From contig JASBUS010000034.1 in the NCBI GenBank assembly GCA_030147745.1, forward strand, positions 1 through 35,882: a DNA stretch of 35,882 nucleotides. Direction: 5' to 3'. Below the pieces are notes generated by a model, which was given only the letters and a program-made list of their open reading frames with translations, made no database searches and was not told the origin of the DNA. Origin of the DNA: Alphaproteobacteria bacterium (GTDB taxonomy: Bacteria > Pseudomonadota > Alphaproteobacteria > Micavibrionales > Micavibrionaceae). This document shows, piece after piece, positions 1-35,882 of the stretch (its first letter is position 1; every line of letters starts with the position of its first letter). The position numbers and the translations under genes are program-made.

Positions 1-297
1 ATGCCATTGGTGTCCCTGTCGCCATCATGGGAGCAGGCATTCTCCGAATCTCTAGTCGGGAATGGTGATGATGTGCAGCTCGCTATGGCGCCAACACGTA
101 TGCAGGAATTCATCGCATCAGTGCGTGAGAAGTTTGATACGCTTAACGCACAGGGCGAAATGCCAGTGTTGTTAACATCACCGGGGATCCGTCCATTTGT
201 GCGTTCTGTGATTGAGCGTTTCCGCCCGCATACCGTGGTTGTTTCACAAAATGAAATCCATCCACGTGCTAAGATTAAAACCGTTGGGCAAATCTAG
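1..297 (+). CDS. flhA: FlhA, flagellar export gate protein (C-terminal end, partial)
   Basis: This is the last 98 codons of FlhA, the integral membrane export-gate subunit of the flagellar type III secretion system. FlhA's cytoplasmic C-terminal domain docks chaperone-substrate complexes. The visible part has family-typical blocks: LSPSWEQAF near the edge, LLTSPGIRPFVRSVIERFRP in the middle, and the nearly invariant tail SQNEIHPRAKIKTVGQI. The first in-frame ATG coincides with base 1 but is not the true start; the protein continues upstream of the window. It is the first visible gene of a co-directional flagellar cluster. A short AT-rich gap of about 130 bp with a weak hairpin (CATTTT/AAAATG near 303-317) separates it from the next gene. 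The family call is certain. Confidence 0.96.
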   Translation: MPLVSLSPSWEQAFSESLVGNGDDVQLAMAPTRMQEFIASVREKFDTLNAQGEMPVLLTSPGIRPFVRSVIERFRPHTVVVSQNEIHPRAKIKTVGQI

Positions 298-429
298 TTT
301 CTCATTTTAGCAAAATGGGGTATCATGACATTGTTGAATGAAAGAAACTTTGCAAATTATAGTTTAAGTTGTTATCCTTAATTTTATTCAATGGTTGTAT
401 TTTTTAATAAGTTTATTGGGGGATAAACT

Positions 430-951
430 GTGAGTTACGATTTTAGTCGTGTCCGCGTTTTGTTAGCCGAAGATATCAATATGATGCAAGACTTGTTGAG
501 TTTTGCACTTAACTGTTTGGGCGTTAAGAATATTCTGAAAGCGTCTGACGGTAAGCAGGCTTATGATTTATGCGTGCAGAATAATCCCGATGTTATTATA
601 TGCGATTGGCAAATGCAGCCTGTTGATGGTCTAAGCCTGGTTAAGAAGATACGGGCGGACGCTGGCGCATCTACACGTACTGTTCCGATCATTATGCTTA
701 CCGGCTATGCGTCCGAGGAATATGTGGCTGCGGCGCGTGATGCTGGTGTGAATGAGTTTTTGGTTAAGCCGTTTAATGCGGAGGCATTAGCGGCAAAATT
801 ATCAGCAATTGTTGACCGTCCGCGGGCTTATGTGGATGCGCAGCATTATTTTGGGCCTGACCGTCGCCGTAAAAATCGGCGTGTTTATAATGGGCCGTTA
901 CGCCGCGATGAAGATATGGCGGCAGACGACCAGTGGTCTGTTGAAATTTAA
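430..951 (+). CDS. CheY-like single-domain response regulator with C-terminal GPDRRR tail
   Basis: A receiver (REC) domain spans residues 7-127. It has the acidic pair E14/D15, phospho-acceptor D59 (in ICDWQM), T91 (MLTGYA) and K113 (LVKPF), so it should be phosphorylatable. No DNA-binding or enzymatic output domain follows. Instead there is a 45-residue basic-then-acidic tail with YFGPDRRRKNRR, which I associate with alphaproteobacterial CheY-like proteins. The start is GTG at 430, preceded by a GGGGG ribosome-binding site at 418-422. It lies between flhA and flhF, so a role in flagellar motor control or polar assembly is likely but inferred. The downstream Hpt-like gene starts 18 bp after its stop and may be its partner. 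Confidence 0.88.
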   Translation: MSYDFSRVRVLLAEDINMMQDLLSFALNCLGVKNILKASDGKQAYDLCVQNNPDVIICDWQMQPVDGLSLVKKIRADAGASTRTVPIIMLTGYASEEYVAAARDAGVNEFLVKPFNAEALAAKLSAIVDRPRAYVDAQHYFGPDRRRKNRRVYNGPLRRDEDMAADDQWSVEI

Positions 952-969
952 ATTTTGGGGTAATGAAAA

Positions 970-1458
970 TTGGCTAAAGCACGTATTTTTGATGTCGAAA
1001 ATAAATTAAAACAAAAAGTCGGTGGCGGTGGTTTTCTTCCCATGTCTATTCAGCGTGCACAGGAGCGAATAGAAGAGTGTCAATCTACGCCTAAGCTGTT
1101 TGCTGAAATTGCTGAAAAATGTATTCATGACATGCGCCGGAATATATTTTTGTTGGAACATGATAAGCCGCTAAATATGCGGATGTTACGTGCCCCGATT
1201 TTAGATTTAAAAGCAAATGGCCATATGTTTGGCTATAAATCGGTCACGATGGTTTGTAGTGATGTGCTTGAATTGATGCAGAAATCTCGTGATGTGAATG
1301 CGGATCTCGTTGATTTGTATAAGATCATCTATAACACTATTAAGCTTCTTCTTGATGGTGAAATTGCCAATGACGGCGATGCTATGGTTAAGGCTTTTCA
1401 TCATGAAATCGCCCTCGCATGTGAACGCTATAAAAAAAAATATAGAGCTGCGGGCTGA
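970..1458 (+). CDS. Hpt-like helical protein lacking the phosphorylatable histidine
   Basis: This 162-aa, mostly helical protein is probably translated from TTG at 970, with a GGGG ribosome-binding site at 957-960. The ATG at 964 hits a stop after four codons. Residues 45-130 look like a four-helix Hpt domain. The segment 77-89 (ILDLKANGHMFGY) aligns by eye with the usual alphaproteobacterial Hpt motif AH(D/E)(I/L)KG.GG.FGY. At the position of the phospho-accepting histidine this protein has L78, and the following Gly is A82. It therefore probably cannot carry a phosphate, and may bind or sequester the neighbouring CheY-like regulator. Placement between that regulator and flhF suggests a flagellar role. 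The fold assignment is pattern-based and moderately sure. Confidence 0.6.
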   Translation: MAKARIFDVENKLKQKVGGGGFLPMSIQRAQERIEECQSTPKLFAEIAEKCIHDMRRNIFLLEHDKPLNMRMLRAPILDLKANGHMFGYKSVTMVCSDVLELMQKSRDVNADLVDLYKIIYNTIKLLLDGEIANDGDAMVKAFHHEIALACERYKKKYRAAG

Positions 1459-1517
1459 TTTTTTAAAAAAATAATCCACATTAGGGATTCACATAGGCTT
1501 TGTTTACGTTTATCTTG

Positions 1518-1533
1518 TAGAATAGTGATTCTA
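1518..1533. promoter_or_regulatory. 16-bp dyad in the flhF upstream region
   Basis: TAGAAT and ATTCTA are perfect 6-bp inverted arms around AGTG, lying in the 157-bp gap before flhF. Size and symmetry suit a dimeric regulator, but AT-rich DNA makes such dyads by chance, and I see no second copy. Confidence 0.2.
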
Positions 1534-1615
1534 GAAAATATATACTGTAACTAGGGTCAGGTTCTTATGAGTCTTTTTAAGGCTTTGTCCCGCAAATAAA
1601 GAGAATTACCTATCC

Positions 1616-2746
1616 ATGCGACTTAAGTCGTTCTACGCAAAAAGCATGACGGAAGCTATGAAGATGGTCCGTGACGCCCTAGGCGAAGAAGCCATCATTA
1701 TTGCGACCCGAGAAGAAGACGGAGGAAAATCTGTGCGTGTGACCGCGGCGATTGAGCCTGAACGGATGCATGCTATGGCTGATGCGAATGATGAACCTGA
1801 ATATGTGGGCTATGGAGAAAGTGATTACGGTACACGTAAAGAAGATAATATGCTGGATGAATTAGACATTGATAGGAAATCGCCTGCCTTCGAGATTGGC
1901 AATGACGGTGTCGCCTCGGCTGATGACTGGTTGCAGCATGATGACGAAGACGATGAAGCGGCGATTGTTGAAGAATTAACTGAAGTGATGCTGCGTCATT
2001 CTGTGCCAGATGAGGTGACGGATCAGATTATTTCTTGTGCGACGGTGCTCGGGCTTAATGACGCGTATTTAGCGCTAAGCACAGCGCTTGAACATTTGTT
2101 CACATTTAAACCTATTCAGGCACGTCCATTGAAAAAGCCGATCATGTTGGTTGGTGCGCCAGGGGTAGGCAAAACCCTCACATCAGCAAAACTTGCCGCG
2201 CGCGCTGTGATGAATAACATGACGACGGCGGTGATTACGACCGATACAATTCGCGCAGGCGGTATTGAACAGTTACAAGCCTTTACGCGTATTTTGAAAA
2301 TTCCGTTGGTGAAAGCAACATCTCCAGCAGCTCTGGCGAAAGCGGTTGATCAAGCGAAGGGCTGTGATCAAATCATTATTGATACAGGCGGCGCGAATCC
2401 GTTTAGCCGCGAGGATATGAAGGCTTTGGCGATGCTTGCGGCAGCCGCGGATATTGAGCCGATCTTGGTGATGGGCGCGGGCGCAGATGCGGAAGAAAGC
2501 GGCGAGATTGCGCGCATATTCTCAACAATGGGTGTGCGCCGTATGTTAACGACACGTTTAGATGTTGCGCGTCGTTTAGGTGGATTACTTAATGCTGCAC
2601 ATGAGGGTGGCCTGAGTTTTGCAGAGATGAGTGATACGCCACAAGTGGCTGAAGGGTTACAAGGAATGAACCCTAAAAAGCTGAGTAAAATTTTAATGCC
2701 TTCACAGGTGTTAAGCAAAAAGGTAAACTTTAATTCGAAGAAGTAG
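1616..2746 (+). CDS. flhF: FlhF, SRP-family GTPase for flagellar placement
   Basis: FlhF is a GTPase of the SRP/FtsY class that marks the pole and recruits the first flagellar ring proteins. The N-terminal signature MRLKSFYAKSMTEAM is typical. Residues 50-115 are an acidic, low-complexity linker, an N-domain covers about 115-165, and the G-domain runs from 172. G-domain motifs are the P-loop GAPGVGKT at 180-187, DTIRAGGIEQL at 210-220, DTGG at 256-259 and TTRLD at 312-316. The last two differ from canonical DTAG and TKLD. The C-terminus has the GGLLN block. At 376 aa the length is ordinary. flhG follows after 15 bp, the usual antagonist pairing. Confidence 0.9.
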   Translation: MRLKSFYAKSMTEAMKMVRDALGEEAIIIATREEDGGKSVRVTAAIEPERMHAMADANDEPEYVGYGESDYGTRKEDNMLDELDIDRKSPAFEIGNDGVASADDWLQHDDEDDEAAIVEELTEVMLRHSVPDEVTDQIISCATVLGLNDAYLALSTALEHLFTFKPIQARPLKKPIMLVGAPGVGKTLTSAKLAARAVMNNMTTAVITTDTIRAGGIEQLQAFTRILKIPLVKATSPAALAKAVDQAKGCDQIIIDTGGANPFSREDMKALAMLAAAADIEPILVMGAGADAEESGEIARIFSTMGVRRMLTTRLDVARRLGGLLNAAHEGGLSFAEMSDTPQVAEGLQGMNPKKLSKILMPSQVLSKKVNFNSKK

Positions 2747-2761
2747 TCAGGAATCATAATT

Positions 2762-3607
2762 ATGAATGATGCATCGGTAACAGAAAAATCACCAAGCGAG
2801 CAGAGCGGGAAGCCTGTTTTTCGTCGTGGTAAAAACATCATTGCCGTCGCCAGTGGTAAAGGCGGTGTAGGCAAGACATGGTTCTCGATTACGCTTGCGC
2901 ATACATATGCGCATATGGGGCATAAGGTATTGTTATTTGATGGTGACCTTGGTTTGGCGAACGTCGATGTTCAGCTTGGCTTGATGCCTAAGCGTGATTT
3001 GAACGACGTTATTCGTGGCCGCTTGAGCATGAGCAAAGTGATTCAGCCATATGAAGAAGGCGGCTTTGATATTATTGCAGGTCGTTCTGGTCAGGCATCA
3101 TTGTCTGCATTGCCATCACAGCGTTTGGCGCTACTTCGTGATCAACTATTGGATGTTGCAAGTAAATATGATGTTGTGATTATCGACCTTGGTGCGGGCG
3201 TTGACCGTACAGTGCGCATGCTATCTTCTATGGCGACACGCACATTATTGATTTCAACAGATGAGCCAACATCTTTGACTGACGCCTATGCCTTTATCAA
3301 ATTGGGCAGCGCGGCTGGCATGTCAAAATATGTTAGCGTTGTTGTGAATATGGTGCAGGGCGCGTTGGAAGGTGAGAAAACCTATAAAACATTGCTGCGC
3401 GCTTGTGAAAACTTCTTGCGCATTAAACCGCCATTGGCTGGTATTGTGCATACAGATTCACGCGTTAAGGATGCCATTCGTTCACAAACACCTATCTTGA
3501 GACGTTCACCAGGCGCAGAAGCCGCTGTTGATGTCGAAAAAATTGCGCGCCAAACACTTCGTGACTTGGCGGAAGAGCGCAAGAAAATGGCTGCGGCAGG
3601 TCAATAA
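2762..3607 (+). CDS. flhG: FlhG/FleN, MinD-like ATPase controlling flagellar number
   Basis: This MinD/ParA-family ATPase restrains flagellar number by acting on FlhF and flagellar transcription. The deviant Walker A is KGGVGKT at 33-39, followed by the family-specific DGDLGLANVDVQLG from D60 and the Walker B-like VIIDLGAG with D142. The second switch region has STDEPTSLTDAYAFIKL, typical of FlhG. The C-terminus is basic and may include a membrane-targeting helix (LRDLAEERKK). The start is ATG 2762 with AGGA at 2749-2752. It lies immediately downstream of flhF in the standard order. The family is certain; the cellular phenotype is inferred from relatives. Confidence 0.92.
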   Translation: MNDASVTEKSPSEQSGKPVFRRGKNIIAVASGKGGVGKTWFSITLAHTYAHMGHKVLLFDGDLGLANVDVQLGLMPKRDLNDVIRGRLSMSKVIQPYEEGGFDIIAGRSGQASLSALPSQRLALLRDQLLDVASKYDVVIIDLGAGVDRTVRMLSSMATRTLLISTDEPTSLTDAYAFIKLGSAAGMSKYVSVVVNMVQGALEGEKTYKTLLRACENFLRIKPPLAGIVHTDSRVKDAIRSQTPILRRSPGAEAAVDVEKIARQTLRDLAEERKKMAAAGQ

Positions 3608-3661
3608 GCCTTGCCGCATACATGCTTTCTGAATGCGCCATAGAATATGGATGAATAAAGC

Positions 3662-5872
3662 ATGAGCGATCTACGCCTTCAAAATTTATTACAATCAATG
3701 CGACAAAATGCTGTTCAAACCAAGGACAGCATTAAGTTATCTGATGTGCGTTTTTCAGCGCCGATTGCGCAGTTCCCTGATAATTTACAAAGCTTACTTA
3801 CTGCGCAAATTGAAGTCATCCAAGCCAAACAAAATTTTGAATTAAAAAACGCCGTATTGGCGCAGCTGCGTATTGTTGATGTATCGCCCAAAGACAAAGA
3901 GGTTCAGTTTGTCTATAAGGGCGAAAATTTTACGCTATCCTTAAAGGATATGCCTCAAGCGGATGATATATTGCGTGCGCTACATGGCGGGCAGCGTTTG
4001 GCGATTACGGTGGAAGAGGGTGCAGCGAGTAAAGCGCCTATACTTACGTTGACCTTGATTGATGATGGCAGCGCTGCGCGTATACGTGCAGGCGTGGGGA
4101 CGGCGGAGGTTGCAGCGGCCGTTGAGGGTACCGATAAAGCTGAAACAGCACCCGTCAATATACCGCCGCTGCGTGACGATGATTTTGCCTTGATGGTTGG
4201 GCGCCTTAAGCGTTTGGAGGATATTGAACAAAAGATTGATGAGTTGAGAGAGAAAATTCCGCGTAGTGATGTGAATAGCAAATCCGTCTTGCGCAGTTTT
4301 TCGGTTGATTTAATGGCGCAGCCAGATGTGCTGATCAAGCCACAAATTGAACGTCAGGTTATTGCGCTTGAAAATATCCCTGTGCCGCAGCAGGCGGCGA
4401 TGTCCTCATTCGCTGCGGTGGATATTGTGGCGGATGATCATCACCTTGTTCAGACTTTGCCGCTTAAGGTGGAATATCTTGCCACGGTCATTGCGCAATA
4501 TGCGGGCGAAGATGATGGCGCAATTCAGGATTTTCAACCCAAAGCTAATTTCAGCATTCATTCTGTCGTGATCGAAAATGAGGATACGGCTTATCTGCAA
4601 GATGAGCTTGTTGATGCGCCGCGCATGGCGGTAATTGCATATGATAATCTACCCAAAATCACCGTGCATATTGACGCGTATCAGGTTAGTTTTGATCCGC
4701 AGCAAAGCGTGAGTATACGTGATATTTTGGCGCAGGATATTCGTAGCCCTGAAATTATCGTGATTGATGAATTGCGCGGTGAAAAGGCGGCGCGTCATGT
4801 CGCGGATAATCCGTTTTTATCGACGATCAATGTTATTGATGAGCGCCCCATTGATGCGCGTCAGTTAATTGGCGGGCAGGCGGCAGGCATTACCGTTCGG
4901 GTGATTGGTGAAACGCCCAAAGGTGAAAAGATTGTGCAGCCTGAATGGCCGAATTGGCCTGCGCATAAGGCGCTAGTCTTCGCAATGAAAGAGCCGCGCG
5001 ATATGGGGCGTTTCCATGCGATTGAAACAGGCGATGTTTTAGCTGTGGAATTACCGCAAATTCAGGGCGATGAATATGGCGCTATAGAAGGCACTGGGCG
5101 CAGCGATGGCCGCGGGGGCAGTGCATCACATATTCAAAGTCCTGCGTCAATCTCTCCTTTCATGCAGCAGGCTGACTTTGTGCAAGGTTTCGCGCAATTA
5201 TTTGGCGGCGGGTTAGAAAACTTCACGGCGGCGCTCGCGTCCTCACCTGCGGTATTGTCTAATCAAATGATGGTGCCGAATATGGCGCGCCCATCTGAAA
5301 TTCCAGCAGCCTTGTTATTCTTAGTCGCGGCATTGCGCAGCGGGGATGTCGGACAGATGTTTGACAATAAAATGGAAGAGCGTTTTGCGAAACTCGGCAA
5401 GCTTGATGCTTTGCGCAGTTTTATGAGCAGCCAGAGTGAGAGCGGAGATATGCTATCACGCCAAGAACAAGGCCGCAGCGCCGGTGAATGGCGCAGCGTG
5501 ATGTTGCCGATGCTGAATGATGGGCAGATTAGCGCCATTGCCCTACATTGGACACAGCAAGGCGGCGGCGGGCAGGTGCAAGGCCAAGATGGTCAAGAAG
5601 ACGCACCCAAACGTTTCGTGCTTGATTTTAATTTAAACGTCATGGGGGATGTGCAGCTTGATGGCTTATATCAAGACCGTAAATTAAATGTCGCCCTACG
5701 TTTGGAGAAGATGCCAAGTGAAGCCATGGCGGCGCGAATACGTGCGTTTTATTTCGATGCGTTAGACCAAGTGGGCTTATCAGGTGATTTGCGTTTCCAA
5801 ACGGTGAAGCCGCATGCGGTATTATTTACGCCAGTTTATGCAGATGGTTCGGCGATGGATCAATCGCAATAA
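3662..5872 (+). CDS. FliK-like flagellar hook-length control protein (divergent)
   Basis: This 736-aa cytoplasmic-looking protein has no signal peptide or membrane segments. The N-terminal region is acidic and poorly conserved in appearance, with a coiled-coil-like stretch near residues 180-200. The C-terminal block (about 650-718) reads RFVLDFNLNVMGDVQLDGL, then a basic strand and a helix ending in DALDQVGLSGDLRFQ. This resembles the FliK C-terminal domain, in which 'LG.V.V.L' strands and a helix form the substrate-specificity switch; I have seen similar tails in Rhodospirillales proteins encoded next to flhG. A long variable N-terminal ruler plus compact C-domain fits FliK. It is the last gene of the plus-strand flagellar run. 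Identity is moderately sure. Confidence 0.55.
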   Translation: MSDLRLQNLLQSMRQNAVQTKDSIKLSDVRFSAPIAQFPDNLQSLLTAQIEVIQAKQNFELKNAVLAQLRIVDVSPKDKEVQFVYKGENFTLSLKDMPQADDILRALHGGQRLAITVEEGAASKAPILTLTLIDDGSAARIRAGVGTAEVAAAVEGTDKAETAPVNIPPLRDDDFALMVGRLKRLEDIEQKIDELREKIPRSDVNSKSVLRSFSVDLMAQPDVLIKPQIERQVIALENIPVPQQAAMSSFAAVDIVADDHHLVQTLPLKVEYLATVIAQYAGEDDGAIQDFQPKANFSIHSVVIENEDTAYLQDELVDAPRMAVIAYDNLPKITVHIDAYQVSFDPQQSVSIRDILAQDIRSPEIIVIDELRGEKAARHVADNPFLSTINVIDERPIDARQLIGGQAAGITVRVIGETPKGEKIVQPEWPNWPAHKALVFAMKEPRDMGRFHAIETGDVLAVELPQIQGDEYGAIEGTGRSDGRGGSASHIQSPASISPFMQQADFVQGFAQLFGGGLENFTAALASSPAVLSNQMMVPNMARPSEIPAALLFLVAALRSGDVGQMFDNKMEERFAKLGKLDALRSFMSSQSESGDMLSRQEQGRSAGEWRSVMLPMLNDGQISAIALHWTQQGGGGQVQGQDGQEDAPKRFVLDFNLNVMGDVQLDGLYQDRKLNVALRLEKMPSEAMAARIRAFYFDALDQVGLSGDLRFQTVKPHAVLFTPVYADGSAMDQSQ

Positions 5873-6136
5873 GAAAAAGGCCTTTGTAATACATCCAGCG
5901 GACGCCATACAAAAGCCTTATCTTCTAACCGAACATGGCGCTTTGGTATGATTTTGTTTTTTAATTTTTATACCAAAACTTTTTGTTCGTGCCGTCCTTC
6001 TTATAAAGCTTGGACGGCTTCTCCCGATTTGTTGCTTGCGGCCTCCCGCCGATTATATAAGCAACAGTTTCTTCCCTGAAACTTCAACTCACCTAAACGT
6101 TTAATCAATAAAATGATTAACAACTTGTTAATGGAT
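5870..6136 (-). ncRNA. Candidate structured small RNA, about 265 nt, serial hairpins
   Basis: A GC-richer island in AT-rich DNA contains consecutive inverted repeats. In plus coordinates: 6066-6071/6078-6083 (AGTTTC/GAAACT); 6031-6037/6059-6065 (GTTGCTT/AAGCAAC) enclosing GCGG/CCGC; 5991-5997/6012-6018 (GCCGTCC/GGACGGC); 5930-5935/5984-5989 (CGAACA/TGTTCG) enclosing 5942-5949/5970-5977 (TTTGGTAT/ATACCAAA); and a 12-bp stem 5877-5888/5908-5919. The one mismatch in the 12-bp stem is C.A on the plus strand but a G.U wobble on the minus strand, which favours minus transcription. On the minus strand a TTGACA-N16-TATTAT promoter lies upstream, and the last stem is followed by five Ts (5878-5874), like an intrinsic terminator. 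No convincing ORF occupies it. I do not recognise it as tmRNA, RNase P or SRP RNA; 6S RNA is not excluded. Confidence 0.55.
6116..6132. promoter_or_regulatory. 17-bp perfect palindrome containing a CtrA-like TTAA-N7-TTAA
   Basis: ATTAACAACTTGTTAAT is perfectly symmetric about the central C. It contains TTAA-N7-TTAA (6117-6131), the spacing of the CtrA recognition sequence known from Caulobacter and relatives. It sits at the predicted start of the minus-strand RNA and far upstream of dapB. The AT-rich context makes a chance match plausible. Confidence 0.3.
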
Positions 6137-6142
6137 AATCAC

Positions 6143-6170
6143 ATAATACGTATAATGATAATTTTGTCAA
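6143..6170 (-). promoter_or_regulatory. Sigma-70-type promoter for the candidate minus-strand RNA
   Basis: Read on the minus strand, a perfect -35 TTGACA (6170-6165) is followed by a 16-bp spacer and -10 TATTAT (6148-6143). The predicted start near 6136 gives a transcript running through the hairpin island to the T-run at 5878-5874. Confidence 0.5.
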
Positions 6171-6312
6171 ATGTTTTTTGTAACAAAATTACGTGCCGCA
6201 CTGCAAAATTGTTATATTCTTTTTAAAAACTAATTTGAGTCTTTGATTTTTTCTAAGTTATAGGCTAAATTTGGGTGTAAAAAAAAATCAAAAAAATTGT
6301 GAATAGTTGAAA
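6171..6312 (+). other. AT-rich leader upstream of dapB
   Basis: No gene is visible here. A 9-bp stem (TAATTTTGT 6159-6167 with ACAAAATTA 6183-6191) overlaps its left edge. The rest is A/T tracts, with no recognisable riboswitch and only a weak ribosome-binding site before dapB. The dapB promoter presumably lies here, but I cannot place it confidently. Confidence 0.3.
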
Positions 6313-7089
6313 ATGAAAATAGGCATTAGTGGAATTAACGGTCGCGTTGGACGTGTTTTAAAAGGTCTGATTGTTGAACATCCAGATAAATATAAGGATA
6401 TAAATTTAATCGTGGGGCTTGCGCGTCATGCGGCGTCGGATTTATCGCTTCAGGTCACGACGGATGTTGACGAGTTTTTGGCGGGTGTAGATGGTGTGAT
6501 TGATTTTTCGCTGCCTGATAATTTTGTCCATTTGGCGGAAGTGAACCAACAGAAATACGGCAAATTCATAGTTTCCGGCACAACGGGGCTGGATGCTGCG
6601 CAGATGGATAAAATTCAGGCGATTGCCGCGGATGTGCCGATGCTGCATGCGGGTAATATGTCGCTAGGGGTCAACTTGCTCTGTGCATTGGTGCAGCAAA
6701 CATCGGCGCGGCTTGGGCTTGATTATGATATCGAGATTGAAGAAACCCATCACCGTATGAAACGTGATGCGCCATCGGGCACAGCCCTTATGCTTGGACG
6801 CGCGGCAGCGGCGGGACGTGATGCAGAACATGACGATGTCGCCGTTTATGGCCGCAATGGCGCAGATGCGCAGCGTCAGACGGGTGAGATTGGTTATGCG
6901 GTAAAACGCGGCGGCGGCGTGATTGGCGCGCATGAGGTCAGCTTTTATGGCATGAGTGAAGAACTAACGCTCTCTCATAACGCGCTCGACCGTTCATTAT
7001 TTGCAGAAGGCGCAATATTTGCGGCGCGCTGGCTGAAAGATAAACCTGCGGCGGGGCTATATTCTATGCGCGATGCATTGGAAATTTAA
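6313..7089 (+). CDS. dapB: 4-hydroxy-tetrahydrodipicolinate reductase
   Basis: DapB reduces hydroxy-tetrahydrodipicolinate with NAD(P)H in the lysine/meso-diaminopimelate pathway, feeding peptidoglycan. The N-terminal dinucleotide-binding loop is GINGRVGR, the VSGTTGL block lies mid-protein, and the substrate-binding/catalytic signature is ETHHRMKRDAPSGTALMLG. The C-terminal HEVSFYGMSEELTLSHNALDR is also typical. I chose ATG 6313 (258 aa), which gives the usual MKIGISG start; a TTG at 6307 would add only two residues. There is no strong Shine-Dalgarno. The stop overlaps the stop of the convergent ogt by four bases. Confidence 0.95.
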   Translation: MKIGISGINGRVGRVLKGLIVEHPDKYKDINLIVGLARHAASDLSLQVTTDVDEFLAGVDGVIDFSLPDNFVHLAEVNQQKYGKFIVSGTTGLDAAQMDKIQAIAADVPMLHAGNMSLGVNLLCALVQQTSARLGLDYDIEIEETHHRMKRDAPSGTALMLGRAAAAGRDAEHDDVAVYGRNGADAQRQTGEIGYAVKRGGGVIGAHEVSFYGMSEELTLSHNALDRSLFAEGAIFAARWLKDKPAAGLYSMRDALEI

Positions 7090-7607
7090 GCTGCTTTCGT
7101 GATCATCTCTTCATGGTGAAGCAGGTCGCGTTTCATAGCGCTGCCCCAAAGATATTTTCCCACGCCGCCTGATTTCGGCAATATGCGGTGGCATGGCACA
7201 ATCAATGAGATAGGGTTATTCGCAACGGCGCTGGCGGCGGCGCGCACGGCTTTGGCGTTGCCTGCATTTGCGGCGAGCTCGCTATAGCTGCATGTTTGGC
7301 CTGTCTTGACTTGTAACAGCTGCGCCCAAATTGTTTTTTGGAATGGCGTACCGTGAAGGTCGAGTTTTAGGTGATCAGGCCAGATACCATTTTGCCAGAA
7401 CTGTGTTAAGCCTGCGATATAAGGTGCGGTCATATCGGCATTGTCCTGAATGTCGTCCATGGATGCGCCTAAGTTTTTGGCAATACGCTGTTTTAATTGC
7501 GCTTCGCTATGGGCGTCATCAATGAAATAGAGGCCACATAAACCATGCTCTGTCACAGCGATGAACGCTGTGCCGCATTCAAGTGTGGTTGTTGATGTGT
7601 AAATCAT
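7086..7607 (-). CDS. ogt: Methylated-DNA--protein-cysteine methyltransferase
   Basis: This suicide repair protein transfers the methyl group from O6-methylguanine (or O4-methylthymine) to its own cysteine. The active site is IVPCHRIL with acceptor C139 in the 173-aa form. Upstream are the helix-turn-helix/arginine-finger features YSELAANAGNAKAVRAAASAVANNP, split between residues 108 and 132. The start at 7607 (MIYTSTTTLE) has a GGGAAAGG ribosome-binding site just downstream of the uvrC stop; longer in-frame starts run into uvrC and look spurious. It is co-transcribed behind uvrC. The gene may equally be called ogt or adaB-type; the activity call is firm. Confidence 0.92.
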   Translation of the reverse strand: MIYTSTTTLECGTAFIAVTEHGLCGLYFIDDAHSEAQLKQRIAKNLGASMDDIQDNADMTAPYIAGLTQFWQNGIWPDHLKLDLHGTPFQKTIWAQLLQVKTGQTCSYSELAANAGNAKAVRAAASAVANNPISLIVPCHRILPKSGGVGKYLWGSAMKRDLLHHEEMITKAA

Positions 7608-7623
7608 AGCCAATGCCTTTCCC

Positions 7624-9492
7624 TTATTCATGAAAATGGTTATAGATTTTCTCGGCAATTTGCAAGGATATGCCTTCGACTTTTTGTAGTTCAGTAATAT
7701 TGGCGCTTGATACGGCATCGGCTGAACCGAAAAAGGTCAGCAGCGCTTTTTTACGTTTTGCGCCAATGCCGCTAATTTCATCGAGCATAGATTTATGCAT
7801 AGCTTTGCCGCGTTTGGCGCGGTGTGTACCAATCGCAAAACGGTGCGATTCATCACGCAAACGCTGTAAATAATGCATAGTAGGGTCGTTATGCGGCAGG
7901 GTGAACGTCTTAAAGTGGCGGCTATGGAATTCTTCGCGCCCTGCATTACGGTCTGGCCCTTTGGAAATGGCGACGACATTTAAATCATCCTCAAAAATGC
8001 CAAGTTCATCGAGCGCCTGATGCACGGCTGTTAACTGGCCTTGTCCACCATCGATTAACAATAGATCAGGCCAATTGGCATTTTGGTCGTCTTCATCCAG
8101 TTGATGGAAGTTTTTGAAGCGGCGCGAAATAACCTCGCGCATCATAGCGAAATCATCAGATGCGGCGCTGCGCTTAATGTTATATTTGCGGTAGCCCGAT
8201 TTTTCAAAACCATCGGCTGTGGCGCAGATAATCGCGCCAATCATATTTGTCCCCGCGGTGTGGGAGTTATCAAAGACTTCAATGCGTTCAGGCGTGCTGT
8301 CGAGTTTGAAGATCTTACCCAGATTTTCTAAATGGCGACGGTCATTCTCGCTCATCAAAATTTTGCGTTTTAAAGATTCGCGCGCATTATTTTCAACGAA
8401 TTGCATAAGCTTCTTTTTATCGCCGCGCTGTGGCACGGTGATAGCGGTTTTACGTTCTGACTTGGCGGAGAGGGCATCTTCAAGCAATTGGCTTTCATCG
8501 CTGTTGACGTCATGGCTGAGCATGATTTGTGGCGGAATAGGGTGGCGCAAATAAAACTGCGCAATAAAAGCGGGCAGGATATCTTCCAAGCTTTCGTCTT
8601 TATTGTGACGTGGGAAATAGGATTTATTGCCGAAATTTTGACCTGCGCGGAAGAAGAAAACCTGAATACAGCTTTGCCCCTCAAGCATTACGCCTGCAAA
8701 AATATCGACATCGCCTAGGCCTGCGATATTAATATCCTGATGGGCTTGAATGGCGTTCAGCGCCTTAATACGGTCGCGATATTCGGCGGCATGTTCAAAG
8801 TCGAGATCTTCGCTCGCTTGCTGCATTTTTGCGGACATGTCTTTTAAAACCAAATCGCTTTTACCGCTTAAAAAGGCGCGGGCATGGTCGACTTGTTGCT
8901 GATATTCAGCTTTGGATACTTTGTGCACGCATGGCGCTGTGCAGCGTTTGATATGATATTGCAAACAAGGACGAGAGCGATTAGCGAATACATTATCGCT
9001 GCAATTTCGGAGCAAGAAGGCTTTTTGCAAGAAAGCGATGGTGCGGTTCACGGCGCCTGCATTGGCGAAAGGGCCGAAATATTCGATGCCTTTCTTCTGT
9101 GCGCCGCGGTGTTTTTCAAGCATTGGGTAATCATGGTCATTGGTGATCATGATATAGGGGAACGATTTATCATCCCGCAGCAAGATATTATATTTTGGCT
9201 TAAGCTGTTTGATCAGGTTGGCTTCAAGCAGAAGGGCTTCAGCCTCGGATGCTGTTTCGATGAATTCCATACTGCGCGTCTGTGCAATCATGCGCAAAAT
9301 GCGGCCGCTTTGGCGTTGCGGCTGCGTATAGTTTAAGACACGCTTTTTAAGGGCTTTGGCTTTACCAACATAAAGGACTTCGCTTTTTTCATTCAACATG
9401 CGGTACACACCCGGCCGATTGGGCAGGGTGGTTGTGAATTTTTTGATGATGCTTAACCCCTGTGCAAGGGGCATGTCTTTATCGGTGGTCAT
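7624..9492 (-). CDS. uvrC: UvrC, excinuclease ABC subunit C
   Basis: UvrC makes both incisions in nucleotide excision repair after UvrA/UvrB load at a lesion. The N-terminal GIY-YIG nuclease domain is seen in NRPGVYRMLN..VLYVGKAKALKKRV (about 25-55). The cysteine-bearing RPCLQYHIKRCTAPC follows, then a UVR motif around 207-240 (DLDFEHAAEYRDRIKAL). The RNase H-like second nuclease domain has EVFDNSHTAGTN and DLLLIDGGQGQL, and a tandem helix-hairpin-helix closes the protein (ISGIGAKRKKALLTFFGS, VEGISLQIAEKIYNHF). At 622 aa it is full length. Its stop lies 16 bp before the ogt start, so two DNA-repair genes are coupled. Confidence 0.97.
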   Translation of the reverse strand: MTTDKDMPLAQGLSIIKKFTTTLPNRPGVYRMLNEKSEVLYVGKAKALKKRVLNYTQPQRQSGRILRMIAQTRSMEFIETASEAEALLLEANLIKQLKPKYNILLRDDKSFPYIMITNDHDYPMLEKHRGAQKKGIEYFGPFANAGAVNRTIAFLQKAFLLRNCSDNVFANRSRPCLQYHIKRCTAPCVHKVSKAEYQQQVDHARAFLSGKSDLVLKDMSAKMQQASEDLDFEHAAEYRDRIKALNAIQAHQDINIAGLGDVDIFAGVMLEGQSCIQVFFFRAGQNFGNKSYFPRHNKDESLEDILPAFIAQFYLRHPIPPQIMLSHDVNSDESQLLEDALSAKSERKTAITVPQRGDKKKLMQFVENNARESLKRKILMSENDRRHLENLGKIFKLDSTPERIEVFDNSHTAGTNMIGAIICATADGFEKSGYRKYNIKRSAASDDFAMMREVISRRFKNFHQLDEDDQNANWPDLLLIDGGQGQLTAVHQALDELGIFEDDLNVVAISKGPDRNAGREEFHSRHFKTFTLPHNDPTMHYLQRLRDESHRFAIGTHRAKRGKAMHKSMLDEISGIGAKRKKALLTFFGSADAVSSANITELQKVEGISLQIAEKIYNHFHE

Positions 9493-9581
9493 AAATTTTT
9501 TTATCTAGGCGCAAGGCTTGGTAATATTGGTGATTATTAAGATAGTCATTGATGCAGAAAGTTTCAATCAAAGAAAATTAC

Positions 9582-9610
9582 TTGACATATTATTTTAAAT
9601 ATCCTATTCA
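9582..9610 (+). promoter_or_regulatory. Sigma-70-type promoter for the pentapeptide-repeat gene
   Basis: A perfect TTGACA (9582-9587) is followed by a 17-bp spacer and TATTCA (9605-9610). It lies about 40 bp before the GAGG ribosome-binding site and start at 9653. Confidence 0.55.
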
Positions 9611-9652
9611 AACAATAATTGCGATTAAGCAACTATTTTGTGTGAGGAAAAA

Positions 9653-10258
9653 ATGAGTATACTAACAGAACCGGATGTTTTCCGGTTAATAAACCGTGAC
9701 GGCATCACGATATATCAATGCCGAGCCAATAATCTTAAAGACGCATTAGAATTAGCTGTAACGGACCATGTGCCGCTGCATAATCTTGATTTATCTTATC
9801 AAGATTTATCCTTTGCGAATTTAGATGATGCGCGTTTCTATGACGTATCCTTTACGGGGGCGAATATGACAGGCGCGAATATCAGTGAGGCTGTCTTTCA
9901 AAAATGCGATTTTAACGAAAGCTGTTTACTTGGAGCATGTCTGGCTTATTGCACTCTCAGTCAATGCCGCTTTGTAAATACTGAATTTGCTGGGCTTGAT
10001 ATATCCTGTGCACGGTTTTTCTTTTGTAAATTTGTCGGGGGGAATGTCTTTTTTCTCGACTTTGCGGCAGCAGATAAATTTGTTGAAAGTTATCTTTATG
10101 ACGATGCAGATCAAGATGCGCTGAATTTGCAGTGTTTATGTATGCGTTTATCGGTTAATGGGCGGCATTATATCATCAATCCAAATCATAAAGCTTATGT
10201 TGGTGGGCAGATCTATGAATTTGACCAAGCGCTTTATGAGGGTATGTCCACTATATAG
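9653..10258 (+). CDS. Pentapeptide-repeat protein
   Basis: This 201-aa protein has tandem A(N/D)LXX-type pentapeptide repeats over residues 44-138 (LDLSYQDLSFANLDDARF, then GANMTGANISEAVFQKCDF), predicted to form a right-handed quadrilateral beta-helix. Repeats become cysteine- and phenylalanine-rich towards 100-135. A 60-residue non-repeat C-terminus contains RHYIINPNHKAYVGGQIYEF. No signal peptide is seen. The start at ATG 9653 is chosen because GAGG at 9644-9647 is well spaced. Family members range from gyrase-protecting DNA mimics to scaffolds, so function cannot be assigned. It is a single gene with its own promoter. Confidence 0.8.
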   Translation: MSILTEPDVFRLINRDGITIYQCRANNLKDALELAVTDHVPLHNLDLSYQDLSFANLDDARFYDVSFTGANMTGANISEAVFQKCDFNESCLLGACLAYCTLSQCRFVNTEFAGLDISCARFFFCKFVGGNVFFLDFAAADKFVESYLYDDADQDALNLQCLCMRLSVNGRHYIINPNHKAYVGGQIYEFDQALYEGMSTI

Positions 10259-10363
10259 TATAAAACATAGCTTTATATGCTTATGAACAGATGATTTTGT
10301 TGCGAAAAATGGTTAACGTGTTTAAAGACATTATTAGCCATTTTTAAGGAGTGACTTTTTCAC

Positions 10364-10768
10364 ATGGTTGTTAAGCAAAAAAGCAAAGTTTTAGCTGTAG
10401 CGGACGCTGCATCAGTCGCGCAGGACAACGAATATACAGCGGCAAATAATACATTTTTAAATGTGTTAGAAACGCTTCGTAAGGTCGATAGTGAATTCCC
10501 ACTGCAATATAGTATTTGTTTAGCGCAGATCTCTATGCAGGAAGGGATGTCTTTGACAGAACTTGCCAATAAAATGGATTTAGGGCTTTCAACGGTGTCA
10601 CGTATTGTCGGCGCATTGTCGAAATATCGTCAAAACGGTAATCCTTATGGTTTGATTGAATTAAAAATCTCACCAGAAGAGCGCCGCAAGAAAGCGATTT
10701 TCTTGACAGATAAAGGCCGCGACGTTTTGGCACAGATCTATAAAGCGCTTGAGAGTAACGCGAATTAA
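10364..10768 (+). CDS. MarR-like winged-helix transcriptional regulator
   Basis: This 134-aa protein has a winged helix-turn-helix over residues 48-132. The HTH is MSLTELANKMDLGLSTVSR (62-80). The wing has LIELKISPEERRKKAIFLTDKGRDVL, matching the MarR 'D.R...L.LT..G' region in form, although the usual acidic D-x-R is SPEERR. The first 25 residues are a variable extension. The start is ATG 10364 with AAGGAG at 10346-10351. A hairpin follows the stop, so the gene is probably monocistronic. Ligand and targets are unknown; the neighbouring pentapeptide gene is a possible target by proximity only. Confidence 0.75.
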   Translation: MVVKQKSKVLAVADAASVAQDNEYTAANNTFLNVLETLRKVDSEFPLQYSICLAQISMQEGMSLTELANKMDLGLSTVSRIVGALSKYRQNGNPYGLIELKISPEERRKKAIFLTDKGRDVLAQIYKALESNAN

Positions 10769-10772
10769 AGAA

Positions 10773-10793
10773 AAAGCGGTGAAAATCCGCTTT
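10773..10793 (+). terminator. Hairpin after the MarR-like gene
   Basis: AAAGCGG and CCGCTTT form a perfect 7-bp stem with a 7-nt loop, directly after the stop codon. The following bases are not T-rich, so it is a weak terminator or a 3' end stabiliser. Confidence 0.4.
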
Positions 10794-10900
10794 GGCGTTA
10801 TATTAGGCCTTGATGCAGCAAAATATTTAATGTAAATATGAGCCTCGGTCAGGCAGACTACCGATATACAGAATGCTTGATCGTTATACCATTATGGTGC

Positions 10901-10986
10901 GCGGGCGTGGCGGAATCGGTAGACGCTGCGGACTTAAAATCCGTTTCCCTTTGGGAGTGGGGGTTCAAGTCCCCCCGCCCGCACCA
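10901..10986 (+). tRNA. tRNA-Leu (anticodon UAA)
   Basis: The acceptor stem GCGGGCG pairs with CGCCCGC. The anticodon arm is GCGGA-CTTAAAA-TCCGT with anticodon TAA. A long variable arm (TTCCCTTTGGGAG region) marks a class II tRNA, and the T-loop is GTTCAAG. CCA is encoded at 10984-10986. The gene is 86 nt, normal for leucine tRNA. Confidence 0.97.
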
Positions 10987-11103
10987 TATCTTCCCAGTAA
11001 ATTATCGTATCCTAATTTAGACCGTGGCACACTGGCCATTAAAAATGTAGTTAGACTGCAATTTAGTTTTACTTGAATAGTTGTATTCGGCTGGGCTGTA
11101 TAA

Positions 11104-11310
11104 TCAGGTCAATATATCTTCACGAACATTACTAGAGAATGCCCAAGCTAGAGAAATTACCCATGCAATTCCTGTTGCGCCGAGAAATAAGTTGATAATA
11201 AATATTGGTATAAGATTCTTGTGTTGGCGGCGTGATGCTACATAAGTAGGAAGTAAGTATATAAAAACAACGAATACTAAAGCCGCTAGGCCAAAAACTA
11301 TCTCAAACAT
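11104..11310 (-). CDS. Superinfection-immunity-like small membrane protein
   Basis: This 68-aa protein has two predicted membrane helices (about 3-22 and 36-58) joined by a basic loop with RRQHKN. The pattern YLLPTYVA..RQHKNL..IFIINLFLGATGIAWVISLAWA matches the phage T4 Imm-like superinfection immunity family by eye, including the N-L-F-L-G-x-T-x-I-x-W core. T4 Imm blocks injection of DNA from a second phage; homologues are common in bacterial chromosomes, where the role is mostly untested. A ribosome-binding site (GATGGAT) and a promoter lie upstream. It sits in an AT-rich patch directly after tRNA-Leu. Confidence 0.75.
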   Translation of the reverse strand: MFEIVFGLAALVFVVFIYLLPTYVASRRQHKNLIPIFIINLFLGATGIAWVISLAWAFSSNVREDILT

Positions 11311-11353
11311 TATTAATCCATCTCATACATTCATTTATGGTGAAGACGAGGTT

Positions 11354-11381
11354 AGTATATATGTAACTTAATGCGCGGCAA
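11354..11381 (-). promoter_or_regulatory. Promoter of the superinfection-immunity-like gene
   Basis: On the minus strand TTGCCG (11381-11376), a 16-bp spacer and TATACT (11359-11354) form a plausible sigma-70 promoter about 45 bp before the start codon. Confidence 0.45.
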
Positions 11382-11541
11382 CCTAAAAAAAATATGGTTA
11401 TAATAGTAAGCCTTAATTTTAAATAATATTTTACATGTGGTTTGATTTTGAGTGTTTAACTCTTAGTGTATAAAGGGAAAACTTATATAAAACACAACGT
11501 AATGTTTAATGGTAAGCATAGAATAATAAAGGTGGTTTTTT

Positions 11542-11850
11542 GTGGTAAATAAATGGAATATTCCTGATTGGCTAGAGCAGGAAGTTAAGCAAAGAGATAA
11601 AGTTTGCGTTTATTGTGGTGTGGCCTTTACTGACCCAAAGGTTTGTGTCAGGAGCTCAAAGAGTTGGGAGCACATTATCAATGATGCTAAAATTGTAACG
11701 CGTGAGAATATTGTTTTATGTTGTCGGGGGTGTAATGCGAGTAAAGGTCAAAAATTGTTAAAAGATTGGCTCGATACAAGCTATTGCAAAGAACGCAATA
11801 TCAATGCTGAAACTGTGGCTTCTATCATAAAGCAGGCTTTATATGATTAG
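11542..11850 (+). CDS. HNH endonuclease family protein
   Basis: This 102-aa protein is a compact HNH nuclease domain. A zinc ribbon is formed by C22-x2-C25 (CVYCG) and C61-x2-C64 (CRGCNASKG). The catalytic core is WEHIIND (E43, H44, N47) and N56 in ENIVLCC, the standard HNH order. There are no other domains. The start is GTG 11542 with AAGGTGG seven bases upstream. A bidirectional terminator follows. Such stand-alone HNH proteins occur in phages, islands and restriction or competition loci. The AT-rich context and the immunity-like neighbour suggest acquired DNA, but no integrase or att repeat is visible. Confidence 0.85.
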   Translation: MVNKWNIPDWLEQEVKQRDKVCVYCGVAFTDPKVCVRSSKSWEHIINDAKIVTRENIVLCCRGCNASKGQKLLKDWLDTSYCKERNINAETVASIIKQALYD

Positions 11851-11927
11851 ATGCATATAGTTGTGGTTCACTCGTGGCTTGTTCTGAAATGAATGTAAGA
11901 AAAAAATGTTACGAGATGTGGGCATAA

Positions 11928-11952
11928 AAAAGCGGCTGGTTAGGCCGCTTTT
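11928..11952. terminator. Bidirectional intrinsic terminator
   Basis: AAAAGCGGC (11928-11936) and GCCGCTTTT (11944-11952) form a perfect 9-bp stem with a 7-nt loop. T-rich sequence follows on both strands, so it can end both the HNH transcript and the convergent lipoprotein transcript. Confidence 0.85.
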
Positions 11953-11955
11953 GTT

Positions 11956-12948
11956 TTATTCGATGTCCATGAATATGCGGTGGCCGTATGTTGCGTTTGG
12001 CGGTAATGGGCGGGCTTGGGTGATGCGCGCATTACGTTTGAGCGAGAAGATCAGCTGAGTGCCGCCATTTTGACCTGGCTGTGCGTTATAGGCGCTGATT
12101 GCGCCTGAATTTGTGATCTTCTTCGCCATTTGGGCGCTCCAAGCGGCGTTTGGTAGGTCAACAATCAAGATTTTCTCATTGTTGTCTAGGTCGTAACGGA
12201 ATTCAGCAGGGGCGCTTAAATCCAATACAACACGGTCGCGGCCTTTATATTCACCGAAACGAATGCCTGTGACATTTGTGCCAGACATGGCTTTCGGTGC
12301 GGATTGCACAGGCGCCTGTGGGGCGGCTTGCTGCATTGGCGCTGGATTAGCATATGTTTGTGCCAAAGCATCCGCGCCATGCATTGGCATTGGCTGCCCA
12401 TAAGGCGCCATATGTGGCGGCGGTGTGTATGGAGCTGCCATCATGGGCGCTGCGGCATGTGGCACAGGGGCAATGGCTTGCGGCGCCATATTTTGTGCAG
12501 GATTAACATAGGCAGTGTTTAGTGCCTGTGATAATTCGCGCATCGATTGTTCCATAATCGATAGGCGGCTAAGCAGCGGTGTGATGCGCTCCATATCCTG
12601 ACGCATTAGTCCGATTTGCTGTTCCATGAATTGGAAGCGCTGATAAATCTCTTCTGTGCCAAGTGGTTCATCCATATTCGCGGCAACAGATTGCGGCTTA
12701 ATACCTTGGGCAGGGGCCATATTCGGCAGAGCAGGTGCTTGTGCGCCTTGAGTTTGTGGCGGCGTTGCCCAGCTATCAACTGGAATGTTATTGGCTTCTT
12801 CTGGATAAGTGTAGTTGTCATCCAGTGGTGGTAGTTTTTGTGACAAACGTTCAAGCGCACCGCAGCCAGTTAAAGATACGGCTAGAAGTGTTGAAGTTAG
12901 TAAGATACGCGCATAACCAGAAAACTGGCGTTTTTTCACATGTGTCAT
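11956..12948 (-). CDS. Lipoprotein with coiled coil and C-terminal AMIN-like domain
   Basis: A signal sequence ends in the lipobox LTGC, with lipidated C29 if translation starts at 12948. That start is preferred over 12960 because GGTGAT lies just upstream. A Pro-rich acidic linker follows, then a coiled-coil segment at about 100-145 (MEQQIGLMRQDMERI). A long Pro/Met/Ala-rich low-complexity stretch comes next. The C-terminus, about 227-330, resembles an AMIN domain (IRFGEYKGRDRVVLDLS..., then KILIVDLPNAAW). AMIN domains bind peptidoglycan or secretin-type envelope machines. The protein is probably membrane-anchored facing the periplasm. Function is unknown; it appears monocistronic. Confidence 0.7.
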   Translation of the reverse strand: MTHVKKRQFSGYARILLTSTLLAVSLTGCGALERLSQKLPPLDDNYTYPEEANNIPVDSWATPPQTQGAQAPALPNMAPAQGIKPQSVAANMDEPLGTEEIYQRFQFMEQQIGLMRQDMERITPLLSRLSIMEQSMRELSQALNTAYVNPAQNMAPQAIAPVPHAAAPMMAAPYTPPPHMAPYGQPMPMHGADALAQTYANPAPMQQAAPQAPVQSAPKAMSGTNVTGIRFGEYKGRDRVVLDLSAPAEFRYDLDNNEKILIVDLPNAAWSAQMAKKITNSGAISAYNAQPGQNGGTQLIFSLKRNARITQARPLPPNATYGHRIFMDIE

Positions 12949-13109
12949 ATATATCACCATTCAGAACGGACGGTCGTATGCAAGGCTGCATAAAGAATCA
13001 TAATTTAATCCTAGGGGGTGAAATGGGGGCGAGCAATATACGCACAGCCTATCCACTGACTTATCCCCATTTTGTTGGACATATTTACGTCGTTAGCCAT
13101 GACTATAAT

Positions 13110-13133
13110 TTGTGATTAATTGTGATTGAATCA
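13110..13133. promoter_or_regulatory. Tandem TTGTGATT repeats upstream of the TonB receptor
   Basis: TTGTGATT occurs at 13110-13117 and again at 13120-13127, ten bases apart. The second copy overlaps an 11-bp palindrome, TGATTGAATCA (13123-13133). One-turn spacing is typical of tandem response-regulator half-sites. No convincing Fur box was seen here. Confidence 0.3.
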
Positions 13134-13215
13134 TTGTTTATCATATTGATATCTGGCACTATTCCTAGCAATGGGGCGTATCTTTTGATTTTAATTTTTT
13201 TATAAAGTTTTTTTG

Positions 13216-15147
13216 ATGAATAGAAAATATTTTTGTCTATCAGTCGCTTGCGTAGCACTTCTGTCAGGGGGCAGCGCAAAGGCGGAACAGATGTCTATCG
13301 AGGCGCTAATGGCGCTGGATATAGAAAGCCTTGCCAATGTGCAAGTTAGCTCAGCATCCAAATCATTGGAGCATATGCGCGAAGCGCCGAGTATTATGTC
13401 GATTGTCAGTGAAGACGATATTAAGCGTTATGGCGCAGTCAATTTGCATGATGTTTTAAACCGTGTGCCAAGTTTGCAGGTGCTGAATAGCACGGCAAAC
13501 CCGAATAACGTGGTGACTTTGCGTGCGGCGACAAACCAACATTATCCGAACCGTATTTTGTTTTTAATTGATGGCCGCCCTGTGCGCGATGGTTATGGCG
13601 GGCATTTGAATTATGGCTTATTCACGCATTATCCTGTCAGCATTATTAAACAAATTGAAGTGATACGTGGGCCAGGTTCAGTTCTTTATGGTACGGATGC
13701 CTATGCGGGTGTTGTGAATATTGTGTCGAAAGACGCTTGCGATGAATGTGTGTCTTTACAAACGACTTATGGCTCGTTTAATCGTCGTGATCAAGAAGGC
13801 AGCGCCTCATTTAGTGGGCAGGATTGGTCGATCTTGACGGCTGTGAAAGCGACTGATGCAAAAGGTGAACGCTTTACCATTCGTGATGAAAATAATGTTG
13901 AGGGGACTTATCGTACACGTGAAGAGGGGCATGCTGTCTATGTGACGGGGCATTTCAAGGATTTATCCATGCTCGCTTTTGTTGACCGCGTAGCACAAAG
14001 CTCTTTGGGTACATTTTCGCGTTTTCCTGAATCTGAAAGTGATGGGCTGCGCACGACGTTAGATGTCGGATATAAATTTGATTTATTGGACAACACGGAA
14101 ATTGAAACGCATGTAACTTATAACCGTTCACGCTCAGGGAATTATTCGGATATTACGAGTAAAAACCAAGACGATTCTTTGGTGTTTGAGTTGTCTGGGC
14201 GCAGCGATATACATGATAATCTTGTGTTGTCTTATGGCGGTTTCTTTGAACATCAGGATGGTTATGTTTCTGATATTGCTTATCAACAGCATCTGCATAA
14301 TTTATACGCCCAACTTGATTATCGTTTGAATGATGATTGGAAATTTGTTGGCGGTATGCAGTTAAATGACGCAGAATCGTTCAAGGCTGATTTATCGCCG
14401 CGCTTGGCGATGATTTACACGCCGGTGTCTTATGGCGGCGTGAAATTACTCTACGGTGAGGCGTTCCGTTCTTCTACGGCAATTGAGCGTGAAGTGAATG
14501 TGCCTAATTTTATCGTGGGTGATAGAAATATGCACCCAGAGCGCATCAAAACGCTTGAGGGGCAAATCTTTTACAATACAGATACGACCTATATGGCGCT
14601 CTCGGCGTATCGTAGCCGTATGGAAGATATTATTGCCCGTACAGCCAATCCAATGGGGGCGGGCAGTTGGATTACCAATACAGGCGAGCAAGTCTTTAAA
14701 GGGATAGAGTTTGAAGCCAAGCATTACTTTGCTGATGGCTGGCAAATTCAAGGCTCGATGGCGTATCAAACGGGTAAGAGCGATACAGGCATTGATGACC
14801 CAACATTTTCACCGAATTTAATGGCGAAACTTGGTGTGTCTTATGATGGAGGGAATTGGTCATTTGGCGTATTCGACAGCTGGTATGGGGATCCGCAAGA
14901 TTTGCGTGAAACCAATCCATCCGTTTTAAATGTCAATACGCCGCCTGAGTCTTATCATTTGGTTAGTGCGAATTTGAATATTGATTTACCTGTGCCAGAG
15001 AATTTCCCGAAAATGCGTTTCACGCTATATGGCGAGAATCTACTGAATGAGGATATTAATTTCCCTGAATACAATCGTAAATCAATCAACTCGTTCCCAA
15101 TTGATAACAGCCGCGCAGTTTATGGGCGCATCAGCGTTAACTTTTAA
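13216..15147 (+). CDS. TonB-dependent outer-membrane receptor
   Basis: This 643-aa outer-membrane beta-barrel receptor has a signal peptide ending at A23 (SAKA). It carries a plug domain at about 45-170 (SIVSEDDIKRYGAVNLHDVLNRVPSLQV, then IDGRPVRDG and IEVIRGPGSVLYGTDAYAGVVNIVSK). About twenty barrel strands end in the terminal phenylalanine ISVNF. The blocks around GEAFRSST..E and NMHPERIKTLEGQ are typical of TonB receptors. The plug hydrophobic stretch MSIEALMALDIESLANVQV may include the TonB box. Start ATG 13216 follows a spurious TTG and lacks a clear Shine-Dalgarno. It converges on a YfiR-like gene and neighbours a CHASE8-type kinase, which suggests a sensing rather than purely transport role. 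Substrate unknown. Confidence 0.92.
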   Translation: MNRKYFCLSVACVALLSGGSAKAEQMSIEALMALDIESLANVQVSSASKSLEHMREAPSIMSIVSEDDIKRYGAVNLHDVLNRVPSLQVLNSTANPNNVVTLRAATNQHYPNRILFLIDGRPVRDGYGGHLNYGLFTHYPVSIIKQIEVIRGPGSVLYGTDAYAGVVNIVSKDACDECVSLQTTYGSFNRRDQEGSASFSGQDWSILTAVKATDAKGERFTIRDENNVEGTYRTREEGHAVYVTGHFKDLSMLAFVDRVAQSSLGTFSRFPESESDGLRTTLDVGYKFDLLDNTEIETHVTYNRSRSGNYSDITSKNQDDSLVFELSGRSDIHDNLVLSYGGFFEHQDGYVSDIAYQQHLHNLYAQLDYRLNDDWKFVGGMQLNDAESFKADLSPRLAMIYTPVSYGGVKLLYGEAFRSSTAIEREVNVPNFIVGDRNMHPERIKTLEGQIFYNTDTTYMALSAYRSRMEDIIARTANPMGAGSWITNTGEQVFKGIEFEAKHYFADGWQIQGSMAYQTGKSDTGIDDPTFSPNLMAKLGVSYDGGNWSFGVFDSWYGDPQDLRETNPSVLNVNTPPESYHLVSANLNIDLPVPENFPKMRFTLYGENLLNEDINFPEYNRKSINSFPIDNSRAVYGRISVNF

Positions 15148-15160
15148 ACGCGATTAATGT

Positions 15161-15682
15161 TTAACGGATAACGTTTGAGATTTGCAAAAGGCGGGAGCTG
15201 ATTTTCAGCTTCTTGCTTTCGGCGGCTTTCAGGTTGATTGAAAGTTGCACACGACCTGATTTTTCTTCCATGACAATCATGCCGCCATGTTGAAGGGCGC
15301 GTTTTTCGCTGCTGACAATTAACGCATTAGCGGTTGCAGGGATGCCTGCTAAATCAGCTTTATTATCAATGTCATGAATATACAAAACGTTGCATTTTTT
15401 CGCGTCAGTAAGGCTGTCAATTTTCATGACATTGATGGTGTCTTGTTGGCGCATTTTTGCGATAAATTCTAAGTCTCTTTCAAATGGGTGATAGCCAAAA
15501 GTGCATAATGTTTTATTACTACCTTTTGGCGTGTCCCAAGATACATAGTCAAAAAATTTGAACAGGAAGACGGCTTTGATTTTTTCTATTGGCTCGGCGG
15601 CGCGCGCATGCGCGGCGCACGTTATAAAACATGTTCCGATTAAAGCTGCGATTAGAAAAAAACGTCTCATATAATGCGTCAT
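15161..15682 (-). CDS. YfiR-like periplasmic protein (DUF4154 family)
   Basis: A cleavable signal peptide (about 1-28, ending AHARAA) precedes a 145-residue domain with the YfiR/DUF4154 hallmarks. These are KIKAVFLFKFFDYVSWD near the mature N-terminus, a central CNVLYIHD, and the distal LIVSSEKRALQHGGMIVMEEKSGRVQLSINLKAAESKKLKISSRLLQIS. Cysteines C60 and C97 are placed like a conserved disulfide of the family. In Pseudomonas, YfiR holds the CHASE8-bearing diguanylate cyclase YfiN inactive in the periplasm. Here the nearest CHASE8-like protein is the divergently transcribed hybrid kinase, so it is a plausible partner. A downstream in-frame Met (15670) is an alternative start. Confidence 0.85.
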   Translation of the reverse strand: MTHYMRRFFLIAALIGTCFITCAAHARAAEPIEKIKAVFLFKFFDYVSWDTPKGSNKTLCTFGYHPFERDLEFIAKMRQQDTINVMKIDSLTDAKKCNVLYIHDIDNKADLAGIPATANALIVSSEKRALQHGGMIVMEEKSGRVQLSINLKAAESKKLKISSRLLQISNVIR

Positions 15683-15830
15683 AGCTTCTTATTTTCGGTA
15701 TGGATTAGCCATGCCGACTGGTGATTATAAACCATTACATTAATAATTCCATGATAAAATTGAAAGTTATGTACCTGTCATTACAAATGCGCTAATATAA
15801 TCCGAAGTTGTAGTCTGAGGTAAGTTTGAC

Positions 15831-18167
15831 ATGTTGATTTATAACAAATTATCCATCCGTGCGAAGCTGCTGCTGATTACAGTAGGGACCACCTTCGTGA
15901 CGCTGATTGCCGTGATGTGCATCATGAATATTGGTGGGTATTTGTTCACGAAAAATGAAATCCATAAACGTACGACGATTATTAGCAATATCACGGCGCA
16001 AGGCCTTATTTCTGCGCTTGACTTTATCGATAAACCAGCGGCAGAAGAAAATCTACAAAGTCTACGTTTTGAAGACTCTGTGCGTTATGCTTGCGTTTAT
16101 AATTTGACCAATGAATTATTTGTTGAATATGCACAAGGTGGCAACGTTGGAGATTGTCCAGAAAATAGGCCAGTACAGGCCGAACAAAATGATTTTCAGC
16201 GTATTGTTTCCTATACGCCGATCATGCGTGCAGAGAGTGAGCGCGTTGGTGATTTGATCATTTATTTTGATTTAAGCAGCTTTAACCAAAGTTGGATTGT
16301 CGATTTGGCTTTTAATTTTGGGGTTTTGATTGCCGTTATGGTCTTGGTTTATATCTCAGCAAACTCGATGCAGGCTGTTATTAGCCGTCCAGTGATCGCG
16401 CTACGCAATGCGGCGAATAAATTTGTTGAGGATGAGGACTTTAGTGCGGAAGTGCCAATCACATCACAGGATGAATTGGGCGATATGATTGGCGCATTTA
16501 ACCAGATGGTCAAAAAGATGGAAGAGCGTGACCATGCTTTAGTGCAGGCGCGTGAAGATGCTGAATCTGCCAACCGTATGAAAAGTAAGTTCTTAGCGAA
16601 TATGTCGCACGAATTGCGCACACCACTTAACAGTATTATGGGGATGACCGAGCTTATTCTAGATACGGAAGATATGGATGAAGATACGCGCGAAATGTCG
16701 AGCGTGATTTATAAATCATCGCAAAATTTGCTCGATATCGTGAATGATATTTTGGATATTTCAAAAATTGAATCTGGCCTATTCACGCTTGAATCTAAAG
16801 ACTTAAACCTGCGTGATTTAATTGATAATTTGGTCGCTTCAATGGCGCCAGTTGCAAGCAATAAAGGTGTTACGCTTTCGGTCAATTACAACAAGGATTC
16901 TGTGCCAACCATTTTGGGTGATAGCTTGCGCATTAATCAGGTGCTGACCAATTTGGTGGGTAATGCGATTAAATATATTAAAGACCCATATGGTGAAGAC
17001 GATGTGCAGGTGATCAAAGAAAACGGTTATGTGCGCGTCAATGTTGACCATAAAATGCTGGATAAAGACCATGTTGAATTTCACATTGAAGTGAAAGATA
17101 ACGGTATTGGTATTCCTGAAGATAAAGTCGAGGCCATTTTTGAGAAATTCCGTCAAGCTGATGACACGATAACGCGCCGCTTTGGCGGCACAGGCCTTGG
17201 TTTAACCATCACCAAAGATTTGGTGCAAATGATGGGCGGTGAAATTGGGGTGCGTTCAACCTTTGGCCTTGGTTCAGTCTTTTGGATTAAAATTCCATTC
17301 ATGGTCTCGAAACAGAAAAATATTATTGCGGAACCACAGGGCGGCGTCTTTAGTATTTCACAGCGCGGCGGATCAGGTCACAACCGTATTCCAGTCGGGG
17401 ATGCACGCATATTGGTCGCCGAAGATGTGGTGTTGAACCAGCAATATGTTCTTCGCTTATTGAAGCATGTTGGTTTCCATCACTATAAAATTGCCGATAA
17501 TGGTCTGGACGTTTTAAATGAATATAAAAACGGTGACTATGATTTGATCCTTATGGACTGCCATATGCCCGTTAAAAACGGTTATGATGCAACACGTGAT
17601 ATTCGCGAGATCGAAAAACAGGAAGATTTAGGTCATCATATTCCGGTTATTGCCATGACCGCTGATGCAATGAAGGGCGCTGAAGCGAAATGTTTTGAAG
17701 CGGGTATGGATGCCTATATTGCAAAGCCTGTCGAAATCCAATATTTGAAAGACATTCTGTCAAGCTGGATTGATTTCAGCGCTTCACCGCGTGGTATTAC
17801 CGCAGGTGAAAAAGTCGCTTTGACGGAGTTTGAAAAATCGCCACCGATTGATTTAAAACTTATCCGCGGCTTTATGGGCGACCAAACTGAAATTCAAAAA
17901 TTCGTTGATATGTTCAAGCTGCAAAGTGAAGACTTTATTCGCAAATTGGAAGGTACGTGCCGCGGCGGCGAATCCAAAGAATGGGTTGAAATCGCGCATG
18001 GCTTTAAAGGCTGTTCAATGATGATTGGTGCACAAAAATTGGTTGTGGATTTACAGCGTGCCGAAGAATTGCTTGTCGCTAAGAAGTCTGACCGAGACCA
18101 AGTCCTCGCGGATGTGAAGCAAGAATATGATAAGGTTATAACTTATCTAGAGCGCATTGAGATTTAA
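15831..18167 (+). CDS. Hybrid sensor histidine kinase: CHASE8-like/HAMP/HisKA/HATPase/REC/Hpt
   Basis: This 778-aa inner-membrane hybrid kinase has two membrane helices (about 11-33 and 158-178) flanking a periplasmic region of about 120 residues that resembles the CHASE8 domain of YfiN. A HAMP domain lies at about 180-235. The phospho-acceptor is H260 (SHELRTPLN). The ATPase has N378, DNGIG (423-427) and GGTGLGL. A receiver follows with E531/D532, D576 (LILMDCHMP), T610 and K632. A terminal Hpt has H723 in [12 protein letters not shown]. All phosphorelay residues are present, but no DNA-binding output is, so a separate regulator must receive the signal. A TATAAT at 15796-15801 may be its promoter. 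Its stop overlaps the convergent glycosyltransferase stop. Confidence 0.93.
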
Positions 18168-19273
18168 GCGCTTTTATCCATTAATTCTGTATAGAGATTA
18201 AGATTTTGCTGCGCCATATGCAGGAAGGTGAATTCTTCATCATAGCGCGCGCGCGCGGCTTTACCCATATTGAGGCGGAGTTGCTCGTCCTCAATTAAGC
18301 GGCTGATCGCTTCGGCGACATCTTCTGTATCTTTGTGTTTCACCAAATAACCTGTTTTGTCATGGGCGATGGACTCGCCATTACCTGCAACGTCGGTAGC
18401 GATGGATGGCATGCCCGCACGCATCGCTTCGATGATGGAGCGCGGGAAGCCCTCCCAATGGGTGATGAGCAAGAATACGTCATGTTTTTCCAAAAGCTCT
18501 GGCACATCATCGCGCTCACCAAGAAAGTCGATTTTTTCAGTTAAGTCTAGCTCAACAGCCAATTCTTGTATCGGCAGGCTGTCGCCATTACCGCACAGGC
18601 TTAGATGCCAGTTTTTGTCTTTAATCTGTGTTAGGGCGTGCAGTAATGTCGCGTGGTCTTTCTGTGCAGCAAAGCGGGCAACCATGATAAGTTTTACGGG
18701 CTGGGCTCTGCTCTCTTTGGGGACACGGTTAGGGCAGGGGCGCTGTGGCATGCCGTTATGAATGGCGATGATTTTATCAGCAGGGGCGATTTTGTATTTT
18801 AACGCCAGCTGACGGTCATATTCACTCACCGTAATGATTTTTTGGCAAAATGGGGCGGCGCATTTTTCAATCAATTTATACAATATGCGTGCGCCGTTTG
18901 ATACGCCTTCGGTAAAGGCCCAGCCATGGGCTGTGAAAATGACTTTGGTCGGTAGGCCAATCGCCGCGGCGCGCCCGACAATGCCGGCCTTTGATGAATG
19001 GCAGGATAAAATATCAGGCTTATGTTTTTTAAGGTAACGGCGCAGCTGTAAGATGGATTTTAAATCCTTGATTGGGCGGATTGGGCGGCCCATATCTTTA
19101 ATCTCGTAATAAGGTGTGCCCATTGCTTTGATATGGTCTGAAATAATGCCAGGCCAGCCTGAATAGACAAGAGCTTCGTGGCCTTGGTTGTTGAGCCATG
19201 TGCTTAAGTCGCGAATATGGATTTGTACGCCGCCAAATTCATCTAGACGTGTGACGAGGAAAGCAATCTTCAT
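18164..19273 (-). CDS. GT4-family glycosyltransferase
   Basis: This 369-aa GT-B-fold retaining glycosyltransferase has N-terminal [19 protein letters not shown] with the glycine-rich acceptor loop, [14 protein letters not shown], and FTAHGWAF. The C-terminal donor-binding half has [20 protein letters not shown], the nucleotide-sugar region [34 protein letters not shown] with the GT4 E-x7-E glutamates, and a closing helical region. There are no membrane spans, so it is a peripheral cytoplasmic-face enzyme. Its start overlaps the stop of the upstream WecA-like gene by four bases (ATGA), indicating translational coupling. It probably adds a sugar to the lipid carrier made by that enzyme, for O-antigen or exopolysaccharide. 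The sugar is unknown. Confidence 0.88.
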
Positions 19274-20403
19274 TGTTTAGCCTTTTTGTGCCGTTTATAG
19301 CGAATGTGAAAGAGTTTTTCGAGGAAGCGGATGAAGTGATCTGATTTAATCACGAGCACCGCGTGACCGAGCCAGAGAATAACCCATAGCGCCGTCATAA
19401 TAGGCTCTGGCCAGTTAAACAGGCTCGCGGCAAAACCAATCGCACCGAGTGCGCCGCCAAGTGAAATGATCATGAGTGTCGTATCACCAACAGGGAAACC
19501 CGCATGAATGAAATGATGGTGGAAATGGCGTAAATCCGCTGAAAAAGGATGGCGGCCTTCATATATGCGCATGGCAAAAAGGCCAAAAGCATCAATGATT
19601 GGTAAGGCAATAATCCAAGCTATTGATATCGGTGTTAACGGCGCATTGTTACCAAGGGTGATATGAATGCAGAACCATGCGATGATCAGGCCTAAACACA
19701 TTGAGCCTGTGTCGCCAAGGAAGATGCAGGCTTTATCACGTAAAGGGTGACGCATATTGTAGAAAAGAAAGCCAGCAAGCGCCGCGGCAATAAGGCCGAT
19801 ATGTAGCATGATTTGCGGATTGCCGCTAATATGCGCCGCGCAGATCAGCCAGAACATGATCATCAAGCTTTTGCCGCCTGCGAGGCCGTCAAGGCCATCC
19901 ATCATATTCACGGCGTTGATAAGATACACCACGCAGGCAATGGAGAAAATAATACCAAACCAGCCCATATGCCAGTCCCCAAAACCGAGCATATTGCCCA
20001 TATTATCAAGCTGCGCGCCGCCGCCAATCACGATTATGCCCGCGGCGATGAAGTGAATGATGAATTTAATTTGCGCAGGGACGGGGCGTTTATCGTCTAT
20101 TAAGCCTGTGACGAGCAGTAAAGTTAGGGCGCTATAAAGGCTAATAAGTTCCTTGCTGAGCGAAAATAGGCTCGCATTAAGAATGAGGAAAAGTGTGAAA
20201 ATAACAAAGCCACCAACGGGAGGTATTGGTGCGTGGTGGATTTTGCGGCCGCCCGGTTCATCCACATAGCCATATTTAATGGCGAGTAAGCGCATAGGTG
20301 GAATAAGCACCAATGTAAATGCAAATACCGCCAACAAAGTCAGCCATATTGTATATGTGCCTAACGGCGCATTTTCAATCCATGTGCTATATAAGAAATC
20401 CAT
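19270..20403 (-). CDS. WecA/MraY-family undecaprenyl-phosphate sugar-1-phosphate transferase
   Basis: This polytopic membrane enzyme has about ten helices and belongs to the MraY/WecA/TagO superfamily. It transfers a sugar-1-phosphate from a UDP-sugar to undecaprenyl phosphate, starting a glycan. Signature residues: D103/D104 in GLIDDKR, NAVNMMDGLDGLAGG at 163-177, FLGDTGSM (228-235), and the HFHHHFIHAGF loop at 293-303, which favours a WecA/TagO-like rather than MraY-like member. The basic tail ([10 protein letters not shown]) is cytoplasmic. It heads a two-gene operon with the GT4 transferase. Probable donor is UDP-N-acetylhexosamine, inferred from the family. Confidence 0.9.
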   Translation of the reverse strand: MDFLYSTWIENAPLGTYTIWLTLLAVFAFTLVLIPPMRLLAIKYGYVDEPGGRKIHHAPIPPVGGFVIFTLFLILNASLFSLSKELISLYSALTLLLVTGLIDDKRPVPAQIKFIIHFIAAGIIVIGGGAQLDNMGNMLGFGDWHMGWFGIIFSIACVVYLINAVNMMDGLDGLAGGKSLMIMFWLICAAHISGNPQIMLHIGLIAAALAGFLFYNMRHPLRDKACIFLGDTGSMCLGLIIAWFCIHITLGNNAPLTPISIAWIIALPIIDAFGLFAMRIYEGRHPFSADLRHFHHHFIHAGFPVGDTTLMIISLGGALGAIGFAASLFNWPEPIMTALWVILWLGHAVLVIKSDHFIRFLEKLFHIRYKRHKKAKQ

Positions 20404-20473
20404 GATGATAGTTATAGCGCCATTGCATGGAAATGCCTAGCGCAGAGTGTCAAAACATCATCAATTTTGTGAA

Positions 20474-20644
20474 TTAAAACGGGTTGATTTGATCAATGAA
20501 ATTGGTGAAGAAATCTTGCAGTAATTCGGCATACATTGCATATGCGCCGACCAAGACCAAAACGCCAAGTGCACAAAGTAGTGCATATTCAACCGCGGAA
20601 GTGCCGCGTTCGTCTTTCAAATAGGCGCAAATTTTCTTAATCAT
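20474..20644 (-). CDS. Flp-family type IVb pilin (orphan)
   Basis: This 56-residue prepilin starts at 20644, where AAGGGGA precedes the ATG; an upstream in-frame start at 20674 lacks such a site. The leader is basic (MIKKICAYLKDERG). Prepilin peptidase would cut after G14, leaving TSAVEYALL with the mature glutamate at position 5 (E19), followed by a hydrophobic helix (about 20-40). These are the defining Flp/Fap pilin features. Flp pilins are assembled by Tad machinery for surface attachment. No tad/cpa gene is in the window, so this is an orphan pilin locus; the machinery may lie elsewhere. Confidence 0.9.
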   Translation of the reverse strand: MIKKICAYLKDERGTSAVEYALLCALGVLVLVGAYAMYAELLQDFFTNFIDQINPF

Positions 20645-20723
20645 TATTATTCCCCTTATGATTAAGCTTAACACAGCTTTTGCGTGAAACGGAAATTATT
20701 TTAAAACGAATTTTATTAAGATT

Positions 20724-22466
20724 TTAGGCTTTCGCCTTAAGGTAACGTGCGGGCGCTAATTTATTCAGCATATTTTGCGGCAGGGGTGTTTGACCGTTTA
20801 GCGATATGAGGTCATTTAAAACTAGGCCGCCCATGACAGATGATAATAACCCATGCGAGCCATGGCCAATTGAAACATACATATTGTCCTTAAGGTGGCC
20901 AACGACAGGGAATAAATCCTGTGATGCGGTGCGGAGCGATGTTCTACCGCCTGTGATTTGGTCTTCTTGAATATGTTGTTCTGGCGGTAACAGCGCATTG
21001 AGTAGGTTGATGTTATCGCGGTTATCTTTTGGGTCGATATCAGTGTCGTTGCGCCAGCGCTGGAATGTTGAGCCGCATGTGATTTCACCATCACACGCAG
21101 GTGTGCTATATCCGCCATAGCAGAGTAAGGTTTTTATAGTGTTGTTATTCGGGGCCTTAACCGATGTGATTTGTCCGCGTATGGTGTGGAGGTCGATGCC
21201 TTCAAGTTCGGGGAAGTCCATGAAACTCGCGCCGACGGCAAAAATAACGGCGTTATAGGCGCTATAATCAATGTCTTTATAGCCATGGACGACTTTAATA
21301 TTTTGCACGAGTTTGTGGCAGAGTTTATGCGGGGAAACAAAACCGCCATCAGGTAAAAATAAGCTGTCGCAATTTAGTTCTATGCCGCAAATATCCTTAC
21401 TTTCAGCCTTTGGGATGATACGCATATGGTCGTCATGCCAGTTCCATGTAACTCTCGTCACCGGCAGGCGGATTTGCTTCTTTTCATCATTAATTAAATG
21501 CACTGTCCCGCAGGGGGTGAAGTCAATTTCATCGCCAAATTCTTTGAATAATTTATAGGCCGAATTATAGGCGGATGAATAAAAGATCGACTCCGTATCG
21601 TATTCTTTTCTAAAGCGTGGATTATAAAGGCCGCGCGGGTTGCCAGAGGCTTTGCTGGCAAGCGTATTTTCTTGTTCAAATAACGTCACATCATGACCTG
21701 ATTGGGCGAGAAAATAGGCTGCTGCCGTGCCGCCGAGGCCGCCGCCAAGCACGGCAATTTTTTTGCTGGTGGATTTGGCGGTTAATGGCTGCTTCGGCGC
21801 GGTTTCATCGGCGCTGAATGTCGCAGTAAGCATGTCGCGTTTACGGCCATAGCCTTTGTCTTTTCTGACCGTGAAACCATGTTCGGCGATGCCGCGTTTA
21901 ACAAAGCCTGCGGCGGAGAAGGTCGCGGCGGTTGTGTGTTGATGGGCGCAGCGGCGCATGGCTGAAAATAGATTTTCGCTCCACATATCTGGATTTTTGG
22001 ACGGGGCAAAGCCATCAAGAAACCATGCATCAATTGGTGTGTCTAATTGCGGTATGGCGTTATTCACATCATCAAAAATCAGGGTGATGGAAATATTTGG
22101 TGTGATATCTAGGCGATGCCAACCATTAATGCGTAGGGGGTATTGGCTCAGCATTTGATCAATTTTATGACCAAAGCGTTCTGCCCATGGGGTAAGGGCG
22201 TCTTTTATAACATCTGGCGCAAGCGGGAATTTTTCAAAGGATATGAAATGTAAGTGCTGCTGTGGCGCGGCTGTTTTTTCAAACAGATCCCATGCGACAA
22301 GGAAGTTGAGACCCGTGCCGAAACCTGTTTCGCAGATGGTAAAATAATCGCGCCCAATCCAGTTTTGCGGCAAGTTATTGCCGCGCAGGAATACATATTC
22401 AGTTTCCGCCGCGCCATCATCGGGGGAGAAATAGATGTCGTCAAATTCTGCGCTGCGTATGGTCAT
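20724..22466 (-). CDS. mnmC: MnmC, bifunctional tRNA 5-methylaminomethyl-2-thiouridine biosynthesis protein
   Basis: MnmC finishes the mnm5s2U34 wobble modification. The C-terminal FAD domain removes the carboxymethyl group from cmnm5U, and the N-terminal SAM domain methylates nm5U. The N-domain has ETGFGTGLNF (46-55) and the catalytic-region DGFAPSKNPDMW (151-162). The FAD domain starts at about 236 with VLGGGLGGTAAAYFL (239-253), then SKASGNPRGLYNPRF and a late GGRTSLRTASQDLFPVVG. At 580 aa it is somewhat shorter than the roughly 670-aa E. coli protein but both domains look complete. It is the last gene of an operon, two bases after gloB. Confidence 0.95.
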   Translation of the reverse strand: MTIRSAEFDDIYFSPDDGAAETEYVFLRGNNLPQNWIGRDYFTICETGFGTGLNFLVAWDLFEKTAAPQQHLHFISFEKFPLAPDVIKDALTPWAERFGHKIDQMLSQYPLRINGWHRLDITPNISITLIFDDVNNAIPQLDTPIDAWFLDGFAPSKNPDMWSENLFSAMRRCAHQHTTAATFSAAGFVKRGIAEHGFTVRKDKGYGRKRDMLTATFSADETAPKQPLTAKSTSKKIAVLGGGLGGTAAAYFLAQSGHDVTLFEQENTLASKASGNPRGLYNPRFRKEYDTESIFYSSAYNSAYKLFKEFGDEIDFTPCGTVHLINDEKKQIRLPVTRVTWNWHDDHMRIIPKAESKDICGIELNCDSLFLPDGGFVSPHKLCHKLVQNIKVVHGYKDIDYSAYNAVIFAVGASFMDFPELEGIDLHTIRGQITSVKAPNNNTIKTLLCYGGYSTPACDGEITCGSTFQRWRNDTDIDPKDNRDNINLLNALLPPEQHIQEDQITGGRTSLRTASQDLFPVVGHLKDNMYVSIGHGSHGLLSSVMGGLVLNDLISLNGQTPLPQNMLNKLAPARYLKAKA

Positions 22467-22468
22467 GA

Positions 22469-23188
22469 TTAAAACTGATCTTTGGCTTTACGTGCTGCGG
22501 CGAAGCTTTCGGCGCTATCGGCGAGGAGGAATGGATTGCTCAGTTTCTCCGCGCGGAGGCTTGTCGGCACGGTCGGGATATTATCGGCGCGTAATTGGTT
22601 GAAGAAATATAAACCGTTTTTAATCTCTTCATTATCAGGCAGATAATCATGTGCGAATGTTGCATTGGCCACGGTATATTCATGAGCGCAATAAATTGAA
22701 ATATCGTCTGGTAAGGCTTTTAATTTTTGGAGCGATGCATACATTTGCTCCGCGCTGCCTTCAAATAAGCGTCCGCAGCCCATAACGAATAATGTATCGC
22801 CAACAAATATACTGCGCTGATCGGGCAGGTAATAACAAATATGGCCTATCGTGTGGCCATCTGTGCGGATGACGTTAACTTTTGTGCCATCAATATCGAT
22901 CTTGTCGCCATCATTTACCGCGATGTCTAATGCTGGGAGGCGCGCCGCATCGTCCGCATGGCCGATAATCTTGCAGCCAAATTTTTTGCGGAGTTCTTCA
23001 GCGCCGCCAATATGGTCATTGTGATGATGGGTGAGGAAAATATAAGACGGCTTGCGCCCTGTGCGTTGGAAGTGATTAATAACAGGCGCAGCATCACCCG
23101 GATCAACCACAGCCCATGCCCCACCATAAAGCGGGAAGGCGAAGATGTAATTATCATCAAAAGCGGGGATCAAATGTACCGTCAACAT
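22469..23188 (-). CDS. gloB: Hydroxyacylglutathione hydrolase (glyoxalase II)
   Basis: This binuclear metallo-beta-lactamase-fold enzyme hydrolyses S-lactoylglutathione to D-lactate and glutathione, the last step of methylglyoxal detoxification. The metal ligands are visible: THHHNDH at 53-59 (H54, H56, D58, H59), GHTIGH with H112, D131 in VGDTLF, and H169 in CAHEYT. GCGRLFEG is the usual GloB marker. I start at ATG 23188 (239 aa) because the longer form begins with TTG two codons earlier. The C-terminal region carries the glutathione-binding helices but is modest in length. It lies between two methyltransferase genes and mnmC. Confidence 0.94.
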   Translation of the reverse strand: MLTVHLIPAFDDNYIFAFPLYGGAWAVVDPGDAAPVINHFQRTGRKPSYIFLTHHHNDHIGGAEELRKKFGCKIIGHADDAARLPALDIAVNDGDKIDIDGTKVNVIRTDGHTIGHICYYLPDQRSIFVGDTLFVMGCGRLFEGSAEQMYASLQKLKALPDDISIYCAHEYTVANATFAHDYLPDNEEIKNGLYFFNQLRADNIPTVPTSLRAEKLSNPFLLADSAESFAAARKAKDQF

Positions 23189-23206
23189 AGGCAATATAAT
23201 ACGCGT

Positions 23207-24112
23207 TTATGATTCAGTTGACAATATAGCGCTGAGGCTCGTTTCAGCGCTGCCTGGTTTTAGGGGCTGTTGCTGTTTGCTTTTATCAGGAGCCCAGCCA
23301 ATCAGGTGAATAATTTCAAACACGACATCAAAGCGCTCTTCGGCGCTAAAGCCATTTTCGGCGCGATAGAGGCTTTCACATTTTTGGAAGAATCTACGGC
23401 TAAGGTTTTTCTTATCGCGCGCGTTTAAATAATTGCCTTCGGCCATGGATTTAAGGTCATGGAAGAGGCGGAAGATATTGGTATAGCTGACATTTAAATG
23501 TTCAGAATCGACAACAGGCAGGGCAAAGCCTGCGCGCTGCATTAATGCGCCATATTGCTGTTTATCGGCGAAAGGAAAGATATGCGGTGCCATACCGCCA
23601 TAAAGGTCAATTTCTGTGCGCTGCATGGCTTCACGTAATTCATACATCGTGTCGGCTCCCGGCAGCGCAGCCATGAATAAACCATCGGGTCTTATCGCGC
23701 GTTGCGCTTGAATTAATGCGCCGGGCAAATCGTTTAAACTGTGATGTTCGAATAAGCCGATACAGGCATCAAGGCTATGATTGGCGAATGGTAGCCATTC
23801 AGCGTCTGACTGGATGATGTGTATGGATTGGCTTTTAAAATTGTTTTTAAGCTGCGTACATAGGGCAGACGCCATATCGCACAAGAATATCGTTTTGGCG
23901 TTAAGGGCGTCGATGATGGCACTTATGCTGTCTGGGGATGTGCGTCCACCGTAAATCGCCACAGTTTCAAAGTTGAGGGTAATGACGCTTAGGCGGTCAA
24001 TGATCGACTGCGCCGCATGTTCAATCAGGAAATTATAATCCGCAATATGTGCAGCATGTTGATTGCGTAATGCGCGCTGACGTGTTTTATCGAAGAGTTG
24101 GGCGTGTTGCAT
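23207..24112 (-). CDS. NDUFAF5/BioC-like SAM-dependent methyltransferase
   Basis: This 301-aa class I methyltransferase is of the alphaproteobacterial type related to mitochondrial NDUFAF5. The N-terminus LFDKTRQRALRNQHAA matches the family's opening FD...R...R..RA. The nucleotide-binding part is degenerate: the loop at about 54-58 reads IYGGRTS rather than the full glycine-rich motif, while IQSDAEWLPFANHSLDACIGLFEHHSLNDLPGAL provides the acidic and post-motif region. The C-terminus FEIIHLIGWAPDKSKQQQPLKPGSA is diagnostic. The family's bacterial substrate is unknown; the mitochondrial protein hydroxylates an arginine in a complex I subunit. It begins four bases after the stop of the 923-aa gene, so they are co-translated. 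Confidence 0.85.
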   Translation of the reverse strand: MQHAQLFDKTRQRALRNQHAAHIADYNFLIEHAAQSIIDRLSVITLNFETVAIYGGRTSPDSISAIIDALNAKTIFLCDMASALCTQLKNNFKSQSIHIIQSDAEWLPFANHSLDACIGLFEHHSLNDLPGALIQAQRAIRPDGLFMAALPGADTMYELREAMQRTEIDLYGGMAPHIFPFADKQQYGALMQRAGFALPVVDSEHLNVSYTNIFRLFHDLKSMAEGNYLNARDKKNLSRRFFQKCESLYRAENGFSAEERFDVVFEIIHLIGWAPDKSKQQQPLKPGSAETSLSAILSTES

Positions 24113-24116
24113 AGGC

Positions 24117-26888
24117 CTAATCTAAATATCGGCGGAGTTTATAGTCTTTGTCGTTTTTTGACGGTTCTTTTTCTTCATAAGCGCCAAGGTCACTGGCTTT
24201 CAAACCCGTTTTAATTTGTTCCATATGTTCGCCCATGCTGCCATTTCGGCCTTTTAGGCGTTGTAACAAACCTGTGCGGCCTGTGCTTTTGCTTTTCTTT
24301 TTCGGTGCGGTGAGGCTTGTACCTTCGCTTGCGCTGCTGCTTGATGCGTCGGCGCTATCACGCGCGGCGCGTGCAGCATCCGCAATACCTAATTCAGATC
24401 CGCCTGATGTTGTCGGCGCAGAAATGCTCGTAGAAGACGCGCTGCTGCTATTTGCAGGCGCGGGGATTTGTGCGCGTGCGCCGTTTGAGCCTTGATTAAT
24501 ATATTCACCCATTTCAGAAATTGAGCGTGAATGATCGGCCGCGAATGATTTGGTCAGTGACCATTTCACTGAATGGTCGCTATCCTGACAGAATTGCTGA
24601 TAAGACATCGCAACGACTTTGATGAAACTGTCATGGTTATCCCAATAGCAAAGGGAGAGAAGGCCTTTGGTGTTCACATATTCGGTCACACCTGACATAT
24701 GACCTGCGCCGCCAGGGGCTTCACAAACCGCGAATGGGAAAATACGCTGCGGCGTGACGCCTAAATGTTTAAAATAACTTGGGCCAAGTGGGCTGACATA
24801 TTTCGGGTCAACTTCAAACTTCTCCGCAATGAAGCGCTTGGCTTGCTCCATAGAGCTAATCGAATTTGGTAGTTCAAAGCTCGGGACGCTAACGGTCAGG
24901 CCGCTGCCATTATAGCGCTGTGGTATCGGCATATAATCTGTACAAATGCCCGACATAACTTCGCCATTGATGTTTTTCGATAGCGGCATAACCACGGCAA
25001 TATTGGTTGTTTGCGCGGTCGGGAGGAAGAAGTCCATTTCATGTGAACTTAAACCTGAGCTGCCGCCTGAATCAGCAAGGCCTTCATCAACAAAGATTGA
25101 GTGCGAGATTTGAATTTGCCCCGCTGAACCTTTGGCTTTTTCAAATGGTTGCTGTTTGTCTTCACGCAGGCGTCGGATCAGGTCATTAACCTTGGTTTCT
25201 TTAATATTCGGATTTTCCTTCAATTGCAGCGGAGATTCGCTCCAAGAGGTCGCCTTAATATTGTGTTTTTGTAACAAATTGCGAATTTGGATTTCCAAAC
25301 GGCAGGTTGGGATCAACCCAACGGCAATAGCGTTTAGAATGTCTTGTGCATCAAGTTCACGCAGAATGCCGCGTGTTTTATAATGGTTACTGTCCATCAG
25401 ATGGTCAGTAATCTGTTTGACCTTTTCGTCATTCTCTGCGATTTGCAGATAATAGGTGTCGATTTTTTCATCAATATGTTTTGGGTCGGTGTAATAGCCA
25501 GCGCCTTTTTCAAGCTTCGCGCCGAAGAATGGCTTAAGGCCAAAGAATGTATCGGCAAAGTCTTTTACGCCGCGTATATCGCTATCGTAATTTTCAGGCA
25601 CGTCATCCGCACGGATGCTGATCGCTTCGATCATATGGCCTGACCATGAGCGACCATCAAGGTTGTTTGTTCCGCGTGGTACAGCATTAGCTAGGCCGCG
25701 TGGGTTGCCTTCATGGATATAAACTTTGATCGTTTGGTTCGCTTCGTCAATGCGATATGGCAGTATATCTGCTGATGCTTCGGCGCGGGAGACAATGTCA
25801 ATTAATTCGCCATTATCTTTGTTACGCATAGAGGTGATTTGCAATTGACCTGTCGGCTTTTTAGAACGGCGACGTTCACTCAAACGTAAGCTTTGCTTGT
25901 GATTAATTTTGCGGGCTAATACGACCAATGATGTTGGTGGATAGCTTAAAGTGATGCCTTCTTCACTATATAGGTTAAATTGACCATCATAGTTTTCGGC
26001 GATGAATTTTTCATCCCATTGTTTGGCGGTATAAAGTACGCGGCCGCCCAATGATTTTAGATTTTTGCGGAAATCACGTTCCGTGAAGAATGCGTATTCT
26101 TTATCAAGCTCGCTTTTCCACAAATTGCGGTCATGCTTGCGGATCATAAATTCATAAGCCCATTTATACGGCAAGCGGAAGAGGCGGGTTTTCGGGAAAC
26201 GCGGTGGAAGTTCTTCTAGGAAGAAGCCTGAATATTCATCATGTGAACGCGCTTGTTCAGAATACCATTCCAAAAGCTCGGCATTTGAGAAATCAGCAAA
26301 ATCATCACTTAAACCTGGTTTGTCTGGAAATTCCATCAGAACAAATTGACCAGGTTCTGGCATGACATAGTCCTGTATGAACATTGTGCCATCGGTTTTC
26401 AAAAGGCTGAAGTGATGTTCTAACGCACGGGTAACGCACAGGTCGCTATAAGCGTGATTGGAATAAATCTCATAGAGGATGCGATTGCTAATAATCGCAT
26501 CAACACTTTCAGGGCCTAGATTAATGCGGGAAATATCACCCTGAATGAATTCGGCATTTTGTAATTTGTAATTTTGACGGGCAAAACTGATGGCGTTTTT
26601 GTCATGATCAATACCAACAAATTGTAGGTTCGGTTTTAATACCGCCATTGTGTAGGTTAGCATGCCATTGCCGCAGCCCATGACCGCGATTAAGGCATTA
26701 TCATTTAACAACATATGGGCAAGGGTAAACCATGCGCGGCGAACAAAATGCGCCGGAATATCTTTAAGAAGTTCTCTTTGCTCGTCACTGATGAGATGCG
26801 GCGGCGTTTTTTGATACATGCGCCGTATCAGGTCTTCGTCATCGTCCCCTTGCGAGGCACGGTTATGTCCATGTTTTAACGATACCAT
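24117..26888 (-). CDS. Large SAM-dependent methyltransferase with possible Nudix-like regions (923 aa)
   Basis: The N-terminal class I methyltransferase (about 50-250) has motif I IAVMGCGNGMLTYT (67-80), acidic VGIDHDKN after strand 2, and GDISRINLG. A middle region (about 365-500) has LPYRI...IKVYIHEG.PRGLANAVPRG..NLDGRSWSGHMIE, which looks like a strand-rich Nudix-type fold. A second such region (about 620-725) has the helix EQAKRFIAEKF where a Nudix box would lie, but without its catalytic REx2EE, so a degenerate fold is my inference. Residues 800-860 are Ser/Ala-rich and disordered, then a basic KKKSK segment and a charged tail. No signal peptide is present. It heads the operon with the NDUFAF5-like gene, gloB and mnmC. 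I do not recognise its substrate. Confidence 0.6.
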   Translation of the reverse strand: MVSLKHGHNRASQGDDDEDLIRRMYQKTPPHLISDEQRELLKDIPAHFVRRAWFTLAHMLLNDNALIAVMGCGNGMLTYTMAVLKPNLQFVGIDHDKNAISFARQNYKLQNAEFIQGDISRINLGPESVDAIISNRILYEIYSNHAYSDLCVTRALEHHFSLLKTDGTMFIQDYVMPEPGQFVLMEFPDKPGLSDDFADFSNAELLEWYSEQARSHDEYSGFFLEELPPRFPKTRLFRLPYKWAYEFMIRKHDRNLWKSELDKEYAFFTERDFRKNLKSLGGRVLYTAKQWDEKFIAENYDGQFNLYSEEGITLSYPPTSLVVLARKINHKQSLRLSERRRSKKPTGQLQITSMRNKDNGELIDIVSRAEASADILPYRIDEANQTIKVYIHEGNPRGLANAVPRGTNNLDGRSWSGHMIEAISIRADDVPENYDSDIRGVKDFADTFFGLKPFFGAKLEKGAGYYTDPKHIDEKIDTYYLQIAENDEKVKQITDHLMDSNHYKTRGILRELDAQDILNAIAVGLIPTCRLEIQIRNLLQKHNIKATSWSESPLQLKENPNIKETKVNDLIRRLREDKQQPFEKAKGSAGQIQISHSIFVDEGLADSGGSSGLSSHEMDFFLPTAQTTNIAVVMPLSKNINGEVMSGICTDYMPIPQRYNGSGLTVSVPSFELPNSISSMEQAKRFIAEKFEVDPKYVSPLGPSYFKHLGVTPQRIFPFAVCEAPGGAGHMSGVTEYVNTKGLLSLCYWDNHDSFIKVVAMSYQQFCQDSDHSVKWSLTKSFAADHSRSISEMGEYINQGSNGARAQIPAPANSSSASSTSISAPTTSGGSELGIADAARAARDSADASSSSASEGTSLTAPKKKSKSTGRTGLLQRLKGRNGSMGEHMEQIKTGLKASDLGAYEEKEPSKNDKDYKLRRYLD

Positions 26889-27019
26889 TTAAGCTCTATA
26901 ACCTAAAGTTCCCTTCATACTTACGATAATCTTAGCGGAAACTTTTATTTTTCTTTGTATAGTATTTACCACTAATATATTTACGTAAAAAAATCAATTC
27001 TTTTTTTTATCATAAAACA

Positions 27020-27031
27020 GGACTATAGTCC
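27020..27031. promoter_or_regulatory. Perfect 12-bp palindrome upstream of comF
   Basis: GGACTATAGTCC is a perfect palindrome 31 bases before the comF start and just ahead of its ribosome-binding site. It could be an operator overlapping the transcription start, though a single short palindrome is weak evidence. Confidence 0.25.
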
Positions 27032-27062
27032 AACTTTCCATACGCGAACAAGGGGAATGCGA

Positions 27063-27779
27063 ATGATTCTCAAAGTTATGCTAGATTTAATTGTGCCGCC
27101 GCGCTGTCCGATCTCAGGTGAGATTGTCGGTGATACTGGGCAATTGTCAGCAGATGTATGGAATCAAATCCATTTTATTTCCGCGCCTTACTGTGCGACA
27201 TGCGGCGTGCCGTTCTCTGCCGCGCATGTGGTTGAGGATGGGGCGATATGCGCCGTATGCATAGCCGATAAGCCGCATTATGATAGCGCAAGGGCGGCTG
27301 TGGTCTATGATGATTTAACGCGGCAGATGGTTTTGCGTTATAAGCATGGGGATCATCTTTACCTCGCGCGCGCTTTTACGCCGTGGATGGAGCGTGCGGG
27401 CTATGATTTAATTGCAGCGGCGGATTATATTTTGCCAGTGCCGCTGCATTGGACGCGGCTGTTAAAGCGCCGTTATAATCAGGCGGCGATATTGGCGCAG
27501 GCTTTGGCCGTTAAACATGGGAAAATATATGCGCCATCAGTATTGAAGCGTATTCGTGCAACATCGCCGCAGGGGCGGCGCGGGGCAAAAGACCGTAAGG
27601 TGAATGTTAAAAATGCTTTTGCTATCAATGACCGCGGCGCGCTGGGCGGTAAAACCGTTTTGTTGATTGATGATGTCATGACATCGGGCGCAACGGTCAA
27701 TGAATGCGCCAAGGCATTAAAGCAGGCAGGGGCTGATGTCGTGCATATTTTATCGGTCGCGCGCGCGGTCAAAAAATAA
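27063..27779 (+). CDS. comF: ComF family protein (phosphoribosyltransferase-like)
   Basis: This 238-aa ComF protein has an N-terminal zinc-ribbon-like region with C15, C44-x2-C47 and C63-x2-C66, then the ComF block AAVVYDD..RQMVLRYKHG. PVPLHWTRLLKRRYNQAAILA follows, and the PRPP-binding phosphoribosyltransferase motif VLLIDDVMTSGAT is at about 199-211. ComF is required for natural transformation in some bacteria, where it acts with ComFA. In alphaproteobacteria it is a common single gene and the role is less certain. I start at 27063 because the GGGG site at 27052-27055 is well spaced for it; the upstream ATG at 27057 is too close. Confidence 0.92.
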   Translation: MILKVMLDLIVPPRCPISGEIVGDTGQLSADVWNQIHFISAPYCATCGVPFSAAHVVEDGAICAVCIADKPHYDSARAAVVYDDLTRQMVLRYKHGDHLYLARAFTPWMERAGYDLIAAADYILPVPLHWTRLLKRRYNQAAILAQALAVKHGKIYAPSVLKRIRATSPQGRRGAKDRKVNVKNAFAINDRGALGGKTVLLIDDVMTSGATVNECAKALKQAGADVVHILSVARAVKK

Positions 27780-28997
27780 TCACGCCGCCTTATATGGGGC
27801 AAGACCATAGCGCATAATCATATGACGCAGTAGATTATGTTTTTCGAGGGTTTTGAGGCCGAAGCGGCGAAGGATTTTCAACGCCGCGGAATCATTGGCC
27901 ACGCATTTATTTAATCCGAATGAAAAATTGTTTCTGAGCGAAGAATCTTTCAGGCGCGCATCCGCATATTTTTTCAAAATAATCGGGCTTGCATAATCAA
28001 TGCCGCAGCTAAGCGCTTCATATATTTCATTATAAAGCATCGCGACATCACGAAGGCTGGTGTTCAGGCCCTGTGCGCCCATTGGGTGGAGCACATGCGC
28101 GGCTTCAGCGATTAAAACGATACGGCCTTGCCAGAGTTTATCTGCCTGTATCGATGTAAGCGGCACGCTTTCAACTTCGGTGATTAGGGTTAAATGGCCG
28201 AGTAGGCTTTTGCTGAGGGCGTTGATTTCGGCTTCTTGTTCGGCTTTGTCTTCGCTCATCCAATATGTGGCGCGCTCTTCTTTTTCCACCCAAACCAAGG
28301 ACACTGTGTGGTCGGGCAGAGGCACTAATGTGAATGGGCCGCCTTTATAATGTAATTCAGTTGATGTGAAATTGTGGTGATGTTCACATTGAAGGATACA
28401 GGTTAAAGCGTGCTGACCGCTTGGCTTGATTTGTGCCTTAATGCCCGCAAGTTCTCGTGTTTTTGAATTGCGGCCATCTGCGCCAACAAGCAGTTTAGCG
28501 TTTAGGGTTTTGCCATTGTTGAGCGTTAAGTTCACGTCATTCGCCGACGTGGTGAGTTCGGCAATTTCGGTTTCAAACAAAATGGTTATATTTTTATGCT
28601 TAAGCGCTTTTTGCATCAGTGTTTTGGCCAGAATACTGTTTGGAATATTTAGGCCAAAGCGTTCAAGGTTCAGTTCGGCGGCTTCAAAAGTGACGGCATG
28701 GTCGTTATCTTTAGCAGTATCGACAATTTGCAGGGCGCGTAGTTCATCACAATAGGGGGCGAGGGCATCTGATATGCCGATTTGGTCGAATAGCGCAAGG
28801 TTATCATTCATCACGGCTGTAGTGCGCGTGCCGATATTGGTGTTTACGGCAGGAAGTTTTAAGGCTTTGCCTGTTGGCGCTTTCATTGGTTCAATGAAGG
28901 TGATGGCGATGCCTGAATCCGCCAAAAGCAAGCCGAGCGTCAGCCCCGCGGTGCCTGCGCCTGAAATTATAATATCTGATTTCTTTGTTTTAAACAT
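27780..28997 (-). CDS. UbiH/UbiF-family FAD-dependent monooxygenase
   Basis: This 405-aa class A flavoprotein monooxygenase has the N-terminal dinucleotide-binding GAGTAGLTLGLLLADSG (13-29), the mid-protein GADGRNSKTRELAG, and a second FAD motif near VLIAEAAHVLHPMGAQGLNTSLRDVAML. The last corresponds to the usual GDAAH..P..GQG.N.G..D of the family, with E replacing the D and A replacing a G. In alphaproteobacteria such proteins hydroxylate the ring of ubiquinone precursors. The position hydroxylated (C1, C5 or C6) cannot be read from the sequence, so I give no symbol. Its stop directly abuts the stop of convergent comF. A divergent 70-bp gap separates it from grxC. Confidence 0.85.
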   Translation of the reverse strand: MFKTKKSDIIISGAGTAGLTLGLLLADSGIAITFIEPMKAPTGKALKLPAVNTNIGTRTTAVMNDNLALFDQIGISDALAPYCDELRALQIVDTAKDNDHAVTFEAAELNLERFGLNIPNSILAKTLMQKALKHKNITILFETEIAELTTSANDVNLTLNNGKTLNAKLLVGADGRNSKTRELAGIKAQIKPSGQHALTCILQCEHHHNFTSTELHYKGGPFTLVPLPDHTVSLVWVEKEERATYWMSEDKAEQEAEINALSKSLLGHLTLITEVESVPLTSIQADKLWQGRIVLIAEAAHVLHPMGAQGLNTSLRDVAMLYNEIYEALSCGIDYASPIILKKYADARLKDSSLRNNFSFGLNKCVANDSAALKILRRFGLKTLEKHNLLRHMIMRYGLAPYKAA

Positions 28998-29069
28998 TGC
29001 AATATAATCTGATTGCGTTATCTAACTTGGTAACGATTAATTGATAGAATTTATATGGAGTATAGGGCG

Positions 29070-29327
29070 ATGAGCGCGAAAGTCGAAATATATTATTGGA
29101 CAACCTGTCCATTTTGCACAAGAGCATTAAAATTATTGGATCGTAAGGGCGTAGATTACACTGGCTATGACATCACAGGTGATGAAGACGCACGTGCGAA
29201 GATGGTTGAGCGCACAGGCGGCCCACGCACCGTGCCGCAAATTTTCATTAATGACAAGCATGTCGGCGGCTGTGATGATATTCACGAGCTTGATTATGAC
29301 GGCAAATTAGATGCGATGCTTGCATAA
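29070..29327 (+). CDS. grxC: Glutaredoxin 3
   Basis: This 85-aa dithiol glutaredoxin reduces disulfides and glutathionylated proteins with glutathione. The active site is CPFC in YYWTTCPFCTRALKLL, followed by the cis-proline loop GPRTVPQIFINDKHVGGCDDI, which binds glutathione. I choose ATG 29070 since GGAG at 29057-29060 is correctly placed and the product has standard GrxC length; an in-frame ATG at 29055 would add five residues and lacks a site. It is the first of three plus-strand genes and lies near a Nit1-like amidase that also belongs to glutathione metabolism. Confidence 0.95.
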   Translation: MSAKVEIYYWTTCPFCTRALKLLDRKGVDYTGYDITGDEDARAKMVERTGGPRTVPQIFINDKHVGGCDDIHELDYDGKLDAMLA

Positions 29328-29339
29328 AACTTCCTTGAT

Positions 29340-29367
29340 GCACAAGGCGTTTTAAAATGCCTTGTGC
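29340..29367. repeat. 28-bp near-perfect inverted repeat between grxC and the HxlR gene
   Basis: GCACAAGGC (29340-29348) and GCCTTGTGC (29359-29367) are perfect 9-bp arms. The ten bases between them are also symmetric apart from their outermost pair (GTTTTAAAAT). No T-run follows on the plus strand. It may be an operator for the HxlR protein encoded 58 bp downstream, or a 3' stabilising hairpin for grxC. Confidence 0.45.
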
Positions 29368-29424
29368 TGTGCTATTATAGCCTTGTGTGTGTGCCTCAAT
29401 CTGTTCTGGATGCTGAGGTTTTAG

Positions 29425-29823
29425 ATGAAATATAATGATTTGAAGGCTGTGGGCACGCGCTCGCGCTGCCCTGTTGCTGGTGCACTTGATGTGATTGGCG
29501 ATAAATGGACGCTTTTGATTATCCGCGATATGTTGATGCTTGGCGCGGGGCAATATCAGGACTTTTTACGCGCACCTGAGAAGATCTCGACCAATATATT
29601 GGCGGATCGTTTGAAAAAGCTTGAAGCGGCGGGTGTCATTCAAAAGCGTCAATATCAAAACAATCCTGTGCGTTATTTATATAGCTTAACCCCAATGGGT
29701 GAGGATTTACGCCCTGTGATGATGGCTTTGGTCAAATGGGGCGGGGCACATATTGACGGCAGTTTTGCCCCAAGCGAAGATCAAATTAAACAAATTGAAG
29801 ACAAAATACGTAAGCGTGCCTAA
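29425..29823 (+). CDS. HxlR-family winged-helix transcriptional regulator
   Basis: This 132-aa HxlR-type regulator has the family start CPVAGALDVIGDKWTLLIIRDML, where the cysteine (C15) is often redox-sensitive. It continues with FLRAPEKISTNILADRLKKLEAAGVIQKRQY and the wing YLYSLTPMGEDLRPVMMAL. The cysteine position suits redox or electrophile sensing, as in QorR and HypR, but this is inference. The TGAGG ribosome-binding site (29414-29418) could pair with CCTCA at 29394-29398. It lies between grxC and a Nit1-like amidase. A 28-bp inverted repeat precedes it, so autoregulation is plausible. Confidence 0.9.
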   Translation: MKYNDLKAVGTRSRCPVAGALDVIGDKWTLLIIRDMLMLGAGQYQDFLRAPEKISTNILADRLKKLEAAGVIQKRQYQNNPVRYLYSLTPMGEDLRPVMMALVKWGGAHIDGSFAPSEDQIKQIEDKIRKRA

Positions 29824-29846
29824 GCAAAGGCATTAAAGGACATTCA

Positions 29847-30686
29847 ATGGAAAAGACCTTAAAAGTGGCGTTGGTGCAAACATCTGCGCGCCCTGAAATT
29901 GATGATAATTTAGCGTTGATTGATGATGCCTTTATGCGCGCAGCTGATCAGGGGGCTGAATTTATCCTTACGCCTGAAAATAGCTGCCATATGGTCTATC
30001 CGCAGGTTAAAAAACTACATACCGCGCCGCATGAATCTGGTCACCCATTTTTAGAACATTTCATCAAGCGTGTTCAAGAACGGGGCGTCTGGTTATTGCT
30101 TGGATCCCTGACCATTAAGGGGGATAATAATAAATTACTGAACAGATCGTATTTATTATCACCTAAGGGGCAGATTGTTGCGCGATATGATAAAATCCAT
30201 CTGTTTGATGTCGATACGCCAGATGGTGTAGCTTACCGTGAAAGCCAGACTTTTGATGGCGGGGATAAGGCCGCGCTTGTGCATAGTGATATTGGCTGTA
30301 TTGGCATGAGCATTTGTTATGACGTGCGCTTCCCGCATCTTTACCGCGATATGGCGCAGCGCGGGGCGGAGATTTTGACCGTGCCTGCAGCCTTTACCGT
30401 TCCGACAGGGCGTGCGCATTGGGAAGTCTTGCTTCGTGCGCGGGCCATTGAAAATGGCGCATTTGTGTTGGCGCCTGCGCAAACGGGCACACATGAAGGC
30501 GGGCGCGAAACATGGGGGCATTCGATGATTATTAACCCATGGGGCGAAGTCATTGCATCTGCAGGTGAAGATGAAGGCTTGTTAATCGCGGATATTGACT
30601 TAAACGACGTCGCTTTACGCCGTGGGCAGATCCCATCGCTAAAAAATGGTCGTCCATATAAGGTTGAAGAATTGCGCAGCTTATAA
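29847..30686 (+). CDS. Nit1-like carbon-nitrogen hydrolase (probable deaminated-glutathione amidase)
   Basis: This 279-aa nitrilase-superfamily amidohydrolase has the Glu-Lys-Cys triad: E44 in LTPENS, K116 in YDKIHLFDV, and C157 in GMSICYDVRFPHLYR. The block HLFDVDTPDG..YRES is typical of the Nit1/NitFhit branch, whose characterised members hydrolyse deaminated glutathione, a damaged metabolite. The C-terminal half has GRAHWEVLLRARAIENGAFVLAPAQTG. Position downstream of grxC supports a glutathione-repair role, but substrate is inferred. It is 23 bp after the HxlR gene. Its stop overlaps the end of convergent gluQ by six bases. Confidence 0.88.
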   Translation: MEKTLKVALVQTSARPEIDDNLALIDDAFMRAADQGAEFILTPENSCHMVYPQVKKLHTAPHESGHPFLEHFIKRVQERGVWLLLGSLTIKGDNNKLLNRSYLLSPKGQIVARYDKIHLFDVDTPDGVAYRESQTFDGGDKAALVHSDIGCIGMSICYDVRFPHLYRDMAQRGAEILTVPAAFTVPTGRAHWEVLLRARAIENGAFVLAPAQTGTHEGGRETWGHSMIINPWGEVIASAGEDEGLLIADIDLNDVALRRGQIPSLKNGRPYKVEELRSL

Positions 30687-31520
30687 GCCTACGGCACCAA
30701 GGCGGGTGAGATAATCGCCTTTATCAATCATATCTTTCACATCATTGACGCTAAAACCTTTGGCCCGAATATCGCGTAAGGTTACGCTGTGATTGCGCTT
30801 GGCAAAGCGTTTGCCTTCGTGATCATAGAGTAGTTTATGGTGATGATATTCAGGTTCATCAAGTTTAAGTAGCGCTTGAATGACGCGGTGAATATGGCAG
30901 GCATAAAGTAAATCATCACCGCGCGTGACTAAATTAATGCCCTGCGCATGGTCATCAACACAGACGGAAAGATGATAACTTGTCGGTGTTTCTTTGCGCG
31001 CGAGGACAACATCTCCCAATAAATGCGGATCAACCTCAATTTTTCCTGCGGTGCGGTCGTGGAATGTCAGGGGCGTTTGGATATAATCTAAGGCTTTGTC
31101 GATATTTAAGCGAAGGGCATAATTTTGTCCTTCAGCCATATCGGCGAGCGTTTTATGGCGGCAATGTCCTGTATAAAGTTTACCTTCTGGGCCATGCGGT
31201 GCATCGGCACTTTCATTAACGTCTTTGCGTGTGCAGTCACATGGATATAACACGCCCATAGCGCTAAGTTGATCAAGGGCGGCTTGATAGGCGGGCATAT
31301 TTTCAGATTGTTTTAAAACGGGTTCAGCCCATGTGAGGCCAAGCCATTTTAAATCTTCATAAATAGCGTCATAGAATTCAGGACGTGCGCGGGTTTGGTC
31401 GATATCTTCAATGCGCAATATAAATTCATCCCCCAGCGCCGCAGTGAATAACGCGGAATAGGCGTGCCCGATATGTAGATATCCAGTTGGTGATGGCGCG
31501 AAGCGGGTGATGGTAGCCAT
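30681..31520 (-). CDS. gluQ: Glutamyl-Q tRNA(Asp) synthetase
   Basis: GluQ (YadB) is a truncated glutamyl-tRNA synthetase paralogue that attaches glutamate to queuosine 34 of tRNA-Asp. It has the class I HIGH sequence at 16-19 (TGYLHIGHAYS), RIEDIDQTRARPEF after it, and a zinc-site region with CDCTRK and YTGHCRHKT. The second signature, in place of KMSKS, is GKRFAKRNHSVTLRD. At 279 aa it lacks the anticodon-binding domain of GltX, which fixes the assignment. It is transcribed in the same direction as, and just after, fliO-fliP; the 15-bp gap suggests read-through. Confidence 0.94.
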   Translation of the reverse strand: MATITRFAPSPTGYLHIGHAYSALFTAALGDEFILRIEDIDQTRARPEFYDAIYEDLKWLGLTWAEPVLKQSENMPAYQAALDQLSAMGVLYPCDCTRKDVNESADAPHGPEGKLYTGHCRHKTLADMAEGQNYALRLNIDKALDYIQTPLTFHDRTAGKIEVDPHLLGDVVLARKETPTSYHLSVCVDDHAQGINLVTRGDDLLYACHIHRVIQALLKLDEPEYHHHKLLYDHEGKRFAKRNHSVTLRDIRAKGFSVNDVKDMIDKGDYLTRLGAVGL

Positions 31521-31535
31521 TGTTCAATCCTACGG

Positions 31536-32318
31536 CTATAACCCTGGCGGCGGTCCGCTTTCAAAGGAGCGCACGAGTGATCCTGCGATAAGATTCCAGC
31601 CATCGACAAGCACGAAGAAAATGATCTTGAAGGGCAGGGAGATCATCACTGGCGGCAACATCATCATACCCATCGCCATCAAGATAGAGGCTGTGACCAT
31701 GTCGATAATCAAGAAAGGTAGGAACAGCATGAAGCCAATTTCGAAAGCGCGGCGCAATTCAGAGATCATGAAAGCCGGCACAACAACTTGTAGCGGCAGA
31801 TCTGCGGGATCTTCAACATTGGTGACATTGCCAATTTCAGCGAAGAGCAAAATGTCTTTTTCGCGCACATGCTTCATCATGAAAGCGTGGAAAGGCTGTA
31901 CGGCGTTTTCAAATGCGGTGATTTCGTCCACTTCTTCATTTACCAAAGGCTGAATGCCTTGTTGGTAAGCGGCCTGTAGGGTTGGCGTCATAATGAACAA
32001 CGTTAAGAACAGCGCGAGCGAAATTAATACCGTATTCGGCGGCGTTTGCTGAATACCCATTGCAGTACGCAGGAAGGACAGCACGACGATAATACGTGTG
32101 AAGGATGTCATCATAATCAAAATTGATGGCGCAAGTGATAGGATGGTCAGTAAGGCAACCATCTGAATAATACGGCCAGTGACGGAGCCATTACCGTCTT
32201 CTTGCCCGAAATCAAGCGTGAAGGATTGTGCGAACACATCCTGCGGTAAAAGCATAATGCCGCTGATTAGCGCTAATATCGCAACAAGGAAGAGGGGCTT
32301 CTTATATTTACGGATCAT
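31536..32318 (-). CDS. fliP: FliP, flagellar export gate subunit
   Basis: FliP is an inner-membrane component of the flagellar type III export gate, forming the FliPQR pore. A cleavable signal peptide (about 1-31, ending VFA) precedes ILSLAPSILIMMTSFTRIIVVLSFLRTAMGIQQTPPN, one of the strongest family signatures. Further typical blocks are VVVPAFMISELRRAFEIGFMLFLPFLIIDMV and ASILMAMGMMMLPPVMISLPFKIIFFVLVDGWNLI. At 260 aa it is full length. Its ATG overlaps the fliO stop (ATGA), so the two are translationally coupled. It sits well apart from the other flagellar genes at the left edge. Confidence 0.97.
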   Translation of the reverse strand: MIRKYKKPLFLVAILALISGIMLLPQDVFAQSFTLDFGQEDGNGSVTGRIIQMVALLTILSLAPSILIMMTSFTRIIVVLSFLRTAMGIQQTPPNTVLISLALFLTLFIMTPTLQAAYQQGIQPLVNEEVDEITAFENAVQPFHAFMMKHVREKDILLFAEIGNVTNVEDPADLPLQVVVPAFMISELRRAFEIGFMLFLPFLIIDMVTASILMAMGMMMLPPVMISLPFKIIFFVLVDGWNLIAGSLVRSFESGPPPGL

Positions 32319-32626
32319 GCGGCGCGCTCCTTATCATGTGAAAGCTTGGAAAGGCTTTCGGGATCGGCGGTTATATTTTGTTCAATGACAATATCGTTAT
32401 TTTGCCCAAGCAGGATGAGATGTTGTTGATTGTCACGCTCAATGAGTACAATACGGCGGCGTGCATCAAGGGGCATATTCTCAATGACTTTCAAACGGCG
32501 CTTCGCAGGCATCACCATAGCGGGGCCTGCAATGCCAAGTTTTTTCATTAACAAGGCCAGCCCGCCCATCAAAGCAAGGACGAACAGCAAGGCCGCGAGG
32601 AAAGTTATAATATCATTTAAGCTCAT
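32315..32626 (-). CDS. fliO: FliO-like flagellar assembly membrane protein
   Basis: This 103-aa protein has a single N-terminal membrane helix (about 8-28) and a small cytoplasmic domain, KRRLKVIENMPLDARRRIVLIERDNQQHLILLGQNNDIVIEQ. That domain is typical of FliO, which stabilises the FliP pore during assembly. The family is poorly conserved, but the size, topology, LD.RR.LVL...N.EHL.LLG-type core and overlap with fliP make the call secure. A strong terminator of the upstream gene lies just before it, so fliO probably has its own promoter in the short gap 32627-32650. Confidence 0.88.
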   Translation of the reverse strand: MSLNDIITFLAALLFVLALMGGLALLMKKLGIAGPAMVMPAKRRLKVIENMPLDARRRIVLIERDNQQHLILLGQNNDIVIEQNITADPESLSKLSHDKERAA

Positions 32627-32650
32627 GCGGCCTAGTATAAGCCCATAAAA

Positions 32651-32691
32651 AAAACATGTGCAGAGCGTTTATTAAGCCATGCACATGTTTT
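32651..32691 (-). terminator. Intrinsic terminator after the 130-aa secreted-protein gene
   Basis: AAAACATGTGCA (32651-32662) and TGCACATGTTTT (32680-32691) form a perfect 12-bp stem with a 17-nt loop. On the minus strand a run of eight Ts follows, so it ends the transcript of the gene stopping at 32709 and insulates fliO. Confidence 0.85.
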
Positions 32692-32708
32692 TGAAATTTT
32701 AGTGAAAA

Positions 32709-33101
32709 TTATGGACGGCTTTTACAGTCGTAATAATTGTTGCACTCAAGTGCAGATGTGCCAACCTCGCGCGCATCAATAATGTTTTTATACATGCTTA
32801 ACCAGCCGACGCGGAAACCATAGACATCTGCTTCATATGTCTGGCCGCGCTTTAGCTTGCCATATAGATCTGAAGATTGGAATTTAAAATACCAAACTGT
32901 ATCTGTGTTCTCGAATGTACCGTTGTCTGTAAAAATTAGGTATTTGCTTGTTGTGTTGCCGTCTGAATCTGATTCAACTATGCGTTCTTTGTCAGTTACT
33001 GTAAATGTTACGGTATCTTTTGTGCCGTAAGCAATGCCTGCGCTAGATGCTGCGGCAATGCCAAATATTACGCCAAGCGCTGCAAATTGATATTTCATCA
33101 T
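32709..33101 (-). CDS. Small exported protein of unknown function (DUF1523-like)
   Basis: An N-terminal hydrophobic signal (about 1-27, GIAAASSAGIAYG) precedes a compact beta-rich domain: FTVTDKERIV, SKYLIFTDNGTFENTDTVWYFKFQSSDLYGKL, QTYEADVYGFRVGWLSMYKNI. This pattern recurs in small exported or phage-encoded proteins that I loosely associate with DUF1523; the assignment is not firm. Two cysteines (ECNNYYDC) near the C-terminus could form a disulfide in the periplasm. It has its own promoter and a strong terminator. No biochemical role can be proposed. Confidence 0.65.
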   Translation of the reverse strand: MMKYQFAALGVIFGIAAASSAGIAYGTKDTVTFTVTDKERIVESDSDGNTTSKYLIFTDNGTFENTDTVWYFKFQSSDLYGKLKRGQTYEADVYGFRVGWLSMYKNIIDAREVGTSALECNNYYDCKSRP

Positions 33102-33142
33102 ATTTCTGATCCCTAAGATTATATAAATTTTTGATTTTGTTT

Positions 33143-33171
33143 TTTATAGTTACGAAAAATATTCATGTCAA
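33143..33171 (-). promoter_or_regulatory. Strong sigma-70 promoter for the 130-aa exported protein
   Basis: On the minus strand a perfect TTGACA (33171-33166), a 17-bp spacer and TATAAA (33148-33143) lie about 45 bp before the start codon. This is among the best promoter matches in the window. Confidence 0.65.
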
Positions 33172-33180
33172 GGCTTATGT

Positions 33181-33196
33181 TAATTAAATTTTAACG
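33181..33196. promoter_or_regulatory. CtrA-like box (TTAA-N7-TTAAC)
   Basis: TTAA, seven bases, then TTAAC match the full CtrA consensus spacing. It lies between the divergent 130-aa protein gene and the 39-aa protein gene. AT-rich flanks make a chance match possible. Confidence 0.25.
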
Positions 33197-33223
33197 ATAT
33201 AGCTGTTAGTATATACATATATA

Positions 33224-33241
33224 CAGACCGGTCGGTATGTT
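33224..33241. promoter_or_regulatory. TetR-type operator palindrome
   Basis: ACAGACCGGTCGGTATGT has 8-bp arms (ACAGACCG / CGGTATGT) that match at 7 of 8 positions around a 2-bp centre. GC-rich ACCG/CGGT arms with ACA/TGT ends resemble operators of TetR-family repressors. It lies 42 bp before the 39-aa protein start. No TetR gene is in the window. Confidence 0.45.
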
Positions 33242-33283
33242 TTTAGTAAAAAGAATTTAATTAAGCAAATTATAGGTGAGAAA

Positions 33284-33403
33284 ATGAGTGTGCGTGTTCG
33301 TCAGAAAGTGAAAAGAAATTATCAAGAAAAAGCCTTTCTACAGGTTGAATATATCGCCTTTGGGGTTTTTGCATTTTATATGGTGATGGATTATCTGTTT
33401 TAA
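33284..33403 (+). CDS. 39-aa small membrane protein
   Basis: This short gene starts at ATG 33284 with AGGTGAG at 33274-33280. The product begins with a basic segment (MSVRVRQKVKRNYQEK), then a hydrophobic stretch (VEYIAFGVFAFYMVMDYLF) forming one membrane helix to the C-terminus. The positive-inside rule puts the N-terminus in the cytoplasm. It is flanked by a TetR-type palindrome upstream and a strong terminator downstream, which together support a real transcription unit. No homologue comes to mind; it could be a regulator of a transporter or stress response. Confidence 0.5.
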   Translation: MSVRVRQKVKRNYQEKAFLQVEYIAFGVFAFYMVMDYLF

Positions 33404-33470
33404 ACAGTAAAAATTGCGTGTGTGCAGTGGGAAGAGCGTGATAATCAAGGATTGAGAAGCGCGGGAATTA

Positions 33471-33499
33471 AAAAAGCTTGGTAGGATGCCAAGCTTTTT
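33471..33499. terminator. Bidirectional intrinsic terminator
   Basis: AAAAAGCTTGG (33471-33481) and CCAAGCTTTTT (33489-33499) form a perfect 11-bp stem with a 7-nt loop. T-runs follow on both strands, so it ends the 39-aa gene transcript and that of the convergent gene stopping at 33512. Confidence 0.85.
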
Positions 33500-33511
33500 T
33501 TGTGTTCTAAA

Positions 33512-33862
33512 TTAAAGCGCGGTTGGAGGCGGCGGTGCACTTATGGACGCGGTTGTTTCAGCCTTTGCTGCCGTTTTTTCCGCGAGTGCTGTTTTTGCGG
33601 TTTCGCAGGCTGCGTGTTCTGCTTCCATGGCTTCGGCGCGACTTAGGCGCAGTGTGTCTGAACGGCTTTCACTGAAATCGCGGCCAAGACGAACGCTGCA
33701 GCGCGTTGAAACGATGTTTGTTTTAACGTCTTGTGAGGCTTGCTTTGTGATTGTTGTGGCTGCTGTGTCAGGGGCGTTTGTGATTACGCCAGAGGTGAGT
33801 TGTGCCACAACTGCAAAAGCTGCAGCTGCCAGACCAATTTTTGTACTCTTATAAATAGTCAT
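33512..33862 (-). CDS. Small Ala/Thr-rich exported protein, unknown function
   Basis: This 116-aa protein has a basic start and hydrophobic segment (KIGLAAAAFAVVAQLTSGV, about 8-26), either signal peptide or anchor. A charged helical middle follows (SESRSDTLRLSRAEAMEAEHAACETAKTALAEKTAAKAE), then a Pro-rich end (APPPPTAL). Two cysteines (C55 and about C86) are present. A GGGA ribosome-binding site precedes the start. An ORF on the other strand covers the same DNA but has no such site. I do not recognise a family. Confidence 0.6.
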   Translation of the reverse strand: MTIYKSTKIGLAAAAFAVVAQLTSGVITNAPDTAATTITKQASQDVKTNIVSTRCSVRLGRDFSESRSDTLRLSRAEAMEAEHAACETAKTALAEKTAAKAETTASISAPPPPTAL

Positions 33863-33916
33863 TATTTTATTCCCGCTATTACCGTTTTATAATTTGCGAG
33901 GAATATAGCATGATTT

Positions 33917-33962
33917 ATATAACCGCGCAAGATATATGTAAAATAAATATGCGCAGTTATAT
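33917..33962 (-). repeat. Long hairpin downstream of glpX
   Basis: ATATAACCGCGCA (33917-33929) and TGCGCAGTTATAT (33950-33962) are 13-base arms with one mismatch, which is C.A on the plus strand but a G.U pair on the minus strand. This suggests an RNA stem at the 3' end of the glpX transcript. No T-run follows. Confidence 0.45.
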
Positions 33963-33978
33963 ATGCTGCCATTTGGAC

Positions 33979-35031
33979 TTATTCATCCAATGGCTTAAAG
34001 CCTTGCTTTCGCTTAAAATTATGGTGCGTGTCGACAATGCGGACGGTGCCAGAACGTGAGCGCATCACGATAGATTGTGTGCGTGCACTGCCTGGGCGGC
34101 GTTTGACGCCTTGTAACATTGCGCCATCGGTTACGCCAGTTGCACAGAACATGACGTTGTCTGGTTTTGCGAGTTCATTGAGGCTGTAGATTTTATCAAA
34201 GTCCGTAATACCGCAACGTTCAGCGCGGTTGCGTTCATCGCTGTTACGGAAGACGAGGCGCCCAAGCATGCCGCCGCCAGTACATTGAAGGGCGGCTGCC
34301 GCCAATACACCTTCAGGTGCGCCGCCAGTACCAACATAAAGATCGATGCCTTTGTCGTCATCGGTTGTCGCAATCACGGCGCTGACGTCACCATCTTGGA
34401 TAAGGCTGATACGGGCGCCAGCCGCGCGGACATTGTTGATCAAATCTTGATGGCGTGGGCGGTCAAGGATGCAGACCATTAATTCCTGTACATGGGCGTC
34501 TTTTTCTTTTGCCAGTTTTTTGAGGATGTCTTCAATTGGCGCATCAAGGTCGAGGATATTTGGATTTACACCCGGCCCAACGGCGATTTTCTCCATATAC
34601 GTATCTGGTGCATTTAAAAAGCCACCCTTATCAGCTAAAGCGATACAGGCAAGGGCGTTCATGCCGCCATGGGCACAAATTGTTGTGCCTTCAAGTGGGT
34701 CGAGCGCGATGTCAATTTCAGGGCCGCCACGGCCATTGCCAACTTCTTCGCCGATATAAAGCATTGGTGCTTCATCACGTTCACCTTCACCAATCACGAC
34801 ACGGCCTTGGATGCGTAGGCTGTTGAGGGCGCTGCGCATGGCGTCAACGGCGGCGGCGTCAGCGGCTTTTTCATCGCCGCGGCCAATTAGTAAGGATGCG
34901 GCAAGAGCGGCAGCCTCAGTCACGCGACAGGCTTCGAGCGCCAAGTTGCGATCCATCATAAATGTTTCAATTTTGCTGTTATAAAGTGGATGGGATTCAG
35001 GGAGAGGGGGCATTTTTTCTGCGGCGCTCAT
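33979..35031 (-). CDS. glpX: Class II fructose-1,6-bisphosphatase
   Basis: GlpX dephosphorylates fructose-1,6-bisphosphate in gluconeogenesis. It has the GlpX opening MDRNLALEACRVTEAAALAA, the metal-binding GEGERDEAPM at 81-90, and IDIALDPLEGTTICAHGG with D111/E114 of the lithium-sensitive phosphatase fold. Further blocks are VCILDRPRHQDLI, YVGTGGAPEGVLAAAALQCTGG and the C-terminal FCATGVTDGAML. The 350-aa length is slightly above the 336-aa E. coli enzyme. A clean ribosome-binding site (AAAGGACA) precedes the start at 35031, with a TATAAT further upstream. It is probably monocistronic. It need not imply carbon fixation. Confidence 0.96.
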   Translation of the reverse strand: MSAAEKMPPLPESHPLYNSKIETFMMDRNLALEACRVTEAAALAASLLIGRGDEKAADAAAVDAMRSALNSLRIQGRVVIGEGERDEAPMLYIGEEVGNGRGGPEIDIALDPLEGTTICAHGGMNALACIALADKGGFLNAPDTYMEKIAVGPGVNPNILDLDAPIEDILKKLAKEKDAHVQELMVCILDRPRHQDLINNVRAAGARISLIQDGDVSAVIATTDDDKGIDLYVGTGGAPEGVLAAAALQCTGGGMLGRLVFRNSDERNRAERCGITDFDKIYSLNELAKPDNVMFCATGVTDGAMLQGVKRRPGSARTQSIVMRSRSGTVRIVDTHHNFKRKQGFKPLDE

Positions 35032-35114
35032 ATTGCTGTCCTTTACATCATAAGAATCATCATTGGCGATATTATAATATGGATGTTTCGGAATGTATGT
35101 CAGCGCGGCATCAA

Positions 35115-35498
35115 TTATTTGTCATCTGTGGATGAGTCGTCGTTTAGCAATTCCATATGCGCTAATATCGCATCAAAGGGCGCGTTTTCACCATTGGCGC
35201 GATATAGATATGAAAGAATCTCTGCAATCGCTGTAAAAGCTTCACTCGGGATAGGAGAATCAATATCAAAGCTCGAGAGCATTTCTGCGAGGGCGCTGTC
35301 TTGACGGACTTTAATACCTTTTTCATAGGCGATTTTGAGGATTTGCTCGGCAATATATCCCTTACCGCTTGCCGTGATTGAGGGCAAATGGCCTTTCTTA
35401 ATCCCTTCAGTTAATGCGACAGCGGTTTGTCTGTCTGGAATTTTCTTAATATTTGAAGGGGTTATCTCTTTTTTGTCGTCATATTCGTCGATTGGCAT
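35115..35498 (-). CDS. Orphan FlhB C-terminal-domain-like protein (YlqH/FhlB-type)
   Basis: This 127-aa cytoplasmic protein resembles the cytoplasmic FlhB domain without its membrane part: RQTAVALTEGIKKGHLPSITASGKGYIAEQILKIAYEKGIKVRQDSALAEML, then IPSEAFTAIAEILSYLYRAN. FlhB switches the flagellar export apparatus from hook to filament substrates; stand-alone C-domain proteins can partly substitute in some bacteria. The FlhB autocleavage sequence NPTH is not present, so no autocleavage is expected. The start at 35498 (MPIDEYDDKK) has AGGAT just upstream; longer versions run back towards divergent flgB. About 65 bp separate the two starts. Confidence 0.82.
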   Translation of the reverse strand: MPIDEYDDKKEITPSNIKKIPDRQTAVALTEGIKKGHLPSITASGKGYIAEQILKIAYEKGIKVRQDSALAEMLSSFDIDSPIPSEAFTAIAEILSYLYRANGENAPFDAILAHMELLNDDSSTDDK

Positions 35499-35563
35499 AG
35501 ATCCTGCATGGTATGTATCGGGTTTGAAACAGTTAGAGTAATTTTGGCACGAGGACTGAAAAA

Positions 35564-35882
35564 ATGACAATAGAAAATCTCGCATTATTCAAAGCAACAG
35601 CAGCAAAAATGAAATATTTGAACGTGCGCCAGCAGGTTCTTGCACAAAATATCGCGAATGCCGATACGGCAAATTATATTCCAAAAGACTTGTCAGAGGT
35701 TGATTTTAGCCGTGTTCTTGCCAAGGTGAGCGGCGAAACAAAGGTCAATATGGCGACGTCACGCGGCAGCCATATGACATCACGTAATCAGTTAGGTGAT
35801 ATTTCAGAAGAAAACCAGTCTTCAACATATGAAGTTACACCATCAGGCAACGCGGTTAACTTGGATGAGCAATTGGTTAAGT
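35564..35882 (+). CDS. flgB: FlgB, flagellar proximal rod protein (N-terminal part)
   Basis: FlgB is a proximal rod subunit of the flagellar basal body, exported by the type III apparatus. The visible 106 residues have the FlgB/rod family core near the N-terminus: KMKYLNVRQQVLAQNIANADTANYIPKDL. Rod proteins share the QNIANADT region, while FLALFK-type starts are characteristic of FlgB (here LALFKATAAKM). The C-terminal visible part ends SGNAVNLDEQLVK, the usual GNNV.LD motif before the helix that forms the rod. The reading frame runs open to the window edge. The start ATG 35564 has GAGG at 35551-35554. More flagellar genes are expected downstream. Confidence 0.93.
   Translation, partial: MTIENLALFKATAAKMKYLNVRQQVLAQNIANADTANYIPKDLSEVDFSRVLAKVSGETKVNMATSRGSHMTSRNQLGDISEENQSSTYEVTPSGNAVNLDEQLVK

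Follow-up and report, generated by a model that had tools for sequence, protein, structure and literature searches.

Comparison with described regulatory RNAs

In Caulobacter crescentus, the sponge RNA CrfA acts on the small RNAs SisA-D (PMC12559287). CcnA, another Caulobacter non-coding RNA, is thought to be linked to CtrA and uses a CCCC sequence against the GGGG of ctrA (PMC8959179). The window analysed here, the whole stretch of 35,882 nucleotides, very probably yields from its minus strand a folded, genus-restricted regulatory RNA with its own promoter (Table 1), and its relation to these systems is partial. With CrfA (PMC12559287) it shares the alphaproteobacterial setting, a G/A-rich stem loop with complementarity to single-stranded C-rich segments in other RNAs and, as proposed here, a titrating role. 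Compared with CrfA, to which it is likened by description, the window RNA measures approximately 215-269 nt, lies between an open reading frame of a flagellar region and dapB, and has a 3'UTR as its proposed partner. In the case of CcnA (PMC8959179), the likeness is the link to CtrA, in the form of a CtrA-type box near the start of the window RNA, but CcnA uses CCCC, whereas the window RNA carries the opposite, GGGA.

6S RNA (RF00013) is likewise non-coding and structured, and the sequence-only reading had suggested a 6S-like or a trans-acting RNA. The window RNA is of a size roughly comparable to the 187 positions of the 6S model, but no RF00013 match exists at the locus, and the 6S RNA of this genome (64.1 bits, above the Rfam cut-off) sits on another contig, C90. 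Furthermore, the predicted fold has no long rod bearing a central bubble. A 6S-like RNA binding RNA polymerase is therefore extremely improbable, and that suggestion is abandoned.

Locus, promoter and start region

Three genomes of one genus were compared, namely that of the window (G000) and those of two congeners (G001 and G002), one of which is Micavibrio sp. UBA2705. The Micavibrio-like group is mostly uncultured and partly predatory; among the papers listed for Micavibrio with small RNAs or transcriptomes, the titles and abstract openings point to no regulatory-RNA study on the group. The interval of the RNA is flanked by an open reading frame ending at 5872 and by dapB, identified by Pfam DapB_N and DapB_C, and the same two genes flank it in 3/3 genus members searched. 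The former frame does border the RNA as had been described, but its name, FliK-like, has no Pfam basis (zero Pfam matches) and is derived from position only, because the frame adjoins FlhF and a MinD/FlhG-type ATPase. Open frames of at least 10 codons are present within the RNA in each species, yet they encode no common peptide; the RNA contains no conserved coding sequence and is non-coding.

Table 1. Features of the RNA locus in window coordinates
Feature	Position	Strand	Remarks
RNA gene	6136..5868	minus	~265-269 nt; start inferred ~7 nt past the -10 element, end at the U-rich tail
Sigma-70-type promoter	6143..6170	minus	-35 TTGACA 6170-6165, spacer 16, -10 TATTAT 6148-6143
TTAA-N7-TTAA palindrome	6117..6131		just past the inferred start (+6 to +20); alternatively hairpin P1a in the RNA
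Invariant block GGUGAGUUGA-AGUUUCAGGGA	6073..6093	minus	RNA nt 44-64; unchanged in three genomes
Proposed pairing segment AAGUUUCAGGGA	6084-6073	minus	exact complement in RNA X, 3/3 genomes
AGGGA hairpin AGUUUC-AGGGAA-GAAACU	6066..6083	minus	fold of the window sequence; AGGGA displayed in the loop
P3 with apical P3b (6051-6039)	6031..6065	minus	double changes: 1 in P3, 2 in P3b
Second proposed pairing segment GGGAGAA	6019..6025	minus	X hairpin loop carries its complement UUCUCCC in G000 and G001
P4 GCCGUCC/GGACGGC	5991..6018	minus	3 pairs doubly changed; mean base-pair probability >=0.97 in all three
P5	5930..5989	minus	insertion, present only in the window's species
P6 intrinsic terminator hairpin and U-rich tail	5871..5924	minus	G·U pairs suit minus; overlaps ORF stop 5870-5872
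Conserved dapB promoter-like block	6233..6271	plus	TTGATT-N17-TAAATT and neighbouring GANTC (6237); outside the RNA; presumed divergent promoter

The predicted promoter agrees with the consensus at 11/12 positions. Shuffled sequence yields a mean of 2.3 promoter-like sites per 801 bases, so the match alone carries little weight; both hexamers and their spacing are identical in G001 and G002, and the TTGACA-N16-TATTAT promoter proposed from the window is thus kept unchanged in both congeners. Just downstream lies a TTAA-N7-TTAA palindrome, which has the form of a CtrA box, with the half-sites and their spacing present in 3/3 genomes. The window holds two such sites against 1.4 expected, and genome-wide enrichment was absent. 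CtrA is encoded in G000 (NF045991, 417.6 bits, cut-off 350), and its own gene carries no TTAA-N7-TTAA in the upstream 450 bases in any of the three genomes. CtrA bound at the box would control the start of the RNA, and the site position would suggest repression. The long-duplex energies between the RNA and the ctrA leader were uninformative, and complementarity to ctrA was not established.

Folding, compensatory changes and strand

The minus strand folds at -87.8 kcal/mol with a z-score of -6.62, compared with -4.23 and -3.85 in the congeners, and in each species 0/200 shuffles were as good. Several stems are present, as had been proposed, but GUUGCUU/AAGCAAC is missing from the minimum-energy fold of the window, in which forcing this stem costs 3.8 kcal/mol. 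The AGGGA of the hairpin loop has an unpaired probability of 1.0 in the window sequence, and the corresponding region folds otherwise in G001 and G002. P3 and P3b appear in the minimum-energy folds of both congeners, and P3 is missing from that of the window. The GGGAGG at 6047-6042 does lie in a loop, that of P3b, but the general role envisaged for it, an interaction with ribosome-binding sites or the anti-Shine-Dalgarno sequence, is not supported, in that of the two congeners only G001 keeps the loop, G002 having GUUAGA; the stem around the loop is preserved with two compensatory changes.

At the 3' end, the arms AAGGCCTTTGTA and TACAAAAGCCTT are 92% complementary and are followed on the minus strand by CCUUUUUCUU. 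The lone odd pair of this terminal stem is C·A on the plus strand and U·G on the minus strand, in agreement with the strand first assigned. The hairpin was unlisted in a simple terminator scan because it is longer than the scan pattern permits.

Eight of the 47 stem pairs examined in the three species are changed on both sides. These pairs were counted in Python on arms placed by hand, because MAFFT failed to align P4 across the three species. A mainly plus-strand or DNA-level element, such as a dapB leader, a terminator of the upstream gene or a CtrA/CcrM control region, would account for the conservation of TTAA-N7-TTAA and GANTC close to the dapB promoter-like block, and the hairpins also fold on the plus strand (z -5.09, likewise with 0/200 shuffles as good). 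However, the terminator tail, the promoter direction and the wobble cells, seven of which pair solely on the minus strand and one solely on the plus strand, point to the minus strand, and compensatory changes occur in stems beyond the promoter region; this explanation is very unlikely.

Distribution and family assignment

Promoter, RNA and terminator are conserved in 3/3 genus members searched, and the mean identity of the RNA between G000 and G002 (56%) is below that of dapB (62%). A covariance model, R1, built on the G001 copy matches the full RNA length in all three genomes. Across 193 genomes, 30 gave a match at E <=1, and a convincing copy was found only in the three genus members (E <=1.2e-20; next genome 4.6e-4), in a search with strict filters that a highly diverged homologue could escape. 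The R1 matches outside the genus (six best alignments, twelve loci) were partial or without the invariant blocks and were taken as chance. In a DNA search of 95 relatives, 85/95 had some match at E <=1, and only the own genome and the two congeners fell below 1e-4, the next standing at 6.8e-4. A pattern scan of named genomes returned seven stretches, two of which were the congeners; the other five were rejected, since R1 scored two of them weakly, at 14.6 and 10.9 bits, and did not match the remaining three at E <=1. In other genera, dapB was matched in 81 genomes, and the 27 of these dapB loci that were covered had no FliK-like neighbour and reached at most 9.1 bits with R1; at the FliK-like loci of 27 of the 56 other-genus genomes with a hit, there was no R1 match at E <=5.

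At the gathering score, Rfam 15 matched only a tRNA in the window and gave 0 matches for the RNA or its congener copies among seven loci including L031 and L032; a permissive search gave four matches (best E 1.9), none for the RNA. The sequence-only reading had recognised no family, and neither the window RNA nor either congener copy matches an Rfam family. The proposal of a structured minus-strand RNA that carries a promoter and a terminator of its own, for which covariation in relatives had been named as a check, is supported: the interval is kept in 3/3 genus members with compensatory changes in its stems. The fold, the conserved promoter and terminator, the paired changes, the absence of an Rfam match and the three-genome distribution together argue for a real genus-restricted RNA. 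On its predicted promoter and intrinsic terminator, conserved in 3/3 genomes, it is predicted to be an independently transcribed bacterial sRNA.

Complementarity to RNA X

RNA X is the 3'UTR of another gene, and the preceding gene has no Pfam hit; the convergent gene in G000 is DotI/IcmL-like. X consists of a hairpin, a C-rich stretch and a terminator, a make-up resembling that of anti-Shine-Dalgarno sRNAs, and its G000 and G002 copies share 80% identity (vs 62% for dapB). The terminator scan listed its terminator in G002 and not in G000, and a permissive Rfam search in G000 returned nothing for X. It shares with the alphaR8 sRNAs (SisA-D and MmgR) a hairpin, a single-stranded stretch containing CUCCCU and an intrinsic terminator. 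Unlike them, X has no full UUUCCUCCCU core, no promoter-like site was found on its strand in G000 and G002, and it lies at the 3' end of a gene; an N-formylglutamate amidohydrolase was not identified beside it.

Both AAGUUUCAGGGA and the target segment of X are invariant in all three genomes. An unchanged block whose complementary partner is likewise conserved lends indirect support to the trans-acting idea. The complementarity to X amounts to 12 bp in 3/3 genomes, which would suit a sponge-type RNA if X is itself a regulatory RNA. Predicted pairing between X and the conserved 18-nt segment gives -20.0 kcal/mol, a value reached by 0/2945 random window stretches; when the whole RNA takes the place of the segment, an energy of -17 kcal/mol or better is attained by 2.7% of 591 random stretches. 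The second segment matches the order in X in 2/3 genomes. In G002, the RNA has GGGAGC, and a UAGGGAG would rival AAGUUUCAGGGA for the same X segment.

Exact copies of AAGTTTCAGGGA number 3, 6 and 2 in the respective genomes, compared with 0, 0 and 0 for the reversed pattern. The eight occurrences beyond the RNA itself, against approximately 0.93 expected for the three genomes together, include several that are orthologous and two within open frames resembling genes; with one mismatch allowed, 43 matches against 26 in the control represent a small excess. The AAGUUUCAGGGA motif is found in the 5'UTR of a clpA-like gene in G000 and G001 and is absent upstream of two clpA-like genes in G002. In G001 it also accompanies a gene of unassigned role, whose relatives in G000 and G002 have no motif. 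Possible mRNA targets are judged non-conserved because the placement of the motif differs among the three genomes.

The window RNA might instead be a structured sRNA working otherwise, through other mRNAs, for example via GGUGAGUUGA, or through protein binding, with the match to X a coincidence. The fold, conservation and compensatory changes support the RNA itself under this reading as well, GGUGAGUUGA equals the proposed pairing block in invariance, and a single exact 12-mer match is not rare (approximately 0.3 expected per genome). However, the complement is kept 3/3 inside a conserved untranslated element, with the second segment in order in 2/3, and this reading is rather unlikely.

The opposite strand of X bears the AAGUUUCAGGGA motif in sense. 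AAGUUUCAGGGA followed by GGGAG could serve, in the sense orientation, as a site for an RNA-binding protein, present in the sRNA, in the 5'UTR of the clpA-like gene and opposite X. The two GGGA motifs stand in equal order at all three places, the second resembles the clpA-like Shine-Dalgarno sequence, and one X stem pair in G002 is, by eye, better on the opposite strand. On the other side, the strand bearing the complement agrees, also by eye, with the T-run of X and with a single terminator G·U in G002. CsrA is the best-known reader of GGA-type sites; such a site needs fewer than 12 fixed bases, a requirement exceeded by the 12 invariant ones here. CsrA (PF02599) gave 0 matches in G000, the sole genus genome searched, while 3/14 control genomes were positive, and a CsrB/RsmZ-type protein-titrating RNA was rejected since CsrA was not found in G000. 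A shared protein-binding site is improbable.

Proposed circuit and implications

That the window RNA acts in trans by base-pairing with X, the direction left free, is judged from the sequences to be about evenly balanced between right and wrong. The invariant AAGUUUCAGGGA, partly within the hairpin loop, would pair with UCCCUGAAACUU of X, and GGGAGAA of the window RNA would pair with the X loop UUCUCCC. In the direction judged likeliest, X would be a 3'UTR-derived sRNA of the anti-Shine-Dalgarno type, and the window RNA would imitate the mRNA targets of X and so titrate it, as CrfA does with SisA-D. This sponge direction, taken alone, is put forward only tentatively. Equally tentative is the wider circuit of two RNAs in a single Micavibrio-like genus, in which a sponge mimicking an mRNA leader captures the 3'UTR-derived X; its parts are perhaps unrelated to those of Caulobacter and it is possibly CtrA-repressed, in which case the cell-cycle state would set the sponge level.

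The locus offers a defined RNA with a predicted promoter, a terminator and a named candidate partner, which makes the pairing directly testable. If the sponge reading is true, anti-Shine-Dalgarno RNAs of the CUCCC type would be countered by a G/A-rich decoy in a bacterium distant from Caulobacter as well, and such circuits may be a recurring design across the class.

Conservation and folding of the RNA

Judged from its sequence, the minus-strand element between the 736-aa ORF and dapB is very probably a real, unannotated small RNA. The promoter assigned to it in the sequence-only reading, TTGACA-N16-TATTAT, is present on the minus strand, with identical hexamers and spacing in the window's own genome (G000) and in G001 and G002, the two same-genus relatives among the genomes searched. 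With a 443-base query, the match to G001 spans positions 1-301 (86%) and that to G002 spans 25-238 (73%), covering the upstream region, the promoter and the 5' part of the RNA.

Sequence conservation of the RNA is concentrated in blocks. GGTGAGTTGA and AGTTTCAGGGA, separated by zero to two additional A, are invariant in all three genomes; the same holds for the two arms of the terminator, AAGATAAGGCTTTTGT and CCTTTTTCTT. Full-length averages do not place the RNA above coding DNA in the G000-G002 comparison (56.4%, from an alignment that misplaces stem P4, versus 62.4% for dapB); between G000 and G001 the values are 82.9% and 75.2%. A covariance model built from the G001 sequence alone gave scores of 138 bits for the window copy and 86.6 bits for that of G002, and detected no convincing copy beyond the three genus members in the rest of the 193 genomes.

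The 269-nt minus strand folds at -87.8 kcal/mol (z -6.62), the plus strand of the same interval reaches z -5.09, and the congener RNAs give z -4.23 and -3.85; in each case, none of 200 shuffles (dinucleotide shuffles for the minus strand) was as good. On hand-placed arms from the three species, both partners had changed in 8 of 47 pairs (P3, one; P3b, two; P4, three; the terminator hairpin P6, one, and its apex, one), and 6 of 141 cells were unpaired. Furthermore, seven cells pair solely as minus-strand RNA via G·U, versus one solely on the plus strand. The mean pairing probability of P4 is at least 0.97 in all three species, and that of P3 and P3b exceeds 0.9 in G001 and G002. As drawn, P3 and P3b cost the window copy 3.8 and 3.7 kcal/mol relative to its optimum; that they form is therefore argued from the relatives. 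Only the window has P5, an insertion.

Instead of forming a stem, the invariant palindrome at the 5' end (P1a) may serve as a DNA site. Its TTAA-N7-TTAA pattern is that of the CtrA box. CtrA is encoded in G000 (NF045991, 417.6 bits; cut-off 350). The site counts do not prove this reading: the window holds 2 sites versus 1.4 expected, and the three genomes hold 95, 108 and 94, versus 145, 129 and 92 for the reversed pattern and 146, 200 and 186 for TTAA with 8-base spacing. Upstream of ctrA, the three species share a conserved repeat, GTTAA(C/G)GTTGTTAATATTTGTTAATATATTAG, in which the TTAA elements are spaced by 5 and 6 bases, not 7.

Genomic setting and disfavoured identities

Features of the RNA locus, in window coordinates
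Feature	Position	Strand	Remarks
Promoter-to-terminator order	6170-5868	minus	TTGACA, 16 bases, TATTAT, putative start near 6136, several stems, terminator hairpin
Terminator hairpin and U-rich tail	3' end of the RNA	minus	overlap with the 3' end of the upstream ORF
736-aa ORF	3662-5872	plus	previously called FliK-like
dapB-promoter-like block	6233-6271		kept in all three species; resembles a divergent dapB promoter, TTGATT-N17-TAAATT

The plus-strand genes upstream encode an FlhF-like GTPase and a MinD/FlhG-type ATPase, followed by the 736-aa ORF; dapB lies downstream, and in both congeners the RNA is enclosed by this ORF and dapB in the same arrangement. The ORF has no Pfam match. Of 61 family genomes, 59 yielded relatives, mostly of the C-terminal part, to an alignment of the three genus copies; the ORF is therefore a conserved, unnamed flagellar-region gene. 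A GANTC site adjoins the dapB-promoter-like block, its N varying (GAGTC or GAATC on the plus strand). GANTC occurs 47 times in the whole window versus 104 expected from shuffles, all 100 of which held at least as many; such scarcity would fit a genome with CcrM-type methylation.

No Rfam family matched the RNA or its congener copies. The earlier 6S-like idea is not supported: the locus has no 6S match, and the genome's own 6S RNA lies elsewhere, on contig C90. A CsrB-type decoy is disfavoured in G000 because CsrA was not found there. The GGGAGG loop of P3b, singled out earlier as a possible contact for ribosome-binding sites, is found in the window and G001 and absent from G002, and is thus not a core feature. 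No peptide is shared among the three RNAs, though each has open frames of at least 10 codons.

Exact motif copies and RNA X

Counts of the exact 12-mer AAGTTTCAGGGA are 3 in G000, 6 in G001 and 2 in G002, and its reversed letters occur in none of them. In the other 59 genomes searched it stands at background, with 14 matches in 11 genomes versus 13 for the control. With one mismatch permitted, the three genomes gave 43 matches versus 26 for the control, so the excess sits in exact copies. Besides the RNA itself, these genomes hold eight exact matches versus 0.93 expected, for which the nominal Poisson value of 6e-6 overstates the case because several of the eight are orthologous. Three lie in one untranslated element, RNA X, one per genome; two in the 5'UTR of a clpA-like gene (G000 and G001); one shortly before an unknown gene (G001); and the remaining two within gene-like open frames, of which one was judged by eye to resemble a peptidyl-tRNA hydrolase and the other is a long repeat protein. 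The clpA-like genes of the three species share, with variation, an upstream stretch CTTTACTTTTTATGAAAAATA...GTTTAATC, possibly a common promoter or regulator site.

RNA X follows the stop codon of a gene that has no Pfam match and that converges on a DotI/IcmL-like gene in G000. In the direction of the former gene, a hairpin with the loop UUCUCCC is followed by ACUCCCUGAAACUU and by a second hairpin with seven U. The identity of X is 92% between G000 and G001 and 80% between G000 and G002, versus 75% and 62% for dapB. Five other genera were examined, and in none was X seen behind the gene that precedes it here.

Predicted pairing and possible mechanism

Long invariant complementarity links these two conserved non-coding elements; each of the three genus members has both, and neither was found in the remaining relatives examined. 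Between AAGUUUCAGGGA and UCCCUGAAACUU, 12 pairs are predicted for every species (13 for G002), at -17.5, -17.5 and -18.4 kcal/mol, or -9.5, -13.8 and -15.5 net of the opening cost of both RNAs. GGGAGAA and UUCUCCC, in matching antiparallel order, would add seven pairs in G000 and G001. For G002, UAGGGAG is the next best match and would be a competitor for the first X segment. Against X, the 18-nt conserved segment reaches -20.0, a value attained by none of 2945 random 102-base window stretches (3000 draws, 55 near the locus dropped; best -18.9). When the whole RNA is the query, -17 is reached by 2.7% of 591 random stretches; therefore, the weight of the argument lies on the invariant segment rather than on total energy.

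In the proposed mechanism, X would be a 3'UTR-derived anti-Shine-Dalgarno RNA, the window RNA would capture it, and the clpA-like leaders with the same motif would be targets in two species. A precedent is Caulobacter CrfA, which sequesters SisA-D, sRNAs with a hairpin, a single-stranded UUUCCUCCCU and a terminator (PMC12559287); the resemblance of the window RNA to CrfA would be one of logic. CcnA (PMC8959179) uses CCCC, the opposite polarity. Among the matches listed for Micavibrio small RNAs and transcriptomes, no regulatory-RNA study was found, and the main text of the ARL-13 genome paper (PMC3189940) does not contain the terms 'sRNA', 'ncRNA' or 'Hfq'.

On the complementarity, the chances are about even that the RNA acts by base-pairing with X, in whichever direction; that it acts specifically as a sponge for X is rather unlikely. 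The window RNA represents a new family, and its interest lies chiefly in the candidate partner X.
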